Shown piece after piece: positions 1-64,000 of a stretch of DNA of 64,000 nucleotides (the stretch's first letter is position 1; the number at the start of each line of letters is the position of its first letter). The stretch is from Sphingomonas sp. HMP9. GTDB lineage: Bacteria > Pseudomonadota > Alphaproteobacteria > Sphingomonadales > Sphingomonadaceae. Where the stretch lies: assembly GCF_013374115.1 (NCBI RefSeq), contig NZ_AP022673.1:186001-250000 (forward strand). The letters are read 5' to 3'. A program made the translations under genes and the position numbers. The notes beneath the pieces are model-generated. The model did no database searches. It saw nothing but the letters and a program-made list of their open reading frames with translations, and was not told the origin of the DNA.

Positions 1-2
1 AG

Positions 3-125
3 ACGATCCGTCAACGCGCGGTTCAGATGGCTGGCGTACTGGGTGTGGACGCTGTCGCCAGCACTGGAGCTACTGCCCGGGTCATCACTCCGGCTGCATC
101 AAACGAGGATACCAAGGCGCAATGA
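3..125 (+). CDS. C-terminal tail of the gene upstream of bamB (partial)
   Basis: The window opens inside a reading frame of 40 codons ending in TGA at 123-125. That stop overlaps the bamB start as ATGA, so the two genes are translationally coupled. The visible tail is Ala/Thr/Val-rich and has no diagnostic motif. In many proteobacteria the gene just before bamB encodes a YfgM-like membrane-anchored tetratricopeptide protein. That identity is inferred from neighbourhood only. Confidence 0.6.
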   Translation, partial: TIRQRAVQMAGVLGVDAVASTGATARVITPAASNEDTKAQ

Positions 126-1444
126 TGAAGACATATCGGGTGACGGTCGCCGTCGCCGCGCTGATGGCGCTCAGCGGTTGCGGGATCTTCAAGGGCGGCT
201 TGAAGAAGACGCCGACGGTCGGCGACCGCGTCTCGATCCTGGTCTCGGAGAACGAGGTCGAGACCGACAAGACGATCGCCGACGTTCAGGTCCTGTTGCC
301 GGCACCCGCGGTCAACGACGCCTGGGCACAGCCTGGCGGCAATCCCGCCAAGTCGATGGGTCAGCTCGCGCTTGGCGACCAACCCAAGCGCGCATGGCAG
401 ACGTCGATAAACGGCGGCTCCAACCGCGAGCGGCTCGGCGCCGCGCCGGTGGTTGCCGACAACAAGCTGTTCGTGACCGACGTCACCGCGACGATTCACG
501 CCTTTGCTGCCGACACCGGCGCGGCGCTGTGGAGCGCTGGTATCACCGAGGGCAAGCTCAACAAGGCCGCACGATTCGGTGGTGGGGTCAGCTATGACGA
601 CGGCAAGCTCTATGCGACCGACGGCGTCGGCGACGTCGTCGCGATGAACGCGGCAGACGGCAAGATCCTGTGGCGCGCCAAGCCCGGCGCGCCGCTACGC
701 GGCTCGCCGACCGTCGCCAACGGCGCGGTCTATGTCTTGACGCAGGACAACCAGGTCTTCTCGCTCAACCAAGGCGATGGCAAAGTCCAGTGGGTCCAGT
801 CGGGGACGCTCGAAACGCAGGGCGTGTTCGGCGTTGCAGCTCCGGCGGTCAGCCAGGGCACCGTCGTCGCAGGCTTCTCGAGCGGCGAACTCAGCGCCTA
901 TCGCTACGAGAATGGCCGTATCCTGTGGCAGGACGCGCTGTCGCGCACCTCGGTCACGACGTCGGTGTCGAGCCTGTCGGATATCGACGCCGCACCGGTG
1001 ATCGACGGTGGCCGCGTATACGCGGTCGGGCAGGGTGGCCGCATGGTCGCGCTCGAACTGTCGACCGGGCAGCGTCTGTGGGAGCAGAACTTCGCGGGCA
1101 TCTCGACACCGTGGATCGCGGGCGAATGGCTGTTCGTCGTCACGGACGATGCCAAGCTCGTCTGCTTGTCGCGGTCGAACGGCAAGGCGCGCTGGATCGC
1201 CCAGTTGCCGCGCTTCCAGAACGAGAAGAAGCGCAGCAATGCGATCACGTGGTTCGGCCCGATCCTGGCCGGCAATCGTCTCGTCCTCACCAACTCGCGC
1301 GGCGAGATCAACTTCGTCTCGCCGGTCGATGGCACGGTGAGTTCGACGATCGAGACGAAGACGCCGTTCGCGTTGCCGCCGATCGTCGCCAACTCGACGC
1401 TCTACACGCTCGACCAGAAGGGCAAGGTCACCGCCTACCGGTGA
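122..1444 (+). CDS. bamB: Outer membrane protein assembly lipoprotein BamB
   Basis: BamB is the periplasmic lipoprotein subunit of the BAM complex, which folds and inserts outer-membrane beta-barrels. The 440-residue protein begins with a short basic stretch, a hydrophobic segment and a lipobox LSGC with the acylated cysteine at residue 20. The rest is a series of PQQ-like beta-propeller blades, with repeats of the type A-x-D-G-K-x-x-W at several places (for example DGKILWRAK and TGQRLWEQN). Length is slightly above the usual 390-400. The ATG overlaps the preceding stop by 4 bp, and der follows on the same strand after a 219-bp gap holding a repeat. The bamB-der order is widespread in proteobacteria. 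Confidence 0.95.
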   Translation: MMKTYRVTVAVAALMALSGCGIFKGGLKKTPTVGDRVSILVSENEVETDKTIADVQVLLPAPAVNDAWAQPGGNPAKSMGQLALGDQPKRAWQTSINGGSNRERLGAAPVVADNKLFVTDVTATIHAFAADTGAALWSAGITEGKLNKAARFGGGVSYDDGKLYATDGVGDVVAMNAADGKILWRAKPGAPLRGSPTVANGAVYVLTQDNQVFSLNQGDGKVQWVQSGTLETQGVFGVAAPAVSQGTVVAGFSSGELSAYRYENGRILWQDALSRTSVTTSVSSLSDIDAAPVIDGGRVYAVGQGGRMVALELSTGQRLWEQNFAGISTPWIAGEWLFVVTDDAKLVCLSRSNGKARWIAQLPRFQNEKKRSNAITWFGPILAGNRLVLTNSRGEINFVSPVDGTVSSTIETKTPFALPPIVANSTLYTLDQKGKVTAYR

Positions 1445-1454
1445 CTCAAGCTCT

Positions 1455-1600
1455 TTCTCCCCGCCGGGGGATAAAAGGGCAGATCCTCTTCCGCCAGAGG
1501 GAGGTGGCTGGCACCTGCCAGACGGACGGGGAGGACCCGGAACGCCTGTTCCGCGTCCTCCCGCTCTGTCGCCTCCGCACCACCCCCCTGGGGGGAGGAC
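1455..1600. repeat. Dispersed inverted repeat, family E, copy 1
   Basis: This bamB-der spacer element has the half-site ggtggctggcacctgccaga and terminal inverted C-rich and G-rich blocks. Related copies lie at 26506-26630 and 37551-37676, where the half-site appears inverted as tctggcaagtgccagccacc. Placement just after a stop codon fits a REP/BIME-like element. Confidence 0.75.
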
Positions 1601-1663
1601 CGCGTAATCGAATGTCGATTCGCCATAGGTGACGCCAGCGCGTTCCCGCGCTAAGGGCCTGCC

Positions 1664-3052
1664 ATGTCCAAACTCCCCGTGGTCGCAATCGTCGGCCGCC
1701 CCAATGTCGGCAAGTCGACCCTGTTCAACCGCCTCGTCGGCAAGAAGCTCGCGCTGGTCGACGACCGGCCGGGCGTCACGCGCGACCGCCGGGAAGCCGA
1801 TGCGTCGCTGATCGGGCTCGAATTCCGTATCATCGATACCGCCGGCTATGAGGATCACGACGCGCAGACGCTGCCCGGTCGTATGCGCCAGCAGACCGAG
1901 GCGGCGGTCGGCCAGGCCGATGTCGCGCTGTTCCTGTTCGACGCGCGCGCCGGGATCGTGCCGCTCGACGAGGAGATCGCGCGTTGGCTCCGTACCGCCG
2001 ACGTGCCCGTCATCCTCGTCGCCAACAAGGCCGAGGGCCGTGCGGGCGAGGACGGTATCCTCGAGTCGCTCGCGCTCGGCTTCGGCGATCCGGTCCAGCT
2101 GTCGGCCGAGCATGGCGAGGGCATGGGCGACCTGTTCGAAGGCCTGCTCCCGCTGCTCGAGGGCAAGGAAGAGCCGCCTGAGGAACAGCCCGACAATGAA
2201 TATGAGGGCCCGCTGAAGCTCGCGATCGTCGGGCGCCCGAACGCCGGCAAGTCGACGCTCGTCAACCGCATCCTCGGCGAGGACCGCATGATCACCGGTC
2301 CCGAAGCCGGCATCACGCGCGATTCGATCAGCGTCGATTACGACTGGCACCCGACCGGTGGCGAAGCGCGCAAGGTGCGGCTGATCGACACTGCCGGTAT
2401 GCGCAAGCGCGCCAAGGTGCAGGACAAGCTCGAGAAGATGTCGGTCGAGGACGCGCTGCACGCGGTCGACTTCGCCGAGGTCGTCGTGCTGCTGCTCGAC
2501 GCCACGCTCGGGCTCGAAGCGCAGGACCTGCGCATCGCCGACAAGGTGCTGCAGGAGGGCCGTGCGCTCGTCATCGCGCTCAACAAATGGGACATCGCCG
2601 AGAGCGCGTCGTCGCTGTTCAACGGCGTCAAGCGCGCACTCGAGGACGGGCTGAGCCAGGTCAAGGGTGTCACCGTGATGACGGTGTCGGGCGCGACCGG
2701 CAAGGGCATAGACCAGTTGTTGCAAGCCTGTTTCGATACGCGCGACGCGTGGTCGAAGCGCGTCGGCACCGGCGAACTCAACCGCTGGTTCGAGCGCGCG
2801 ATCGAGGCGACCCCGCCACCGGCGCCGGGCGGCAAGCGGATCAAGATGCGCTACGTCACGCAGGTCAAGACGCGCCCGCCGAGCTTCGTCATCTTCGGCA
2901 CGCGCGTCGACCAGCTGCCAGCGAGCTATGAGCGTTATCTGGTCAATTCGATGCGTAAGGATCTTGGCTTTGGAGCGGTCCCCGTCCGGCTGATGTTCCG
3001 TGCGCCGAAGAATCCGTACGACGACAACGGCAAGGGCGGCGGCGGCAACTAG
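1664..3052 (+). CDS. der: Ribosome-assembly GTPase Der (EngA)
   Basis: Der is an essential double GTPase acting in assembly of the 50S subunit in the cytoplasm. The 462-residue product has two tandem Era-like GTPase domains followed by a KH-like domain. The first P-loop is GRPNVGKS at residues 11-18 with base-specificity motif NKAE at 121-124. The second is GRPNAGKS at 190-197 with NKWD at 307-310. An acidic linker joins the domains (about 168-182), and the C-terminal KH-like domain runs from about 350 to the end. Length and motif order are standard. The start ATG lies 219 bp after bamB. Confidence 0.98.
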   Translation: MSKLPVVAIVGRPNVGKSTLFNRLVGKKLALVDDRPGVTRDRREADASLIGLEFRIIDTAGYEDHDAQTLPGRMRQQTEAAVGQADVALFLFDARAGIVPLDEEIARWLRTADVPVILVANKAEGRAGEDGILESLALGFGDPVQLSAEHGEGMGDLFEGLLPLLEGKEEPPEEQPDNEYEGPLKLAIVGRPNAGKSTLVNRILGEDRMITGPEAGITRDSISVDYDWHPTGGEARKVRLIDTAGMRKRAKVQDKLEKMSVEDALHAVDFAEVVVLLLDATLGLEAQDLRIADKVLQEGRALVIALNKWDIAESASSLFNGVKRALEDGLSQVKGVTVMTVSGATGKGIDQLLQACFDTRDAWSKRVGTGELNRWFERAIEATPPPAPGGKRIKMRYVTQVKTRPPSFVIFGTRVDQLPASYERYLVNSMRKDLGFGAVPVRLMFRAPKNPYDDNGKGGGGN

Positions 3053-3069
3053 GCTGCGATAACTCGGCG

Positions 3070-3291
3070 ATGGTGTCCGGCGTGGTCCGTATCGATGCCA
3101 GGGGCATGCGCTGCCCCTGGCCCGCGGTGCGCCTTGCAAAAGCGCTACGGGGCGGGGCGACATCGGTCACGGTGATCGCCGACGACCCGCAGGCACCGAC
3201 CGAGCTTGCTTCGGTTGCAACGGCGGCGAATGCGAAGATGGAGATCGTTTTGGATGAGGTTTATCCGACGTTCGTCGTGACACTTCGGTAG
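3070..3291 (+). CDS. TusA/SirA-like sulfur carrier protein
   Basis: This small cytoplasmic protein of 73 residues has the hallmark C-P-x-P motif (CPWP, Cys at residue 15) after a DARGMR lead-in, as in TusA, SirA and YeeD. The conserved Cys carries persulfide sulfur in this family, feeding tRNA thiolation, molybdenum cofactor maturation or sulfur oxidation. Which of these applies cannot be told from sequence. It starts 18 bp after der and is probably co-transcribed with it. Residues 28-73 show the expected alternating helix/strand pattern. Confidence 0.88.
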   Translation: MVSGVVRIDARGMRCPWPAVRLAKALRGGATSVTVIADDPQAPTELASVATAANAKMEIVLDEVYPTFVVTLR

Positions 3292-3349
3292 CGTGACAAC
3301 ATTGTGTTTACCCAAGCGGGGTAAAGCGGGGGCTTGACCTTCATGGCAC

Positions 3350-3814
3350 GTGGCCGAACGGGAGAAGGTGACAGTGTCGTTCGAAGGAAGCACCTTGATC
3401 AACTGGCCTGCGTTTGCGCAGGCGCGGAGCGAGCTGGGCGCTGGATTCGTCCGTATCCTCGGGTATTTCCGCGAGGATGGTGTTAAATCGGTGGCGGCGA
3501 TCGAAGCGGCGATGCGCGCGCTCAACGCGGCGGCGATGGTGATCCCCGCCCATACGCTGAAAGGCGAAGCTCGGCAGTTCGGTGCCGAGCCGCTGGCTGA
3601 TCTTGCGGAGGCGATCGAGACGATCGCGCGGGACTGTGTGGAGATGCAGGATACGCCGGACGAGGCGCTGGAGCTTATCGTGCGGCTGCGGCCGTTGTTC
3701 GGTGAGACGCTGACGTTGCTGGAGCGTGAGGCCAATCCGATCGTCGCGCGGAGGCCTGTTGTCGGCGGCGGCTTTGGTCGTCGTGCCATTCCGACCGCGT
3801 TCGGCGGGGACTAG
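3350..3814 (+). CDS. Histidine phosphotransfer (Hpt) domain protein
   Basis: The protein has 154 residues and a GTG start. It carries the Hpt signature HTLKGEARQFGA, with the predicted phospho-accepting His at residue 68 and the usual following Lys-Gly. Flanking helices (about 20-60 and 80-125) would form the four-helix bundle. Hpt proteins relay phosphate between hybrid kinases and response regulators. No kinase or regulator is adjacent, so it is an orphan. The C-terminal 25 residues are Gly/Arg-rich and probably disordered. A hairpin just downstream separates it from the convergent bfr gene. Confidence 0.85.
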   Translation: MAEREKVTVSFEGSTLINWPAFAQARSELGAGFVRILGYFREDGVKSVAAIEAAMRALNAAAMVIPAHTLKGEARQFGAEPLADLAEAIETIARDCVEMQDTPDEALELIVRLRPLFGETLTLLEREANPIVARRPVVGGGFGRRAIPTAFGGD

Positions 3815-3821
3815 TCCTTAA

Positions 3822-3843
3822 GCGAGCCCAGCGGTGGGCTCGC
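3822..3843 (+). terminator. Hairpin after the Hpt gene
   Basis: A perfect 9-bp stem (GCGAGCCCA and TGGGCTCGC) with a 4-nt loop begins 8 bp after the Hpt stop. No T-run follows, so it may be a weak terminator or a 3'-end-protecting hairpin. Confidence 0.5.
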
Positions 3844-3871
3844 CTGGCTTCGTAGACATCGCAGAGCTTCT

Positions 3872-3907
3872 CCGCCGTCATCCCGACATTCGTCACGATG
3901 ACGGCGG
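3872..3907. terminator. Inverted repeat between convergent Hpt and bfr genes
   Basis: A 10-bp perfect inverted repeat (CCGCCGTCAT and ATGACGGCGG) with a 16-nt loop sits 7 bp beyond the bfr stop codon. It could end transcription of bfr, of the Hpt gene, or of both. No clear T-tract is present. Confidence 0.4.
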
Positions 3908-3913
3908 GTTAGC

Positions 3914-4429
3914 TTAGCCCTTCAGATACGGCGCAGCCCCGGCCTTGGGCGAATCATGTTCCGAGATCGAGTTGAGCTGGATGTAGTTGTGGATGCCCAT
4001 CCGCGCGATCATCTCGAACTGGCGCTCGAGCGTGTCGACATGCTCTTCCTCGCTGGCGAGGATGCGAGCGAACAGGTCGCGGCTGATGTAATCCTTGACC
4101 TCTTCGCAGTACGCAATCGCGCCCTTGAGCTGGACGGTCGCCTCGACCTCGAGCGCCAGATCCGACTTCAGGACCTCCTCGACGGTCTCGCCGATGCGGA
4201 GGCGGCCGAGCAGCTGGAAGTTCGGCAGGCCATCGAGGAACAGGATGCGCTCCGACAGCCAGTCGGCGTGCTTCATCTCGTCGATCGATTCCATCCGCTC
4301 ATACTGGGCGAGCTTGTAGACGCCCCAATGCTCGAGCATCCGGTAATGGAGCCAATATTGATTGACCGCGGTCAGCTCGTTCTTGAGCGCCTCGTTCAAG
4401 AAATCGATTACTTGGGGGTCGCCGCGCAT
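3914..4429 (-). CDS. bfr: Bacterioferritin
   Basis: Bacterioferritin forms a 24-subunit shell that oxidises Fe(II) and stores iron, with heme bound between subunit pairs. Starting at MRGDP, numbering matches Escherichia coli Bfr: ferroxidase Glu at residue 18, then ESIDEMKHAD giving Glu51, heme-ligand Met52 and His54. Further on, EVEA and EEEHVD supply the second-half ligands. I chose the ATG at 4427-4429 because it reproduces this numbering and has GGAG 8 nt upstream. An ATG two codons earlier is possible. The product has 171 residues, about 12 longer than usual at the C-terminus. The ferredoxin gene bfd lies upstream on the same strand. Confidence 0.96.
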   Translation of the reverse strand: MRGDPQVIDFLNEALKNELTAVNQYWLHYRMLEHWGVYKLAQYERMESIDEMKHADWLSERILFLDGLPNFQLLGRLRIGETVEEVLKSDLALEVEATVQLKGAIAYCEEVKDYISRDLFARILASEEEHVDTLERQFEMIARMGIHNYIQLNSISEHDSPKAGAAPYLKG

Positions 4430-4532
4430 GGCCATATCTCCGTCACCTCTGACGACCATGTAGCGGCCTGATACAGATCAGCACAACCCCCGAAAACGAC
4501 CGTTTTCCGGGCTTTATCAGCTGTTGCGACGC

Positions 4533-4703
4533 TTATGCAGCGGCACGCTCTTCATCGATAATCGCTCGCGCTATCGACGTGCACTGGCCACATTTGGGTT
4601 TGCGACCCATCGAACGAAAGGCCTGGCACGGAGTCGTGCATCCGCCCCGTGCGCAATTGCGGACATCGGATTCTCGTATGGCATTGCAAACGCAGACGAC
4701 CAT
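4533..4703 (-). CDS. bfd: Bacterioferritin-associated ferredoxin Bfd
   Basis: This 56-residue [2Fe-2S] protein delivers electrons to bacterioferritin so that stored iron can be released. The four cluster ligands are visible: C4-x-C6 near the start (VCVCNAI) and C38-x-x-C41 (KCGQC), the Bfd arrangement. Two to three extra cysteines (17, 22, 26) lie between them, which is unusual but seen in alphaproteobacterial members. The start at MVVCVC is chosen because ligand spacing then matches the family; an upstream in-frame ATG would add 26 unrelated residues. It is transcribed toward bfr, probably as one operon, with Fur-box-like dyads 36-75 bp upstream. Confidence 0.9.
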   Translation of the reverse strand: MVVCVCNAIRESDVRNCARGGCTTPCQAFRSMGRKPKCGQCTSIARAIIDEERAAA

Positions 4704-4738
4704 GAATGCTCCCTCGCTCTGCAACCCGGATATAGCTA

Positions 4739-4778
4739 TTGCGAAACGCTCGCAAGCTAAATTGCGTCGCGTTCGCAA
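4739..4778 (-). promoter_or_regulatory. Two tandem Fur-box-like dyads upstream of bfd
   Basis: Two 17-bp palindromes lie side by side: TTGCGA-N5-TCGCAA at 4739-4755 and TTGCG-N7-CGCAA at 4762-4778, with starts 23 bp apart. They sit between the DUF418 stop and the bfd start in an otherwise short spacer. Alphaproteobacterial iron-responsive promoters often carry dyads of this TGCGAA...TTCGCA type, and the downstream genes handle iron. Binding by Fur or a relative is an inference. Confidence 0.6.
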
Positions 4779-4784
4779 CAAGCA

Positions 4785-6035
4785 TCATCGGTTCGTCGTG
4801 AAAGCGGACCCGCGCATCGGCGCCCACGCGAATCGGGAGAGGCTGCGCCACAGCCATTCGAGCGGGCCGTAGCGGTAGCGAGCGAGCCAGGGCTTCGACC
4901 ACAGCAGCATCAGCAGCCAGATCGGGACCACGACCAGATAGAGGTGTGCGCGCGACAGGCCGCCGTACAGGCCGAACCCATATCCGTAGAACAGGGTCGT
5001 GCAGATCACGGTCGTGCCGAGGTAATTGGAAAACGCCATTCGACCGGCTGCGGAAACGCGGGTCGTCAGCCACCCGCCCGGCCTTGCGACCAGAATGATT
5101 GCGGCGGCATAGCCCATGATCGTCGATGGCCTCAGCGGGGTTGCGAGTGCCAGCCACGACAAGCCGACGTAGCGCGCGTTGAACCCGTGCGCGATGTCGA
5201 CCGTGGCGATCGCCGCATAGCCGATCCAGCCGATCCCGATCCCGGTCACCGCGATCACTCCATAGCGGCGCCGCGACCATTCGCCGGTCAGAAACCCCGA
5301 TCGCAGGCCCGCCATGCCGAACAGCATGAACCCCAGCGTCTCTGGGCCAGTGGCGGTCAGGGACGCGAACGGCCCGGCCGCGTGCGTCCAGCGCCACGCG
5401 ACCAGATCGCGCCACCCGCCGCGACCGACGGCGAGTTCGTGCGTGACCGAAGGGGCGGATGGCTGTCCGAGTTGCTCGGCCAATGATTGCCAGTTCGCGA
5501 TTGCCCTAGCGGCTGCACCCGGTCGGTGTGCGGACGCATGCAGGTCGAACGCATAGGCGACCAACGTCGTCAGTTCGACCGTCTGTAGCGCGATGCAGGC
5601 CAGCCCGACGCCGATCAGCCATCGCACCGGCAACCGTGCGAACATGAACGCGAACGCGCCGACCAATGCGTAATGCGCAAGTATGTCGCCCCACCAGAGC
5701 AGATAGAGGTGGGCGACGCCGAACACGAACAGCCACGCCATGCGGCGCAAATGGACCGCGGCCGGATCCTCGTCGTTCACCGTTGCGCGGTCGATGACCA
5801 GCAGCATCGATGCGCCGAACAGGAACGAGAACAGCCCGCGCATCTTGCCGTCGATGACGATGAAGGTCGTGGTCCAGGCGATCAGGTCTGGCGTGCTTGG
5901 CCAGCCCATCGACGCGGGGGTCATGTAGGCGAATTGCGGGAAGCCGAAGGCGGCGATGTTGGCGGCGAGGATACCCATGACGGCGACGCCGCGGATCAGG
6001 TCGAGCGTGGCGATTCTGGCGGGGGCTGGGGTCAT
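4785..6035 (-). CDS. DUF418 family membrane protein
   Basis: This 416-residue polytopic inner-membrane protein opens with the family's typical TLDLIRGVAVMGILAANI segment. About ten hydrophobic spans follow, with short conserved loops such as FSFLFGASML and FLTGEWSRRRYG. The DUF418 domain lies in the C-terminal half. Members are often annotated only as membrane proteins, and a transport or acyl-transfer role has been suggested but not settled. It points toward bfd but is separated from it by a putative operator. Its first codons and upstream region were duplicated in tandem behind the start (see repeat at 5953-6400). Confidence 0.88.
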   Translation of the reverse strand: MTPAPARIATLDLIRGVAVMGILAANIAAFGFPQFAYMTPASMGWPSTPDLIAWTTTFIVIDGKMRGLFSFLFGASMLLVIDRATVNDEDPAAVHLRRMAWLFVFGVAHLYLLWWGDILAHYALVGAFAFMFARLPVRWLIGVGLACIALQTVELTTLVAYAFDLHASAHRPGAAARAIANWQSLAEQLGQPSAPSVTHELAVGRGGWRDLVAWRWTHAAGPFASLTATGPETLGFMLFGMAGLRSGFLTGEWSRRRYGVIAVTGIGIGWIGYAAIATVDIAHGFNARYVGLSWLALATPLRPSTIMGYAAAIILVARPGGWLTTRVSAAGRMAFSNYLGTTVICTTLFYGYGFGLYGGLSRAHLYLVVVPIWLLMLLWSKPWLARYRYGPLEWLWRSLSRFAWAPMRGSAFTTNR

Positions 6036-6400
6036 GCGGAAAAAGTGAAGTATAGAAAGTATAGACGCTCGCGCAGCATTTCGTGGGGCTGTTCGGCCGG
6101 CTGTAACGGAGCGATGTTGGCGAGGGCGCTCATGACGCTAACGCCGCAGATAAGGTTACGCGTTGCGGCACTGGGGTGTGTGGATGGCACGCAGGAAAAG
6201 TGAAGTATAGAAAGTATAGACGCTCGCGCAGCATTTCGTGGGGCTGTTCGGGCGGCTGTAACGGAGCGATGTTGGCGAGGGCGCTCATGACGCTAACGCC
6301 GCAGATGCGGTCAACCGTGACGGCGCTGGGGGGTATGCGAGGCACGCGGGAAAAGTGAAGTATAGAAAGTGCAGACGCTCGCGCAGCATTTCGAGAGGCC
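5953..6400 (-). repeat. 155-bp tandem duplication of the DUF418 gene start and upstream region
   Basis: The block gcgatgttgg...aaaagtgaagtatagaaagt occurs three times. The last part starts at 6041, 6196 and 6351, exactly 155 bp apart. The first half of each extra unit corresponds to codons of the DUF418 N-terminus. Read on the minus strand, the two extra copies encode GVSVMSALANIA, against GVAVMGILAANIA in the real gene, which carries one extra codon. The second half is the region just upstream of the start codon. The extra copies are not continuous reading frames with the gene. Confidence 0.85.
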
Positions 6401-6650
6401 GTCTCGTCGCTGAAGATGTGGCCTTTCGATGCCCGTCTTGTGCGAAGGCGTGGCCGATCAGGTTGGCGGGGTTTGCCGAAGGTAGAGGTCGGTCGGCGCT
6501 CGGCGTCGGCGGGCGCGGAGGGGCCACGCGGTGGGAGGGGCATGCTTCGATCATGGTTCGACGCTGGCATATTGCGGTGGTGTAGGACAGGCGCTGTGAT
6601 GCGCTGCTGCGACGCGTCGTTAGTAGGCCGTCTTGAAGGGAGATACCGCA
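6401..6650. other. Gap without recognisable gene
   Basis: This stretch follows the last 155-bp unit. No open frame here looks protein-coding on either strand, and I see no RNA gene or known repeat. Confidence 0.5.
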
Positions 6651-6751
6651 CCACCACCCGTCACCCCAGCAAGGGCTGGGATATTCCAATCGGCGCGCGC
6701 TGCGACCTGATTGGGGAGATCCGAGCTTTTGCTGGGATGACGGGGTGGTGG
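6651..6751. repeat. Dispersed inverted repeat with ccaccacccgtcaccccagc arms
   Basis: Outer arms ccaccacccgtcaccccagc and gctgggatgacggggtggtg are imperfect inverses about 55 bp apart. It is a REP-pair-like element in the DUF418-purL gap. Confidence 0.65.
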
Positions 6752-6790
6752 AGCCACGAGAGTTGATCGGACGGCAGCTACCGCTCCCTT

Positions 6791-6845
6791 GTTCTCCCGC
6801 AAAGGCGGGAGCCCAGACTGTGTCCCCGCCTTTGCGGGGACACAG
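6791..6845. repeat. Dispersed palindrome, family B, diverged copy
   Basis: The left arm gttctcccgcaaaggcggga matches copies at 32694-32745 and 40747-40799. The right arm has drifted to tgtccccgcctttgcgggga. Confidence 0.7.
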
Positions 6846-6884
6846 GGCGTGTTTGGTGCTGGTCGTCCTAATTTCAACAATCGC

Positions 6885-6988
6885 ACCACCCCGGCGGAGG
6901 CCGCGGCCTCATTGGGGGACGGTTATGACGAGCCGCTGCGCGCCGTTACTGCCACCTTTCCAATTGGGCCCCGGCCTTCGCCGGGGGG
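6885..6988. repeat. Dispersed inverted repeat, family A, diverged copy
   Basis: Arms resemble the ccccggcgaaggccggggcc / gggccccggccttcgccggg pair seen intact at 32561-32664 and 57763-57868. Here the left arm is degraded and the right arm is intact. It lies just beyond the 3' end of purL. Confidence 0.65.
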
Positions 6989-7028
6989 GATTGGGGCTGC
7001 GCTTCTGAGTGCGCGCTGGCTACGTGTC

Positions 7029-9257
7029 TCACGCCAGCGCGGCGTCGACCCCCATTAGCTTCGGGAAGAAGCCCTCGTGCGCCGTCCGCAACGTATCGAG
7101 CGCGATGACGTCGTCGCGGTCGGGGCGTTCGAAGATCAGGCGCTTGCCGCCGGTGCGACCGAGCGGTTCGGCTTCGACGTCGGCGGCGTGCGCGGCGCCG
7201 AGGAAGTCGAGCAGTGCGTGGTCCTCGACGGTGACGATATAGACGCCCTGGTCCTCCGCGAAGAACGCGCGCGCGCAGTCGAACGGCTGCTTGCGGTCGA
7301 TCATCGCGCCGATGCCGCCCGCCAGTGCCATCTCGGCGAGGGTGACGGCGATGCCGCCGTCGGAGACGTCGTGGACCGCGGTCAACTGGCCGAGGCTGAT
7401 CGCCTCGCGGATCAGGTCGCCGACGCGGCGTTCGGCGGCGAGATCGACGGGCGGCGGCGGGCCGGCGTCGAGCTGTTCGCGGCCGTGGCATTCGCGCAGC
7501 CAGAGCGACTGGCCGAGATGGCCGCCCCGCGTGCCGACCGCGAGGATGATGTCGCCCGAGCCCTTGAACGCGATCGTCGCATTCTTCTGCCAGTCCGCGA
7601 GCAACCCGATCGCGCCGATCGCCGGCGTCGGCAGGATCGCCGAGCCACCGCCGGTCGCCTTGCTCTCATTGTAGAGCGAGACGTTGCCCGAGACGATCGG
7701 GAAGTCGAGCGCGATGCACGCGTCGCTCATCCCCTCGAGGCAGCCGACGATCTGGCCCATGATCTCGGGGCGCTGCGGGTTGGCGAAGTTGAGGCAGTTC
7801 GTCACCGCCAGCGGCAGCGCGCCGACTGCGGTGAGGTTGCGCCACGCTTCGGCGACCGCCTGCTTGCCGCCCTCGACGGGATCGGCGAAGCAATAGCGCG
7901 GCGTGCAGTCGGTGGTCATCGCCAGCGCCTTCTGCGTGCCGTGGACGCGGACGACTGCGGCGTCGCCACCGGGGCGCTGGACCGTGTCGGCGCCGACCAT
8001 GTGGTCGTACTGCTCCCAGATCCAGCGGCGCGAGGCGATGTCGGGCGAGCCCATCAGCGTGACGAGATCGGCGGCGACGTCGTTGCTGTGCGGCGCGTTT
8101 GCGAGTGGCGCGGGCTTGGGCGTCGGCACGTGCGGGCGATCGTAGAGCGGCGCCTCGTCGGCGAGCGGCCCGAGCGGGATGTCGCAGACTGTCTCGCCCT
8201 TGAATTTCAGGACCATGCGTCCGGTGTCGGTGACGCGGCCGATCACCGCGAAATCGAGCTCCCATTTCTTGAAGATCGCTTCCGCTTCGGCTTCGCGGCC
8301 GGGCTTGAGCACCATGAGCATGCGCTCCTGGCTCTCGCTCAGCATCATCTCGTACGGCGTCATGCCGGTCTCGCGCTGCGGCACGTCGTCCATCGTCAGC
8401 TCGATGCCGACGCCGCCCTTCGACGCCATTTCTACCGCCGAAGACGTGAGGCCGGCGGCGCCCATGTCCTGGATCGCGACGATGACGTCGGTCGCCATCA
8501 GTTCGAGGCAGGCCTCGATCAGCAGCTTCTCGGTGAAGGGATCGCCGACCTGGACGGTCGGGCGCTTGGCGTCCGAATCCTCGCCGAAGTCCGCGCTGGC
8601 CATCGTCGCGCCGTGGATGCCGTCGCGGCCGGTCTTGCTGCCGACATAGACGATCGGATTGCCGATGCCGCTGGCGGCCGAATAGAAGATCTTGTCCTGA
8701 TCGGCGATCCCGACGGTCATCGCGTTGACCAGGATGTTGCCGTCATACGCGCTGTGGAAGTTCACCTCGCCGCCGACGGTCGGCACGCCGACGCAATTGC
8801 CGTAGCCGCCGATGCCGTGGACGACGCCCGAGATCAGGTGGCGCATCTTGGGATGATCGGGCCGGCCGAAGCGAAGCGCGTTCAGGTTGGCGATCGGCCG
8901 CGCGCCCATCGTGAAGACATCGCGCAGGATGCCGCCGACACCGGTCGCTGCGCCCTGATAGGGCTCGATATAGGACGGGTGGTTGTGGCTCTCCATCTTG
9001 AAGATCGCCGCCTGGTTGTCGCCGATATCGACGACGCCGGCATTCTCACCGGGGCCGCAGATGACGCGGGGGCCCTTGGTGGGTAGCTTCATCAGGTGGA
9101 TCTTGCTGGATTTGTAGCTGCAATGCTCGGACCACATCACCGAGAAGATGCCGAGCTCGACGAGATTGGGCTCGCGGCCGATCGCGTGAAGCACGCGCTC
9201 ATATTCTTCGGGGGACAGGCCGTGGTCGGCGACGATCTGCGGTGTGATCTGGGGCAT
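7029..9257 (-). CDS. purL: Phosphoribosylformylglycinamidine synthase subunit PurL
   Basis: PurL converts FGAR, ATP and glutamine-derived ammonia to FGAM in purine biosynthesis, working with PurQ and PurS. The 742-residue product is the small-type PurL of alphaproteobacteria. Visible landmarks include [12 protein letters not shown] near the start, [10 protein letters not shown], the Gly-rich GVGGILRD loop, and [12 protein letters not shown]. In the C-terminal half are QDMGAAGL and HDVSDGGIA. The start is placed at MPQITPQIV because PurL homologues begin with this HGLSPEEY helix; the longer open frame upstream has no family similarity. purQ and purS are not in this window. Confidence 0.97.
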
Positions 9258-9420
9258 GGGGCGGGCTTTAGCGGGGTGGGGGGCGACTTGCCAGCGTCGA
9301 TCCGCAGCAGTTGAGGAGGATTGGCGCGGTGCCGCGGCGGTGTCACATAACGGCGTCACATATCTCAGTCAGACCGCATGTGAAGCGAGCGCTATCGGAC
9401 GGTTTACTTGGGGGAATGAG

Positions 9421-9843
9421 ATGAAGATCGTATCGATACTGGCGATGATGGTATTTGGAGGCTCGACGACTCAACTGCCTGCGCAGGCATCGACGAGTTT
9501 CTGCGAGCGTCTGGCACCCAAGCTCAACATGAAACAGGTAGGATCCAAGCCGACACGGGCGACCGAATGGCGCGTGAACACCATGGGTCTCGGATCGCAT
9601 CTCTTCGGTGGATCGTCGATAGTCTCGTTCATGGTTCGACCGGCAGGCGAACAGACCCAGGCCGCGTACGACAAGGCTGCAAAGGCCTGCACGCAATCGA
9701 CGAAAGGCATAGTTTGCCGGATCGAAGGCCCGAGCGAACTGACCGTGCAGACCAAGGGTGGGGAAGCCAAGGGCGATGCCGCAGCGGGCGAGCGAGCCGA
9801 GGTAGAATTGCGTAAGGCGTCTATCTTCTGCCGCGACGTGTAG
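9421..9843 (+). CDS. Secreted hypothetical protein
   Basis: The 140-residue product has a typical signal peptide (hydrophobic residues about 4-20, probable cleavage after an AQA-like site), so it is likely periplasmic. The mature part has four cysteines (in SFCERL, KACTQ, IVCRIE and IFCRDV) that could form two disulfides. I do not recognise a family. The ATG follows a G-rich segment 5 nt upstream. It is divergent from purL and separated from map by a family C repeat, so it appears monocistronic. Confidence 0.7.
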   Translation: MKIVSILAMMVFGGSTTQLPAQASTSFCERLAPKLNMKQVGSKPTRATEWRVNTMGLGSHLFGGSSIVSFMVRPAGEQTQAAYDKAAKACTQSTKGIVCRIEGPSELTVQTKGGEAKGDAAAGERAEVELRKASIFCRDV

Positions 9844-9858
9844 GCTGTGCTGACCGTT

Positions 9859-9943
9859 CCGTCATCCTGACGAAAGTCAGGATCCAGGGTAAGCGAGTGC
9901 GGCGCCGTGTGGCTCTGGATCCTGACTTTCGTCAGGATGACGG
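9859..9943. repeat. Dispersed inverted repeat, family C, copy 1
   Basis: Near-perfect arms read gtcatcctgacgaaagtcag and ctgactttcgtcaggatgac around a variable centre. The same arms occur at 53842-53925 and 59528-59609, each time just after the 3' end of a gene. Confidence 0.85.
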
Positions 9944-10004
9944 GGAGGGAGGGAGCGACTGGTGGGAAGGTGCGGCGCTGTTGGCAGCGCCGCCTGCGCG
10001 GCTG

Positions 10005-10832
10005 TCAGACGTACGGCGGCTGCGTGTAGCCCTTGGGGCTGAGCGTGAAAATGTCGCAGCCGGTCTCGGTGATGCCGATCGAATGCTCGAACTGCGCGGA
10101 CAGCGAGCGGTCGCGGGTGACCGCCGTCCAGCCGTCGTCGAGCAGCTTCACGTCGGGGCGGCCGATGTTGATCATCGGCTCGATCGTGAAGATCATGCCG
10201 GGGCGCAGTTCGGGGCCGGTGCCGGGCTTGCCGACATGGACGACTTCGGGGGCGTCGTGGAACAGGCGGCCGACGCCGTGACCGCAGAAATCGCGGACCA
10301 CGCCGTAGCGGTGCTTTTCCGCATGGCGCTGGATCGCGTTGGCGACGTCGCCCATGCGGTTGCCCGGTTTCGCCTGCTCGATGCCGATCATCAGGCATTC
10401 ATAGGTGACTTCGACGAGGCGGCGTGCCTTGATGGGCACGTCGCCGATCAGGTACATCCGGCTCGTGTCGCCGTGCCAGCCGTCGAGCAGCGGGGTCACG
10501 TCGACATTGACGATATCGCCCGATTTCAGCGTCTTGTCGCTCGGGATGCCGTGGCAGACGACATGGTTGATCGAGATACAGACGCTGTGCGTGTAGCCGC
10601 GATAGCCGAGCGTCGCGGGGACGCCCCCGCCGGCGATGATGAAGTCGTAGATCAGCCGGTCGATCTCGGCGGTGGTCACGCCGGGCACCATGTGCGGCAC
10701 GATCATGTCGAGCGTCTCGGCGGCGAGCCGGCCCGCCTTCATCATGCCTTCGAACGCGGCGGGGCCGTGCAGCTTGATGGCGCCGGTGCGCGCGTCGGGC
10801 TGGTCTGAGGTGACGGTTACATATTCGGTCAT
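10005..10832 (-). CDS. map: Type I methionine aminopeptidase
   Basis: This enzyme removes the initiator methionine from nascent proteins in the cytoplasm. The 275-residue product has the pita-bread fold metal site: His94 in CHGIPSD, Asp111 and Asp122 in the VDVTPLLDGWHGDTS stretch, His185 in CGHGVGR, Glu218 in FTIEPM and Glu249 in FEHS. The start MTEYVTV fits family length; the open frame continues upstream only as antisense of the divergent gene. The two starts are 51 bp apart, so the promoters of both genes must overlap in that spacer. Confidence 0.97.
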   Translation of the reverse strand: MTEYVTVTSDQPDARTGAIKLHGPAAFEGMMKAGRLAAETLDMIVPHMVPGVTTAEIDRLIYDFIIAGGGVPATLGYRGYTHSVCISINHVVCHGIPSDKTLKSGDIVNVDVTPLLDGWHGDTSRMYLIGDVPIKARRLVEVTYECLMIGIEQAKPGNRMGDVANAIQRHAEKHRYGVVRDFCGHGVGRLFHDAPEVVHVGKPGTGPELRPGMIFTIEPMINIGRPDVKLLDDGWTAVTRDRSLSAQFEHSIGITETGCDIFTLSPKGYTQPPYV

Positions 10833-10883
10833 GACGCGCGATATAGCGTGGCGGCGGCGGTTTTGCGAGGCTATGCGAGGGGC

Positions 10884-11654
10884 ATGACCCAAGCCCCGAC
10901 AAACGAACGCATCTGGACGGCCGCGCTGACGATCATCGGCGACGAGATCCTGTCGGGCCGCACGCAGGACAAGAACGTCGCGCAGATCGCGGCCTGGCTG
11001 AACGTGCAGGGCATCCGCCTCGCCGAGGTGCGCGTGGTCGCCGACAAGACCGAGGCGATCGTCGAGGCGGTCAACATCCTCCGGGCGCGCAACGATTACC
11101 TGTTCACGACGGGGGGAATCGGGCCGACTCACGACGACATCACGGTCGATGCGATTGCGGAGGCGCTGGGCGTCGCGGTCGAGCATCATCCGCGCGCGAT
11201 GGCGGTGCTGGAGGCCTATTACGCGACTCGCGGCGGGCTGACCGACACGCGGGCGCGGATGGCGCGGGTGCCGGCGGGGGCCGACCTGATCGACAACAAG
11301 GTGTCGGGCGCGCCGGGGATCCGGATCGGCAACATCTTCATCATGGCGGGGGTGCCGCATATCACCGCGGGGATGCTCGATGCGCTGACGGGGACGCTCG
11401 AAGGTGGACGTCCGGTGGTGTCGAAGACGATCGGCTGCTGGGTCGCGGAGAGCGAGGTCGCCGACCTTCTGCGTGATGCCGAGAAGACCCATGAGGGCGT
11501 CGCGATCGGCAGTTACCCGTTCTTTCGCGATGGCAAGACCGGTGCGAACTTCGTGGTGCGCAGTTCGGACGAGGCACTGGTCGATCGGTGCCTGGCGGAC
11601 CTGACGCGCGATCTCGAAGCAACCGGCCGGATCGTCACCGCGCAGGGGATCTGA
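10884..11654 (+). CDS. CinA N-terminal (molybdopterin-binding) domain protein
   Basis: The 256-residue product consists of the MoCF-biosynthesis-like fold found at the N-terminus of CinA. Motifs include AALTIIGDEILSG near residues 9-21 and the phosphate-binding FTTGGIGPTHDD. The C-terminal nicotinamide-nucleotide deamidase (PncC) domain of full-length CinA is absent, which is common in alphaproteobacteria. In CinA this domain has been linked to ADP-ribose pyrophosphatase activity; whether this protein keeps that activity is not shown by sequence. The start ATG has GAGGGG just upstream. It is divergent from map and convergent with the HIRAN gene, with only 6 bp between stops. Confidence 0.9.
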   Translation: MTQAPTNERIWTAALTIIGDEILSGRTQDKNVAQIAAWLNVQGIRLAEVRVVADKTEAIVEAVNILRARNDYLFTTGGIGPTHDDITVDAIAEALGVAVEHHPRAMAVLEAYYATRGGLTDTRARMARVPAGADLIDNKVSGAPGIRIGNIFIMAGVPHITAGMLDALTGTLEGGRPVVSKTIGCWVAESEVADLLRDAEKTHEGVAIGSYPFFRDGKTGANFVVRSSDEALVDRCLADLTRDLEATGRIVTAQGI

Positions 11655-11660
11655 CGCCGC

Positions 11661-12074
11661 TCATGCGCCCCATTCGGGGCCGTCGGGATCGGGATAGAAG
11701 GCATCGGGGTCATAGGGTGCGTGGCGCGACGGCGGTGGCGACTTGGCCGGTTCCGGCAGAGTCGGCGAGCCGCCACCGAAGCGGATGCGGACATAAGCCA
11801 TGTTGCCTGTCAGCGCCTGGAATATGATCTCATAGGGTTCCTGCTCCATGCGCCGGCCGATGAACGGCGCGCGTTCGGCGGAGAGATAGCCCATCTGCAC
11901 GCCACGCGGGCTGAATACCGCGACCGCATTGGCATCATGCGGGTTCTTGGGCTCGCGCCGAAGCGCGATCGGTTCGCCGGGCTTGCAGAGCAACAGCTCC
12001 ATCCGCCGGTTGCTCCTGCTCTTGTCCGCGTTGGGAAAGTCGATGCCGACCACGTTCAGCGTCAATTCGTCCAT
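11661..12074 (-). CDS. HIRAN domain protein
   Basis: The 137-residue protein carries a HIRAN domain at about residues 5-100, with the typical LNVVGIDFPNADKSRSN opening and the KNPHDANAVAV core. HIRAN modules bind DNA, notably 3' ends at stalled forks, and are usually attached to SNF2 helicases or nucleases. Here the domain stands alone, followed by a Pro-rich tail of about 35 residues that is probably disordered. The start MDELTLN is preferred because an earlier ATG would add a short unrelated leader. A role in DNA repair is inferred from the domain only. Confidence 0.82.
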   Translation of the reverse strand: MDELTLNVVGIDFPNADKSRSNRRMELLLCKPGEPIALRREPKNPHDANAVAVFSPRGVQMGYLSAERAPFIGRRMEQEPYEIIFQALTGNMAYVRIRFGGGSPTLPEPAKSPPPSRHAPYDPDAFYPDPDGPEWGA

Positions 12075-12188
12075 TCCACACCTCAGGCAGCCGTTCATCG
12101 AACACATGCGCCAAGCAACCGGCGCGGTCAGCCACCGTCACGGGACTGGTCGAAGCATTCGGCCCAGAATGGCGGGCCGAGCGGACCT

Positions 12189-12884
12189 TCATAGTCCGCG
12201 CCAGCGGAGTTGCGAAGGCAGGTCGATAGCCGAATAATCGACCTGGAGCACGCGTCGTCGACGGGGGGGATCGGCGGCGCGCGAGCCGTGGATGATCGGC
12301 GTCGCGTAGAGCCAGACATCGCCGCGGTTCGCGAGGCACGCGCGCTCGCCGCGGTCCTCGACGACGTGCTTTATGCTCGCTTCCGGTAAGCGACCAAGCC
12401 TGTGAGATCCGGGCACGATGCGAAGCGGAGCATTCGTCGCGTCGACCGGGTCGAGATGGACGCGGATCGTGACCATCCGCTCCAGAATCGCGAAGGGCGG
12501 TTCGACCTGGATCAGGCCGGCCTTGACCGTCCAGGGACCGAAGCCGTCGGCGTCAGCGCGCTCCTCGACGACGATCGTGCGATCCTGATGCCAGCCGAGC
12601 GCCCAGTTCCGCGCTGCCGTCTTGTCGAACAGCACGGCGCGAACGGCGCGCGCATCGGGGCCCAAGGCCGATGCGGCGATGCTGCCGATGGGACCGTCCA
12701 CCGCGAGCATCGCGTACAGGGCAGGGGCGGACCCGATCCTCACGCCCGCCACGTCGCTCGGTAGGTCTGCGATGGCCTGTTCGATCGAAAGGCATGCAGC
12801 GGTATCCAGGGCACCCGCAAAGATCTGTGCGCCGTCTTCCTCGAAGCGCAGATCGGTTTCCCGGGGCTGGGCCTTCGCGTTCAC
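12189..12884 (-). CDS. Phytanoyl-CoA dioxygenase (PhyH) family protein
   Basis: This is a probable Fe(II)/2-oxoglutarate-dependent oxygenase. The facial triad is visible as WHQDRT (His-x-Asp) and the distal His in PIIHGSR, followed by the 2-oxoglutarate-binding Arg in the RRRVLQVDY stretch. The substrate is unknown. The likely start is a GTG (12882-12884) only 4 bp after the flotillin stop codon; an earlier ATG would require about 90 bp of overlap with flotillin. The product would be 230-231 residues. Tight spacing suggests co-transcription with the flotillin/YqiJ pair. Confidence 0.8.
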   Translation of the reverse strand: MNAKAQPRETDLRFEEDGAQIFAGALDTAACLSIEQAIADLPSDVAGVRIGSAPALYAMLAVDGPIGSIAASALGPDARAVRAVLFDKTAARNWALGWHQDRTIVVEERADADGFGPWTVKAGLIQVEPPFAILERMVTIRVHLDPVDATNAPLRIVPGSHRLGRLPEASIKHVVEDRGERACLANRGDVWLYATPIIHGSRAADPPRRRRVLQVDYSAIDLPSQLRWRGL

Positions 12885-12888
12885 GCGA

Positions 12889-14625
12889 TCAGGCCGGCGA
12901 GTTGCCCGATCCGCCGTTGAGTGCAGCGGGCTGTTTGTGGGTATCGGGGGAGGTGGTTCGGGCAGGCGCTGCATCCGCGCTGCTTCCGGCGAGCATGCCG
13001 TTCAGCGAATTGCCGGTCATGCCGAGTTCCGCCATCAGGCCATCGATGAGGGGGCCGCCGACGCGGTAGCGCATCGCGGCGGCGACCGCGGCATCGGCGA
13101 GATTGCCCTGGCCACCGCCGGATGCGCCGTCGCTGCCGCCGTCGCCGTGTAGCCCTCGAGCATCGAGGATGCTGATCTTGTCGATGTTCTCCATCGGCTT
13201 GCTCGCGGCAGCGATGATCGCGGGCAGCGCTTCGAGCATCGCGCGGCGGATCAGCAACGCGGTTTGCGCGTCGCTCAACAGGTTGGTCGCCTCGTTGAGC
13301 GATGCCTGACCCGCCGCATCGACCTTGAACGCTGCCTCGCGACCTTCCGCGCGGGCCTTCTCGGCATCGGCTTCGGCCGTCGCTTCGGTGCGCAGGGCAC
13401 TGGCGCGGGCCTCCGCGGCTTCCTTCTCGGCGGTTGCAGCGACGGTGATGCCGACCGCCTCTTCCTGCGCGCGCTGCGTGGCGGCGATGACCGCGACGTT
13501 CTTGTTGCGGTTGGCGATCTCGGTTGCCTTGGCCGTGGCGACGCTTTCCTCGGCGCGGACGGCGAGTGCGCGGGCCTCGTTGGCGGCGGCGGTGGCGGTC
13601 GATTCCTCCTCGGACTTCTGCGCGGTCTGCACAGCCGTCGTGATGCGCGCGATCTCGATCGTGCGGTCGCGTTCGATCGTCGCGGTCTGGATCGCGCCGT
13701 CGCGGGCGATGGTGGCGGTCTGGATCACCTTGTCGGCCTCGGTCTGCGCGACCGTCTGCGCCTGGCTGGCTGTGATGCGGGCGATCTCGGCGAGGCGCGT
13801 CTGCTCGGCCTCCGCGGTGGCGATCGCGGTCGCCTGTTCGGCGCGGCGGGCGGAGAGTGTCTGCTCCTGCGTCAGGCGCGCCTGTTCCGCGGCCTGCGCG
13901 ATCTCGAGCGACTGGTTGTTCGCGTCGAGGTTACGCTGCTCGATCTCGACGCGGTTGGTCGCGACGATATCGTTGCGGATCTTCTTGCGCTCCTCGATCG
14001 TCCGCGTGAGCACGGTCAGACCCTCGGCATCGAACGCGTTGTTCTCGTTGAAATGCTCGAACGCGGTCTGGTCGAAATGCGTGATGCTGACGGACTCGAG
14101 CTGGAAACCGTTCATGTCCAGGTCGGTCATCAGCGCTTCCTGCACCTTCTGGATGAAGTCGGCGCGGTTGGCGTGGAGGTGCTCCATCGTCATCGTCGCG
14201 GCGACCGAACGCAGCGCCGACACAAGCTTGCCGTCGAGCAGCGATTTCACCGCGTCGGGGCTGTTGACCGAGTCACCCAAGGTCTGTGCGGCGGCGGCGA
14301 TCGATTCCGCGTCGGGCTTCACCTTGATGTGGAACAGGCCGACGACGTCGACGCGCAGCTTGTCGAGCGTGATCAGCGCGTCCTTGTTGAGGCGCGACAC
14401 CTCCAGCTTCACCGTCGTCAGGCGGACCTGCATCAGTTCGTGGAGCACCGGGATGACCATGATGCCGCCGTTGAGCACGACCTTCTCGCCGCCGAAGCCG
14501 GTGCGGATCAGCGCCACGTCCTTGGTCGCGCGGCGATACAGCCGGGTCAAAATGATGCCGATCACGACCAGCGAGAACAACACGATACCGGCGTAGATCA
14601 GGACGTTCAGAAGCTGTGCGGGCAT
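12889..14625 (-). CDS. Flotillin family protein (YqiK-like)
   Basis: The 578-residue protein has one N-terminal membrane segment (about residues 8-28), an SPFH/Band 7 domain to about residue 200, then a long Ala/Glu-rich coiled coil (about 210-450) with repeated EIARIT and QTATI units. A Gly/Ser/Ala-rich tail closes it. Bacterial flotillins scaffold ordered membrane microdomains. The YqiJ-like gene just upstream is the usual partner of YqiK-type flotillins, encoding an OB-fold membrane protein. The two genes are 26 bp apart on the same strand. Confidence 0.93.
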   Translation of the reverse strand: MPAQLLNVLIYAGIVLFSLVVIGIILTRLYRRATKDVALIRTGFGGEKVVLNGGIMVIPVLHELMQVRLTTVKLEVSRLNKDALITLDKLRVDVVGLFHIKVKPDAESIAAAAQTLGDSVNSPDAVKSLLDGKLVSALRSVAATMTMEHLHANRADFIQKVQEALMTDLDMNGFQLESVSITHFDQTAFEHFNENNAFDAEGLTVLTRTIEERKKIRNDIVATNRVEIEQRNLDANNQSLEIAQAAEQARLTQEQTLSARRAEQATAIATAEAEQTRLAEIARITASQAQTVAQTEADKVIQTATIARDGAIQTATIERDRTIEIARITTAVQTAQKSEEESTATAAANEARALAVRAEESVATAKATEIANRNKNVAVIAATQRAQEEAVGITVAATAEKEAAEARASALRTEATAEADAEKARAEGREAAFKVDAAGQASLNEATNLLSDAQTALLIRRAMLEALPAIIAAASKPMENIDKISILDARGLHGDGGSDGASGGGQGNLADAAVAAAMRYRVGGPLIDGLMAELGMTGNSLNGMLAGSSADAAPARTTSPDTHKQPAALNGGSGNSPA

Positions 14626-14651
14626 GAAACCCTCCCCGGTGATGATTGTGG

Positions 14652-15272
14652 TCAGATCGACTGCAGAAGCGCGTTGGCCTCGGGCAGTGCGTAGAAGAGT
14701 TTGCCGTCGCGGCGGACGATCAGCGCGGTCTCGCCGGTGGCGATCGCGTCGGCGTCGTCATGCGGCTCGACCATGATGAAATGCGCCTGGCCGTGCTGGT
14801 CGACGATCTTCGCGCGGGCAGGGCTACCGCGGCGCGCGGTGCCTTCGAGGATCGTGCCGCGGCGGCGGAGGAAGTCGTCGGTCGAGATCACGCTGGTCTC
14901 GAAGCCGGGCATGATGCGCGCGAGGCCGTTGGCGGCAAGCGTGTTGAGCAGGCTGCCGGCGATCAATGCGCCACCCGAGGCGAGGCCCCAGTGCAGCGGG
15001 CCGCCGGTCCATGCTGACGCCCCCTGCTGAATGGCAATCCCTGAAAGCGTGAAGCAGCCGAGCAAAGACGTGAGCCAGATCAGGATCGGTAGTTCATGGC
15101 CGAGCCCGAGCCAGTCTAGCACGCCGCCGCCATCCGCTTCGGCATGGACGTCCGCGTGGAGATCGAGATGGCCGAGCCCGAGGCCGATCGCCTCGATCAG
15201 CCCGATCCCGATCATCACGACGAACGCGATCGCAAACGGCGCGTAGGCGGGCGTCAGGAAGATCGCGAACAT
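14652..15272 (-). CDS. YqiJ-like OB-fold membrane protein, flotillin partner
   Basis: The 206-residue protein has three to four hydrophobic segments in the first 120 residues. A soluble C-terminal OB-like domain follows (about 140-200), with RRGTILEGTARRGSPARAKI at its start. Members resemble NfeD partners of SPFH proteins. The chosen start MFAIFLTPAYAPF opens the first membrane segment; upstream in-frame codons do not look conserved. A short His/Asp-rich loop (HLDLHADVHAEAD) between membrane spans could bind metal, but this is speculative. It is the first gene of the YqiJ-flotillin-PhyH cluster. Confidence 0.85.
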   Translation of the reverse strand: MFAIFLTPAYAPFAIAFVVMIGIGLIEAIGLGLGHLDLHADVHAEADGGGVLDWLGLGHELPILIWLTSLLGCFTLSGIAIQQGASAWTGGPLHWGLASGGALIAGSLLNTLAANGLARIMPGFETSVISTDDFLRRRGTILEGTARRGSPARAKIVDQHGQAHFIMVEPHDDADAIATGETALIVRRDGKLFYALPEANALLQSI

Positions 15273-15573
15273 AGGCCGTAGCGCTGGGGAGGACTCTGGT
15301 TCTGCATCGGCGAACGGGTAGCGGACAGACGACAACGCTTCGTTACGAAACGCAGGCCGATCCCGTCTTTGCACGCCATGTGTCGATACTCCCCAGCGCG
15401 AGGCTAGCCCTACGTCGAGGCGTTCGCAATGTGAGTTAAGGTAAACCGGCCGGGTTTGGATTCATCCCCTGCACAGGATCTGCACGACAAGCGAACGGAC
15501 CGCACACGGACCGCGCGATCCGACGCTCACGAGACCGCGGCAAAGCTGTCCTCGACAATCGGGGAGCGCGAAA
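15273..15573. other. Divergent intergenic region
   Basis: This 301-bp gap lies between the divergent YqiJ-like and DUF4173 genes, so it should hold both promoters. I see no coding frame, long palindrome or RNA gene in it. It has a somewhat AT-richer block around 15423-15455. Confidence 0.5.
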
Positions 15574-17175
15574 ATGAATCGTCATGGAAGACTTATGGCC
15601 AAGATCGGCGCTGCCCTGGCGCTGATCGTCCTGGCGGAGATACTGATCGACGATGGCAATGGCGCGGTCGTGGGTGGGTTCGCTTTCGCCTGGATCGCTG
15701 CCCTCTTTCTCACGCGCCGGGTGATCTGGAATGATGGATCGGCGCGACTGGCGTTGATTGTTGGCGCCGGACTGGCAGTGGTGCTCGTCGATGATCCAAG
15801 CGTGCTCGGCTGGGTTCTGTTCTGGATCGCGCTATCGCTCGCCGCACTCCTGCCGCGTCACGGGTTCGACGATGCGCTGGCGTGGACGCGCAGGCTTGGC
15901 TGGCACGCGATGTCCGCGGTCATTGCGCCGCTCAAGGATGCCGCGCGGCTGTCGACGATTCGCCAGCGTCGAGGGTCGTCCTCCGGCGGTATGCGCGCGA
16001 TCGGGGCTGTCGTGGCGCTGCCCTTGGTCGGCGGCGCGGTGTTCGTCGCGCTGTTCGCGAGCGCCAACCCGCTGATCGGTCAGGCGTTTGCGCAAATCAT
16101 GCTGCCGGATCCGTGGACGGTGGCATGGCGGACGGTGTTCGGGCTCTGTGTGCTGGTTACGATCTGGGCAAGCTTGCGACCTAGTGCGCGCGCGACGCGG
16201 GCGTCGCGCTTCGACGAACGCTCGACCGGCACGGCGTTCGAGCCGGGGGTGGCGACGCTGATCCTGTCGCTCGTCACGTTCAACGCGATTTTCGCGGTCG
16301 AGAATGCGCTCGACATCGTGTTCCTGTGGAGCGGCGCGGGACTGCCTGCGGGCGTGACGATGGCGGACTATGCGCATCGTGGCGCCTATTCGTTGATCGT
16401 GACCGCACTGCTCGCCGGCGTGTTCGTGCTGCTGGCATTACGTCCGGGCAGCGCGGCCGCGGCGAGCCCGATGGCACGACGACTGGTGACAGTGTGGATT
16501 GTGCAAAACCTGCTGTTGGTCGCGTCGAGTGCGTTGCGAACGCTCGACTATGTCGATGCCTATGGGATGACGGTGCTGCGACTGTCCGCGCTGGCGTGGA
16601 TGGGGCTCGTGGCCACGGGACTGGCGCTGATCGGCTGGCGATTGCTGGCAGGCAAGTCGGCGGCGTGGCTGATCAACGCCAATGCGCTGGCGGCTGTCAC
16701 GGTGTTGGTGACGGCCAGCGTCGTCGATCTCGGTGCGACCGCAGCGGCATGGAATGTGCGCACGACGCTCGTCAGAGGTAAGGCGGGCCCGCCGCTGGAC
16801 CTGTGTTACATGGCGCGGCTCGGGTCATCGTCGCTGGTCTCGCTGGCGATGCTGGAGCAGCATGCGAAACAGCCCGGCCTGCGCGACCGGCTGGCGTATC
16901 TGCGGTGGGACAGTCAGGTCGAAACTGCGGACGCGCAGGCCGATTGGCGCCGCTGGACGCTGCGCAACGCAAGGCGGCTTGCGACCGTCCGGGCGATGGT
17001 CGGCACCAAGGCGCCGCGTTTGCGGTCTGCGCCGAACGGACGGCGCTGCGACGGATTGATCCTGCCGCCGCCCCTGGTGGCAGTATCGTCAGCGCCGCCG
17101 TCCGCTCCAGCGCCGCACACGCCCGCGCCTGCCACGCCGGCACCAAAGCCGTTGACGCCGGGTGCGCAACAATGA
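15574..17175 (+). CDS. DUF4173 domain membrane protein
   Basis: The 533-residue inner-membrane protein has about ten hydrophobic segments and a C-terminal soluble stretch ending in a Pro/Ala-rich tail (PAPHTPAPATPAPKPLTPG). Layout and motifs fit the DUF4173 family (GGAVFVALFASANPLIGQ, MADYAHRGAYSLIVTALLAG, VWIVQNLLLVASSALR). The biochemical role is unknown. Its stop overlaps the start of the response regulator as ATGA, and the histidine kinase follows, so the three genes form one operon. The protein may be sensed by, or act with, the two-component pair; that is inference. Confidence 0.85.
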   Translation: MNRHGRLMAKIGAALALIVLAEILIDDGNGAVVGGFAFAWIAALFLTRRVIWNDGSARLALIVGAGLAVVLVDDPSVLGWVLFWIALSLAALLPRHGFDDALAWTRRLGWHAMSAVIAPLKDAARLSTIRQRRGSSSGGMRAIGAVVALPLVGGAVFVALFASANPLIGQAFAQIMLPDPWTVAWRTVFGLCVLVTIWASLRPSARATRASRFDERSTGTAFEPGVATLILSLVTFNAIFAVENALDIVFLWSGAGLPAGVTMADYAHRGAYSLIVTALLAGVFVLLALRPGSAAAASPMARRLVTVWIVQNLLLVASSALRTLDYVDAYGMTVLRLSALAWMGLVATGLALIGWRLLAGKSAAWLINANALAAVTVLVTASVVDLGATAAAWNVRTTLVRGKAGPPLDLCYMARLGSSSLVSLAMLEQHAKQPGLRDRLAYLRWDSQVETADAQADWRRWTLRNARRLATVRAMVGTKAPRLRSAPNGRRCDGLILPPPLVAVSSAPPSAPAPHTPAPATPAPKPLTPGAQQ

Positions 17176-17894
17176 TCCTGTGCCCGATGCCTCGCACTAT
17201 CCTGGTCGTCGACGACGATCCTCATATCCGCCAGCTGCTCGTGTTCGCGTTCGACAAGGCCGGGCTCAGCGCGATCGAGGCGGCGGACGGCGAAGCCGCG
17301 CTGGCGCTCGTCGAGACGCACGCGCCTGACCTTGTGGTGCTCGACATCAACATGCCGCGGATGGACGGACTGGAGGTGTGCCGTCGCCTCCGTGGTGGAG
17401 AGGGCAGGGCGGACATACCGATCCTCTTCCTGTCGAGCCGCGACGACGAGATCGACCGGGTGCTCGGCATCGAACTCGGCGCCGACGACTATGTGGTGAA
17501 GCCCTTCTCGCCGCGCGAAGTGGTGGCGCGGGTCATGGCGATCCTGCGCCGCACCTCCGCGCGGGCGCCAAGCGTCGAGGATGGGCGCGACCTCTCGCAT
17601 GGGCGGTTGCGGCTCGACCTGGAGGGCTGGCGTGCGCTGTGGAACGAGGGCGAGATCGCGCTGACCGTGACCGAGTTCCAAATCCTGCGGCTGCTCGCGT
17701 CGATGCCGGGCCGTGTGTTCAGTCGTGACTCGATCATCGACCGGCTGCATGGCCCTGGCTTCGCGGTCACCGACCGGACGATCGACAGCCACATCCGCAA
17801 CCTGCGCGGCAAGTTCGCGAAAGCGGGCGCCGACGACCTGATCGAGACGCGCGCCGGGATCGGCTATCGCCTCGGATCGTGCACGGGCGCGTGA
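17172..17894 (+). CDS. OmpR-family response regulator
   Basis: The 240-residue DNA-binding regulator has a receiver domain with the acidic pocket DDD (14-16), phospho-acceptor Asp58 (VVLDINMPR) and Lys110 (YVVKPFSP). A winged-helix trans_reg_C domain follows (about 140-238), with LTVTEFQILRLL and VTDRTIDSHIRNLRGK. The first ATG overlaps the upstream stop by 4 bp; a second ATG five codons later (MPRTIL) is a reasonable alternative start. It is coupled at both ends to its neighbours and should be the partner of the following kinase. Confidence 0.94.
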   Translation: MILCPMPRTILVVDDDPHIRQLLVFAFDKAGLSAIEAADGEAALALVETHAPDLVVLDINMPRMDGLEVCRRLRGGEGRADIPILFLSSRDDEIDRVLGIELGADDYVVKPFSPREVVARVMAILRRTSARAPSVEDGRDLSHGRLRLDLEGWRALWNEGEIALTVTEFQILRLLASMPGRVFSRDSIIDRLHGPGFAVTDRTIDSHIRNLRGKFAKAGADDLIETRAGIGYRLGSCTGA

Positions 17895-19477
17895 TCGGCG
17901 GGATCAAGGACTGGGGGAAACGCCACTGGCCCCGGATGCGGTTGCGGACGATCCTGTTCGCGACATTGTTCCTGGTCGCCGCGCTTCCGGGCTTCGGCGC
18001 GGTCTTCCTGCGCGTCTACGAGAACACGCTTGTCCGCCAGACCGAGGCGGAGCTGGTCGCGCAGGGCGCGGCGCTGTCCGCGACGGCGGCGGCGCTCTGG
18101 CCTGCCGCACCGCCGGGTCGGGTTGCACGTCACGCGGTCGCAGGCGACGACACCCCCTACGTGCCGGCGCCGGCATCCGGCATCGATCTCAGTACGACGC
18201 CGATACGCGCGGAACGACCACGGGTCGCGGCAGGCGCGAGACCATCGGCCGATGCGGTGGTCGCCGCCACGCTCCTTTCGCCGATCATGGACGCGACGCG
18301 GTCCACCACCTTTGCCTCGATCATCCTGCTCGACCGCAACGGCAGCATCGTCGCCGGGAGTTCGGCGGTCGGCAGCTATGCCGCACTTCCCGAAGTTGCC
18401 GCAGCACTGGCCGGCAGCGCCACGACCGTGCTCCGCCGCAACGGCGCATATCGCGCGACGTACCGCTTCGAGTGGCTGTCCCGAGCCGCAGCGATCCGCG
18501 TCCATTACGCGCGCCCGATCATCGTCGGCGACCGCGTGGTCGGCGTGCTCCTGCTGTCGCGTTCCGCCCGTGCGCTGTTCCGGGGATTGTATGAAGACCG
18601 GGGCAAGATAGCGCTGGGGATCGCTGCGATCTTCGGGTTGCTCGTGGTGCTCAGCGGCGTCATCTCGCGCGGCGTCACGCGCCCGATCGAGCAACTCGGC
18701 GCGGCGACCCGCGCGGTCGCGAGCGGCCGCGGTCGCGTTCCCGATCCACCACCGACCGCGGCGATCGAGATCCAGGGCCTCTACGCCGATTTCGCGGTGA
18801 TGGCGACGGCGATCGAGCGTCGTTCGCGCTATCTGCGCGACTTCGCCCACGCGGTCAGCCACGAATTCAAGACCCCGCTCGCCGGCATCCGCGGCGCGGT
18901 GGAATTGCTGCAGGATCACCCGGACATGGCGGCGGAGGATCGACGTCGATTCCTTGCCAATGCCGATGCGGACGCGCGCCGTCTCGCGCTGCTGGTCACG
19001 CGGTTGCTCGATCTCGCCCGTGCCGACATGGGCGAGCCGGGTGAGGAAAGAACCGATGCCACCCAGATCGTCGCGCGTGTTGCCGATGCTTCGCGAACGG
19101 CCGGTTTCTCGATCGAAATAGTCTCCTCTGCGAAACTACCTGACGTCATCGCACCAGCAACAACGTTGGAATCTGTACTAACCACGCTGTTAGAAAACAG
19201 TAAGCAAGCTGGCGCACGATGCGTGGTGATCCAATTGTCGATCAGAAATGATCGTCTTGAAATTCTATTGACCGATGACGGGCCCGGCATTTCGCGGGCC
19301 GATCGCGTACGGCTGTTTGAACCGTTTTTCACAACGAAGCGAGATACGGGTGGGACGGGTCTGGGTCTTGCCATATCGCGCTCTTTAATCGAGGCTCAAC
19401 GGGGCGAGATCGCGCTATTAGATAGCGAGATCACGACATTTGTTTTGTATTTACCCCTGTCTAATTGTGTATTTTGA
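17891..19477 (+). CDS. Membrane sensor histidine kinase
   Basis: The 528-residue kinase starts with GTG overlapping the regulator stop as GTGA; another GTG lies 12 nt earlier. It has a first membrane span at about residues 20-42, a periplasmic sensor region to about 235, a second span (about 238-255), a HAMP region, and HisKA with the H-box SHEFKTPLAGIRG. The HATPase domain has N-box ENSKQAG, G1 DDGPGIS and G2 GGTGLGLA. All catalytic motifs are intact. The last 150 codons are visibly richer in A/T than the rest of the gene. Confidence 0.93.
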   Translation: MIGGIKDWGKRHWPRMRLRTILFATLFLVAALPGFGAVFLRVYENTLVRQTEAELVAQGAALSATAAALWPAAPPGRVARHAVAGDDTPYVPAPASGIDLSTTPIRAERPRVAAGARPSADAVVAATLLSPIMDATRSTTFASIILLDRNGSIVAGSSAVGSYAALPEVAAALAGSATTVLRRNGAYRATYRFEWLSRAAAIRVHYARPIIVGDRVVGVLLLSRSARALFRGLYEDRGKIALGIAAIFGLLVVLSGVISRGVTRPIEQLGAATRAVASGRGRVPDPPPTAAIEIQGLYADFAVMATAIERRSRYLRDFAHAVSHEFKTPLAGIRGAVELLQDHPDMAAEDRRRFLANADADARRLALLVTRLLDLARADMGEPGEERTDATQIVARVADASRTAGFSIEIVSSAKLPDVIAPATTLESVLTTLLENSKQAGARCVVIQLSIRNDRLEILLTDDGPGISRADRVRLFEPFFTTKRDTGGTGLGLAISRSLIEAQRGEIALLDSEITTFVLYLPLSNCVF

Positions 19478-19647
19478 GGCAGTAATTTGTTGCGGCCATA
19501 TGCATTATTTATCGAACTTAATTACCTGTTGTCGCTGCCTGTTTGCAAAATCTCAGCGCGAAACGATGATGAAACCGTTCGTTGAGATGACAATACAATC
19601 AAACCCCAGCGCCAGCCCTGCGTTCGTCGAATCATCCCCGTGCTGCG

Positions 19648-20457
19648 TCAGTCTCGCCCCACTTTAAGTTTCCCCGCCCAACGGATCGCGTTGACTAGAA
19701 TGCGGCGGTAGTTCGGATCGTCGTACGCCTCCGGCAAGTGGCCGAGCGCCGAGTAGACGACACGGCCTTTGGTCGATGGGTTTGTCCAGATGACCGGGTG
19801 CTTACCCATGGCCAGCTTGGCGCCTGGGCGGTAACTGGCCTCATCGATCCGCGCGAGCACGGTCATACCGCGGGCGGCGGGATTGGCGTCGAAGGCATAC
19901 CATTCGTCGACCGGTGACCAGGGCAATTTCACCCCGACCATAACGGGATGGTCCGGTTGGTCGATGATGATCCGTGCTCGCTGGAACTGGTCGCTACCGC
20001 CCGGATGTCCGGTGAACTTGGCGCCGATGATCGTGTCGCTGTACCAAGCGTCGGTGTGACTATCGTCGCCCGCAGCGTGCAACGCCACGACGCCGCCACC
20101 TCGTGCTACGAAACGGGCGAATGCAGCGCGTTGCGCAGGCGTGAGAAAATCTCCGCTCGCGCTGTTGAGCACGACGACAGAGAAGTGCTGCAGGTGCTCG
20201 TCGTCGAAGACCGCCGCATTCTCGGTAGCGTAGCTCGCGCGACCCAAGCTTTTCGCGATATCGTCAAGCACGATGTTCGAGTGCGGAATATGCTCGATGT
20301 GTCGCCAGCCGTTGGTCTTCGAAACGATCAGCACTGCGTTCCGCAATCCCTTCGGAAGGACGGGAGCAACGCTGTCGTATGTGGCCGCCGGCAGGTGCGG
20401 ATTGGGCGCCGCTTGTGCCATCGTCAGTAGTGCGATCAGCGCCAACATCTTGTGCAT
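19648..20457 (-). CDS. Secreted ThuA-like domain protein
   Basis: The 269-residue product begins with a signal peptide (MHKMLALIALLTMAQA), placing it in the periplasm. The mature part has the ThuA-like glutamine-amidotransferase-type fold, with NAVLIVSKTNGWRH at the start, GGGVVALHAAGDD in the middle and VIWTNPSTKGRVVYSALGH near the end. Members were first noted in trehalose utilisation clusters and are commonly linked to sugar-derivative catabolism; the reaction here is not known. No sugar genes are adjacent. The open frame extends upstream, but MHKML gives the signal sequence. Confidence 0.85.
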   Translation of the reverse strand: MHKMLALIALLTMAQAAPNPHLPAATYDSVAPVLPKGLRNAVLIVSKTNGWRHIEHIPHSNIVLDDIAKSLGRASYATENAAVFDDEHLQHFSVVVLNSASGDFLTPAQRAAFARFVARGGGVVALHAAGDDSHTDAWYSDTIIGAKFTGHPGGSDQFQRARIIIDQPDHPVMVGVKLPWSPVDEWYAFDANPAARGMTVLARIDEASYRPGAKLAMGKHPVIWTNPSTKGRVVYSALGHLPEAYDDPNYRRILVNAIRWAGKLKVGRD

Positions 20458-20527
20458 CGTGCAATCCCCCCGCAGGGTCGATAGCTCAAATGTCGGAACG
20501 ACGCGAACAAACACCGGCGATAATGCT

Positions 20528-21274
20528 ATGCAGGCTGAAATAGCGGCGAGCACCGCAATGATGCCGGCGCACATTCATTTGTTCGCGATGATCACCCTGT
20601 CGACGGACGGACGGACGGACGGAGGCGTCCTTGAACTGGATGCCGATACTCAGATCCGCCAGCGCCTGATCTACTTTCTTCGGCACGACGAGAAGCAGAC
20701 CCGCAAGCGCCGCGCGATGGTGCCGCTCTGCCCGACGCTGGCGCCGTGGCTCGACGGGGTGACCGGCAAGCTCATACGGTATCACACGCCGACCTCGGTA
20801 AAGACGCGTGCGGCTGGTGGGGCGGAGTGGTTCGAGCGCCCGACGGCGAACATCGCGAACGGCTTTGAAGGCGTGTTGCTCGCGGCCCATGCTGCCCGGC
20901 CGGACCTAGGTTTGGCACGGCAGGTGGTAGACGCGGACGGCGAGCCGGTATGGCTAGAGCCGCGCAAGAAACTGGGAGAGACCAAGCGCCGGCCGAAGAT
21001 GGTTGGCATCGGTACGCCCAACACGCTGCGCCACACGATCCACACATGGCATAAGCGTCAAGGCGTGCCTGAAGCGCAGATTGATGCAGTTGCCGGCTAC
21101 AGCGAGCAGGGGACAGGTGCGAGCTATACCCACCTGCGGCCGGAGTACCTTAGAGAGTTTCTCACATCGACCGAAGCGTTCTGGGAAGCGTTCGGCGAGT
21201 TTTCCAGTTCCCATCTGTGCTACGGCAGAACCACGAAAATCATAATTATGAATGTCAGGCGATTACGGGGCTGA
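20528..21274 (+). pseudogene. Tyrosine-type integrase remnant, C-terminal part (copy A)
   Basis: About 248 codons show the catalytic half of a phage/island integrase: MPAHIHLFAMITLSTDGR (active-site Arg region), KQTRKRRAMVPLCPTLAP, TPNTLRHTIHTWHKRQG and the region of the nucleophilic Tyr, GASYTHLRPEYL. The N-terminal DNA-binding domains are missing, and the expected His of the HxxR box is Asn (NTLR). A run of GGAC tetranucleotides (20604-20621) interrupts the first part. It is most likely inactive. A second decayed copy of the same C-terminus lies at 23513-23715. Confidence 0.8.
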
Positions 21275-21276
21275 AT

Positions 21277-21329
21277 TGCCTTGGCGATGGATATTACCGA
21301 ACTGGAAGGAACGAGAGGTCGCCAAGGCA
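21277..21329. repeat. 11-bp perfect inverted repeat at the island's left edge
   Basis: TGCCTTGGCGA (21277-21287) and TCGCCAAGGCA (21319-21329) face each other across 31 nt, between the integrase remnant stop and the stop of the convergent island gene. It could be a bidirectional terminator or an element end; there is no T-run. Confidence 0.55.
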
Positions 21330-21342
21330 CTCTATACGAGGC

Positions 21343-22068
21343 TCAGCCCTCACGGTCCACAACCGGGGGCGGTAGACTAAGGGCGCTCGCTGCTGGCATC
21401 TCGTCTAGCACAGTGGTTTTAAAGACGTCGGCGAAACCAACGGCTAGCTCAGTGACTGAGTTATCGACGCCGCCCGCGATCATTACCGAAATCCCCTGCC
21501 ATGGGCCCGGCAACACATCAGGAAGGCTATCAGTTCCTATCTTAACGAACGGATGGTTGTCGTCTCCGTTGTCACATTCGCAAAGATGAGGAGATGCTGG
21601 CGAAAAGTGAAACGCCAGCGCAAGCCCTGCATCAGTTCGAAGGTTTGCATGACGGTTTTTCGGAACACCCGTCGCGATGAACAAGCCGACGTCGACGTGC
21701 GCCTCTTCGCCAAATTCAGGAAGGCTCTTTATCGAGATACGATATTCGTCGGTGCCTTCGAGCAGGGCGCCAACAGTCGCGTCTCTGAAGCCACAGTAAT
21801 ATCGTTTTTTATCTAACGGGATCGGCGCCGGGGAAAGTCGTTCTTTCAAGTTATCGTTCTGAGCAGTGGCGATTTTACAACCGATACGATGAACTTCTGC
21901 CGAGGTTTCTGCTAAGCGCCGCAAGACGGCCGATTGATGAGAACCGCCGTCCTCCTCGCGCTTCCCGAATTCCCAAAGCTTGGAATTTGCGTGGATATTG
22001 CCTTTAAATAACTGTGGGTAAATGAGGCAACGCGCTATGCGATCAGAATGCTCAATATTGACGGCCAT
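21343..22068 (-). CDS. Island protein 3, unknown function
   Basis: The 241-residue protein is the last gene of the island operon, starting 2 bp after the stop of the gene before it. There is no signal peptide, membrane segment or motif I recognise. It appears soluble, with three cysteines in HLCECD and RYYCGF, a charged N-terminal third and a hydrophobic Gly-rich stretch late (GISVMIAGGVDNS). It lacks the strong G/C-ending codon preference of its core neighbours, consistent with acquired DNA. A role with the two upstream genes is implied only by coupling. Confidence 0.75.
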   Translation of the reverse strand: MAVNIEHSDRIARCLIYPQLFKGNIHANSKLWEFGKREEDGGSHQSAVLRRLAETSAEVHRIGCKIATAQNDNLKERLSPAPIPLDKKRYYCGFRDATVGALLEGTDEYRISIKSLPEFGEEAHVDVGLFIATGVPKNRHANLRTDAGLALAFHFSPASPHLCECDNGDDNHPFVKIGTDSLPDVLPGPWQGISVMIAGGVDNSVTELAVGFADVFKTTVLDEMPAASALSLPPPVVDREG

Positions 22069-22070
22069 GA

Positions 22071-22673
22071 TTAGCGCATATCTTCGATTGCAAACCGATC
22101 AACTTTCAATGAATCTTCAATCCGTAGCTGACGGTGCCCACGGCGAGCGACATACCCCCATTCGCCGTCCGTTACTGTGATGGCATATGTCATGTCTCCG
22201 ACGGCCCAGAGCATTACCACAGCGTCACCCCCGTGCCAGCTTAGCTCTGGAGGAGCATAATTAGACCGTTGAAGGGCGTGCAAAATCTCCTGCGCCGTAT
22301 CAATCGCGGCGTCTTCCATAAGCTCGTCACCGAAATCGTCAGTTGCGTCCCGGAGATCGGAAAGTTGATTCGCGGCCTTTGCGTAATAAGTATCCGCCAG
22401 AGATAGCATCGAGAACGCGCTGTTGGGCGTGGTTTGCGACGGCGCTCCGCTCACTCGAACGTAGCAATACGGCTGGGCGATTTCGGAACCAGTGCCGCTT
22501 TTTGTCAACATTGACTTATGTAAGCGGTAATCTGACGTAATGATATCAACGTCATAAGTTCGACGATTGCTGGTGCTATTCCGAAGCGTGTGTAAATCTA
22601 GAGCGCTGCCGCTCGCAAGAGCGTCCCAGACTGGAGAGCCAGTGTCAACAATTGGACGAGAGTATACGGTCAT
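22071..22673 (-). CDS. Island protein 2, unknown function
   Basis: The 200-residue soluble-looking protein starts with ATG overlapping the preceding stop by 4 bp. The middle third is acidic (SDLRDATDDFGDELMEDAAIDT is the region, at about residues 103-124). The last third has alternating hydrophobic/aromatic strands (VVMLWAVGDMTYAITV, EWGYVARRGH), suggesting a small beta-sheet domain. I recognise no family. It sits in the middle of the three-gene operon, so its product probably works with proteins 1 and 3. Confidence 0.75.
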   Translation of the reverse strand: MTVYSRPIVDTGSPVWDALASGSALDLHTLRNSTSNRRTYDVDIITSDYRLHKSMLTKSGTGSEIAQPYCYVRVSGAPSQTTPNSAFSMLSLADTYYAKAANQLSDLRDATDDFGDELMEDAAIDTAQEILHALQRSNYAPPELSWHGGDAVVMLWAVGDMTYAITVTDGEWGYVARRGHRQLRIEDSLKVDRFAIEDMR

Positions 22674-23416
22674 GCAAACCTTCTGAGCTGATCCCGCACG
22701 ATCGCCAAAGCTTCGTCACGAAGCTCGTCGAAGATAGGTTGTGATAATGCTCTGGGTACAATTTGGCCAGGAGCAGTATTAACGTCAACCTTGCAGCCAA
22801 TATAATTCGACATCGTCATCGGAAGGCCAGCCTGCATACCCTGAGCATTGCCGGCGACGAAACCAAATTGGCCGGTCGACCACGTACATACTCGGTTCAT
22901 GACTAACCACGCGGCACGGGCGAACCGGGTTGGCGCGTTAAATGAGAAGCTCGGGTCAGTTGCCCCTTCGGGGAAGGGTACACCCGGCAGCGAGTCTTGA
23001 AACAGGCTAGCCTTCAACTCGCCATTAATGGTCGCGCCAAGATCTATCACGACTGCGATTCGCACAGGGTCCGACTCGAGTGAAATTCGTTTGGCTAGGT
23101 CGACCAGTAACTGCGTTGCCGCAGGCACGTCTTCAATCCGTGGCGGACCCGACGGTGATGAAATGAGGCCGGGTAGCTGGCGAAAGACCTGGTTCAGATT
23201 GATCGCAATGTGCCCCACTTGCGTGCTCACTGATACGGCATAACCGAGTCGCTCGCCCGATGCGCTAGATTGCAAATTCGGAGACGCGGGATTTCGCTGG
23301 TAGCCGTCGGGCGTGTCACCGGGGAATAGATCGGCCCAAACGGCAGAAGCCTCCCGTGCCGATCCAAATGGAGCGGTGAAGACGACAGCCTGAATGGTAT
23401 CGGCTTGCCATTGCAC
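22670..23416 (-). CDS. Island protein 1, unknown function
   Basis: The 248-residue protein is the first gene of the island operon, with a GTG start (MQWQAD) and an AGGA about 11 nt upstream. It looks like a soluble alpha/beta protein with strands VRIAVVIDLGATI and GYAVSVSTQVGHIAINL and a charged C-terminal helix (DELRDEALAIVRDQLRRF). The layout faintly recalls sporadically distributed TIGR04255-type proteins, but I cannot support a family call. Codon use is AT-richer than the surrounding genes. Confidence 0.75.
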   Translation of the reverse strand: MQWQADTIQAVVFTAPFGSAREASAVWADLFPGDTPDGYQRNPASPNLQSSASGERLGYAVSVSTQVGHIAINLNQVFRQLPGLISSPSGPPRIEDVPAATQLLVDLAKRISLESDPVRIAVVIDLGATINGELKASLFQDSLPGVPFPEGATDPSFSFNAPTRFARAAWLVMNRVCTWSTGQFGFVAGNAQGMQAGLPMTMSNYIGCKVDVNTAPGQIVPRALSQPIFDELRDEALAIVRDQLRRFA

Positions 23417-23512
23417 TTTTCAAATTCCTCATTCAGCGAAACGCGCCCATTCCTTAACACACAATCAAGTGCAAGTCGTAAACGACGTTCAGGCCATTGC
23501 AGTGCTCGAACG

Positions 23513-23715
23513 CGGATTGATGCGGTTGCTGGACAAGGCAGCCGGGCCGTAGGCGGCAGATGAACGCGCTTCAGCCGGAGCATCTCGACGAATTTCCTGC
23601 CTCGACCGGAGCGTTCTCGTAGGCGGTAGGCGAGTTCGCCGATACCCATTTGCAATACCAGCGCGATGCCGATGTGGTTGCACTCACCAGCGTGCGGCTA
23701 AAGCGCACTGCATAA
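23513..23715 (+). pseudogene. Decayed integrase C-terminus (copy B)
   Basis: In one frame the fragments RIDAVAG, then LQPEHLDEFPASTGAF, an in-frame stop, and AVGEFADTHLQYQRDAD align with QIDAVAG, LRPEYLREFLTSTEAF and EAFGEFSSSHLCY of copy A. A frameshift separates the first block from the rest. The frame ends in TAA at 23713-23715, 27 bp before the tRNA-Ala 3' end. It is a dead second copy of the same kind of integrase. Confidence 0.75.
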
Positions 23716-23742
23716 TTCAAAACGATTTCAAGGGGTTCCGCG

Positions 23743-23818
23743 TGGTGGAGCCACGGGGAATCGAACCCCGGACCTCTGCAGTGCGATTGCAGCGCTCTCC
23801 CATCTGAGCTACGGCCCC
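23743..23818 (-). tRNA. tRNA-Ala (anticodon CGC)
   Basis: The minus strand folds as a 76-nt tRNA with encoded CCA. The acceptor GGGGCCG pairs with TGGCTCC, the D-arm is GCTC/GAGC, and the anticodon stem CTGCA/TGCAG closes loop ATCGCAC with anticodon CGC, reading GCG. The T-arm is CGGGG-TTCGATT-CCCCG. Its 3' end faces the island and the integrase remnants, the usual orientation for integration into a tRNA gene. Confidence 0.97.
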
Positions 23819-24067
23819 GCGCGGTTGGCCATAGGCCAGGATCGATGGCTTAGCGGCTCGATTTGTGTGTTGCAACTGGGTTGGTGAGGGTGCTCGCGTT
23901 CACCTCCGGCGCGTCGTCGCAACGCTGCGTCGTGTCGGCGTCGAGCCGCGCAAGTACAGGAACATTCCGCGCTTTTGGCGTTTGTAGACTTCGGACTGTA
24001 CGGCCCCGCGATCAACAAGAGCGATCGACGGAGCCGGCAACCGCAGGATAGCAATTAGGAGGTTCCT

Positions 24068-25363
24068 ATGGTCTACGAACGCAATACCCGGGATCGTCAG
24101 TCGGGCGATTATTTCGGCCGGCCCAACTCGCAGGATTATGGTCGCGATTTCCGCTCCGATGGGGGTGGATACGCCAGGTCCAGCGCGCGCGAGTATGAAG
24201 CTGCTGGTGAATATGACCGTGACGACAACCGTGGTGGCCGTTCGCAGGCCGATCAGGGGCGTGGCGACCAGGAGCGTGGCGACCAATATAGCCGCGATCA
24301 GGGCGGTCGCGACTATTACGGTGGCCATAATGACCGGTCGCCGCCAACGGGCGGTGATCGCTATGGTCAGTCGCGGTACGGCCAGGGATCGGGCCAGGGC
24401 TATGGCGAGCAGCGTCCGGGGCAGGCCTATGGCCAGCAATCCTCTGGCCAACGCTCTTATGGTCAGCGCAGCCAGGGCTCGGGCGATACCGAGTATCATG
24501 GCAGCTATGCGTCGGACGGGCGTCGCTTCGAGGATGTAGGCCGCAACCGCGACGCGGACGACGACAACCGCCGCGGGGCATCGCGTGGCGATAGCCGTGG
24601 CTATGGCCGCCAGCCGCAGGGCTACGACTATGACGATCGTGGATTTATCGCACGCGCAGGTGACGAGGTCCGCTCGTGGTTCGGTGACGACGAGGCGGAG
24701 CGGCGCCGCGAGGCCGATGCGCGCTATGACGAGCGGTCATACGGCAATGCGGATAACCGCAATCGCTCGTCCAACCCGCACGACGATCACTATCATAGCT
24801 GGCGCAGCACGCAGATCGCGGCGCTCGACCGCGACTATGACGAGTATCGCAACGAGAACCGGTCGAAGTTCGAGAACGAGTTCTCGTCGTGGCGCACCGA
24901 GCGCCAGGGCCAGCGGAGTTCGCTGTCGCAAGTTGCCGAGCATATGGAAGTCGTCGGCTCCGACGGCAGCCATGTCGGCACCGTCGACAAGGTGAAGGGT
25001 GACCGCATCCTGCTGACCAAGAACGACCGCGATGCGGGCGGCGTGCATCACTCGATCCCATCGCGCTGGATCAAGACCGTCGACGGCGAGGTGACGCTGT
25101 CGAAGTCGGCGGACGAAGCCAAGGCGGCGTGGAAGGAAGAGGAGCGCAACTCGGCGATGTTCGAATATGGCGACCGCAGCGGAGGCGACCGCACCGGGGG
25201 CGAACGTACTGGCGCCGACCGTACCGGTGGCGACAAGAAGGACGCCAGTGCAACCGGTTACGCGTCGACCACGCAGGCCGGCAGCACGACCACGACGGGT
25301 GCTTCATCGACCACGGGCACGATGCCGGACACGCTCGGCAAGTCGGGTTCGGGCACGTACTAA
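24068..25363 (+). CDS. SWFGD / DUF2171 domain protein with low-complexity N-terminus
   Basis: The 431-residue hydrophilic protein has three parts. Residues 1-200 are Gly/Arg/Gln/Tyr/Asp-rich and disordered. A conserved segment follows with the SWFGDDEAERRREADARYDE motif and HDDHYHSWRSTQIAALDRDY. A DUF2171 domain (about 290-365) contains HMEVVGSDGSHVGTVDKVKG, DRILLTKND and HHSIPSRWI. The tail has repeated GGDRTGG-like units and Thr/Ser. The ATG has a strong AGGAGG 6 nt upstream. Such proteins are common in sphingomonads and are often linked to stress responses, but function is unproven. A Rho-independent terminator follows. Confidence 0.87.
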   Translation: MVYERNTRDRQSGDYFGRPNSQDYGRDFRSDGGGYARSSAREYEAAGEYDRDDNRGGRSQADQGRGDQERGDQYSRDQGGRDYYGGHNDRSPPTGGDRYGQSRYGQGSGQGYGEQRPGQAYGQQSSGQRSYGQRSQGSGDTEYHGSYASDGRRFEDVGRNRDADDDNRRGASRGDSRGYGRQPQGYDYDDRGFIARAGDEVRSWFGDDEAERRREADARYDERSYGNADNRNRSSNPHDDHYHSWRSTQIAALDRDYDEYRNENRSKFENEFSSWRTERQGQRSSLSQVAEHMEVVGSDGSHVGTVDKVKGDRILLTKNDRDAGGVHHSIPSRWIKTVDGEVTLSKSADEAKAAWKEEERNSAMFEYGDRSGGDRTGGERTGADRTGGDKKDASATGYASTTQAGSTTTTGASSTTGTMPDTLGKSGSGTY

Positions 25364-25410
25364 TCGCATGATGATATCGGTCGGCGTCGCCTGACGCCGG
25401 CCGGCAACGA

Positions 25411-25438
25411 GCCCGGGCGGAGACGTCCGGGCTTTTTT
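25411..25438 (+). terminator. Rho-independent terminator after the SWFGD/DUF2171 gene
   Basis: Stem GCCCGG/CCGGGC with a 10-nt loop is followed directly by TTTTTT. It begins 47 bp after the stop codon. Confidence 0.88.
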
Positions 25439-25504
25439 GCGGGTTGCGCGGAGCATGCGTTTCGCCATACCCAGAATACGAATATTCAAGACAGGAGCAA
25501 AGCT

Positions 25505-26494
25505 ATGGCCCGTGCATGGAGCCTGAAGACTCGTCCGGAAGGCATGCCGAAGCATACCGACTTCGCCATGATCGATCTCGACACGGCGGCGCCGGGCGCT
25601 GGCGAGGTCCGTATCGCCAACCGCTGGCTGTCGGTCGATCCGTACATGCGCGGGCGGATGAACGACGTGAAGAGCTATGTCCCGCCATTCGCGCTGGGCG
25701 AGGCGATGCAGGGCGGCGCGGTCGGCGAAGTGGTCGAGAGCAACGACGACGGCATCAAGGTCGGCGACATGGTGCTGCACATGGCCGGCTGGCGCGACGA
25801 GGCGGTCGTGCCCGCCGCGCAGGTGCAGAAGCTGCCCGCGCTCGACGTGCCACCGCAGGCGTTTCTTGGCCAGCTCGGCATGCCGGGGATGACCGGCTAT
25901 TTCGGGCTGCTCGCGGTCGCCGAGGCCAAGGCGGGCGATACGGTGTTCGTGTCGGCGGCGGCGGGCGCGGTCGGGTCGACCGTGGTGCAGGTCGCCAAGG
26001 CGAAGGGCATGACGGTGATCGGCTCGGCCGGTGGCGCGGAGAAATGCGCGTGGGTAAAGTCGCTCGGGGCGGATGCGGTGATCGACTATAAGGGTGACGT
26101 GCCGGTGGTGAAGGCGCTCGGTCAAGCTGCGCCTAAGGGCATCGACGTGTATTTCGACAATGTCGGCGGCGAGCATCTCGATGCGGCGCTGGCGCACGCC
26201 AATTTGCATGCGCGGTTCGCGATCTGCGGGATGATCGACGTCTATAACAGCGGCGCGGCGACGCAGCTCAAGTATCTTGCGCGGCTGATCGGCAATCGTA
26301 TCCAGATCCGTGGCTTCATCGTCAGCGATTTCATGAGCCGCGCCGACGAGTTCTACAAGGACATGGGCGGCATGCTGACGGCGGGTACGCTGAAGCGGCA
26401 GGAAACCGTCCATGAGGGACTCGAGACGATGCCGGATGCGTTCCTGGGGCTGTTCTCGGGTGGAAATACGGGGAAGATGCTCGTCAAGGTTTGA
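25505..26494 (+). CDS. MDR-family NADP-dependent oxidoreductase (CurA/YncB-like)
   Basis: The 329-residue cytoplasmic enzyme belongs to the zinc-free medium-chain reductases (leukotriene B4 12-hydroxydehydrogenase / CurA type). These reduce the C=C bond of alpha,beta-unsaturated ketones with NADPH. Visible landmarks are SVDPYMRGRMND, MTGYFGLLAVAEAKAGDTVFV, the Rossmann motif SAAAGAVGSTVVQVAK and YFDNVGGEHLDAAL. No structural-zinc cysteines are present. The start has AGGAG upstream. It appears monocistronic, with a terminator before and a family E repeat after. Confidence 0.93.
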   Translation: MARAWSLKTRPEGMPKHTDFAMIDLDTAAPGAGEVRIANRWLSVDPYMRGRMNDVKSYVPPFALGEAMQGGAVGEVVESNDDGIKVGDMVLHMAGWRDEAVVPAAQVQKLPALDVPPQAFLGQLGMPGMTGYFGLLAVAEAKAGDTVFVSAAAGAVGSTVVQVAKAKGMTVIGSAGGAEKCAWVKSLGADAVIDYKGDVPVVKALGQAAPKGIDVYFDNVGGEHLDAALAHANLHARFAICGMIDVYNSGAATQLKYLARLIGNRIQIRGFIVSDFMSRADEFYKDMGGMLTAGTLKRQETVHEGLETMPDAFLGLFSGGNTGKMLVKV

Positions 26495-26505
26495 GTCTGG
26501 CGTTC

Positions 26506-26630
26506 AATCCTCCCCCGCTAGGGGGAGGTGGCGCCGAAGGCGACGGAGGGGGAGGACACGGAACAGGCGTTTCCCTTACCGCCCCCTCCGTCTGGCAAGT
26601 GCCAGCCACCTCCCCCTGGCGGGGGAGGAT
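26506..26630. repeat. Dispersed inverted repeat, family E, copy 2
   Basis: Outer arms cctcccccgctagggggagg and cctccccctggcgggggagg frame the half-site tctggcaagtgccagccacc shared with copies at 1455-1600 and 37551-37676. It lies between the convergent MDR and corA genes. Confidence 0.82.
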
Positions 26631-26653
26631 TAGCGGTCGGGTACCACGCGTCC

Positions 26654-27622
26654 CTACAACCACTTCGCCTGTTTGAACTTCACATACAGCGCGCCGCAGA
26701 CGACCGCGATCACGCCCAGCACGACGAAATACCCGTATTCGGTCTTCAGCTCGGGCATGTTCTCGAAGTTCATGCCGTAGATCCCGGCGATCGCGGTCGG
26801 GACCGCCAGGATCGCGGCCCAGGCGGCGAGCTGGCGGGTGATCGCGCCGGTGCGTTGCTGTTCGAGCAGGTTGCTGAATTCGAACACCGAGGTCAGCACC
26901 TCGCGCAGCCCTTCGACCATCGTCTGGACGCGGCGGACGTGGTCGAGCACGTCGCTGAAATAGGGTTTCGCGTTGCTGTCGACGCACGGCAGGTCGAGCC
27001 GGACGATCTTGCTCGCGACCTCGCCCATCGGCCCGAGGATGCGCTGGAAGCGGATCATTTCGCGGCGCAGGCCGAAGATCCGGACGATCTCGTCGCGACC
27101 CAGGAAGGCGTCGATGGTGCGCTGTTCCATCGCCAGCACCTCGTCCTCGATGCTTTCGACGATCGGCAGATAGCCGTCGACGACGTAGTCGAGGATCGCG
27201 TGGAGCACATAGTCGACGCCGTTGACCAGCAAGGTCGGTGCGGCTTCGAGCTGTTCGCGCAAGGCCTTGTGCGAACGCGCCGAGCCGTGGCGGACGCTGA
27301 TGATATGGCTGTGGCCGACGAAGATAGCGGTCTCGCCATACGCGATCTTGTCGCCCTCGAGTTGGGCGGTGCGCGCGACGACGAACAACTGGTCGCCATA
27401 GACGTCGATTTTGGGCAGCTGGTCCGCCTTGATCGCATCCTCGACCGCGAGCGGGTGGAGGGTATACTGCTCCTGCAACGTCCGCATCTCGTCGTCGCTC
27501 GGGTCGCAAATGCCGATCCAGACGAACTCGGACCGATCCGCCGGGCAATCGACCTTCTCGTCGATCGAGACCGCGCGGACGCGTTTGCCATGGCGATAGA
27601 GATACGCGGCGACGACCGTCAT
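26654..27622 (-). CDS. corA: Magnesium/cobalt transporter CorA
   Basis: CorA is a pentameric inner-membrane channel for Mg2+ uptake. The 322-residue protein has a long cytoplasmic N-terminal domain and two C-terminal membrane helices (about 262-282 and 294-315). The signature YGMNF occurs at the end of the first helix (GIYGMNFENMPE). Family helices such as SVFEFSNLLEQQRTG are visible before the pore. It is convergent with the MDR gene and 38 bp downstream of metQ, but may have its own promoter. Confidence 0.95.
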   Translation of the reverse strand: MTVVAAYLYRHGKRVRAVSIDEKVDCPADRSEFVWIGICDPSDDEMRTLQEQYTLHPLAVEDAIKADQLPKIDVYGDQLFVVARTAQLEGDKIAYGETAIFVGHSHIISVRHGSARSHKALREQLEAAPTLLVNGVDYVLHAILDYVVDGYLPIVESIEDEVLAMEQRTIDAFLGRDEIVRIFGLRREMIRFQRILGPMGEVASKIVRLDLPCVDSNAKPYFSDVLDHVRRVQTMVEGLREVLTSVFEFSNLLEQQRTGAITRQLAAWAAILAVPTAIAGIYGMNFENMPELKTEYGYFVVLGVIAVVCGALYVKFKQAKWL

Positions 27623-27660
27623 GGAGCCTCGGAGTTACACGAACAAGGCTCGCGCCGGTA

Positions 27661-28455
27661 TCAGAACGCCGGCAGCACCGCACCCTGATAATGCTGCTCG
27701 ATGAACGCCTTGGTCGCCGGGCTGCGTAACGCGGCGATCAGTTTGACGACGCGCGGGTCCTTGTCGCCGCCGGGCAGGCCGACGACGAAATTGACATAGG
27801 GGCTGTTCTTGTCCTCGATCGCGAGCGCGTCGCGGACCGGATTGAGCTTCGCGTCGAGCGCGTAATTCGTGTTGATGAGCGCAAGATCGACCTCGCCGAG
27901 CGTGCGGGGCAGGGTGGCGCCCTCCAGTTCCTTGAACTGCAGGTTCCTCGGGTTGGTCGCGATGTCGTTGAGGCTCGAGAGCGGATTGGTCGGGTTCTTG
28001 AGCGTGATCAGCCCGGCCTTTTGCAGCAGCAGCAGCGCGCGGCCGCCGTTGCTCGGCTCGTTCGGAATCGCGACGGTCGCGCCGTTCGGCACCTGTGCGA
28101 TCGTCTTCCACTTGCGCGAATAGGCGCCGAGCGGTTCGACATGGACGCCGGCATAGGGCACCAGATGCGTACCGCGCGAGGCGTTGAATTCGTCGAGATA
28201 CGGCTTGGTCTCGAAATAGCTGACGTCGATCTGCTTCTGCTCGACCTGGAGGTTGGGCTGCACATAATCGTTGAAGACGCGGATCTGGAGGTCGACGCCT
28301 TCCTTGGCGAGCGCGGGCTTGATCGATTCGAGGATCTCGGCATGCGGCACCGCGGTCGCGGCGACGGTCAACGTCTTGCCGTCGTTGGTCTTGGTCCCCC
28401 CGCAGGCGGCGAGCGCGAGCAGCGAGAGCGTGGCGAGCAGGGTGCGGCGGTGCAT
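27661..28455 (-). CDS. metQ: MetQ/NlpA-family substrate-binding lipoprotein
   Basis: This is the periplasmic binding component of a methionine-type ABC importer. The 264-residue protein begins with a lipoprotein signal ending LAAC (Cys18), then the NlpA fold: LTVAATAVPHAEILE, VFNDYVQPNLQVEQKQIDVS, EPSNGGRALLLLQKAGLI and ALINTNYALDAKLNP. These match known MetQ proteins closely. The start MHRRTLLA gives a proper signal peptide. It is the last gene of the ATP-grasp-SfnG-metNI-metQ operon, 8 bp after metI. The ligand may be methionine or another sulfur compound given the operon partners. Confidence 0.92.
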   Translation of the reverse strand: MHRRTLLATLSLLALAACGGTKTNDGKTLTVAATAVPHAEILESIKPALAKEGVDLQIRVFNDYVQPNLQVEQKQIDVSYFETKPYLDEFNASRGTHLVPYAGVHVEPLGAYSRKWKTIAQVPNGATVAIPNEPSNGGRALLLLQKAGLITLKNPTNPLSSLNDIATNPRNLQFKELEGATLPRTLGEVDLALINTNYALDAKLNPVRDALAIEDKNSPYVNFVVGLPGGDKDPRVVKLIAALRSPATKAFIEQHYQGAVLPAF

Positions 28456-28463
28456 GAGGGTTC

Positions 28464-29126
28464 CTAGCGGCGGGTAAAGTGGCGGGCGAGCGCGTCGCCG
28501 GCATATTGGAGGATCTGGACGAGCACGACCAGCAGCACGACGGTGACGACCATGACGTCGGTCTGGAACCGCTGATAGCCGAACCGGATCGCGAGATCGC
28601 CGAGGCCACCCGCACCGACCACGCCGGCCATCGCGGTGAACGACACGAGCGCGACGGCGGTGACGGTGGCGCCTGCGATCAGGCCGGGGAGGGCCTCGGG
28701 GATCAGCGCGCCGGTGACGATCTGGCGCGTGGTCGCGCCCATCGCCTGCACCGCCTCGATCGTCGTGCGGTCGACCTCCTTGAGCGATCCCTCGACGAGG
28801 CGGGCGTAGAAGGGCGCGGCACCGACGACGAGCGGCGGGATCGCGCCGGCGACGCCGAGCGAGGTGCCGACGAGCATGACGGTGAGGGGGATCATCACGA
28901 TCAGCAGGATGATGAACGGCACCGAGCGGAGGATGTTGACGATGATGCCGAGCACGGCGTTGGCGACACGGTTCTGCGACAGGCGGCCTTGTCCGGTGAG
29001 GTAGAGTAGCACGCCGAGCGGAAGGCCGAGCGCGATCGTGAGGATCAGTGATCCGGCGAGCATGATCAGCGTGTCGAGGCACGCCTGGCCGATGTCCGAC
29101 CAGTCGATGTTGGCGAAAAAACTCAT
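28464..29126 (-). CDS. metI: MetI-type ABC transporter permease
   Basis: The 220-residue inner-membrane protein has five hydrophobic helices and the permease EAA-like loop ([20 protein letters not shown]) that contacts the ATPase. The segment [19 protein letters not shown] is highly typical of MetI. It overlaps metN by 4 bp (ATGA) and precedes metQ by 8 bp. Together the three genes form a complete importer. Confidence 0.94.
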
Positions 29127-29857
29127 GCCGCGAGTGCCGCCAGTATGCGCTTCGTCGCCGGATGCTGGGCGTCCGCGAAGATGTCGGTGACCGCGCCCGT
29201 TTCGACGATGCGGCCGCGTTCGAGGACGGCGACGTGGTCGCAGACGTAGCGGACGACGTCCATTTCGTGCGTGATCAGGACGATCGTCAGGCCGAGATCT
29301 CGGTTGAGGTCGCGGAGCAGCGTCAGCACCGAGCGGGTGGTTTCTGGATCCAGCGCGCTCGTCGCCTCGTCGCACAGCAGGATGTCAGGATCGGTGGCCA
29401 GCGCGCGGGCGATGCCGACGCGCTGCTTCTGGCCGCCAGACAGCTGGGCGGGGTATTTGGTGGCCTGGTCGGTCAGGCCGACGCGGTCGAGCAGCGCGGC
29501 GACCTTCGTCTCGCGCTCGGACTTGGCGACGCCGGCCAGCACCAGCGGGAACGCGACGTTTGCGGCTACCGTCCGCGAGGACAGCAGGCCGAAATTCTGG
29601 AAGATCATGCCGATCCGCCGGCGTAGCGTCCTCAGGTCCGCGGACGAGAGCGACGCCACGTCGACGCCATCGACCTCGACGCGGCCCGAACTCGGGCGTT
29701 CGAGCGCGTTGATCAGGCGGATCAACGTCGACTTGCCCGCGCCCGACTGGCCGATCACGCCGAACACGCCGCGCGCCGGGATTTCGAGCGACACGGCGTC
29801 TAGCGCCGCGGCCTCGCTTGCCGGGTAGGTTTTCGTAACGTCTACGAGACGGATCAT
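29123..29857 (-). CDS. metN: MetN-type ABC transporter ATPase lacking the NIL domain
   Basis: This is the nucleotide-binding subunit of the MetNIQ importer. Walker A GQSGAGKS is at residues 36-43, Q-loop FQNFGLL near 86, signature LSGGQ at 139-143, Walker B ILLCDE at 159-164, and the switch His in LITHEMD. The product is only 244 residues. The C-terminal NIL/ACT-like domain of the roughly 340-residue E. coli MetN, which binds methionine and inhibits transport, is absent. Feedback inhibition of that kind is therefore not expected. The start overlaps the monooxygenase stop by 4 bp. Confidence 0.94.
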
Positions 29858-30870
29858 GCCGAGCCCATGACCTGCACAGCGAACCGCTCCATTTCCTCGG
29901 CCTGCGGGCTCATCTGGAGCAGCAGCAGGTCGAGGCCGGCGGCCTCGTACTCCGCGATACGCTCCTTCAGCTGTTCGGGCGTGCCGACCAGATTGGGGCG
30001 CAGGCCGCGGTTCGAGACCGAATATTCCTGGATCTTCATCTCGCGTTCGAGCTGTGTGCCCGACAGCCACTGGTCGAAATTGGCATAGCCCGCGGGGAGT
30101 TCGGTGACGCTGGTGATGCGCTCGAGTTCGCGCTTCGCCTCGGCCTCGCTGTCGCGGACGATCGCATAGGCGGCCATGCCGTACTGCATCGGTGCGCCGC
30201 CTGCTGCTTCGCGGCGTGCGGCCATGTCGGCGATCTTGGGTGCGATCGCGGCGGCGGGGTCGCCGTGCATGACGTACGCGTCGCACTGCGCGGCGATCAG
30301 CGTCTTGGCCTTCTCGCTCTCGCCGCCGGCATAGACGGTGGGGCGCTTGGCGGGCTTGGGGGCGCAGATCGCCTGTTCGGTGGTGTAGAACTGCCCGGCG
30401 AAGTCGAACCGCTCCTGCGTCCACAGCCCGTCGACCACGGTCAGCCATTCGGCGGTGCGCGCATAGCGATCGTCGTGCTGGTCGAACTGGAGGCCGTACT
30501 GTTTCGCCTCGTCCGCCCACCAGGACGACACGACGTTGAGCGCGAGCCGCCCGCCCGAGATCCGGTCGATGTTCGCCGCCGCCTTGGCGAACAGCGCGGG
30601 GTGGTGGAAGTTCGGGCGGACCGCGACCATCAGTTCGATGCTGTCGGTCACCGCAGCCAGCGCCGCCGCGGTCGACCACGCATCGAGCGCGGGCTGTTCG
30701 AGGCCCTTGATATCGTTCAGGTTCAGCTCGGCGATCAGCGTCAAGTCGTAGCCCCAGCGCTCGGCGTTCTGCGTCAGCGCCTTGGTATAGGCCCAGCTCG
30801 CCTCCATACCCTCGTCGGGGACGTTGCGAAGCCAGCCGCCGAAGACGGGAGTCCAGTAACCGTAGCGCAT
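29854..30870 (-). CDS. sfnG: SfnG-like flavin-dependent monooxygenase (LLM class)
   Basis: The 338-residue enzyme is a bacterial luciferase-like flavoprotein. The opening [16 protein letters not shown], then [51 protein letters not shown] and [13 protein letters not shown], matches dimethylsulfone monooxygenase SfnG as I recall it. SfnG uses FMNH2 and O2 to release methanesulfinate. Other two-component sulfonate monooxygenases are related, so substrate is not certain. Coupling by overlapping stop/start codons to an ATP-grasp gene upstream and metN downstream fits uptake and use of organosulfur compounds. Confidence 0.85.
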
Positions 30871-31775
30871 CAGCGGGCCTTCTCGATCTGTTCGACCAGG
30901 TAATCGACGAGCCGGTCGTGCGGGTCCCAGCCGAGGACGTCCAAGGGCTTGGCGACGAAGTTGGACAGCGCGTTGATGTCGTAGAAGCGCGCTACGCCGT
31001 CGCGGTCGTCGATCATCACCTCTACCCCGCCGACGTCGAGATCGACCGCGCGGACGATCGCTTCGGCGGCGTCGCGCAGGGTCGGCGAGGGCTCGACCGC
31101 GGCCATGCTGATGCCCGATCCGGGGACGACGCACGCATCCGCGGGACAGAGATCGAACGCGCCGCCGCCCGCGACCTCGATCGCGTAGAGGAATTTGCGG
31201 TCGAGCGTCTCGATCCGGGTGATCGCACCGTCGCGGACGGGGACATATTCCTGGACCAGCAACACGCCGTCGACGCTGCTCGGCAGGCCGTTATCGGCCG
31301 CGGCGGTGCGGAGCTCCTCGAGGCTGTCGAAGCGGATGATGCCCGCGCCCGATCCGCCGATGTTCGCCTTCACGACCAGCGGGAAGCGCAGCGTCTGCGC
31401 GGCGGGGACGACGTCGGCGGCGCGGTGGACGACGCGCGTCTCGGGGATCGCGAGCCCGAGCGACGCGATCAGCGACAATTGGCGCGCCTTGGATGCGTCG
31501 ATCGCGAGCACGTCGGCGCCGTTGATCACGCGCGCTCCGGTGCGGCGCCAGTGGTCGAGCATCGCCATCGTGTCGAAGATCGGATGCTCGTCGTTGCGCA
31601 GGAAGCTCGACATCGCGATGCGGTTGAACACCACGCGGCCGGGAGCGGTCTGGTCCGCGGGGTTCCAGCATCCGTCGGGCGTGGCGCGCGAGAAGTCGAC
31701 GCCGCGGCGATCGAGCGCGGCGAACAGCGGTTCGAACCAGAGCGGGTGCTCGTAGAGAATGGCGAGATCGGTCAT
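30870..31775 (-). CDS. ATP-grasp domain protein (RimK-like)
   Basis: The 301-residue protein has an N-terminal pre-ATP-grasp region and an ATP-grasp fold with [16 protein letters not shown] (the phosphate-gripping loop and Lys), [10 protein letters not shown], a metal-site segment [13 protein letters not shown], and [14 protein letters not shown]. Such enzymes form amide or peptide bonds via acyl-phosphates; RimK-type members add amino acids to proteins or small molecules. The substrate is unknown. It begins the operon leading to SfnG and MetNIQ, sharing one base with the next start. That suggests it processes a sulfur compound, which is inference. Confidence 0.83.
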
Positions 31776-31846
31776 CGTTCGACGGATACGCATTGCGTGC
31801 GGACGTGCAAACCCAAGCAAAACTTTGCGGTGGGCAATCTCGCATC

Positions 31847-31871
31847 GTTCTCGGCTGATGTTCTCGGCTGA
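31847..31871. repeat. 13-bp tandem repeat in a divergent promoter region
   Basis: GTTCTCGGCTGA occurs twice (31847-31858 and 31860-31871) between the divergent ATP-grasp and cyclophilin genes. Nearby, GCAAAACTTTGC at 31817-31828 is a short perfect dyad. Either could be an operator. Confidence 0.5.
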
Positions 31872-31901
31872 CAGCGCGCGTTTGGCGCGGTAGCCTCGGC
31901 C

Positions 31902-32543
31902 ATGATCTTGAAAACACTTGGCGCGTCGCTCGTCCTTCTCTGTGCCGTTGCCGGTTCGGCGCAAACCGTAGCGCCGGCGGCACCCGCAACGCCCGTTCCG
32001 GCCGAGGCTGTGCCTGCGGCGACCGTTTCGATCGTGATGACGACGAGCGAGGGGGTGATCACGCTGGCGCTGGAGAAGGATCGTGCGCCGCTGACGACCG
32101 CCAATTTCCTGCGCTATGTCGACCAGAAGCGGCTCGATGGGGTCACGTTCTACCGCGCAATGAAGCTCGGCGCGGAGTCTGGGTTGATCCAGGGCGGGCC
32201 GCAGGGCGATCCGAAGCGTATCCTGAAGCCTGTTCCGCACGAGCCGACGACGACCACCGGCCTGTCGCATGTCGACGGCACCATCTCGCTCGCGCGGTTT
32301 GCGCCGGGGAGCGCGACGGCGGACTTTTTCATCACGGTCGGGCCGGTGCTGTCGTTGGACGCGAACCCGGCGGGAACTGGGGACACCGCTGGGTTTGCGG
32401 CGTTCGGGCATGTGGTTGAGGGAATGGACGTGGTGAAGCGCATTCTTGCTGCGCCGACCTCGCCGACGGCTGGGGTGGGGGTGATGAAGGGTCAGATGAT
32501 CGCCGCGCCGGTTAAGGTGCTGACGGTTCGGCGGGTTAAGTAG
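31902..32543 (+). CDS. Secreted cyclophilin-type peptidylprolyl isomerase
   Basis: The 213-residue protein has a signal peptide (about residues 1-21), an Ala/Pro-rich linker and a cyclophilin domain from about residue 42. Landmarks are EGVITLALEKDRAPLTTANFLRYV, the active-site-like FYRAM, LIQGGPQGD, GTISLARFAPGSATADFFI and FAAFGHVVEGMDVVK. It should catalyse prolyl cis-trans isomerisation during folding in the periplasm. The active-site Arg in FYR is present. It is divergent from the sulfur operon. Confidence 0.92.
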   Translation: MILKTLGASLVLLCAVAGSAQTVAPAAPATPVPAEAVPAATVSIVMTTSEGVITLALEKDRAPLTTANFLRYVDQKRLDGVTFYRAMKLGAESGLIQGGPQGDPKRILKPVPHEPTTTTGLSHVDGTISLARFAPGSATADFFITVGPVLSLDANPAGTGDTAGFAAFGHVVEGMDVVKRILAAPTSPTAGVGVMKGQMIAAPVKVLTVRRVK

Positions 32544-32560
32544 GGGTTCCGTTTCCGTTT

Positions 32561-32664
32561 CCACCCCGGCGAAGGCCGGGGCCCAATTGGCAAGGCTGAA
32601 GTAACGGTACGCCGCCCTCAGTTAGCGACGTCCCCCAGTTGGGCCCCGGCCTTCGCCGGGGTGG
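32561..32664. repeat. Dispersed inverted repeat, family A, intact copy
   Basis: Arms ccccggcgaaggccggggcc and gggccccggccttcgccggg enclose a variable centre. Copies occur at 40534-40637 and 57763-57868, and a diverged one at 6885-6988. It begins 17 bp after the cyclophilin stop. Confidence 0.88.
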
Positions 32665-32693
32665 TGTGGGAGGGTTACTCCTCCCCAAAATGT

Positions 32694-32745
32694 ATCCCCG
32701 CAAAGGCGGGGACCCAGACTGGGCTCCCGCCTTCGCGGGAGAACA
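32694..32745. repeat. Dispersed palindrome, family B
   Basis: Left arm ccccgcaaaggcggggaccc and right arm gggctcccgccttcgcggga surround cagactg. It directly follows a family A element, the same A-B pairing seen at 40534-40799 (order B-A at 6791-6988). Confidence 0.82.
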
Positions 32746-32806
32746 AGAGGGAGCAGGAAACAGGGATGCGAGGGCGTCGACCGATAGCGGCCGTCGCGCG
32801 CAGCCC

Positions 32807-33691
32807 TCAAGCCGGCGCCATCACCCGGATGATCCCCGCTGCCACCTTCGCCGTCACCGGGGTCTTCGCCAGCACCTCGCCGTCGATCGAAATCGGCAGC
32901 GGGGGGATGGTGTTGATCTTCAGGCTCTTGCCCCGAAAATCGCGCACCTTCTCGTGCCGCGACTCGAGCCGGAACACGCTGGAGACCCAGTTCTGCACCA
33001 GCCGGCGCTTCACGTGACCCATCACCGCCTGCACGACGATCTCGCCCGAATCGACTGCCGCCGCGTCGACCAGTTCGGTGCCGCCATGATAGGGCCCGTT
33101 CGAGATCCGTACCTCGACGACGCGGATCTTCACCGCGGTGGGCCCTTCGCCGACGATCAGCGTGAACGGGCGGAAACGGAGATATTGATAGGCCGCCCAG
33201 GTCAGATAGCCGACCTTGCCGAAGACCTTCTTGAGGCCGTGTGGGACCGTCTCGGCGATCTTCGGGCTGATGCCCATCGCCGCGCAGTTCGCGAAATAAT
33301 CGCCGTCGATCATGCCGAGATCGATGCGGCGCGGCTTGCCGGTGCGGATGACCTCGACCGCGCCTTCGATGTTCAGCGGAATGCCGAGCGTGCGGGCAAA
33401 GCTGTTGGCGGTGCCGAGCGGGAGCACGCCGAGGATCACGTCATGCCCGACCATCAGGTCGACGAGCCCGCTGACCGTGCCGTCGCCGCCGCCGAGGATC
33501 AGCAGGTCGGGCTTCTTGGCCAGCGCGCGCAGGACGGTCGCCTCAAGCTCGTCGGGATTCTCGACGGCGTGCGCATCGACATCGTAGGGCAGCCCCGACA
33601 TCGCCGCGCAGGCGCGCTTGAACATCGCCTGTCCTTTGCGCGACTTGGCGTTGACGACGAGCGCGGCGGAGGTGATCGTATCGTTCGGCAT
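32807..33691 (-). CDS. Diacylglycerol/lipid kinase family protein
   Basis: The 294-residue cytoplasmic enzyme has the DAGK catalytic fold. Motifs are SAALVVNAKSRKGQ near the start, the nucleotide-binding LLILGGGDGTVSG, and LGTANSFARTLGIP, with DLGMIDGDYFANCAAMGISP later. Family members phosphorylate lipid hydroxyls such as diacylglycerol or sphingoid/ceramide lipids. The lipid substrate here is not clear, although sphingomonads are rich in sphingolipids. The start MPNDTI is chosen because the longer frame runs antisense toward the hemB start. It is divergent from hemB. Confidence 0.87.
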   Translation of the reverse strand: MPNDTITSAALVVNAKSRKGQAMFKRACAAMSGLPYDVDAHAVENPDELEATVLRALAKKPDLLILGGGDGTVSGLVDLMVGHDVILGVLPLGTANSFARTLGIPLNIEGAVEVIRTGKPRRIDLGMIDGDYFANCAAMGISPKIAETVPHGLKKVFGKVGYLTWAAYQYLRFRPFTLIVGEGPTAVKIRVVEVRISNGPYHGGTELVDAAAVDSGEIVVQAVMGHVKRRLVQNWVSSVFRLESRHEKVRDFRGKSLKINTIPPLPISIDGEVLAKTPVTAKVAAGIIRVMAPA

Positions 33692-33782
33692 GAGCACCCC
33701 AACGCACGGAATGCGGTTTCGCACCCGTAACGCTCGACCCGTAACGCTTGATTGGCCCGCGCGCATCACGCAAAGCCCGCGC

Positions 33783-34775
33783 ATGACCGCAAGCTATCCC
33801 GCGCTTCGCCTCCGTCGCACCCGCGCCTCCGCCTGGAGCCGCCGCCTCCATGCCGAGACCGTGCTGACTCCCGCCGACCTGATCTGGCCGCTGTTCGTGG
33901 CCGAGGGGGAGGGGATTGAGCAACCGATCGCCAGCCTGCCCGGCGTCTCGCGCTGGTCGGTCGACGGGATCGTCGCGCGCGGTCGCGAGGCGCGCGACCT
34001 CGGCATCCCGTGCATCGCGCTGTTCCCCTACACGCAACCCGAACGCCGCACCGACGACGGGCGCGAGGCGTTGAACCCGGACAATCTGATGTGCCAGGCA
34101 ATCCGCGCGCTCAAGGACGCGGTGCCAGAGGTCGGCGTGCTGACCGACGTTGCGCTCGATCCCTATACTAGCCACGGCCATGACGGGCTGGTCGACGCGG
34201 CGGGCTATGTCGTCAACGACACGACCGCCGAGATGCTCGTCGCGCAGGCGCTGAACCAGGCGAATGCGGGCGCGGACATCATCGCGCCGTCGGACATGAT
34301 GGATGGCCGGATCGGCATGATCCGCAGCGCGCTGGAGGCGGACTCGCACCACAATGTCCAGATCATGTCCTACGCCGCCAAATATGCCAGCGCGTTCTAC
34401 GGCCCGTTCCGCGATGCGGTCGGCAGCCGCGGGCTGCTCAAGGGCGACAAGAAGACGTACCAGATGGACAACGCCAACGCCGAGGAAGCCCTTCGCGAGG
34501 TCGCGATGGACCTGGCGGAGGGCGCCGACACGGTGATGGTCAAGCCGGGGCTGCCCTATCTCGACATCATCGTCCGCGTGCGCCAGGCGTTCGAGGTGCC
34601 CGTGTTCGCGTACCAGGTGTCGGGCGAATACGCGATGATCGAGGCCGCGGTCGCCGCAGGGGCGGCCGAGCGCGACGTCATGGTGCTGGAGACGCTGATG
34701 TCGTTCAAGCGCGCGGGTTGCTCGGGCGTGCTGACCTATCACGCGGCGCATGCGGCCAAACTGCTCGGCGGATGA
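33783..34775 (+). CDS. hemB: Delta-aminolevulinic acid dehydratase (porphobilinogen synthase)
   Basis: HemB condenses two 5-aminolevulinate molecules to porphobilinogen in heme synthesis. In the 330-residue product the Schiff-base lysines are Lys200 (MSYAAKYASAFYGPF) and Lys254 (VMVKPGLPYLD). The metal loop reads DVALDPYTSHGHDG, with Asp in place of the zinc-binding cysteines. This is the Mg-type enzyme known from alphaproteobacteria and Pseudomonas. Start MTASYPALRL is supported by family length. It overlaps the following GNAT gene by 4 bp. Confidence 0.97.
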   Translation: MTASYPALRLRRTRASAWSRRLHAETVLTPADLIWPLFVAEGEGIEQPIASLPGVSRWSVDGIVARGREARDLGIPCIALFPYTQPERRTDDGREALNPDNLMCQAIRALKDAVPEVGVLTDVALDPYTSHGHDGLVDAAGYVVNDTTAEMLVAQALNQANAGADIIAPSDMMDGRIGMIRSALEADSHHNVQIMSYAAKYASAFYGPFRDAVGSRGLLKGDKKTYQMDNANAEEALREVAMDLAEGADTVMVKPGLPYLDIIVRVRQAFEVPVFAYQVSGEYAMIEAAVAAGAAERDVMVLETLMSFKRAGCSGVLTYHAAHAAKLLGG

Positions 34776-35311
34776 TCGAGACCGAGCGGCTGACCTTGCG
34801 CGGCTGGCGCGACGACGATGCCGCCGCGCATCACGCGATGTGCGCCGATCCGGCAGTAATGGCCTATCTCGGGCCGCCGCCCTCGCTCGCCGAGTCGGCG
34901 GCGGTGGTGGCACGTCAGACCGCGATCCTCGCCGACTATGGCGCGTTCTTCTGGGCGCTCGAACGGCGCGATACCGGTGCCTTTATCGGCTGGTGCGGGA
35001 TCAAGCCCGGGCCGGTCGGTACGCCGATCGAAGACAAGCCCGAGATCGGCTGGAGCCTGGTCCGCGACGCGTGGGGGCAGGGGTACGCGCGCGAAGCCGC
35101 CGAGGCGGCGCTGAGTTGGGGCTGGGCTCGGCTCGACCTGCCGACGATCTGGGCGATCACCGTGGCCGCCAACCGGTCGAGCCGGACGCTCATGGAACGG
35201 CTCGGCATGAGCCGCGTGGTCGACGGCGATTTCGATCATCCCAAGCTCGCCGAAGACGATCCTCTCCGCCGCCACATCCTCTACCGGATCGACCGTCCCG
35301 CCTATGTCTGA
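34772..35311 (+). CDS. GNAT-family N-acetyltransferase
   Basis: The 179-residue protein resembles RimJ/RimL-type acetyltransferases: METERLTLRGW-like opening (IETERLTLRGW), PEIGWSLVRDAWGQGYAREAAEAAL with the acetyl-CoA pyrophosphate-binding loop, and the later VAANRSSRTLMERLGM motif. The acceptor is unknown. It starts within the hemB stop (ATGA) and overlaps the next gene by 8 bp, so the three are co-translated. Confidence 0.9.
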   Translation: MIETERLTLRGWRDDDAAAHHAMCADPAVMAYLGPPPSLAESAAVVARQTAILADYGAFFWALERRDTGAFIGWCGIKPGPVGTPIEDKPEIGWSLVRDAWGQGYAREAAEAALSWGWARLDLPTIWAITVAANRSSRTLMERLGMSRVVDGDFDHPKLAEDDPLRRHILYRIDRPAYV

Positions 35312-37544
35312 GAACCATTTGGGCGAGCATCGTCCGTTGATGGCACGCTGGTGCCGGACGATGTTCGTCGCGACGATCCTGACGGGATCATTCCTGCTGT
35401 TCCTCGTCCAGCCGATGGTCGCGCGGATGGCGTTGCCGCGGCTGGGCGGGGCGCCGGCTGTGTGGAACTCGGCGATGCTGGTGTACCAGGCGCTGCTGCT
35501 CGCGGGCTATGCCTATGCGCATTGGCTCGGGCGCGTTCGGCCGCGGGCGCAGGCGGCGATCCACCTCGGCGTGCTGATCGTCGCGGCCCTGTGGCTGCCG
35601 ATCGGCCTGATCGCAATGGACCTGCCGGCGGATGCGCTGCCCGCGCTCTGGGTGCCGTGGCTGCTCGGGCTGTCGATCGGGCCGTTGTTCTTTGCAGTGT
35701 CCGCGCAGGCGCCGCTGATCCAGCGCTGGTTCAGCGCGGCGAGCGGCGGCGGCGACCCCTATGCGCTGTATGCCGCCTCCAACCTCGGCAGTTTCGCCGG
35801 GCTGATCGCCTACCCGCTGCTGGTCGAGCCGCTGATGGCGGTGCATGGCCAGAGCCTGTTGTGGAGCGGCGGGTATCTGCTGCTGATCCTGTTGGTGCTC
35901 GCGTGCGCCACGCGCCTGCCCAAGACCGCGGCGGTCGACCATGTCGCCGCGACCAGCCCGCCGCCAAGCGCCAGGCGGATCGCGCACTGGATCGCGCTGG
36001 CGCTGGTGCCGTCGGGGATGATGCTGGCGACCTCGACCTATATCACCACCGATATCGTCGCGATGCCGCTGCTGTGGGTGATCCCGCTCGGGTTGTACCT
36101 GCTGAGCTTCAGCGTGGCGTTCGCGAACGATCGCTGGCTCGCCGACGTGCTGACGCGGATCGCGCCGATCACGATCCTGCTGTTCGGCGGGATCATCATG
36201 GGTGGGGTCAACGAGCGGCCGTTCTTCAGCGCGGGGATCGCGCTGGTGCTGCTGTTCATGATCTCGGTCGCACTCCATACCGCGCTGTATCGCAAGCGAC
36301 CGGCGCCCGATCGGCTGACCGGCTTCTATCTCGCAATGTCGGCGGGCGGTGCGCTCGGCGGAGTGTTCGCCGCGCTGGTGGCTCCAGTGGTGTTCGACTG
36401 GACGTACGAATATCCGCTGCTGATCCTGGCGGCGGGCGCGCTGGTGCCGCAATTCTATCTGTTCGGACGGTTCCGCGCGCTGTGGAGCGGCAAGGGACCT
36501 GCGAAACACGTCGCGTTGCTGGGGATCGTCACCGCGATCCTCGTCCTCACCGGGCTCAGGGTCGGCAATCCGGATGGCGTGTTCGGCGACAGCCGCCAAG
36601 GCCTCGATTTCCTCGTGATTGCCGCGATGGGGTCCGTCGCGATCGGTGCGCGGCGGCCGTATCTGGTCGTACTGGCGGGGGCGCTGGTGCTGTTCGGTGG
36701 GTATCGATCGCTCGAGTTCTCGCTGGACCCGGGGGCGCGGGTGCGGAGCTATTTCGGCGTCTATACCGTGCGCGACACGCCGGGGCCGAATGGCGGCGTT
36801 CGCGAGCTGGATCACGGGACGACGGTGCACGACATCCAGTTACGTGGGTCACCCGAGCGCGAGCGGACGCCGACGACCTATTACGCAGCTGGATCCGGCG
36901 TCGGGCAGGCCATGCTCGCCGCGCCCAGGCTGTACGGTCCGCAGGCGCGGATCGGCGTCGTCGGGCTCGGGACGGGGACGCTGTCGTGCTACGCGCGAGC
37001 GGGCCAGCGCTGGCGGTTCTACGAGATCGACCCGGCGGTGGTGCGGATCGCGCGCGATACGGGGCAGTTCACCTATCTGTCGCGCTGCCTGCCCGGATCC
37101 GAGATCCGGATGGGCGATGCCCGGATAGCGCTGGCGCACGATGCGCCCGACAGCCTCGATTTGCTCGCGCTCGACGCGTTCTCGTCGGATTCGGTGCCGA
37201 TGCACCTGATGACGCGCGAAGCGTTCGCGACCTATGGCCGAGTCTTGTCGCCGGGCGGCCTGCTGCTGGTGCATATCTCCAACCGCTTCATCGACCTGGA
37301 GCCGGTGATCGCAGCGGCGGCGCGAGAGGGCGGGTGGACTACGGTCGAACTGAAATACCGTCCGTCGAGCCAGCTGGTCGACCGTGCATCGGCGTCAGAC
37401 TGGGTGGCGTTGTCGCGCGATCCGCGCGCGATCGCGGCGTTGCGGTCGGGGGATCCCGATTGGGCGCCGTTGGTGCCGCGCAAGGGCTTCGGCGTATGGA
37501 CCGACGATTACTCGACGGTCCTGCCGTTGTTGAATGGGTTCTAG
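35304..37544 (+). CDS. Membrane-fused spermidine-synthase-like protein
   Basis: The 746-residue protein joins an N-terminal membrane region of about 11-12 helices (residues 15-475) to a C-terminal methyltransferase-fold domain resembling spermidine synthase. This domain has GVVGLGTGTLSCYARAGQ, RFYEIDPAVVRIAR, and LDLLALDAFSSDSVPMHLMT. Such fused MFS-like/spermidine synthase proteins are widespread, but their substrate is not established. The GxG and Glu/Asp nucleotide-site residues are intact. It overlaps the GNAT gene by 8 bp and is followed by a family E repeat. Confidence 0.88.
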   Translation: MSENHLGEHRPLMARWCRTMFVATILTGSFLLFLVQPMVARMALPRLGGAPAVWNSAMLVYQALLLAGYAYAHWLGRVRPRAQAAIHLGVLIVAALWLPIGLIAMDLPADALPALWVPWLLGLSIGPLFFAVSAQAPLIQRWFSAASGGGDPYALYAASNLGSFAGLIAYPLLVEPLMAVHGQSLLWSGGYLLLILLVLACATRLPKTAAVDHVAATSPPPSARRIAHWIALALVPSGMMLATSTYITTDIVAMPLLWVIPLGLYLLSFSVAFANDRWLADVLTRIAPITILLFGGIIMGGVNERPFFSAGIALVLLFMISVALHTALYRKRPAPDRLTGFYLAMSAGGALGGVFAALVAPVVFDWTYEYPLLILAAGALVPQFYLFGRFRALWSGKGPAKHVALLGIVTAILVLTGLRVGNPDGVFGDSRQGLDFLVIAAMGSVAIGARRPYLVVLAGALVLFGGYRSLEFSLDPGARVRSYFGVYTVRDTPGPNGGVRELDHGTTVHDIQLRGSPERERTPTTYYAAGSGVGQAMLAAPRLYGPQARIGVVGLGTGTLSCYARAGQRWRFYEIDPAVVRIARDTGQFTYLSRCLPGSEIRMGDARIALAHDAPDSLDLLALDAFSSDSVPMHLMTREAFATYGRVLSPGGLLLVHISNRFIDLEPVIAAAAREGGWTTVELKYRPSSQLVDRASASDWVALSRDPRAIAALRSGDPDWAPLVPRKGFGVWTDDYSTVLPLLNGF

Positions 37545-37550
37545 CCGTTC

Positions 37551-37676
37551 GATCCTTCCCCCGGCGGGGAGGGGGCACCGCAGGTGGCGGAGGGGGGAGG
37601 ACACGCAACCGATCCTGGCGCTTACCTCCCCCTCCGTCTGGCAAGTGCCAGCCACCTCCCCCTGGCGGGGGAGGAT
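37551..37676. repeat. Dispersed inverted repeat, family E, copy 3
   Basis: Carries tctggcaagtgccagccacc and the cctccccctggcgggggagg arm exactly as in copy 2. It sits between convergent genes. Confidence 0.82.
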
Positions 37677-37686
37677 TGCGGATGGC

Positions 37687-38196
37687 TCAAGCAGCCGGAA
37701 GGCTTGCCTGGATGCGCGCGATCGTGGCGCCCTGGCGATCATTCTCGGCCTGCGCCTTGTCGCGGATCGCGGCCAGCGCGGGGTAATCGGCTTGCAGCGT
37801 TGCGGCGCGATCGGTGGCGTGCTGTTCGATGTCGGTGACCAGCGCCGACGATTGCGCGCGCCAGTCGTCGAGCCCGGCCAGCGCGGTCTGCGCGGCGAGC
37901 CACGCATCGCTGCCGACCGCGGCGCCGCGGGCCGTCCGTGCGAGTGCATCGGCCCTGGCCGCATCGCGCGTGAACCCGGTGCTGATCGCATCGAGCCTGC
38001 CCGCGATCGTCCGGATATCCGCGTCGAGCGCCGGATCGGGCGTCGCCACCACCGTCTTCACCTCAGGCTCGGCGAATCCCAGCTTCTCGACGGGCCGTAG
38101 ACCGAGCGACGGATAGGCGGTGGTATCCTTGCTGCACGCCGACACCGCGAGCACGGCAATGAGCGACAGCGATCGAAGCGAGGAGGCGCGTTTCAT
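37687..38196 (-). CDS. Small lipoprotein, unknown function
   Basis: The 169-residue product has a lipoprotein signal with lipobox VSAC (Cys21). The mature part is Ala/Asp-rich and predicted largely helical, from about residue 57 to the end, in heptad-like order, suggesting a coiled coil in the periplasm. No family is recognised. The start MKRASSLRS is chosen because it gives a proper signal peptide. It points toward a family E repeat and away from the tRNA-Arg pair. Confidence 0.72.
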   Translation of the reverse strand: MKRASSLRSLSLIAVLAVSACSKDTTAYPSLGLRPVEKLGFAEPEVKTVVATPDPALDADIRTIAGRLDAISTGFTRDAARADALARTARGAAVGSDAWLAAQTALAGLDDWRAQSSALVTDIEQHATDRAATLQADYPALAAIRDKAQAENDRQGATIARIQASLPAA

Positions 38197-38290
38197 GCCT
38201 GCCGCTCTATGCGTCCGCGTCGTTCGACACAACTTTATCGCGGCAAACCCTTGCGCCCCGGAAAATGCCTGCTATCAGCGCCCCTCCAGT

Positions 38291-38367
38291 GCACCCATAG
38301 CTCAGCTGGATAGAGCATCAGACTACGAATCTGAGGGTCGGGCGTTCGAATCGCTCTGGGTGCACCA
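38291..38367 (+). tRNA. tRNA-Arg (anticodon ACG), copy 1
   Basis: This 77-nt cloverleaf has CCA encoded. Acceptor GCACCCA pairs with TGGGTGC, anticodon stem CAGAC/ATCTG region encloses loop CTACGAA with anticodon ACG, and T-loop TTCGAAT is standard. A34 is normally deaminated to inosine to read CGU, CGC and CGA. Confidence 0.98.
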
Positions 38368-38416
38368 GGATTTTCCGCTTCATAGCGGCGCTGCTGAGCC
38401 ATCATGGCAAGGCGAT

Positions 38417-38493
38417 GCACCCATAGCTCAGCTGGATAGAGCATCAGACTACGAATCTGAGGGTCGGGCGTTCGAATCGCTCTGGGTGCACCA
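38417..38493 (+). tRNA. tRNA-Arg (anticodon ACG), copy 2
   Basis: Identical over all 77 nt to the first copy, 49 bp downstream. The spacer is unrelated to the upstream flank, so only the tRNA itself is repeated. Confidence 0.98.
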
Positions 38494-38501
38494 TTCTTCC
38501 A

Positions 38502-39482
38502 TCATCGGGCGTCGAGCCAGCGGGCGATGCGGTCCAGCAGCCGGTTGGTCGCGTCCATTCGCCCGCCCATCTGCAGGAACGCGTGGATCATGCCGTCGAA
38601 CCGGTCATGGTCGACGGCGACGCCGGCGTCGCGGAGACGCTGGCCATATGCCTCACCCTCGTCGCGCAGGGGATCGTTCTCGCAGGTTATGAGCAGGGTC
38701 GGGGGCAAAGTGGCAAGGTCGTCTGCCAGGACAGGCGACGTGCGCGGATCGGCGCGGTCTGCGTCTGAAGCGAGATACAGGTCGATCTGCCGCTCGAGCG
38801 ATTGCGCGTCGATGATGTTGCCAGTCTCGCTACGGCGCGACGGGTAGGCGGCATGGCGGCGCAGGTCGGTGTTCGGGTAGAGCAGGATCTGGCCGTGTAG
38901 CGCAGGTCCATTTTCGGATGCTGCGCGGGCGGTGAGCGCCGTGGCGAGCGTACCGCCTATACTGTCTCCCGATATGACGACGCGCGACAGGTCGATCTCT
39001 TGCGCGTCGGCGTGTCCGGTCAGGCCCAGCAACGCCGTCCAACAATCGTCGAGTTGCGCGGGGAAGCGGTGTTTGGGCGCCAGGCGGTAGGATGGTGCGG
39101 CGACCAGCCACCCGGTTCGGTTCGCCAGCGCGCGCAGGGCCGGATCGTGTCCGTCGATCGACCCCGCGATCGCGCCGCCGCCGTGGATATGCAGCAGGAG
39201 CGGCAACGGGCCGGGTTTCGGGCGATAGAGGCGGACGGTCAGCGGACCGGACTCGGAGGGCATCAGGAGATGCGTGATCGCATGGACCGGTTCCGGATCG
39301 CCGGAGAAGGTCTTCAAGAGCGCCGTCTGGTAGCGGAAGTCAGCCAGCCACCGCGCATCGTCGGCGTTCGGATCGACGTCGGGCGCGAGTGCCGTGATCG
39401 TGTCGAGTATCGTTCGAGCCTGTGGATCCACCCGCGCATCTCCTTCGCGGATCGGACGTCCGGAGGCTGCGACCGGTTCCAT
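38502..39482 (-). CDS. Alpha/beta hydrolase of the hormone-sensitive lipase family
   Basis: The 326-residue soluble esterase-like protein has the HSL oxyanion motif HGGGAIAGS, nucleophile box GDSIGG (Ser in G-D-S-x-G-G), acid region LLITCENDPLRDEG and catalytic His in GMIHAFLQMGG. The natural substrate is unknown. The start MEPVAAS overlaps nothing, and the divergent hydrolase gene begins 68 bp away. The gene ends 8 bp from the second tRNA-Arg. Confidence 0.92.
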   Translation of the reverse strand: MEPVAASGRPIREGDARVDPQARTILDTITALAPDVDPNADDARWLADFRYQTALLKTFSGDPEPVHAITHLLMPSESGPLTVRLYRPKPGPLPLLLHIHGGGAIAGSIDGHDPALRALANRTGWLVAAPSYRLAPKHRFPAQLDDCWTALLGLTGHADAQEIDLSRVVISGDSIGGTLATALTARAASENGPALHGQILLYPNTDLRRHAAYPSRRSETGNIIDAQSLERQIDLYLASDADRADPRTSPVLADDLATLPPTLLITCENDPLRDEGEAYGQRLRDAGVAVDHDRFDGMIHAFLQMGGRMDATNRLLDRIARWLDAR

Positions 39483-39550
39483 GGATTACGCGGCTGCGAC
39501 TTTGGACAAGGCCGGGCGTTCAGCGCACTATGGAATCGAAGGAGATTGCG

Positions 39551-40498
39551 ATGAGTCGGACGGGCAAGGGATTGATCGGCGGGGCGCTGCTGGCGGCGGT
39601 ATCGGGGATCGGGCTGTCGCTCTATTCGAGCCGGATCGCGCGTCGTGCCGAGGAACTGGTGCCGGCGGAGGGACGCTTTCTCGACGTCGCGGGGGCACGA
39701 CTGCATTATATCGACGTCGGCAGCGGGCCGACGATCGTCATGGTCCACGGCCTTGGCGGGCAGTTGCGCAATTTCAGCTATGCGCTCGTCGACCTGCTGA
39801 AGGACGACTATCGCGTGATCGTCGTCGACCGGCCGGGCTCGGGCTATTCGACCGCCACCGGGGCCATGCCGGGGATCATCGGGCAGGGCGCGATCATCGC
39901 CGACTTCATCCAGAAACTCGGGCTCGATCGACCGTTGCTGGTCGGGCATTCGCTGGGCGGTGCGCTCAGCCTGGCGGTCGGGCTCGACCATCCGCACCTG
40001 GTTCGCGCGCTCGCGCTGATCGCGCCACTGACGCGGCCGCTGGAGCAGGTGCCCGAGAGCTTCCGTGGGCTTGCCCGCATCCCCTCGGGCGCGCGTCTGG
40101 CGTTCGCGCAGGTGCTCGGCACACCGCTGAGCCGGTTAACCGCGAAGAAGACGCTCGAAGGCGTGTTTGCGCCCGAGGCGGTGCCGGATGATTTCGTGAC
40201 GAGGGGCGGCGGCGCACTGTCGGCACGGCCGATCGCGATCGCGGCGGCGGCGGCGGATCTCGCCGGGGCGAATGACGACGTGGCGGCGATGGTCGACCGG
40301 TATGCGGAGATCGGCGTGCCGGTGCGGATTCTGTTCGGGCGGCAGGATGCGATCCTCGATCCGGCCTGGAACGGTCACCGGACGGCGGCTGCTATTCCAG
40401 GCGCCACGATCGACACGATCGAGGGCGGGCACATGATCCCGATCACTGCGCCTGAGGCGTGTGCGCGGTTCGTGCGGGCTGCGTTTGCGGCTGGGTGA
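39551..40498 (+). CDS. Alpha/beta fold hydrolase, membrane-anchored
   Basis: The 315-residue protein has a hydrophobic N-terminal segment (residues 8-26) that likely anchors it. A canonical hydrolase core follows: oxyanion region VMVHGLGGQLRNFSYAL, nucleophile VGHSLGGAL, acid in FGRQDAILD and His in EGGHMIPI. AAGGAG lies 7 nt before the ATG. The substrate is not known. It is divergent from the HSL-family hydrolase. Confidence 0.92.
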   Translation: MSRTGKGLIGGALLAAVSGIGLSLYSSRIARRAEELVPAEGRFLDVAGARLHYIDVGSGPTIVMVHGLGGQLRNFSYALVDLLKDDYRVIVVDRPGSGYSTATGAMPGIIGQGAIIADFIQKLGLDRPLLVGHSLGGALSLAVGLDHPHLVRALALIAPLTRPLEQVPESFRGLARIPSGARLAFAQVLGTPLSRLTAKKTLEGVFAPEAVPDDFVTRGGGALSARPIAIAAAAADLAGANDDVAAMVDRYAEIGVPVRILFGRQDAILDPAWNGHRTAAAIPGATIDTIEGGHMIPITAPEACARFVRAAFAAG

Positions 40499-40533
40499 GG
40501 CTCGGAACGCGGAGATCACTCACGAGGTAGCTC

Positions 40534-40637
40534 TACCCCTGCGAAGGCCGGGGCCCAATTGGAAAGGTGGGCGTAATCGAGGGGGTCGCTCCGTCAGCTA
40601 CCGCCCCCATTTGGGCCCCGGCCTTCGCCGGGGAGGT
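40534..40637. repeat. Dispersed inverted repeat, family A
   Basis: Arms cgaaggccggggcccaattgg-like (left) and gggccccggccttcgccggg (right). The element starts 36 bp after the hydrolase stop and is paired with a family B palindrome downstream. Confidence 0.85.
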
Positions 40638-40746
40638 GGCTTTGTGGGAGGTGACGGACGCACCTGACGGTTGGATTGCGGTGAATTGCAACTGCGCAAC
40701 CTGAGGCGACGCAGTTAGTCAATCGAGCGCCATCTCCCATCGCCTT

Positions 40747-40799
40747 GTTCTCCCGCGAAGGCGGGAGCCCAGACTGGGCTCCCGCCTTCGCGGGAGAAC
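40747..40799. repeat. Perfect 53-nt palindrome, family B
   Basis: Two perfectly complementary 26-nt arms flank a single A. The arms begin gttctcccgcgaaggcggga. It would form a very stable hairpin in RNA from either strand. It lies between the convergent hydrolase and DUF952 genes and could end both transcripts. Confidence 0.9.
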
Positions 40800-40815
40800 A
40801 CGTTATGCGTGGGGC

Positions 40816-41162
40816 TCAGCCCGCGACGGGAAGCTTCACCTTGCCATCGTCATCACGCTCCAAAGCGCCGTACGACAACACGACCTCCAGCAGCAGCGGA
40901 CCACCGTAGATATGCGGGAACAGCTGCCCGCCCCGCGACTCTTCCCACGTCACGTCGTCGCCGAGCGCTTCGAGATCGATCGCCGCGACGTGCAAATCCG
41001 ACTGACCGGCGAAATGCTTGTCGACCGTCTCCGTCAGCTGCTCGGCCGTCGACAAATGGATATAGCCATCGGCCAGATCGACCGGCGCGCCGGCAAAGCT
41101 GCCGCTTTCGAGCGTCGCCAGCTGCTCGCCGGTCAAGACCTTATAGGCGATCGGATCGCGGC

Positions 41163-41166
<4 letters not shown>
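40816..41166 (-). CDS. DUF952 family protein
   Basis: The 116-residue protein matches DUF952: IAYKVLTGEQLATLE, then DLADGYIHLSTAEQLTETVDKHF, and LFPHIYGGPLLLEVV. Members have a compact fold related to ADP-ribosyltransferase-like proteins, but no activity is assigned. The start ATG overlaps the gyrA stop by 4 bp, so it is translated with gyrA. Confidence 0.9.
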
Positions 41167-43958
<2,792 letters not shown>

Positions 43959-44093
43959 ATCTGAACGCTTTCCGGTTGTGTCGGTATGATGACACACCTT
44001 AGCCGAGGGGCGTACGCCTTACTACCCCCGCGCACGCGTACGCACGCGCTTACGTACGAGGGGGGGAGAAGGGTTTCATCGCTAATTCAGGGG

Positions 44094-44372
44094 TTATTTG
44101 CAGGCGGCCTTGGTCTTGTTGCCGGCGAGCGAGCAATTGTACGTGACGGTCTTCCCGTTCACGAGCTTGGCGGTGACCATGCGACCCTTGGCGACGGTCG
44201 TCGTGCGCTTGGCGACCTTGGTGTTGCCCATCGGCGTGGTGGTTTTGGTCGTCGTCGTGTGCGTTGCGACAGTCTTGGGCTGCACGGTCTTGGCTTGCGT
44301 CGCGGCGATCGCGGCGGTGCCGGACAGGAGCGCGCCGCCGGCGAGAATTGCGAGGGGGAGGGACTTCTTCAT
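44094..44372 (-). CDS. Small secreted Thr/Lys-rich protein
   Basis: The 92-residue product has a signal peptide (MKKSLPLAILAGGALLSGTAAIA), then a Thr-rich basic segment (THTTTTKTTTPMG) and a short C-terminal part with two cysteines (YNCSLAGNKTKAACK). GAGAGGAT lies shortly upstream of the ATG. No family is recognised. It is probably periplasmic or cell-surface. It lies upstream of gyrA on the same strand but seems independent. Confidence 0.7.
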   Translation of the reverse strand: MKKSLPLAILAGGALLSGTAAIAATQAKTVQPKTVATHTTTTKTTTPMGNTKVAKRTTTVAKGRMVTAKLVNGKTVTYNCSLAGNKTKAACK

Positions 44373-44496
44373 GCGGGTATCCTCTCGTTTCGGCCTTGGT
44401 GGACGATGCGCAGAGAATGGGCGCGGGGACCTGACCGGAGAGTGGCAGCGCGGTGAAATCCGCGTCATCCGCGGGGAGGGGGGGCTGTCATCACCT

Positions 44497-44592
44497 CGTC
44501 ATTCCCGCGGAGGCGGGAACCCATAATGGAGAAACTCGCGGTGCGATCGCTGCCGTCCGAGCGTATGGATCCCCGCCTGCGCGGGGATGACG
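44497..44592. repeat. Dispersed inverted repeat with cgtcattcccgcggaggcgg arm
   Basis: Left arm cgtcattcccgcggaggcgg and right arm ccccgcctgcgcggggatga are imperfect inverses around about 55 nt. Typical REP-pair layout. Confidence 0.65.
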
Positions 44593-44614
44593 ATGGGGTG
44601 ACGTGACCATTTCA

Positions 44615-44724
44615 GTTCTCCTGCGCACGCAGGAGTCCAGGGTTACGGGCGGTATCGCTTGGGGTCCTGGGCTCCTGCGTGCGCAGGAGAACGGCGCCAG
44701 GAGAACGGCGCCAGGAGAACGGCA
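44615..44724. repeat. Family D inverted repeat with an attached 14-bp tandem repeat
   Basis: Arms gttctcctgcgcacgcagga and ctcctgcgtgcgcaggagaa form the family D element shared with 51379-51456. Its right edge has expanded: AGGAGAACGGCGCC repeats from 44685 with a period of 14 bp (two full units and most of a third). It is adjacent to the stop of the SDR gene. Confidence 0.8.
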
Positions 44725-44735
44725 GGGCGCAATGA

Positions 44736-45422
44736 CTAAGGCGTGACTTCGACCCCGTCCCACGCGAACAGCTTGCCGCTGTCGGGCGCGCGCAGGCCGT
44801 CGATGACGTCGAGCAACTGCACCGCCGCCCGGTCTGCCTTGAACAGGTTGCCCGGGGTCACATTGCCCTGGAACGGCGCCGACAGCCCGGTGTCCACAGT
44901 CCCCGGATGCAAGCCCACGACGATGCCGCTCGAATTGCGGCGCTTGTCCTCGATCGAGATCGTCTTCACCAACTGGTTCAACGCGGCCTTCGATGCGCGG
45001 TAGCCGTACCAGCCGCCCAACCTGTTATCGCCGATGCTCCCCACGCGCGCCGACAGCACCGCGAAGACGATCCGTCCCGCCTTGGGCATGGTCGGCAGGA
45101 AGTGCTTCGCCACCAGCGCCGGCCCGATCGCGTTGATCGCGAAGTTGCGCGCCATCCACACCGGGTCGAGCTCGCGCATCGCCTTTTCGGGCCCCTTGTC
45201 GCCGTCGTGGAGCAACCCCGTCGCGACCACCACCAGCGTTGGCGAGCCGACCCGCAAAGCCGCCGCCGCGATGCTCGCCTCGTCCTCCAGGTCGAGATGC
45301 CGGTCGCCGCTCTCGGAGCGGGCGAACCCGAACACCGTATCGAACGCACCTTCCTCGATCAGCGCCTCTTCCAGCGCCTTGCCGATCCCGCCCGAGGCAC
45401 CGATGACGACCGCGCTGCTCAC
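44736..45422 (-). CDS. Short-chain dehydrogenase/reductase
   Basis: The 228-residue oxidoreductase has the Rossmann motif GASGGIG (residues 8-14) and the catalytic pair in YGYRASKAALNQL (Tyr-x-x-x-Lys). A Ser in the AVLSARVGSI strand precedes them. HPGTVDTGLSAPF and the short overall length resemble the CsgA/C-factor-like SDRs. The substrate is unknown. It begins with GTG overlapping the yaaA stop as GTGA, so the two genes are coupled. Confidence 0.92.
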   Translation of the reverse strand: MSSAVVIGASGGIGKALEEALIEEGAFDTVFGFARSESGDRHLDLEDEASIAAAALRVGSPTLVVVATGLLHDGDKGPEKAMRELDPVWMARNFAINAIGPALVAKHFLPTMPKAGRIVFAVLSARVGSIGDNRLGGWYGYRASKAALNQLVKTISIEDKRRNSSGIVVGLHPGTVDTGLSAPFQGNVTPGNLFKADRAAVQLLDVIDGLRAPDSGKLFAWDGVEVTP

Positions 45423-46168
45423 TTGCGCACGAACCGGAACTGCGCGTCGCTGCTGCCCGCCGCGTCATAGGCATAGCCGTCGCTGTCGAACCCCTTGATC
45501 CCCTCGACGTCGTCGACGCGGTGCTCGACCAGCCACCGCGCGACCATGCCGCGCGCCTTCTTGGCGTGGAAGCTGACGAACTTCTGCGCCTCGCCTTCGC
45601 GGAAATCGATCGCGACCACCCGTATGGAAGACGGTAGCTTACCGTCCGCCGCCGCCCAATATTCCTGACTGGCAAGGTTCAGGATCGTCCCCGAGCCCTC
45701 CGCCTCGACGTCGTCGGCAAGCAGCTTGGCGATGCGGTCGCCCCACCAGTCGGTCAGCTTCGTCTTCCGCGGCGCCCAGCGCGTGCCCATCTCGAGCCGG
45801 TACGGGCGCATCTGGTCGAGTGGCCGCAGCAGGCCGTACAGCCCCGACAGCATCCGCACATGATCCTGCGCATAGTCGACCGCCGCTTCGTCGAGCGTCT
45901 TCGCCTCCAGCCCGGTATAGACGTCGCCTGCGAACGCGAACATCGCCGGCCGCTCGGGCAACGTGTCGAAATCGCGGAACCGATCCGCGTTCAGCTTCGC
46001 CAGCGCCGGCGAGATATGCATCAGCTCCGCCAGCTTCTTCTGCGTCAGGTGCGCGGCGGCATGCGCCAGCGTCTTCGCCTCGTCGGCGAACCGCGGGGTG
46101 GTCGGGTCGAGCTTGGGCAACGCGCTCTCGTAATCGAGCGTCTTGGCGGGCGAGAGGACAGCGATCAT
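45419..46168 (-). CDS. yaaA: Peroxide stress protein YaaA
   Basis: The 249-residue protein matches YaaA (DUF328): MIAVLSPAKTLDYES at the start, FAFAGDVYTGLEAKTLDE, LSGLYGLLRPLDQMRPYRLEMG and FVSFHAKKARGMVARWLVE. In E. coli YaaA lowers free iron during hydrogen peroxide stress and binds DNA. It is first in a two-gene operon with the SDR. Confidence 0.95.
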   Translation of the reverse strand: MIAVLSPAKTLDYESALPKLDPTTPRFADEAKTLAHAAAHLTQKKLAELMHISPALAKLNADRFRDFDTLPERPAMFAFAGDVYTGLEAKTLDEAAVDYAQDHVRMLSGLYGLLRPLDQMRPYRLEMGTRWAPRKTKLTDWWGDRIAKLLADDVEAEGSGTILNLASQEYWAAADGKLPSSIRVVAIDFREGEAQKFVSFHAKKARGMVARWLVEHRVDDVEGIKGFDSDGYAYDAAGSSDAQFRFVRK

Positions 46169-46331
46169 CGCCGCGATCTAGCGACGGCCGGGGGCGCGTT
46201 CAATCGACGTTCACGCGCAATCGCACATCCGCGGGATCCAAGCCGCTCGCTTGAACGTATGCATGGCGGATCATATAGCGTCGTCGCGCGCCACTTACGT
46301 AAGCGGGCCGACGCAGAGGGAGAGTTTCCGC

Positions 46332-47624
46332 ATGAAGACCATTTCCAAGCTTGCACTGATTGCGGCGTTCGCCACCGGCACGAGCGGCCTTGCGCTGTCG
46401 GCGCCTGCATTCGCCAAGGACAAGAAGACCGATGCGGCGCCGGCAATGAAGCTGAGCCCCGAAGTCCAGAAGCCCGGCATCGCTGCGCAGACCGCACTGA
46501 CGGCCAAGGATTACGCCGGCGCGCAGACCGCGATCGACCAGATCGATGTCGCCGCCAAGACCGATTATGAGAAGTATATCGGCGCCGCGCTTCGCTATCA
46601 GCTCGAGAGCGAGAAGCTGGTCGCCGCGCAGACCGCCAACCCGAACGCGCCGATGAACGAGACGACGCTGGCAAAGCCGCTCGACGCGCTGATCGCAAAC
46701 CCGGCGACGCCGGTCGCGGATCGGGGCCGGTACGCCTATCGCCGCGGTGTGCTCGCGTTCAACGGCAAGCAGTATCCGATCGCGCTCCAGTATTTCGCCA
46801 AGGCGAAGGAGCTCGGCTACACCGATCCGAACCTGCCGCTGCAGGTCATCAAGGCGAAGATGGACAGCGGCGACGTCGCGGGTGCGACCGCCGACCTGGA
46901 TGCCAGCATCGCGCAGATGACGGCGTCGGGCCAGAAGGCGCCGGAGGAATATTACCGGTACGCGATCGCCAAGTCCTACGCTGCCAAGCGCAACGCCGAT
47001 ACGATGGCGTGGCTGAAGAAGTGGATCACGGCCTATCCGACCGCGAAGAACTGGCGTGACGTGCTGATCCTGTCGGGGATCCAGGCGAACGCGCTGATCC
47101 CGCTCGACGAGGGGCAGAAGGTCGACGTGTTCCGCCTGATGCGTGCGACCAACGCGCTCGCCGACCAGACCGACTATCTGCAATATGCCGACAGCGTGAA
47201 CCGTCGCGGCCTGCCGAGCGAAGCGCAGGCTGTGATCAAGGAAGGTCTGGCTCAGGGCAAGATCCCGGCATCGAATACGATGGCCAAGGGCCTGCTGGCC
47301 GACGCCAGCAAGAACATCGCCAATGATGGTCCGTTGTCGGGTCTCGAGAAGCGCGCCGCGGCCGCACCGAACGGCAAGCTCGCCGCGGGTACGGCCGACG
47401 CGTATCTCGGCCAGAACAACTATGCCAAGTCGATCGAACTGTATCGCCTGGCCCTGACCAAGGGTGGCGTCGATGCCGACGACGTGAACCTGCATCTTGG
47501 CATCGCGCTTGCGCGGTCGGGTGACAAGGCCGGCGCTGCGACGGCCTTCTCGGCAGTCAAGGCGTCGCCGCGGGCGGACGTCGCCGGTCTGTGGACGACC
47601 TGGCTCGGCGCACCGGCTGCCTAA
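46332..47624 (+). CDS. Secreted TPR-like repeat protein
   Basis: The 430-residue product starts with a signal peptide cleaved near APAFA-KDKK. The rest is almost wholly helical, with tetratricopeptide-like units such as DYAGAQTAIDQIDVAAKTDYEKY, GVLAFNGKQYPIALQYFAKAKELG and LGQNNYAKSIELYRLALTKGG. The first of these spans about residues 65-87. It is presumably a periplasmic scaffold; no catalytic motif is seen. A good Rho-independent terminator follows. It is divergent from yaaA, with starts 163 bp apart. Confidence 0.85.
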   Translation: MKTISKLALIAAFATGTSGLALSAPAFAKDKKTDAAPAMKLSPEVQKPGIAAQTALTAKDYAGAQTAIDQIDVAAKTDYEKYIGAALRYQLESEKLVAAQTANPNAPMNETTLAKPLDALIANPATPVADRGRYAYRRGVLAFNGKQYPIALQYFAKAKELGYTDPNLPLQVIKAKMDSGDVAGATADLDASIAQMTASGQKAPEEYYRYAIAKSYAAKRNADTMAWLKKWITAYPTAKNWRDVLILSGIQANALIPLDEGQKVDVFRLMRATNALADQTDYLQYADSVNRRGLPSEAQAVIKEGLAQGKIPASNTMAKGLLADASKNIANDGPLSGLEKRAAAAPNGKLAAGTADAYLGQNNYAKSIELYRLALTKGGVDADDVNLHLGIALARSGDKAGAATAFSAVKASPRADVAGLWTTWLGAPAA

Positions 47625-47650
47625 GGCCACAGCGTCTTGAATCGGGAAGC

Positions 47651-47677
47651 GGGGCGGCAGAGATGCCGCCCCGTTTT
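47651..47677 (+). terminator. Rho-independent terminator after the TPR-like gene
   Basis: Perfect 9-bp stem GGGGCGGCA/TGCCGCCCC with loop GAGA, then GTTTTCGTTT. It begins 27 bp after the stop. Confidence 0.9.
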
Positions 47678-47794
47678 CGTTTGTGGTTCTGGCCGGCCGG
47701 GCGCCGCATCCAAACTCCGCGCCCTTCCGGAGAGGGGCGGCGGTTAGTCGACGTCTCAATCCTCTCCCTTGCGGGGAGGATCGAGGAGCGAAGA

Positions 47795-48262
47795 TTACTC
47801 CACGACCACCGGGATCCCCGACAGCGCCTTCGCCGTCCGGATCGTCAGCGACGTCTTCACGCTCGCGACGTTGGGCGCCGGAGTCAGATGCGTCGTCAGG
47901 ATTTCCTGGAAACTCTTCAAATCTGCCGCAACGATCTTCAGGATGAAGTCGATTTCACCGTTGAGCATGTGGCATTCGCGGATTTCGGGGATGTCGGCGA
48001 TGTGATGCTCGAACGCGGCGAGGTCGTGCTCGGCCTGGCTGCGTAGCGACACCATCGCGAACACGGTGATCGGGAAGCCCAGGCGGCTGGCATCGAGATC
48101 GGCGTGATAGCCGCGAATGGCACCGGCCTCCTCAAGGGCGCGGACACGCCGTAGGCAAGGCGGCGCAGTGAGCCCCACCTGGTCGGCCAGATCGACATTG
48201 GTCATCCGACCGTCGGCCTGCAACAGCGACAGGATCTGGCGATCGATCCGGTCAAAACTCAT
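47795..48262 (-). CDS. Lrp/AsnC family transcriptional regulator
   Basis: The 155-residue regulator has an N-terminal helix-turn-helix (RIDRQILSLLQADGRMTNVDLADQVGLTAPPCLRRVRALE is the region, residues 4-43). A C-terminal RAM/ACT-like ligand domain (about 68-150) includes GEIDFILKIVAADLKSFQEIL. Members respond to amino acids and form octamers. The regulated genes are unknown; the divergent neighbour is the atypical histidine kinase. The start MSFDRIDRQ fits the family better than an ATG 14 codons earlier. Confidence 0.92.
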   Translation of the reverse strand: MSFDRIDRQILSLLQADGRMTNVDLADQVGLTAPPCLRRVRALEEAGAIRGYHADLDASRLGFPITVFAMVSLRSQAEHDLAAFEHHIADIPEIRECHMLNGEIDFILKIVAADLKSFQEILTTHLTPAPNVASVKTSLTIRTAKALSGIPVVVE

Positions 48263-48429
48263 TTCACGCAACTCCCGATAGGCATCGCAAACCAAGCGAT
48301 TCATTCTTCATAGCGATAAGATTGTTGCGACGAAACGCAATTGTCCCACAATGCGACGAAGGCCAATGCCTACCGAAATGGGTTGTTCCTTCGCCAGGCC
48401 GCGCGCGTTAAGGAATCGGTACGGAGAGC

Positions 48430-50376
48430 GTGCTAAGCCCGCTGAAGCCGGGGAACGATGTGCGGTTCGACGATAGCCTGAAGACGATCCTTGCCGCCGA
48501 CATGGCCACCGATTTCGGTGCGCAATCGGCATGGCGGCAGTTGGTCGACCTGATGGGACGCGGCCGCATGGCGGTCGACGCGCCGGCCATTGCCCGGTTG
48601 CGCCTGTTGCGTCAGGCGGTGCCGGTCGAGGTTCGTGCAGCCAGCGCGCGCGCGCTCGCCTTTGCAAGGCCCGATGCGAACCTTGTCGGGTTCTTCGCAG
48701 AAGACGTCCTGGCGATCGCCGCACCGGTGTTGCGGACAGCGGACCTCGAGCCCCACGAATGGCTGGAACTCCTGCCCCGACTGACGCCGCAGAGCCGCTC
48801 CGTCCTGCGTCATCGTCGTGACCTTGCGGCGGAGGTCCAGCGCGGGCTGCTGAGCTTTGGTCCGACCGATTTCGTTTTGCCGCACCCCGACGCGCCAATT
48901 GAACTGGTGGTCGCCGAGGATGAGCCGGTCGTCGCCGAACCGGTCGTCGCCGAACCGGTCGTCGCCGAACCGATCGTCGCCGAACCGATCGCACCCGAGC
49001 CGGCGCCTGTCGAACAGGCGGCAGTCGAAGAGGCGCCGATCCGCGCGGCACCGGTCATGGAGGTTGCCGAACCTGCTCCCGATGACGGTCCCGAACTGTC
49101 GCTCTATTCCGCGCCACTGAGCGAGACCCCGTTCATGGCGCTCGGCGCGGTCGCGCGCGGCCTGCCGTTCGTTGCCGAGGCGTTTCGCCACGCCAAGCTG
49201 GCCGAGACCGAGCCGCCCGTGGTCGAGCCTGTCGGACCGCCGCCGGCCGACCGGTTCGAGATTTCCGACCTTGTCGCGCGGATCGAGGCGTTCAACCGCG
49301 ATCGCACCGTCGACGCTGCGGCGCCGACGCCAGCGGCCGCCGAGATCGAGGGCTTCCGCTTCGAAACCGACGCGCAAGGCATCATCCGCATGGTCGACGG
49401 CGTCGCGCGATCGGCGCTAGTCGGCGTGTCGCTCGCCTATGCGGCACAACAGGGTGAGGCGCATCTCGACGGCGTCGCGGCGGGGGCGTTCCGTCGCCGC
49501 TCGCGGTTCAGCGATGCGCGACTCGAAGTGGGCGGATTGTCCGACGCGTTCGGATCGTGGCGGCTGTCGGGCGTGCCCGCGTTCGAGCACGCCTCCGGAC
49601 GGTTCATCGGTTTTCGCGGGACCGGGCGTCGCCCGCGGTCCGACGAGACGGCGGCACCGGCCAAGCCCGTATCCTCGCCCGTGTCCGATTCGCTGCGCCA
49701 GCTCGTCCACGAGTTGCGCACGCCGACCAACGCGATCGCCGGGTTTGCCGAACTGATCGAGACTCAGTTGCTCGGCCCCGTGTCGCCGACCTACCGCGAC
49801 CGCGCCACGGCAATCCGGACGCAGGCCGGCGACCTGCTTTCCGCGATCGACGATCTCGACACCGCGGCGCGGATCGAAGGCCGTGCGCTCGACCTCCGCC
49901 CGACGACGGTGCCGGTCGGCCCGCTGCTCGACCGCGTGACGCGCGATCTGGCGCCGCTGGCGTCGTTGCGCGGCGCTCGCCTCAGCACCGCGATGCCGGC
50001 GGGCGACTGTGAGATCCTGGGCGACGACCGCGCCGTCGAACGACTGGTCGGTCGCCTGCTCGCCGCCTTGGTCTCGGCCGGCCGGAACGGCGAACATCTC
50101 GGCATCGTCGTGCGTCCGGCCGCCGATGCCGTGACGATCGAGTTCGATCGCCCCGCCGCGCTTGCTGCCTATGCGACCGATGTTCTGCTGAGCATCGACG
50201 CCGAACAGGAGGGCGACGGCGCGCCTCTGCTGGGCACGGGGTTCGCGCTTCGTCTCGCGCAGAATCTCGCGGTCGAACTGGGCGGGGTGCTGACGATCGG
50301 GCTGGACCGCCTGACTCTCCGGCTTCCGGCCGCGAACATGGTCGATGTGGAGCGGATCGCCGACGAACAGCGGTGA
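48430..50376 (+). CDS. HisKA-containing sensor protein with atypical ATPase domain
   Basis: The 648-residue soluble protein has a GTG start. It has an N-terminal helical region (1-150), a Pro/Glu/Val-rich hinge with the pentapeptide VVAEP repeated (about residues 160-195), a PAS-like part (about 300-400), and HisKA with QLVHELRTPTNAIAGF (His near 430). The HATPase-like end is unusual: the N-box lacks the expected Asn, and I find no G1 (DxGxG) motif. A Gly-rich GTGFALRLAQNLA resembles G2. Kinase activity is therefore uncertain. Its stop overlaps the GTG start of the deacetylase gene. Confidence 0.85.
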   Translation: MLSPLKPGNDVRFDDSLKTILAADMATDFGAQSAWRQLVDLMGRGRMAVDAPAIARLRLLRQAVPVEVRAASARALAFARPDANLVGFFAEDVLAIAAPVLRTADLEPHEWLELLPRLTPQSRSVLRHRRDLAAEVQRGLLSFGPTDFVLPHPDAPIELVVAEDEPVVAEPVVAEPVVAEPIVAEPIAPEPAPVEQAAVEEAPIRAAPVMEVAEPAPDDGPELSLYSAPLSETPFMALGAVARGLPFVAEAFRHAKLAETEPPVVEPVGPPPADRFEISDLVARIEAFNRDRTVDAAAPTPAAAEIEGFRFETDAQGIIRMVDGVARSALVGVSLAYAAQQGEAHLDGVAAGAFRRRSRFSDARLEVGGLSDAFGSWRLSGVPAFEHASGRFIGFRGTGRRPRSDETAAPAKPVSSPVSDSLRQLVHELRTPTNAIAGFAELIETQLLGPVSPTYRDRATAIRTQAGDLLSAIDDLDTAARIEGRALDLRPTTVPVGPLLDRVTRDLAPLASLRGARLSTAMPAGDCEILGDDRAVERLVGRLLAALVSAGRNGEHLGIVVRPAADAVTIEFDRPAALAAYATDVLLSIDAEQEGDGAPLLGTGFALRLAQNLAVELGGVLTIGLDRLTLRLPAANMVDVERIADEQR

Positions 50377-51356
50377 CGTATCGCCCACCGCGCCCGACGG
50401 ACGCGCAACGCGTGGTGTGGCCCGACGATTTCGGCACCCGCTTCACCGTGTTTGTGGACGTCGAAGAGGAATTCGACTGGACCGCCCCCCTCGATCGCCG
50501 AAATCGCGCAACGACGGCGATGGCTGCGTTTCCTGCCGCCCACCGGCGGTTCGTCGAGCGCGGCGTAGCCTTGAATTGCATGATCGACTACCCGATCGCC
50601 ACCGACCCGGCGTCGGTCTCGATCCTGTCGAGCGTCGTCGAGGACACGCGGTCGGAGATCGGAACGCAACTGCACGCCTGGGTCAATCCGCCGTTCGCGG
50701 ACAGCGCGCCGCCGGGATCGAGCTATGCGGGCAACCTTCCATATGCATCGGAAGCGGCCAAGCTCGAAACCCTGACAAGGGCAATCACGGCCGCGTTTGG
50801 TCGTGCCCCGCGCGCCTATCGCGCCGGTCGCTACGGCATCGGCTCCAACAGTTTCGCGCTGCTCGCTGGACTTGGCTACCGGATCGATAGCTCGGTCCGC
50901 CCTGGTTACGACTATCGGAGCGACGGCGGCCCCGACTTCATGATGGCAGATGCCGAGGCCTATCGTTCGGAGGGCATCGTCGAACTGCCATTGACCACGG
51001 TTTTTACCGGCCGCGCGCGCGCTGGTGGTGGTCGGTTGTACCGTGCGCTCAGCCATGTGCCGAAGGGCAGGGGTTTGTTCGCGCGCACCGGTCTGCTGTC
51101 GCGGATCGCGCTAACCCCCGAGGACATGCCGATCGCGGCCGCGTTGGAGGCTGTCGCGGTCGCGGCGGGCGAGGGGTTGCGGTTGTTCAACCTGTCGTTT
51201 CATTCGCCATCTCTGGCACCGGGTCACACACCGTATGTCCGCGACGCCGCCGACCTGAAGCGGTTCCATGCATGGTGGACGACGATGCTCGACGAGTTCG
51301 ATCGCCGCGGGATCCGCAACGCCTCGCTCGATGAGATCATCGTGGCGCTGGGATAA
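50373..51356 (+). CDS. WalW-type polysaccharide deacetylase-like protein
   Basis: The 327-residue protein starts with GTG inside the preceding stop (GTGA). It shows the NodB-like fold, with TVFVDVEEEFDW (metal-binding Asp region), EIGTQLHAWVNPPF (His-containing loop), YRAGRYGIG and NLSFHSPSLAPGHTPYV. This matches WalW proteins found near exopolysaccharide or signalling genes in sphingomonads. The substrate is unknown; de-N-acetylation of a glycan is the family activity. Coupling to the HisKA protein is notable. Confidence 0.87.
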   Translation: MTYRPPRPTDAQRVVWPDDFGTRFTVFVDVEEEFDWTAPLDRRNRATTAMAAFPAAHRRFVERGVALNCMIDYPIATDPASVSILSSVVEDTRSEIGTQLHAWVNPPFADSAPPGSSYAGNLPYASEAAKLETLTRAITAAFGRAPRAYRAGRYGIGSNSFALLAGLGYRIDSSVRPGYDYRSDGGPDFMMADAEAYRSEGIVELPLTTVFTGRARAGGGRLYRALSHVPKGRGLFARTGLLSRIALTPEDMPIAAALEAVAVAAGEGLRLFNLSFHSPSLAPGHTPYVRDAADLKRFHAWWTTMLDEFDRRGIRNASLDEIIVALG

Positions 51357-51378
51357 CGTTCGTCGTTTGCCCGCCGCC

Positions 51379-51456
51379 GTTCTCCTGCGCACGCAGGAGC
51401 CCAGGGTCACGATCGGCGCATTCTGCAATCCTGGACTCCTGCGTTCGCAGGAGAAC
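51379..51456. repeat. Dispersed inverted repeat, family D
   Basis: Arms gttctcctgcgcacgcagga and tcctgcgttcgcaggagaac, shared with 44615-44692. It lies between the convergent WalW and rpsI genes. Confidence 0.85.
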
Positions 51457-51460
51457 ATGA

Positions 51461-51495
51461 TACGAAAAAGGGCGGCCCGTTGCCGGACCGCCCTT
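51461..51495 (-). terminator. Rho-independent terminator of the rplM-rpsI operon
   Basis: On the minus strand, AAGGGCGG pairs with CCGCCCTT around a 12-nt loop and runs into a short T-tract (TTTTT overlapping the stem end). It starts 26 bp after the rpsI stop. Confidence 0.88.
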
Positions 51496-51521
51496 CTGAT
51501 ACGCAGATACTGAAAGCGGGA

Positions 51522-52079
51522 TTAGCGCTTCGAGAACTGGAAGCTACGACGGGCCTTCGCCTTGCCGTACTTCTTGCGCTCGACGACGCGGCTGTCGCGG
51601 GTCAGGAAGCCTGCGGCCTTGACCGTGGCGCGCAGCACCGGCTCGAAGCGGGTCAGTGCCTGGCTGATGCCATGCTTGACCGCGCCGGCCTGGCCCGAAA
51701 GGCCACCACCCTTGACGGTGCAGACGACGTCATACTGACCTTCGCGCTCGGTGATGCCGAACACCTGGTTGATGACGAGACGCAGCGTCGGACGTGCGAA
51801 ATACACTTCCTGGTCACGACCGTTGATCGTGATCTTGCCGGTGCCGGGCTTGACCCACACGCGGGCGACGGCGTCCTTACGACGGCCGGTCGCATAGGCG
51901 CGGCCCTGCTTGTCGAGGATCTGCTCGCGCAGCGGCATAGGCTCGCGGACGGGCTCGTTCGAGACCGGTGCGGCGAGATCGCCTTCGCTGGTCGGCAGCG
52001 TCTGCTCGGCAGCGGCAGCCGGCGCGGGCTGGTTGGTCAGGCTCGCGAGATCGGCGAGCGACTGGCGGTTGTCGGACAT
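51522..52079 (-). CDS. rpsI: 30S ribosomal protein S9
   Basis: The 185-residue protein has the S9 core from about residue 55: [44 protein letters not shown] and the C-terminal tail [16 protein letters not shown] that reaches the decoding site. The 50-residue N-terminal extension, rich in Ala, Pro and acidic residues, is typical of sphingomonads and longer than E. coli S9 (130). It shares one base with the rplM stop (TAATG). Confidence 0.97.
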
Positions 52080-52558
52080 TATGCGCCCACCTTGTTCTTG
52101 CGGTTCATGCTGCCGATGTCGAGTACGGCAGGGCTCTGTGCCTCGTGCGGATGCTCGGTGCCCTTGAAGATACGCAGGTTGCGCATCTGCTCACGACCCA
52201 GCGGGCCGCGCGGGATCATGCGCTCGACAGCCTTCTCGAGAACGCGCTCCGGGAAGCGGCCGTCGAGGACCTTGGCGGCGGTGATGCCCTTGATGCCGCC
52301 GGCGTAACCGGTGTGCTTGTAATAGATCTTCTTCGCGGCCTTGTTGCCGGTGAAGCGGATCTTGTCGGCGTTGATCACGACGACGTTGTCACCGCAATCG
52401 ACATGCGGGGTGAACGACACCTTGTGCTTGCCGCGCAGGACGTTGGCGATGATCGATGCGGCACGACCGACGACGAGACCTTCCGCGTCGACGATATGCC
52501 ACTGCTTCTCCACCTCAGCCGGCTTTGCCGACTTGGTGGTCTTCATGAGCGCCTTCAT
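52079..52558 (-). CDS. rplM: 50S ribosomal protein L13
   Basis: The 159-residue product carries L13 landmarks [50 protein letters not shown] and [20 protein letters not shown]. The start MKALMKTT is chosen since an ATG ten codons earlier would add an unrelated leader. rplM-rpsI is a conserved ribosomal operon. Confidence 0.97.
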
Positions 52559-52680
52559 GGGCGTTAGACCTTCCAGATTGAAATCCACGCAGCTGCCGAA
52601 TCCGGACGCCGCGAATGGAGGGCTAATGCTGAAGGGGGGCGTCTAAGTCAAGCTTTCCGCCGGTTTGCTGACGGGTATCA

Positions 52681-53733
52681 TTATACCCGTCGCGCCAGCC
52701 GGGGCGTGCTGCCGACCGCATGCGCGGCAAACATCGCGGCGATCAGCAACAACGCGGCGTTGCCCTGATGCGCGACCGCGACGTCGATCTGCACGCCGGT
52801 CATCAGCGTGGCGATGCCGAGCATGATCTGGAGTGTGACGAGGCCGACGACGAAGAACCCCGCGCTGCTGCCGGTCTTTGTCGCCTTGATCGCGAGCCAG
52901 ATCAAACCCGCGGCGGCTGCGAACGCGAACCAGCGGTGGATGAACTGGATGACGATCGGGTTGTCAACCGCGTTGCTCCAGGCGGGGTTCACCATCGGCA
53001 CATCGGCGGGGAACAGCCCGTCGCCCATCAGCGGCCAGCTCGCGAACGCATAGCCCGCATCGAGGCCGGCGGTGAACGCGCCATAGACGAGCTGCACGAA
53101 CAGCAGCGCGAGCGCGACGATCGCGACCGGCCGCATGCGGGCAGGGGCGGAGAGCGGGTTGCGAGACAGCGCCATCAGGTCGAGCGCGGTCCACACGATC
53201 CCGGCAAGGATCGTCAGCGCGGTCAGCAGGTGGACGGCGAGTCGGATGTGGCTGACATCGGTCCGCACCGACAGCCCGGAGGCGACCATCCACCAGCCGA
53301 TCGCCCCCTGGAACGCGCCGAGCGCCAACAGCGCCGACAGTCGCCAGCCATAGCCGACCGGGATACGCTTGCGCACCGCGAACCAGATCAGCGGCACGGC
53401 GAAAACGATGCCGATCACGCGCCCCCACAACCGGTGGAGATATTCCCAGAAGAAGATCGCCTTGAACCCGGACACGGTCATGTCGGCGTTGAACGCGGCA
53501 TATTCGGGGATGCGTTTATAGGCGGCGAATTCGGCCTGCCACTGCGCGTCGTTGAGCGGTGGAATGATCCCGCTGATCGGCTTCCATTGCGTGATCGACA
53601 GCCCCGACTCGGTGAGCCGCGTGATACCGCCGATCACCACCATCGCGACGATCAGGCCGGCGACGGTGAGCAGCCACAAGGCTACCGAACGGGGACGGGC
53701 TTTGGTGAGGAAGGCGGCGCTGGGTTGAAGCAT
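52681..53733 (-). CDS. ctaA: Heme A synthase (COX15/CtaA type)
   Basis: The 350-residue inner-membrane enzyme oxidises the C8 methyl of heme O to give heme A for cytochrome aa3 oxidases. Eight hydrophobic helices are visible. Conserved heme-ligand histidines are in WEYLHRLWGR, HIRLAVHLLTAL, IQFIHRWFAF and VAHQGNAALL. The segment GGITRLTESGLSITQWKPISG is highly typical of COX15. The start MLQPSAA is preferred over an ATG 12 codons upstream. No cytochrome oxidase genes are in the window. Confidence 0.96.
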   Translation of the reverse strand: MLQPSAAFLTKARPRSVALWLLTVAGLIVAMVVIGGITRLTESGLSITQWKPISGIIPPLNDAQWQAEFAAYKRIPEYAAFNADMTVSGFKAIFFWEYLHRLWGRVIGIVFAVPLIWFAVRKRIPVGYGWRLSALLALGAFQGAIGWWMVASGLSVRTDVSHIRLAVHLLTALTILAGIVWTALDLMALSRNPLSAPARMRPVAIVALALLFVQLVYGAFTAGLDAGYAFASWPLMGDGLFPADVPMVNPAWSNAVDNPIVIQFIHRWFAFAAAAGLIWLAIKATKTGSSAGFFVVGLVTLQIMLGIATLMTGVQIDVAVAHQGNAALLLIAAMFAAHAVGSTPRLARRV

Positions 53734-53841
53734 GGACTGGAGATAGTGCTTTGCGCGTCGCGGCGCCATTGCTTCATGGTTTGCCGTTGCTCCATGTTGC
53801 CGGACTTGGCGGAGGTGGGGCGTCGAGCCATATCGATCGTC

Positions 53842-53925
53842 CCGTCATCCTGACGAAAGTCAGGAACCAGAGCCTCAAGCGACGGCATGTGTTACTCTGG
53901 ATCCTGACTTTCGTCAGGATGACGG
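53842..53925. repeat. Dispersed inverted repeat, family C, copy 2
   Basis: Arms gtcatcctgacgaaagtcag and ctgactttcgtcaggatgac are identical to copy 1. It lies between divergent ctaA and MerC genes, unlike most other elements. Confidence 0.88.
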
Positions 53926-54032
53926 AGGGGGGTGACGGTGTCCTTGTCGGGCTGATGGAGGGGCGTGGCTCGCGCGCGTCGTAAGATCGCTATCGGACGT
54001 GAAAACCCAAAAATTCCCTGCAATAAAAATGC

Positions 54033-54048
54033 GATGTAATGTTGTATC
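54033..54048 (+). promoter_or_regulatory. Possible Zur operator upstream of the MerC-zur pair
   Basis: GATGTAATGTTGTATC is an imperfect 16-bp dyad (GAT..AA..TT..ATC) in an AT-rich patch 32 bp before the MerC start. It resembles zinc-uptake-regulator boxes. The assignment rests on the Fur-family regulator gene downstream. Confidence 0.35.
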
Positions 54049-54079
54049 CTTTCGTCGACGCGCCTATATTCGGCGGACG

Positions 54080-54463
54080 ATGACGCCCTCGGCCACGCAT
54101 ACCCACCGCTTCGCCGGCCTCGATCGCTATGCGATCGGGCTGTCGGGCCTGTGCATGGTACATTGCCTGGCGACCTCGGTGCTGGTCGCGCTCATGTCGA
54201 CCGCGGGCGGTTTCCTGCTCGATCCGATCTTCCACGAAATCGGCCTGACGATCGCGATCGGCCTCGGCGCGTTGGCGCTCGGACGCGGCGTGCTCCACCA
54301 TGGGTATATGATGCCTGCCGCTATGGGTGCGCTCGGGCTTGGCATCATGGCCGGCGCGATGACGCTGCCGCACGATAGTGGTGGAGGCGAGACGCTGTGG
54401 ACGATCGTCGGCGTCGGGCTGCTGGCGTTCGGTCACGATCTCAACCGTCGCGCGGACAGTTAA
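54080..54463 (+). CDS. MerC-domain membrane protein
   Basis: The 127-residue protein has four hydrophobic helices and the MerC-like metal motif in the first (GLCMVHCLATSVLVAL, Cys-x-x-x-Cys with His). MerC moves Hg(II) across the inner membrane; chromosomal relatives next to Fur/Zur regulators are proposed to handle zinc or other metals. No mer genes are nearby, so mercury transport is not implied. The start MTPSATH is favoured by family length. The Zur-like gene begins 41 bp downstream. Confidence 0.85.
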   Translation: MTPSATHTHRFAGLDRYAIGLSGLCMVHCLATSVLVALMSTAGGFLLDPIFHEIGLTIAIGLGALALGRGVLHHGYMMPAAMGALGLGIMAGAMTLPHDSGGGETLWTIVGVGLLAFGHDLNRRADS

Positions 54464-54504
54464 GTCGGGTTGCTGGAACCCCTTCGGCACCTTACTTCAC
54501 TACC

Positions 54505-54972
54505 ATGGCGCACGCTCACCAACACACCGAACCGCAAGGCGCCGACCTGACCGTCGCGGCACAATCGACGCTCGAAAAGGCGGGAGAGCAGTGGACGACG
54601 ATGCGCGCCAGCGTGTTCGCCGCGCTGGCCAGCTTCGAGAAACCAGCGTCCGCCTACGACATCGCCGAAGCCGTCTCCAAGGCGGAAGGTCGCCGCGTCG
54701 CCGCGAACAGCGTGTACCGCATCCTCGATCTGTTCGTCGGCGCCAATCTCGCGCGGCGAGTCGAGAGCGCCAACGCGTACGTCGCCAACGCGCATCCCGA
54801 CTGTCTGCACGACTGCATCTTCCTGGTCTGCGACTCGTGTGGCCAGACGACGCATCTCGACAACGACACCATCACCAAGGGTGTCCGCAATGCGGCGGAG
54901 GCAGCGGGTTTCTCGCCTGTCCGCCCTGTGATCGAAGTCCGCGGTCGCTGTGCGGAGTGCGAAGCGAAGTAG
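54505..54972 (+). CDS. zur: Fur-family regulator, probably Zur
   Basis: The 155-residue metalloregulator has a winged helix (SAYDIAEAVSKAEGRRVAANSVYRILDLF, residues 49-77) and a metal-binding dimerisation domain. Two Cys pairs, CDSC (about 112-115) and CAEC near the end, form the structural zinc site, and HPDCLHDCIF supplies further ligands. The N-terminus is His-rich (MAHAHQH). This layout, and linkage to a MerC-like transporter, favours Zur over Fur; the assignment is not certain. Start ATG lies 41 bp after the MerC stop. Confidence 0.82.
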   Translation: MAHAHQHTEPQGADLTVAAQSTLEKAGEQWTTMRASVFAALASFEKPASAYDIAEAVSKAEGRRVAANSVYRILDLFVGANLARRVESANAYVANAHPDCLHDCIFLVCDSCGQTTHLDNDTITKGVRNAAEAAGFSPVRPVIEVRGRCAECEAK

Positions 54973-55032
54973 CCTTTGCCTCTTAGACTGGGCGCAGCCG
55001 ATCGATCCTCCCCCTGCGGGGGAGGACCAGGT

Positions 55033-55566
55033 TTAGGCCAAGTTCTTCCCCATCCGGATCATCGGTACCGGCACGTTTCCCGGCGTCTCGATCCGCTCGA
55101 TCGGCATATATCCGCAAGCCCGGTACAGCGGCTCTCCCGCCAGCGTCGCCATCATCTCCGCCCGCGCGAATCCCGCTTCGCGAGCGGCCGTCTCGCAAAC
55201 CGACAGCACCAGCCGCCCGACACCGCGCCGAACGAAATCCGGATCGGTATACATCGCCCGGATCCGCGCCGCGTCGTGCGCCGGATCGAGCAGCGCCGCA
55301 TCCCGCAACGCCGTGCTGTGATCGCCGCCGTAGAGTGTCGCCCGTCGACTCCATCCACCACATCCGGCCAGTCGTCCGCTCGCCTCGACGAGCAGGTACG
55401 TCCCGTCCGCGATCAGCTGCGTATCGAGTCCCATCACCGCTTGGCTCGCAACGACCTGTGCCGGCGTCAGGAAATCCACCTGCAACGCGCCGATTGCCCG
55501 CGCCATCAAGGCTGCGATCGCGGGAATGTCCGCCGTGACGGCAGCACGGTGCGTAAAGTTCATCAT
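55033..55566 (-). CDS. GNAT-family N-acetyltransferase
   Basis: The 177-residue protein has GNAT motifs: THRAAVTADIPAIAALMARA at the start, AMYTDPDFVRRGVGRLVLSVCE (the acetyl-CoA P-loop R-R-G-V-G) and AEMMATLAGEPLYRACGYMP. The acceptor is unknown. Two adjacent ATG codons are possible starts; GGAAG lies 7 nt before the first. It is divergent from dxs with 89 bp between starts. Confidence 0.88.
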   Translation of the reverse strand: MMNFTHRAAVTADIPAIAALMARAIGALQVDFLTPAQVVASQAVMGLDTQLIADGTYLLVEASGRLAGCGGWSRRATLYGGDHSTALRDAALLDPAHDAARIRAMYTDPDFVRRGVGRLVLSVCETAAREAGFARAEMMATLAGEPLYRACGYMPIERIETPGNVPVPMIRMGKNLA

Positions 55567-55655
55567 TGTGCACTTCCCGAGCGATTTCAGCGCGAATGCT
55601 ACGTCAACACACGGTAACAATCGACACGATACCCGCGCTGCATTAAGCCGGTCCA

Positions 55656-57578
55656 ATGGCCGACCTTCCTGCGACACCGCTGCTCGACATCGTTTCGACT
55701 CCCGCCGACCTTCGCAAGCTGCGTCCGGACCAACTCCGTCAACTCGCCGACGAACTGCGTACCGAGACGATCTCCGCAGTCGGCACCACCGGCGGCCATC
55801 TCGGCTCGGGCCTGGGCGTAGTCGAGCTGACCACCGCGATCCACTATGTCTTCGACACCCCGCGCGACCGCCTGGTGTGGGACGTCGGCCATCAATGCTA
55901 TCCGCACAAGATCCTCACCGGGCGCCGCGATCGCATCCGCACGCTCCGACAGGGCGGGGGGCTCAGCGGCTTCACGAAGCGTAGCGAGAGCGAATATGAC
56001 CCGTTCGGCGCGGCGCATTCGTCCACTTCGATCTCCGCGGCCTTGGGCTTTGCGGTTGCCAACAAGATCGCGGGTACGCCGGGCAAGGGCATCGCGGTGA
56101 TCGGCGACGGCGCGATGTCCGCGGGCATGGCGTACGAGGCTATGAACAATGCCGAGCAGGCCGGTAACCGCCTGGTCGTGATCCTCAACGACAACGACAT
56201 GTCGATCGCGCCCCCGGTGGGCGGCCTGTCTGCCTATCTGAGCCGAATCGTGTCGAGCCGCGAGTTTTTGGGCATTCGCGAGCTTGCCAAGAAGCTTGCC
56301 CGCCGCCTGCCGCGTCCGTTCCACAACGCCGCACGGAAGACCGACGAGTTCGCGCGCGGCATGACGATGGGGGGCACGCTGTTCGAAGAACTCGGCTTTT
56401 ATTATGTCGGCCCGATCGACGGGCATAACCTGGAGCACCTGATCCCGGTGCTCGAGAATGTCCGCGATGCGGAGGAGGGCCCGATCCTCGTCCACGTCGT
56501 CACCAAGAAGGGCAAGGGCTACGCCCCCGCCGAGGCCGCCGCGGACAAATATCACGGCGTCCAGAAGTTCGACGTGATCTCCGGCGTCCAGACCAAGGCC
56601 CCCCCGGGGCCGCCGCAATACCAGAACGTCTTCGGCGCGCAGCTCGTCGCCGAGGCTGCCAAGGACGACCGGATCTGCGCGATTACCGCGGCGATGCCGT
56701 CGGGTACCGGACTCGACGCGTTCGCCAAGGCCTATCCCGACCGGTTCTTCGACGTCGGCATCGCCGAGCAGCACGGCGTCACCTTTGCCGCTGGCCTCGC
56801 TGCACAAGGCATGCGGCCGTTCTGCGCGATCTATTCGACGTTCCTCCAGCGCGCCTATGATCAGGTCGTGCACGACGTCGCGATCCAGAACCTGCCGGTC
56901 CGGTTCGCGATCGATCGCGCGGGCCTCGTGGGGGCGGACGGCGCGACTCACGCCGGATCGTTCGACGTCACCTACCTTGCGACGCTCCCGAACTTCGTCG
57001 TGATGGCGGCGGCGGACGAGGCCGAACTCGTCCACATGACTCATACCGCGGCGCAGTATGACACCGGCCCGATCGCGCTGCGCTATCCGCGTGGCAACGG
57101 CACTGGTGTCGCGCTGCCCGAGACGCCGCAGCTTCTGGAAATCGGCAAGGGGCGTGTCGTTCGCGAGGGCAAGGCCGTCGCGATCCTGTCGCTCGGTACG
57201 CGTCTGGAGGAGGCCCTTAAAGCCGCCGAAATACTCGAGGCGAAGGGCCTGTCGACCACCGTGGCCGATCTTCGGTTCGCCAAGCCGCTCGACGTCGACC
57301 TGATCCGCAAGCTGCTCACCACGCATGAAGTCGCGGTGACGATCGAGGAGAACTCGGTTGGTGGCTTCGGCGCGCACGTCCTGACGATGGCGTCGGACGA
57401 GGGCCTGATCGACGGCGGGCTCAAGCTGCGCACGTTGCGCCTGCCTGACATGTATCAGGATCAGGACAAGCCCGAAGTCCAGTACGCCGAAGCCGGTCTC
57501 GACGCGACCGCGCTGGTGGATACCGTGCTCAAGGCGCTTCGTCACAATTCGGGCGGGGTCGCCGAAGCGCGCGCATGA
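55656..57578 (+). CDS. dxs: 1-deoxy-D-xylulose-5-phosphate synthase
   Basis: DXS joins pyruvate and glyceraldehyde 3-phosphate in the first step of the MEP isoprenoid pathway, using thiamine diphosphate. The 640-residue product has the early His region [35 protein letters not shown], the ThDP motif [17 protein letters not shown]...NDNDMSI and the transketolase pyrimidine-site segment [18 protein letters not shown]. Length and order are standard. Its stop overlaps the start of a small membrane-protein gene by 4 bp. Confidence 0.98.
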
Positions 57579-57742
57579 CGGGACCGACCAAGGGAATCGT
57601 GATCATCGTTCTGGCGGTGATCGTGGTCGTGTCGCTCAACATTGCGATGTGGCGTCGGATGCGGGGTGGGCTCGCCGCGGCGAAAGCCGAGCAGGTGGCT
57701 AACCCCGAACTGTTCGATGAGGACGGTTCTCGGATTTCGTGA
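57575..57742 (+). CDS. Small single-span membrane protein coupled to dxs
   Basis: A 55-codon frame begins with ATG inside the dxs stop (ATGA). It encodes a short N-terminus (MTGPTKG), one strongly hydrophobic helix ([17 protein letters not shown], residues 8-24), a basic stretch (MWRRMRGG) that would face the cytoplasm, and a charged tail. G/C-rich third positions match neighbouring genes. The function is unknown. Translational coupling suggests co-regulation with isoprenoid synthesis or simply use of the promoter. Confidence 0.72.
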
Positions 57743-57762
57743 CGGAGCTCCACCCTCTGAGG

Positions 57763-57868
57763 ACTACCCCGGCGAAGGCCGGGGCCCAGTTGGTGAGGTC
57801 GCAGTAACGGCGGACTGTGGTCCGTTAGCGGCGTCCCCCAACTGGGCCCCGGCCTTCGCCGGGGTAGT
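57763..57868. repeat. Dispersed inverted repeat, family A, intact copy
   Basis: Arms ccccggcgaaggccggggcc and gggccccggccttcgccggg with outer actac/gtagt extensions. It lies between the convergent small-protein and hydrolase genes. Confidence 0.88.
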
Positions 57869-57890
57869 GTTTATAGTTTGGTCGGCAGGG

Positions 57891-58562
57891 TTAGCCGCCC
57901 AGATAATGCGTGTGCGCGGCATCGGTCGCACTCACCGCCAGGATCGAGCGTGCGACGCTCGGCGGCAAGGCCTGGCCCCGACCATCGCCACTTGCCGCGA
58001 TGACCCGGTCCAGCAGATCCTGCCCCTCGCGCCACCAGCCTATCCCGCTCGCGGCGTTCAGATGTCCCTGCGGGCCGGCGTCGACGAAGTGACTGCCCCA
58101 ATCGGCAGCCATGCTGTGCGCGCGTTCCGGCGTGACCCAGGGGTCGTCGCTGCTGGCCACCACGATCGACGGGAACGGCAAAGAGGTCCTCGGCGTCGGC
58201 GAAAAGCCCTTCAGCTCCGCCTGCGCGCCACCGCCATCGACGTCCGCCGGCGCCACCAGCAAGGCACCCGCCACCGGCCAGCCATAAGGTTGCGGGCTGA
58301 GTTCGGCCCACCATGCCACCGCGAGACACCCCAGGCTGTGTGCGGCGAGGATCACCGGCGCGTCCGCGCGACGGATCGCCTCGTCGAACCGCGTCACCCA
58401 GGCGTTGCGGTGCGGCGTGTGCCACATGCCGAGCTCGACGCGGACCGTATCGGGCCGGGCGTCTTCCCATAACGTCTGCCAATGCGAAGGGCCCGAACCA
58501 CCAAGACCCGGCAGGGTCAGGATCGTCGGCTGGACGGCATCATACGGTGCGAAAGAACCCAC
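57891..58562 (-). CDS. RBBP9/YdeN-family alpha/beta hydrolase
   Basis: The 223-residue serine-hydrolase-like protein has LTLPGLGGSGPSHWQTLWE at the start, nucleophile box HSLGCLAV (Ser in G/H-S-L-G), acid region VASSDDPWVTPERA and catalytic His in DAGPQGHLNAASG. This matches the RBBP9/YdeN family. The start is a GTG (58560-58562) with a strong AAGGAG 7 nt upstream; no ATG exists near the conserved N-terminus. The substrate is unknown. Confidence 0.88.
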   Translation of the reverse strand: MGSFAPYDAVQPTILTLPGLGGSGPSHWQTLWEDARPDTVRVELGMWHTPHRNAWVTRFDEAIRRADAPVILAAHSLGCLAVAWWAELSPQPYGWPVAGALLVAPADVDGGGAQAELKGFSPTPRTSLPFPSIVVASSDDPWVTPERAHSMAADWGSHFVDAGPQGHLNAASGIGWWREGQDLLDRVIAASGDGRGQALPPSVARSILAVSATDAAHTHYLGG

Positions 58563-58736
58563 AGCGCTTCTCCTTCTCCAAAACCTCGTTCTGCGAGGTC
58601 GGGAGCGTGGCCGAAGGTACGCCATCCGGTCACGATCCCATGCCCTGGATCTAATCCTACTCATTCGGTAGGCAATGACATTGCGGCGAAAGGAAGGCAG
58701 CTTGCGGCAATTGGATCGGGCGGCAATAGCGGCCCG

Positions 58737-59519
58737 ATGGCAAAGATACGCGCGGACCAGATGCTGGTCGACAGAGGCCTCGTCGAGTCGCGGACGCGCG
58801 CGCAGGCATTGATCATGGCGGGCCTCGTGTTCGCGGGCACGAAGAAGGTCGACAAGCCGGGCCAGACCCTGCCCGACGACGTCCTGCTCGACGTGCGCGG
58901 ACGGGATCATCCCTGGGTTTCGCGCGGCGGGATCAAGCTCGCACACGGGCTCGCGCATTTCGGGTGGGACGTGCGCGGCGCAGTCGCGATCGACGTCGGC
59001 TCCTCGACGGGTGGCTTTACCGACGTCATGCTGAAGAATGGCGCCGCCAGGGTCTATGCCGTCGACAGCGGGACCAACCAGCTTGCCTGGGCGCTCCGGC
59101 AGGATGACCGCGTCATCGTCCACGAACAGACCAGCGCGCGGATCCTGACGGCCGCGCATATCCCCGAGCCGATCGATCTGATCGTCTGCGATGCGAGCTT
59201 CATCGGTTTGGCCAAGGTGCTCGAACGGCCGATGTCCTTTGCCAAACCCGATGCGCGGCTGATGGCGCTGGTAAAGCCGCAGTTCGAGGCGGGACGCGGC
59301 GAGGTAGGGAAAGGCGGCGTGGTTCGCGATACCGCGATCCACCAGCGCGTCTGCGAGGAGGTGGCAGCGTGGCTGGCGGGGCAGGGGTGGCGCGTGGTCG
59401 GCGTGGTCGAGAGCCCGATCACGGGACCCGAGGGTAATGTGGAGTTCCTGATTGCCGCTTTGCATGGTGAGCGTTCGACGGTGGAACAGTTGGAGTCCGA
59501 CGCGCTAAGCGATCCCTAG
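58737..59519 (+). CDS. tlyA: TlyA-family rRNA 2'-O-methyltransferase
   Basis: The 260-residue enzyme combines an N-terminal S4 RNA-binding domain (RADQMLVDRGLVESRTRAQALIMAG is the region, residues 5-29) with an FtsJ-like Rossmann methyltransferase. The latter has AIDVGSSTGGFTDVML for SAM binding and LIVCDASFIGL. TlyA methylates cytidines in 16S and, in some bacteria, 23S rRNA, affecting capreomycin sensitivity. In many alphaproteobacteria tlyA follows dxs, as here. A divergent hydrolase gene and a repeat lie between. Confidence 0.93.
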   Translation: MAKIRADQMLVDRGLVESRTRAQALIMAGLVFAGTKKVDKPGQTLPDDVLLDVRGRDHPWVSRGGIKLAHGLAHFGWDVRGAVAIDVGSSTGGFTDVMLKNGAARVYAVDSGTNQLAWALRQDDRVIVHEQTSARILTAAHIPEPIDLIVCDASFIGLAKVLERPMSFAKPDARLMALVKPQFEAGRGEVGKGGVVRDTAIHQRVCEEVAAWLAGQGWRVVGVVESPITGPEGNVEFLIAALHGERSTVEQLESDALSDP

Positions 59520-59527
59520 TCACCACC

Positions 59528-59609
59528 GTCGTCCTGACGACAGTCAGGACCCAAGGTGCCGAGCGCGGCCTTGCTTGGCTCTGGATCCTGACTTTCGTCA
59601 GGATGACGA
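59528..59609. repeat. Dispersed inverted repeat, family C, copy 3
   Basis: Right arm ctgactttcgtcaggatgac is identical to the other copies. The left arm has three changes (gtcgtcctgacgacagtcag). It begins 8 bp after the tlyA stop. Confidence 0.85.
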
Positions 59610-59787
59610 GTAACGTGTGACATACCCGAGACCGCGGCAGATGCTCTCCACCGTGCCGGAATGAACCACTAGCGGAACGATTCTTCACCAAACTCGGTTT
59701 ACCGATCGCCAAATGCGCGCCAGGACGAGCCCGCGTAGAGACGGAAGGACGTGTGTGGGCGGTATCGCTTCGAAGGGCCAGTTGAGG

Positions 59788-60306
59788 ATGTCGTTCCTCC
59801 GCTGGGCGGTCGTGACCGTGCCCCTGATCCTGTTGCTGGGGTTCGTTTCCGGTCGATCGGTCAGCGTCGGCAGCGAGAATGGCTGGTACGCGGCGCTTGC
59901 CAAGCCCGCGCTGAACCCGCCGGGCTGGGTGTTCCCCATTGCGTGGACCACGCTCTACATCCTGATCGGGCTTGCGCTCGCGATGATCCTCAATGCCCGT
60001 GGCGCTCGGTTGCGCGGACTTGCGGTCGCCTTGTTCGTCGGACAGTTCGTGCTCAACCTTGCCTGGACGCCGATCTTCTTCGGTGCGCACGAGATCGGTT
60101 TGTCGGTACTGGTGATCGTTGCGATGCTGGCACTCTCCATCGCCGCGACTTTCGTGTTTGCGCGGATTCGCCCCGCCGCAGCGTGGCTGATGGTGCCGTA
60201 CATGGTGTGGATCAGCTTTGCCGGCGTGCTCGCCTTCAGCATCGGGCAGTTGAACCCCGATGCCGAAACCCTTGCACCCGCGCCGCATACGTCCCAAATG
60301 CTGTGA
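59788..60306 (+). CDS. tspO: TspO/MBR family tryptophan-rich sensory protein
   Basis: The 172-residue inner-membrane protein has five hydrophobic helices and the TspO segments NGWYAALAKPALNPPGWVFPIAWTTLYILIG (residues 32-62 region) and QFVLNLAWTPIFFGAHEIG. TspO binds porphyrins and affects tetrapyrrole and stress metabolism. The N-terminus is placed at MSFLRWAV, where the first helix begins. Confidence 0.93.
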   Translation: MSFLRWAVVTVPLILLLGFVSGRSVSVGSENGWYAALAKPALNPPGWVFPIAWTTLYILIGLALAMILNARGARLRGLAVALFVGQFVLNLAWTPIFFGAHEIGLSVLVIVAMLALSIAATFVFARIRPAAAWLMVPYMVWISFAGVLAFSIGQLNPDAETLAPAPHTSQML

Positions 60307-60345
60307 CGCAGCACTCACTGCGACAGACTTTGGGATTTTGAAGCA

Positions 60346-60633
60346 ATGCAGTCCGAAAACCGCGTGTTCGACGATATCGTCAAGGTCTTGAACGGTGCTG
60401 CCGGTACGCTTGCGGGCGTTGGTCGCGAAGCCGGTTCCGGTGCGCGGGAACGCGCGCGCGAATGGCTCGGCGGGCTCGACTTCGTGAGCCGCGAAGAGTT
60501 CGACGCGGTCAAGGCTATGGCCGCTGCAGCGCGCGATGAAAACGACGTGTTGAAGGCTCGGCTCGATGCGCTCGATGCCAAATTCGCGGCACAATCGACA
60601 GTAAATGCGCCGTTCGGGGCGTCGGTCGACTGA
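60346..60633 (+). CDS. ubiK: Ubiquinone biosynthesis accessory factor UbiK
   Basis: This 95-residue BMFP-domain (YqiC/UbiK) protein has an N-terminal amphipathic helix and a C-terminal coiled coil. The conserved segment is DFVSREEFDAVKAMAAAARDEND, with LKARLDALDAKF continuing the heptads. UbiK helps the Ubi complex assemble aerobic ubiquinone. It starts 39 bp after tspO and lies upstream of the YbjN gene. Confidence 0.9.
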   Translation: MQSENRVFDDIVKVLNGAAGTLAGVGREAGSGARERAREWLGGLDFVSREEFDAVKAMAAAARDENDVLKARLDALDAKFAAQSTVNAPFGASVD

Positions 60634-60730
60634 CTTTTCCACAGTTTTCCGCAAGATTGGGGCCAATGGGGTTGCCGCGGCGTTTTTGCCTCGGCACCCT
60701 TTGTCGTGCGATAAGGACCGCCAGGACCCT

Positions 60731-61237
60731 ATGATGCTTGAACACGCCGACCACGACCATGAAGACGCTGCCCCGATCGACATGCTCGAGAGCTATTACG
60801 CTGCGCATGGCTGGGAACATGAACGTCATGACGACGAGATTGTTGCCACGGTAAAGGGAAGCTGGACGACCTACGAGCTGCGCGCGCTGTGGCGCGAGGA
60901 TGACAGCGTCCTGCAATTCCTGGCTTTTCCGGACATTAAAGTGCCCGATGAACGTCGCCAGGCGGTCTACGAGACGATCGGACTGGTCAACGAACAACTC
61001 TGGATCGGCCATTTCGAACTCTGGTCGTCGAGCGGCATATTGCTGTTCCGGCATGCGGCGATGGTCGATGGTGGCGAGGAAGGCACGATGTCGCTCGATG
61101 CGGCCGAACTGCTGGTCGAGTCGGCGATCGAGGAATGCGAGCGTTTCTATCCCGTGTTCCAGTTCGTGCTGTGGGGCGGGAAGAGCCCCAAGGAGGCCAT
61201 CGCCGCAGCCCTGATCGAAACGCACGGCGAGGCATGA
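60731..61237 (+). CDS. YbjN domain-containing protein
   Basis: The 168-residue cytoplasmic protein has the YbjN (DUF1790-like) core: ESYYAAHGWEHERHDDEIVATVKGSW, VYETIGLVNEQLWIGHFELWS and ESAIEECERFYPVFQFVLWGGKSP. YbjN proteins influence stress and motility in enterics and may act like chaperones. Two start ATGs sit in tandem. The stop overlaps the proC start by 4 bp. Confidence 0.9.
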   Translation: MMLEHADHDHEDAAPIDMLESYYAAHGWEHERHDDEIVATVKGSWTTYELRALWREDDSVLQFLAFPDIKVPDERRQAVYETIGLVNEQLWIGHFELWSSSGILLFRHAAMVDGGEEGTMSLDAAELLVESAIEECERFYPVFQFVLWGGKSPKEAIAAALIETHGEA

Positions 61238-62049
61238 GGCTGGGCGCAAGCTTTCCGGCGGGGCCGCTGTGGTTGATCGGTTGCGGCAACATGGGCGGGG
61301 CGATGCTGCGCCGTTGGATCGCCGCAGGGCTTGATCCGGCTAGCGTCACCGTCATCACGCGGAGCGGGCAGGGGGCGCCTCAGGGTGTCCGTTCGCTGAC
61401 CGCGCTTCCTGACGAAGATGCCCCTCCCACGTTGATGCTCGCACTCAAGCCGCAACAGATCGATGCGGCGCAGGCGTTGCTGACGACAATGCGCGGTGCG
61501 CCGGGCCTGTTGCTGTCGATCCTCGCCGGCGTCGATCACGCGGCGCTTACCGAGCGGTTCGCAGCGGAGACGATCGTCCGCGCGATGCCGAACCTCCCGG
61601 TGGCCATCGGCAAGGGCGTGACGTCGCTCTACACCGTATGCGCATCGGATGCCGCGGTGGCAGCGGCGGAAGCGTTCGCGGCCCCCCTCGGCCATTACGA
61701 ATGGATCGCGGACGAGGCCCATTTCGACGCCGTGACGGCGCTGGCGGGATGCGGCCCCGGGTTCGTGTTCCGGTTCGCCGACGCGCTTGCTAGGGCTGGC
61801 GTGTCGCTGGGCTTGCCGGCCGAGCAGGCAGCGCGTCTGGCGATCGCGACCTTGGAAGGGTCGGCGATCATGGCCGCCGAGGCTGACGTCTCGCCGGCCG
61901 TACTTGCCGACCGCGTGGCGAGCCCGGGCGGATCGACGCGCGAAGGGCTGAACGTGCTCGACCGGGACGACGCGCTGGTCGCGCTGTTGACGAGGACCTT
62001 GGCTGCCTCGGAACGTCGCAATGCCGAAATGGCTCTGGCGGGACGCTAG
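61234..62049 (+). CDS. proC: Pyrroline-5-carboxylate reductase
   Basis: ProC makes proline from pyrroline-5-carboxylate with NAD(P)H. The 271-residue enzyme has GCGNMGGAM (dinucleotide motif, about residues 16-24), VRAMPNLPVAIGKGVTSLY, and the C-terminal dimer/active site VTALAGCGPGFVFRFADAL and LADRVASPGGSTREGLNVL. It starts within the YbjN stop (ATGA), an arrangement common in sphingomonads (YbjN-proC). Confidence 0.96.
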   Translation: MRLGASFPAGPLWLIGCGNMGGAMLRRWIAAGLDPASVTVITRSGQGAPQGVRSLTALPDEDAPPTLMLALKPQQIDAAQALLTTMRGAPGLLLSILAGVDHAALTERFAAETIVRAMPNLPVAIGKGVTSLYTVCASDAAVAAAEAFAAPLGHYEWIADEAHFDAVTALAGCGPGFVFRFADALARAGVSLGLPAEQAARLAIATLEGSAIMAAEADVSPAVLADRVASPGGSTREGLNVLDRDDALVALLTRTLAASERRNAEMALAGR

Positions 62050-62147
62050 CGCTGACGGCCGGGTGGTGAGACACTAGCCGCGGGATGGTCTCTGTTCGAT
62101 AGCATGGCCGTCCGATCCGGTAGGTCGCGAGACCGGCCGACGCTCGA

Positions 62148-63128
62148 TCAAGCGAAATCGAAGACGCCGCCGGCCGGGGCCGCGATGAACCGGTCGGGCG
62201 CGATGGCGGCTGCGGATAGCGCCTCGGCCAGCGCCGTTTGCGGCGCATCGCGTGCTTCGTCGGTCAGCTGGAAGGTACCCCAGTGGATGCCGAGCGCCCG
62301 TCTGGCGTCGACCTCGGTGAAGATCCGCACCGCTTCGTCGGGATCGACATGCTGTCCGGCCATGAACCAGCGCGGGGCGTAGGCGCCGATCGGGATCAGC
62401 GCGACGTCGGGCGCGCCGAGCCGCTCGCGGATCTGGCCGAAGATCGCGCCATTGCCGTAAGCGGTATCGCCCGTGAACCAGATCGCGCCGGCGGGCGTGT
62501 CGAGCCAGTGGCCGGCCCAGAGCGCCATTCTGACGTCGCTCGGCCAGCGGTTCGCCCAGTGATAGGCGGGCGTGATCGTCGTGGTGATATCGTCGTGGAT
62601 CGTCAGGCGGTCCCACCAGTCGCCGACGACGCATCTGGCGTCGGGCACCGCGGCGCGCAGGATCGTATCGTTGCCAAGCGGCAGAGCGAACAGGGGCGCG
62701 TGTGCTGCCTGCAGCCTGCGCAGGGTGGCGACGTCGAAATGATCGTAATGGCAGTGGCTGATGAGCACCACGTCGATCGGCGGCAGGTCGTCGAAGGCGA
62801 TCCCGGGCGCTGCCACGCGCCTGGGTCCGGCGAACGCGACGGGGCTCGCGCGCTCGGACCAGACCGGATCGGTCAGAATGTTGCGCCCGGCCACCTGGAT
62901 CAGCAGCGACGCGTGCCCGATCATCGTGATGCGGATGCCGTCGACGCGCGCGTCGGGCTTGGCAGCTGTGACCTGCACCGAGCGCGGCCATGTCGACGCG
63001 CCGCGCGCCAGCTTCCACCGCAGTACGTCGCCAAGCCCGTGATCGGTCGGCGCCTGCCCCGGATTGAAGAACCGGAGGCCATCGAAATGGTCGGACGGGG
63101 GACCCTGATAGTAGCGGTTCTGCGGCAT
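62148..63128 (-). CDS. MBL-fold hydrolase (NAPE-PLD/UlaG-like)
   Basis: The 326-residue metallo-hydrolase has the zinc motif HCHYDHFD, TMIGHASLLIQVAG before it, the later His region ITPAYHWANRW, metal Asp in WFTGDTAYG, and the last His in ALGIHWGTFQLTDEA. This set fits the NAPE-PLD-like branch of the metallo-beta-lactamase superfamily, which cleaves phosphodiesters of N-acyl-phosphatidylethanolamines in eukaryotes; bacterial substrates are less clear. The S9 peptidase gene precedes it on the same strand with 38 bp between. Confidence 0.9.
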   Translation of the reverse strand: MPQNRYYQGPPSDHFDGLRFFNPGQAPTDHGLGDVLRWKLARGASTWPRSVQVTAAKPDARVDGIRITMIGHASLLIQVAGRNILTDPVWSERASPVAFAGPRRVAAPGIAFDDLPPIDVVLISHCHYDHFDVATLRRLQAAHAPLFALPLGNDTILRAAVPDARCVVGDWWDRLTIHDDITTTITPAYHWANRWPSDVRMALWAGHWLDTPAGAIWFTGDTAYGNGAIFGQIRERLGAPDVALIPIGAYAPRWFMAGQHVDPDEAVRIFTEVDARRALGIHWGTFQLTDEARDAPQTALAEALSAAAIAPDRFIAAPAGGVFDFA

Positions 63129-63166
63129 GCGCCTGCCTATCCCGAAGTCCCCCGGCCGCCCAGATG

Positions 63167-64000
63167 CTACTTGGCGTTCTTCACGTATTTGTCGAACCAC
63201 GCGATCGATCGCTGGCGGACGTCCGCGGACTGGTCGGGGCCCGTCACGCAATGGCCCGCGTCGGGATAGATCACCAGGCTGACGGGGACGTTGCGATCCT
63301 TCAGCGCGTGCCACCATTCGATCGACTGGGTCGGCGGCACCTCGATATCGCGCTCGCCGACATAGATGAACGTGGGCGTTTGGGCGGTTTTCGCGTGATA
63401 GATGGCGGAGACGTCCTCATACGCCTTCATGTCGTCGTACATCGACTTGCCGAAGAACGGCAGCAGCCACTGGTCGATGCCGTTGGTGCCGTAATAGCTG
63501 ACCCAGTTCGACAGGCCGGCCCCTGCGACGATCCCCTTGAAGCGGTTGGTCTGCGTGTTGGCCCACATTGCCATGAACCCGCCATAGCTGCACCCGCCAA
63601 GGCCGAGGCGCTTGTCGTCGACCGGTGCCACCGCCTCGACCGCATCGACGCCGGCCAGCACGTCGCGCAGATCGCCACCGCCGAAGTCGTGCTTGTTCGC
63701 CGCGGTGAACGCCTCGCCCTGTCCGTAGCTGCCGCGCGGATTGGGCAGGAAGACGTAATAGCCAGCCTTGACCAAAGCGGCGTTGAGCGAGGTTGGATAG
63801 AGATACGCAGGCGTCGAGGCCGCCGATGGGCCGCCATGGACGATCGTGATCATCGGCGCCTTCCCGGTCGGCGCGACGCGGGGGGCGAGGAGCCAGCCCT
63901 GAACGTCGTATCCCTCGTTCTTCCAGCTGATGCTGCGCGCGGCGGCGAGCGCGGGCATCGCGTCGTTATCATGCGTGATCTGTTTGACGCCCTGGTCCCG
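63167..64000 (-). CDS. S9 family peptidase, C-terminal part (runs off the window)
   Basis: The frame is open up to the right edge of the window, so the N-terminal beta-propeller and start are missing. About 278 codons are visible. They hold the prolyl-oligopeptidase-type hydrolase domain: WLLAPRVAP, ITIVHGGPSAAS, NPRGSYGQGEAF, the nucleophile GCSYGGFMA (Ser) and the catalytic His in YPDAGHCVTG. Acylaminoacyl- or dipeptidyl-peptidase activity is likely. Confidence 0.92.
   Translation of the reverse strand, partial: RDQGVKQITHDNDAMPALAAARSISWKNEGYDVQGWLLAPRVAPTGKAPMITIVHGGPSAASTPAYLYPTSLNAALVKAGYYVFLPNPRGSYGQGEAFTAANKHDFGGGDLRDVLAGVDAVEAVAPVDDKRLGLGGCSYGGFMAMWANTQTNRFKGIVAGAGLSNWVSYYGTNGIDQWLLPFFGKSMYDDMKAYEDVSAIYHAKTAQTPTFIYVGERDIEVPPTQSIEWWHALKDRNVPVSLVIYPDAGHCVTGPDQSADVRQRSIAWFDKYVKNAK

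Follow-up and report, generated by a model that had tools for sequence, protein, structure and literature searches.

A co-inherited three-gene operon carried by tRNA-targeted elements and a provirus in alphaproteobacteria, with a possible role as a conflict cassette

Three small minus-strand genes (A, B and C, Table 1) beside a tRNA-Ala gene of Sphingomonas sp. HMP9 form an operon that is inherited as a unit in eight independent loci and travels as cargo of tRNA-targeted elements and of a provirus. The single most likely role of this operon, which we put forward tentatively from the comparative analysis, may be that of a defence or conflict cassette. The DNA analysed, called the window below, is a stretch of 64,000 nucleotides of the contig NZ_AP022673.1.

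A preliminary description of the window, made from the sequence alone, had reported three packed minus-strand genes with a 4-bp overlap and a 2-bp gap, AT-richer than their surroundings. The coordinates of the open reading frames agree with the packing (Table 1), B and C being separated by 2 nt (22069-22070). The AT-richness also holds, as the GC contents of A, B and C are 0.562, 0.527 and 0.532, respectively, against 0.654 for the whole window, and the two lowest-GC of the 64 one-kb windows are 21001-22000 and 22001-23000.

Table 1. Features of the operon and of the neighbouring tRNA-Ala site (positions in the window)
Feature	Position	Strand	Size	Description
Gene A	22670..23416	-	248 aa	starts with GTG; predicted as an alpha/beta protein of two lobes, with a weak likeness to AdoMetDC and TBP
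Gene B	22071..22673	-	200 aa	N-terminus variable; C-terminal block (residues about 136-178) near-constant
Gene C	21343..22068	-	241 aa	predicted alpha/beta domain in residues 1-180; invariant Cys/His/Asp set; tail variable
A/B overlap	22670..22673	-	4 nt	signature of translational coupling
Left integrase remnant	20570..21274	+		C-terminal part; lacks about 150 residues of the frame in a relative
Right integrase remnant	23569..23706	+		C-terminal end, from an integrase other than the left one; stop inside
tRNA-Ala(CGC)	23743..23818	-		matches Rfam tRNA; integrase insertion site in related genomes

A pattern-limited scan of 84,980 species genomes with B recovered six loci, and a search of IMG/VR added one contig; together with the window these make eight loci. 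The matches L002, L013 and L073 are exact duplicates of L007, L005 and L004, respectively, and were not recounted. The sources are Sphingomonas sp. OK281, Sphingobium sp. 66-54 (MAG), Sphingopyxis sp. LC81, Croceibacterium ferulae, an uncultured Beijerinckiaceae bacterium, Roseomonas aerilata, the provirus and the window. All of the loci were located via B, and a form without B is detectable only in the searches with A and C. From Sphingomonadaceae to Roseomonas and Beijerinckiaceae, the order A-B-C is kept in all eight independent loci, the A/B overlap is exactly 4 nt in every one of them, and the B/C gap is from 0 to 4 nt. Such recurrence of the frames, their order and the overlap in eight of eight loci is more than chance. 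When the eight loci are compared pair by pair, the divergences of the three genes are correlated (r 0.70-0.77; at most one of 2000 permutations was as high), and each gene of the trio is lower in GC than its own locus, again in 8/8.

When frames of at least 60 aa were compared at E<=1e-5 over about 8 kb per side (less in L008 and L010), the only similarity among the eight loci outside the trio was the integrase region of L004 and L010. Thus, no further frame is common to the eight loci, and a fourth partner was not seen. In the protein database, 13 of the 29 non-window matches of C have a longest contig equal in size to that of a match of B, which suggests that the genes are linked there too. 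The preliminary description had asked whether the trio co-occurs in other genomes, and had named homologues never found together as the contrary outcome; the three genes are together in all eight loci.

A tRNA gene, an integrase and a repeated tRNA end around the trio were found in L004 and L007. The L007 repeat comprises 22 nt from the end of tRNA-Lys and recurs at 14255-14276, about 8.9 kb off and beside the integrase; that of L004 comprises 16 nt from the end of tRNA-Cys and recurs at 13212-13227, about 10.6 kb off, with the integrase inside. The L007 element also encodes an MFS transporter. Within the same tRNA-Lys element, a serine resolvase gene (L007:9436-9981) comes directly after the trio. 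The IMG/VR provirus L010 contains the trio, in the order tape-measure, tail genes U and D, SRAP-like gene, trio, HTH protein and integrase; the tail genes U and D and the SRAP-like gene were named by reading of the frames, and the tape-measure protein belongs to Pfam PhageMin_Tail, with matches in 213 phage records. The preliminary description had supposed a coupled operon of unknown function on integrase islands at tRNA genes, and this is supported by the co-occurrence in the eight loci, by the tRNA-bounded elements of L004 and L007 and by the provirus.

A repeat of the tRNA end was not found in L005 and L008. A partial second tRNA-Arg-like copy (46 nt, 85%) is present at L005:6843-6888, 127 nt before the intact tRNA-Arg adjacent to the trio, and is perhaps a leftover of insertion. 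There is no tRNA in L006 or L009 (16 kb) or in L010 (14.7 kb), and no convincing repeat flanks the trio of L006 and L009 in the stretch searched. A tRNA gene lies less than 500 nt from the trio in three of the eight loci (window, L005 and L008) and within 5 kb in five (the same with L004 and L007); the binomial chance of each count is about 0.002, for distances picked post hoc and with the tRNA density of one genome (48 tRNAs in 4.0 Mb) applied to all.

The tRNA-Ala site of the window is an insertion hotspot. Remnants of integrases flank the operon, as had been described, but they are pieces of two different integrases. The left remnant (20570-21268) has 83% identity to residues 151-382 of the L050 integrase, a 383-aa stop-to-stop frame near the same tRNA in a relative, and matches Pfam Phage_integrase weakly (E 0.015). 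The right remnant matches residues 338-383 of this frame (46 residues, 52% identical; E 1e-9), and in a separate search this match carries one internal TAG. Because the remnants, both C-terminal parts, overlap on the L050 integrase, they derive from two integrases and not from one gene split by the operon, and the site has thus received at least two elements. The integrases of the window are dead, and a convincing repeated tRNA end was not found in it. Positions 21209-21226, in the left integrase frame and near the end of the remnant, have 17 of 18 nt in common with the 5' part of tRNA-Ala (23798-23815); this near-repeat may be an att trace or a product of chance.

A 406-nt flank of tRNA-Ala was used as the query against 121 genomes of the genus. 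It has a match in all 121, among the matches listed mostly with the tRNA alone, and nearly the full query is matched in 11 relatives, of which the cargo side was taken up to 14.6 kb (one stretch is only 7.2 kb). A, B and C are absent from all 11 stretches at E<=1e-5. In L050, the gene pair that comes after the 83%-identical integrase near tRNA-Ala is another one, low in GC and in the same orientation as the trio; this indicates that small cargo turns over at the tRNA-Ala site. This coupled unknown pair (L050:699-1636 in raw coordinates; 172 and 146 aa, GC 0.50 and 0.55) lies between the integrase and tRNA-Ala and has no Pfam match at E<=0.01; the 146-aa protein may be HEPN-like. L054 and L059 have a more distant integrase (33%) close to the tRNA, and behind this integrase comes another small gene pair; in both, the last 3.3 kb on the tRNA side hold this second integrase type (411 aa) and the small low-GC pair. 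The pairs of L054 and L059 are much alike, and one of the L054 proteins is HTH-like by eye. The left integrase has no match in the stretches of the other eight of the 11 relatives.

The trio is rare. A match of A was judged real in two of 298 family genomes, a third match being judged chance, and a match of B in one of 385 class genomes. For C, matches were judged real in two of 396 order genomes, one of 61 relatives, one of 200 phylum genomes and two of 295 genus genomes, where a third match was judged chance. In the family search with A, the class search with B and the order and genus searches with C, each match judged real is accompanied by the full trio. The scans of IMG/VR with A, B and C all recover the same single contig, and the plasmid and phage record collections have no match of A, B or C at E<=0.1. 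Several candidates were rejected as chance matches: L003 as a relative of A (E 3e-4), the frame of which reads by eye as a TonB-dependent receptor; weak, partial matches of C in four of the 200 phylum genomes (E 0.003-0.006); and a weak match of C in G1296, which falls within a frame of 720 aa (E 2e-4).

The preliminary description had recognised no domain in the three proteins, and we found no credible match of A, B or C in the family, defence or PDB sequence libraries; the matches to unrelated housekeeping families that it had named as the contrary outcome did not appear. No nuclease, protease, NADase or nucleotide-sensor domain was found in them, and no clear membrane span (the highest 19-residue hydrophobicity mean is 1.56). 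Of the profile and fold comparisons suggested earlier, the profiles gave nothing credible, and the fold matches of the predicted models of A and C were weak. A and C of the window have no PADLOC match at E<=1. A search for known defence genes nearby, as had been suggested, found no PADLOC match at E<=0.05 among 10 neighbouring proteins from L004, L007 and L010.

In its predicted model, A is a well-predicted two-lobed alpha/beta protein with a weak resemblance to AdoMetDC and TBP. The protein database holds four relatives of A. One of them, a close relative in Sphingomonas aerolata (P0002), is truncated to 170 aa, and the similarity ends after about residue 150; thus, in S. aerolata the cassette appears to be decaying. 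A candidate relative of A was the TIGR04255 family, a sporadically distributed protein which is like A in its similar length and scattered distribution (in 10 of 100 genomes). However, it has no profile similarity to A and was rejected as a relative: A of the window has no match to its NCBIfam model at E<=1, and hhalign gave E 0.43 for A4 against eight of the ten members, the other two being without a long enough frame. The name TIGR04255 was not found in the literature search.

In B, the mean column conservation is 0.19 in residues 1-45 against 0.82 in residues 136-178 (48 rows, 47 distinct). B of the window matches PDC-M01B of PADLOC (E 0.042) over the non-conserved part, and among 41 rows of B, five PADLOC models match one or two rows each, the best being DndH (0.0023, one row). 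PDC-M01 was rejected as the identity of the system, because the matches of B are weak and outside the conserved block, and ThsA was rejected as a relative of B, because the PDB sequence match of the B profile (E 0.16) is not significant. The C-terminal block of B, as well as C, may resemble widespread short unnamed bacterial proteins. The model of C has a pLDDT mostly above 90 over residues 1-180, and the core of C is retained in the alignment: H60, C64, C92, H124, D126, C163, D166, D169 and H172 are invariant in 37 of 37 rows (36 distinct). These Cys, His and Asp residues are probably a metal site.

We propose that A-B-C is a single self-contained, co-translated module that tRNA-targeted integrative elements and temperate phages carry from one alphaproteobacterium to another. 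From the constant order, the coupling and the co-divergence, we infer that the products may form a complex, which would act against other mobile DNA, as a defence against phages or elements. The two-lobed A would be the recognition or scaffold subunit, and B would be an adaptor joined to A through its near-constant C-terminal domain, while the fast-changing N-terminus of B would contact a variable partner or trigger. C, with its invariant Cys/His/Asp cluster, would be the metal-dependent effector. Integration hotspots and prophages are a usual home of anti-phage systems, as small self-contained cassettes (PMC9122126, PMC10121019), and a TBP-like domain has been described in RNase HIII and in certain RNase LS (RnlA) toxins (PMC3710099); thus, conflict appears to be the likeliest role. 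Against it stand the lack of a credible PADLOC match for the trio and for the 10 neighbours, the lack of a recognised catalytic domain, the weak fold matches and the loci without a tRNA (L006, L009 and L010). A more specific version seems quite unlikely to be right, namely a three-component immune system in which a TBP-like two-lobed A would be the sensor of invading nucleic acid or of a phage product and would act through an adaptor, itself bearing a hypervariable trigger region, to activate an effector that depends on a metal and belongs to a new enzyme family.

One alternative, less probable than conflict and in our opinion doubtful, is that the trio provides an accessory trait, as a small regulatory complex or an enzyme that depends on a metal (C as the enzyme, with A and B as its partners), which gives a benefit in a niche and is spread by islands. 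The several invariant acids and histidines give C the look of a metalloprotein, islands bear many kinds of traits, and the MFS transporter of the L007 element and the lack of a PADLOC match among the 10 neighbours are in agreement with this. However, no neighbour except integrases is common to the eight loci, and thus no common pathway surrounds the trio, which is, furthermore, present in a provirus. The small size and coupling of the operon and its residence on mobile elements could also point to an addiction (toxin-antitoxin-like) module that stabilises the carrier elements, in which C or A would be toxic and another subunit neutralising. In three relatives, further small gene pairs are adjacent to the tRNA-Ala of this site, and one of 30 rows of C matches the Ntox25 toxin weakly (E 0.013). 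However, three genes of about 200-250 aa exceed the usual size of such modules, none of the window proteins matches a toxin family of Pfam or NCBIfam at E<=1, and all three genes are kept in 8/8 loci; we consider this explanation unlikely. Least likely of all is that the trio serves its carrier in the control of excision, transfer or packaging. Its presence in tRNA elements and a provirus could be so explained, but the carriers differ in their tRNA targets and have no genes in common except the related integrases of L004 and L010, and L006 and L009 are without a tRNA or a convincing flanking repeat in the stretch searched.

If the trio is a defence system, its parts would be unlike the systems of the library searched, and the invariant set of C would indicate an undescribed enzyme family. 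Even if its role is not defence, the trio is compact, rare and inherited together, and, as named environmental bacteria have intact relatives of it, directly testable.

The setting of the trio is already known, while its proteins are without description in the literature searched; a search covering few subscription papers found no title or abstract opening that names such a trio. PMC9122126 and PMC10121019 describe defence cassettes that are small and exchangeable, in P2/P4-like phages and in integrase-only islands. Unlike these, the trio consists of proteins that match no described system tried and is only a candidate for a protective system. It is like them in its size class (1-5 kb), in being self-contained, in its high turnover and in its setting with an integrase and a tRNA or in a prophage. 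The position of the trio in L010 is a further difference: it is between the tail genes on one side and the HTH gene and integrase on the other, and not at the gpA-gpQ hotspot described in PMC9122126.
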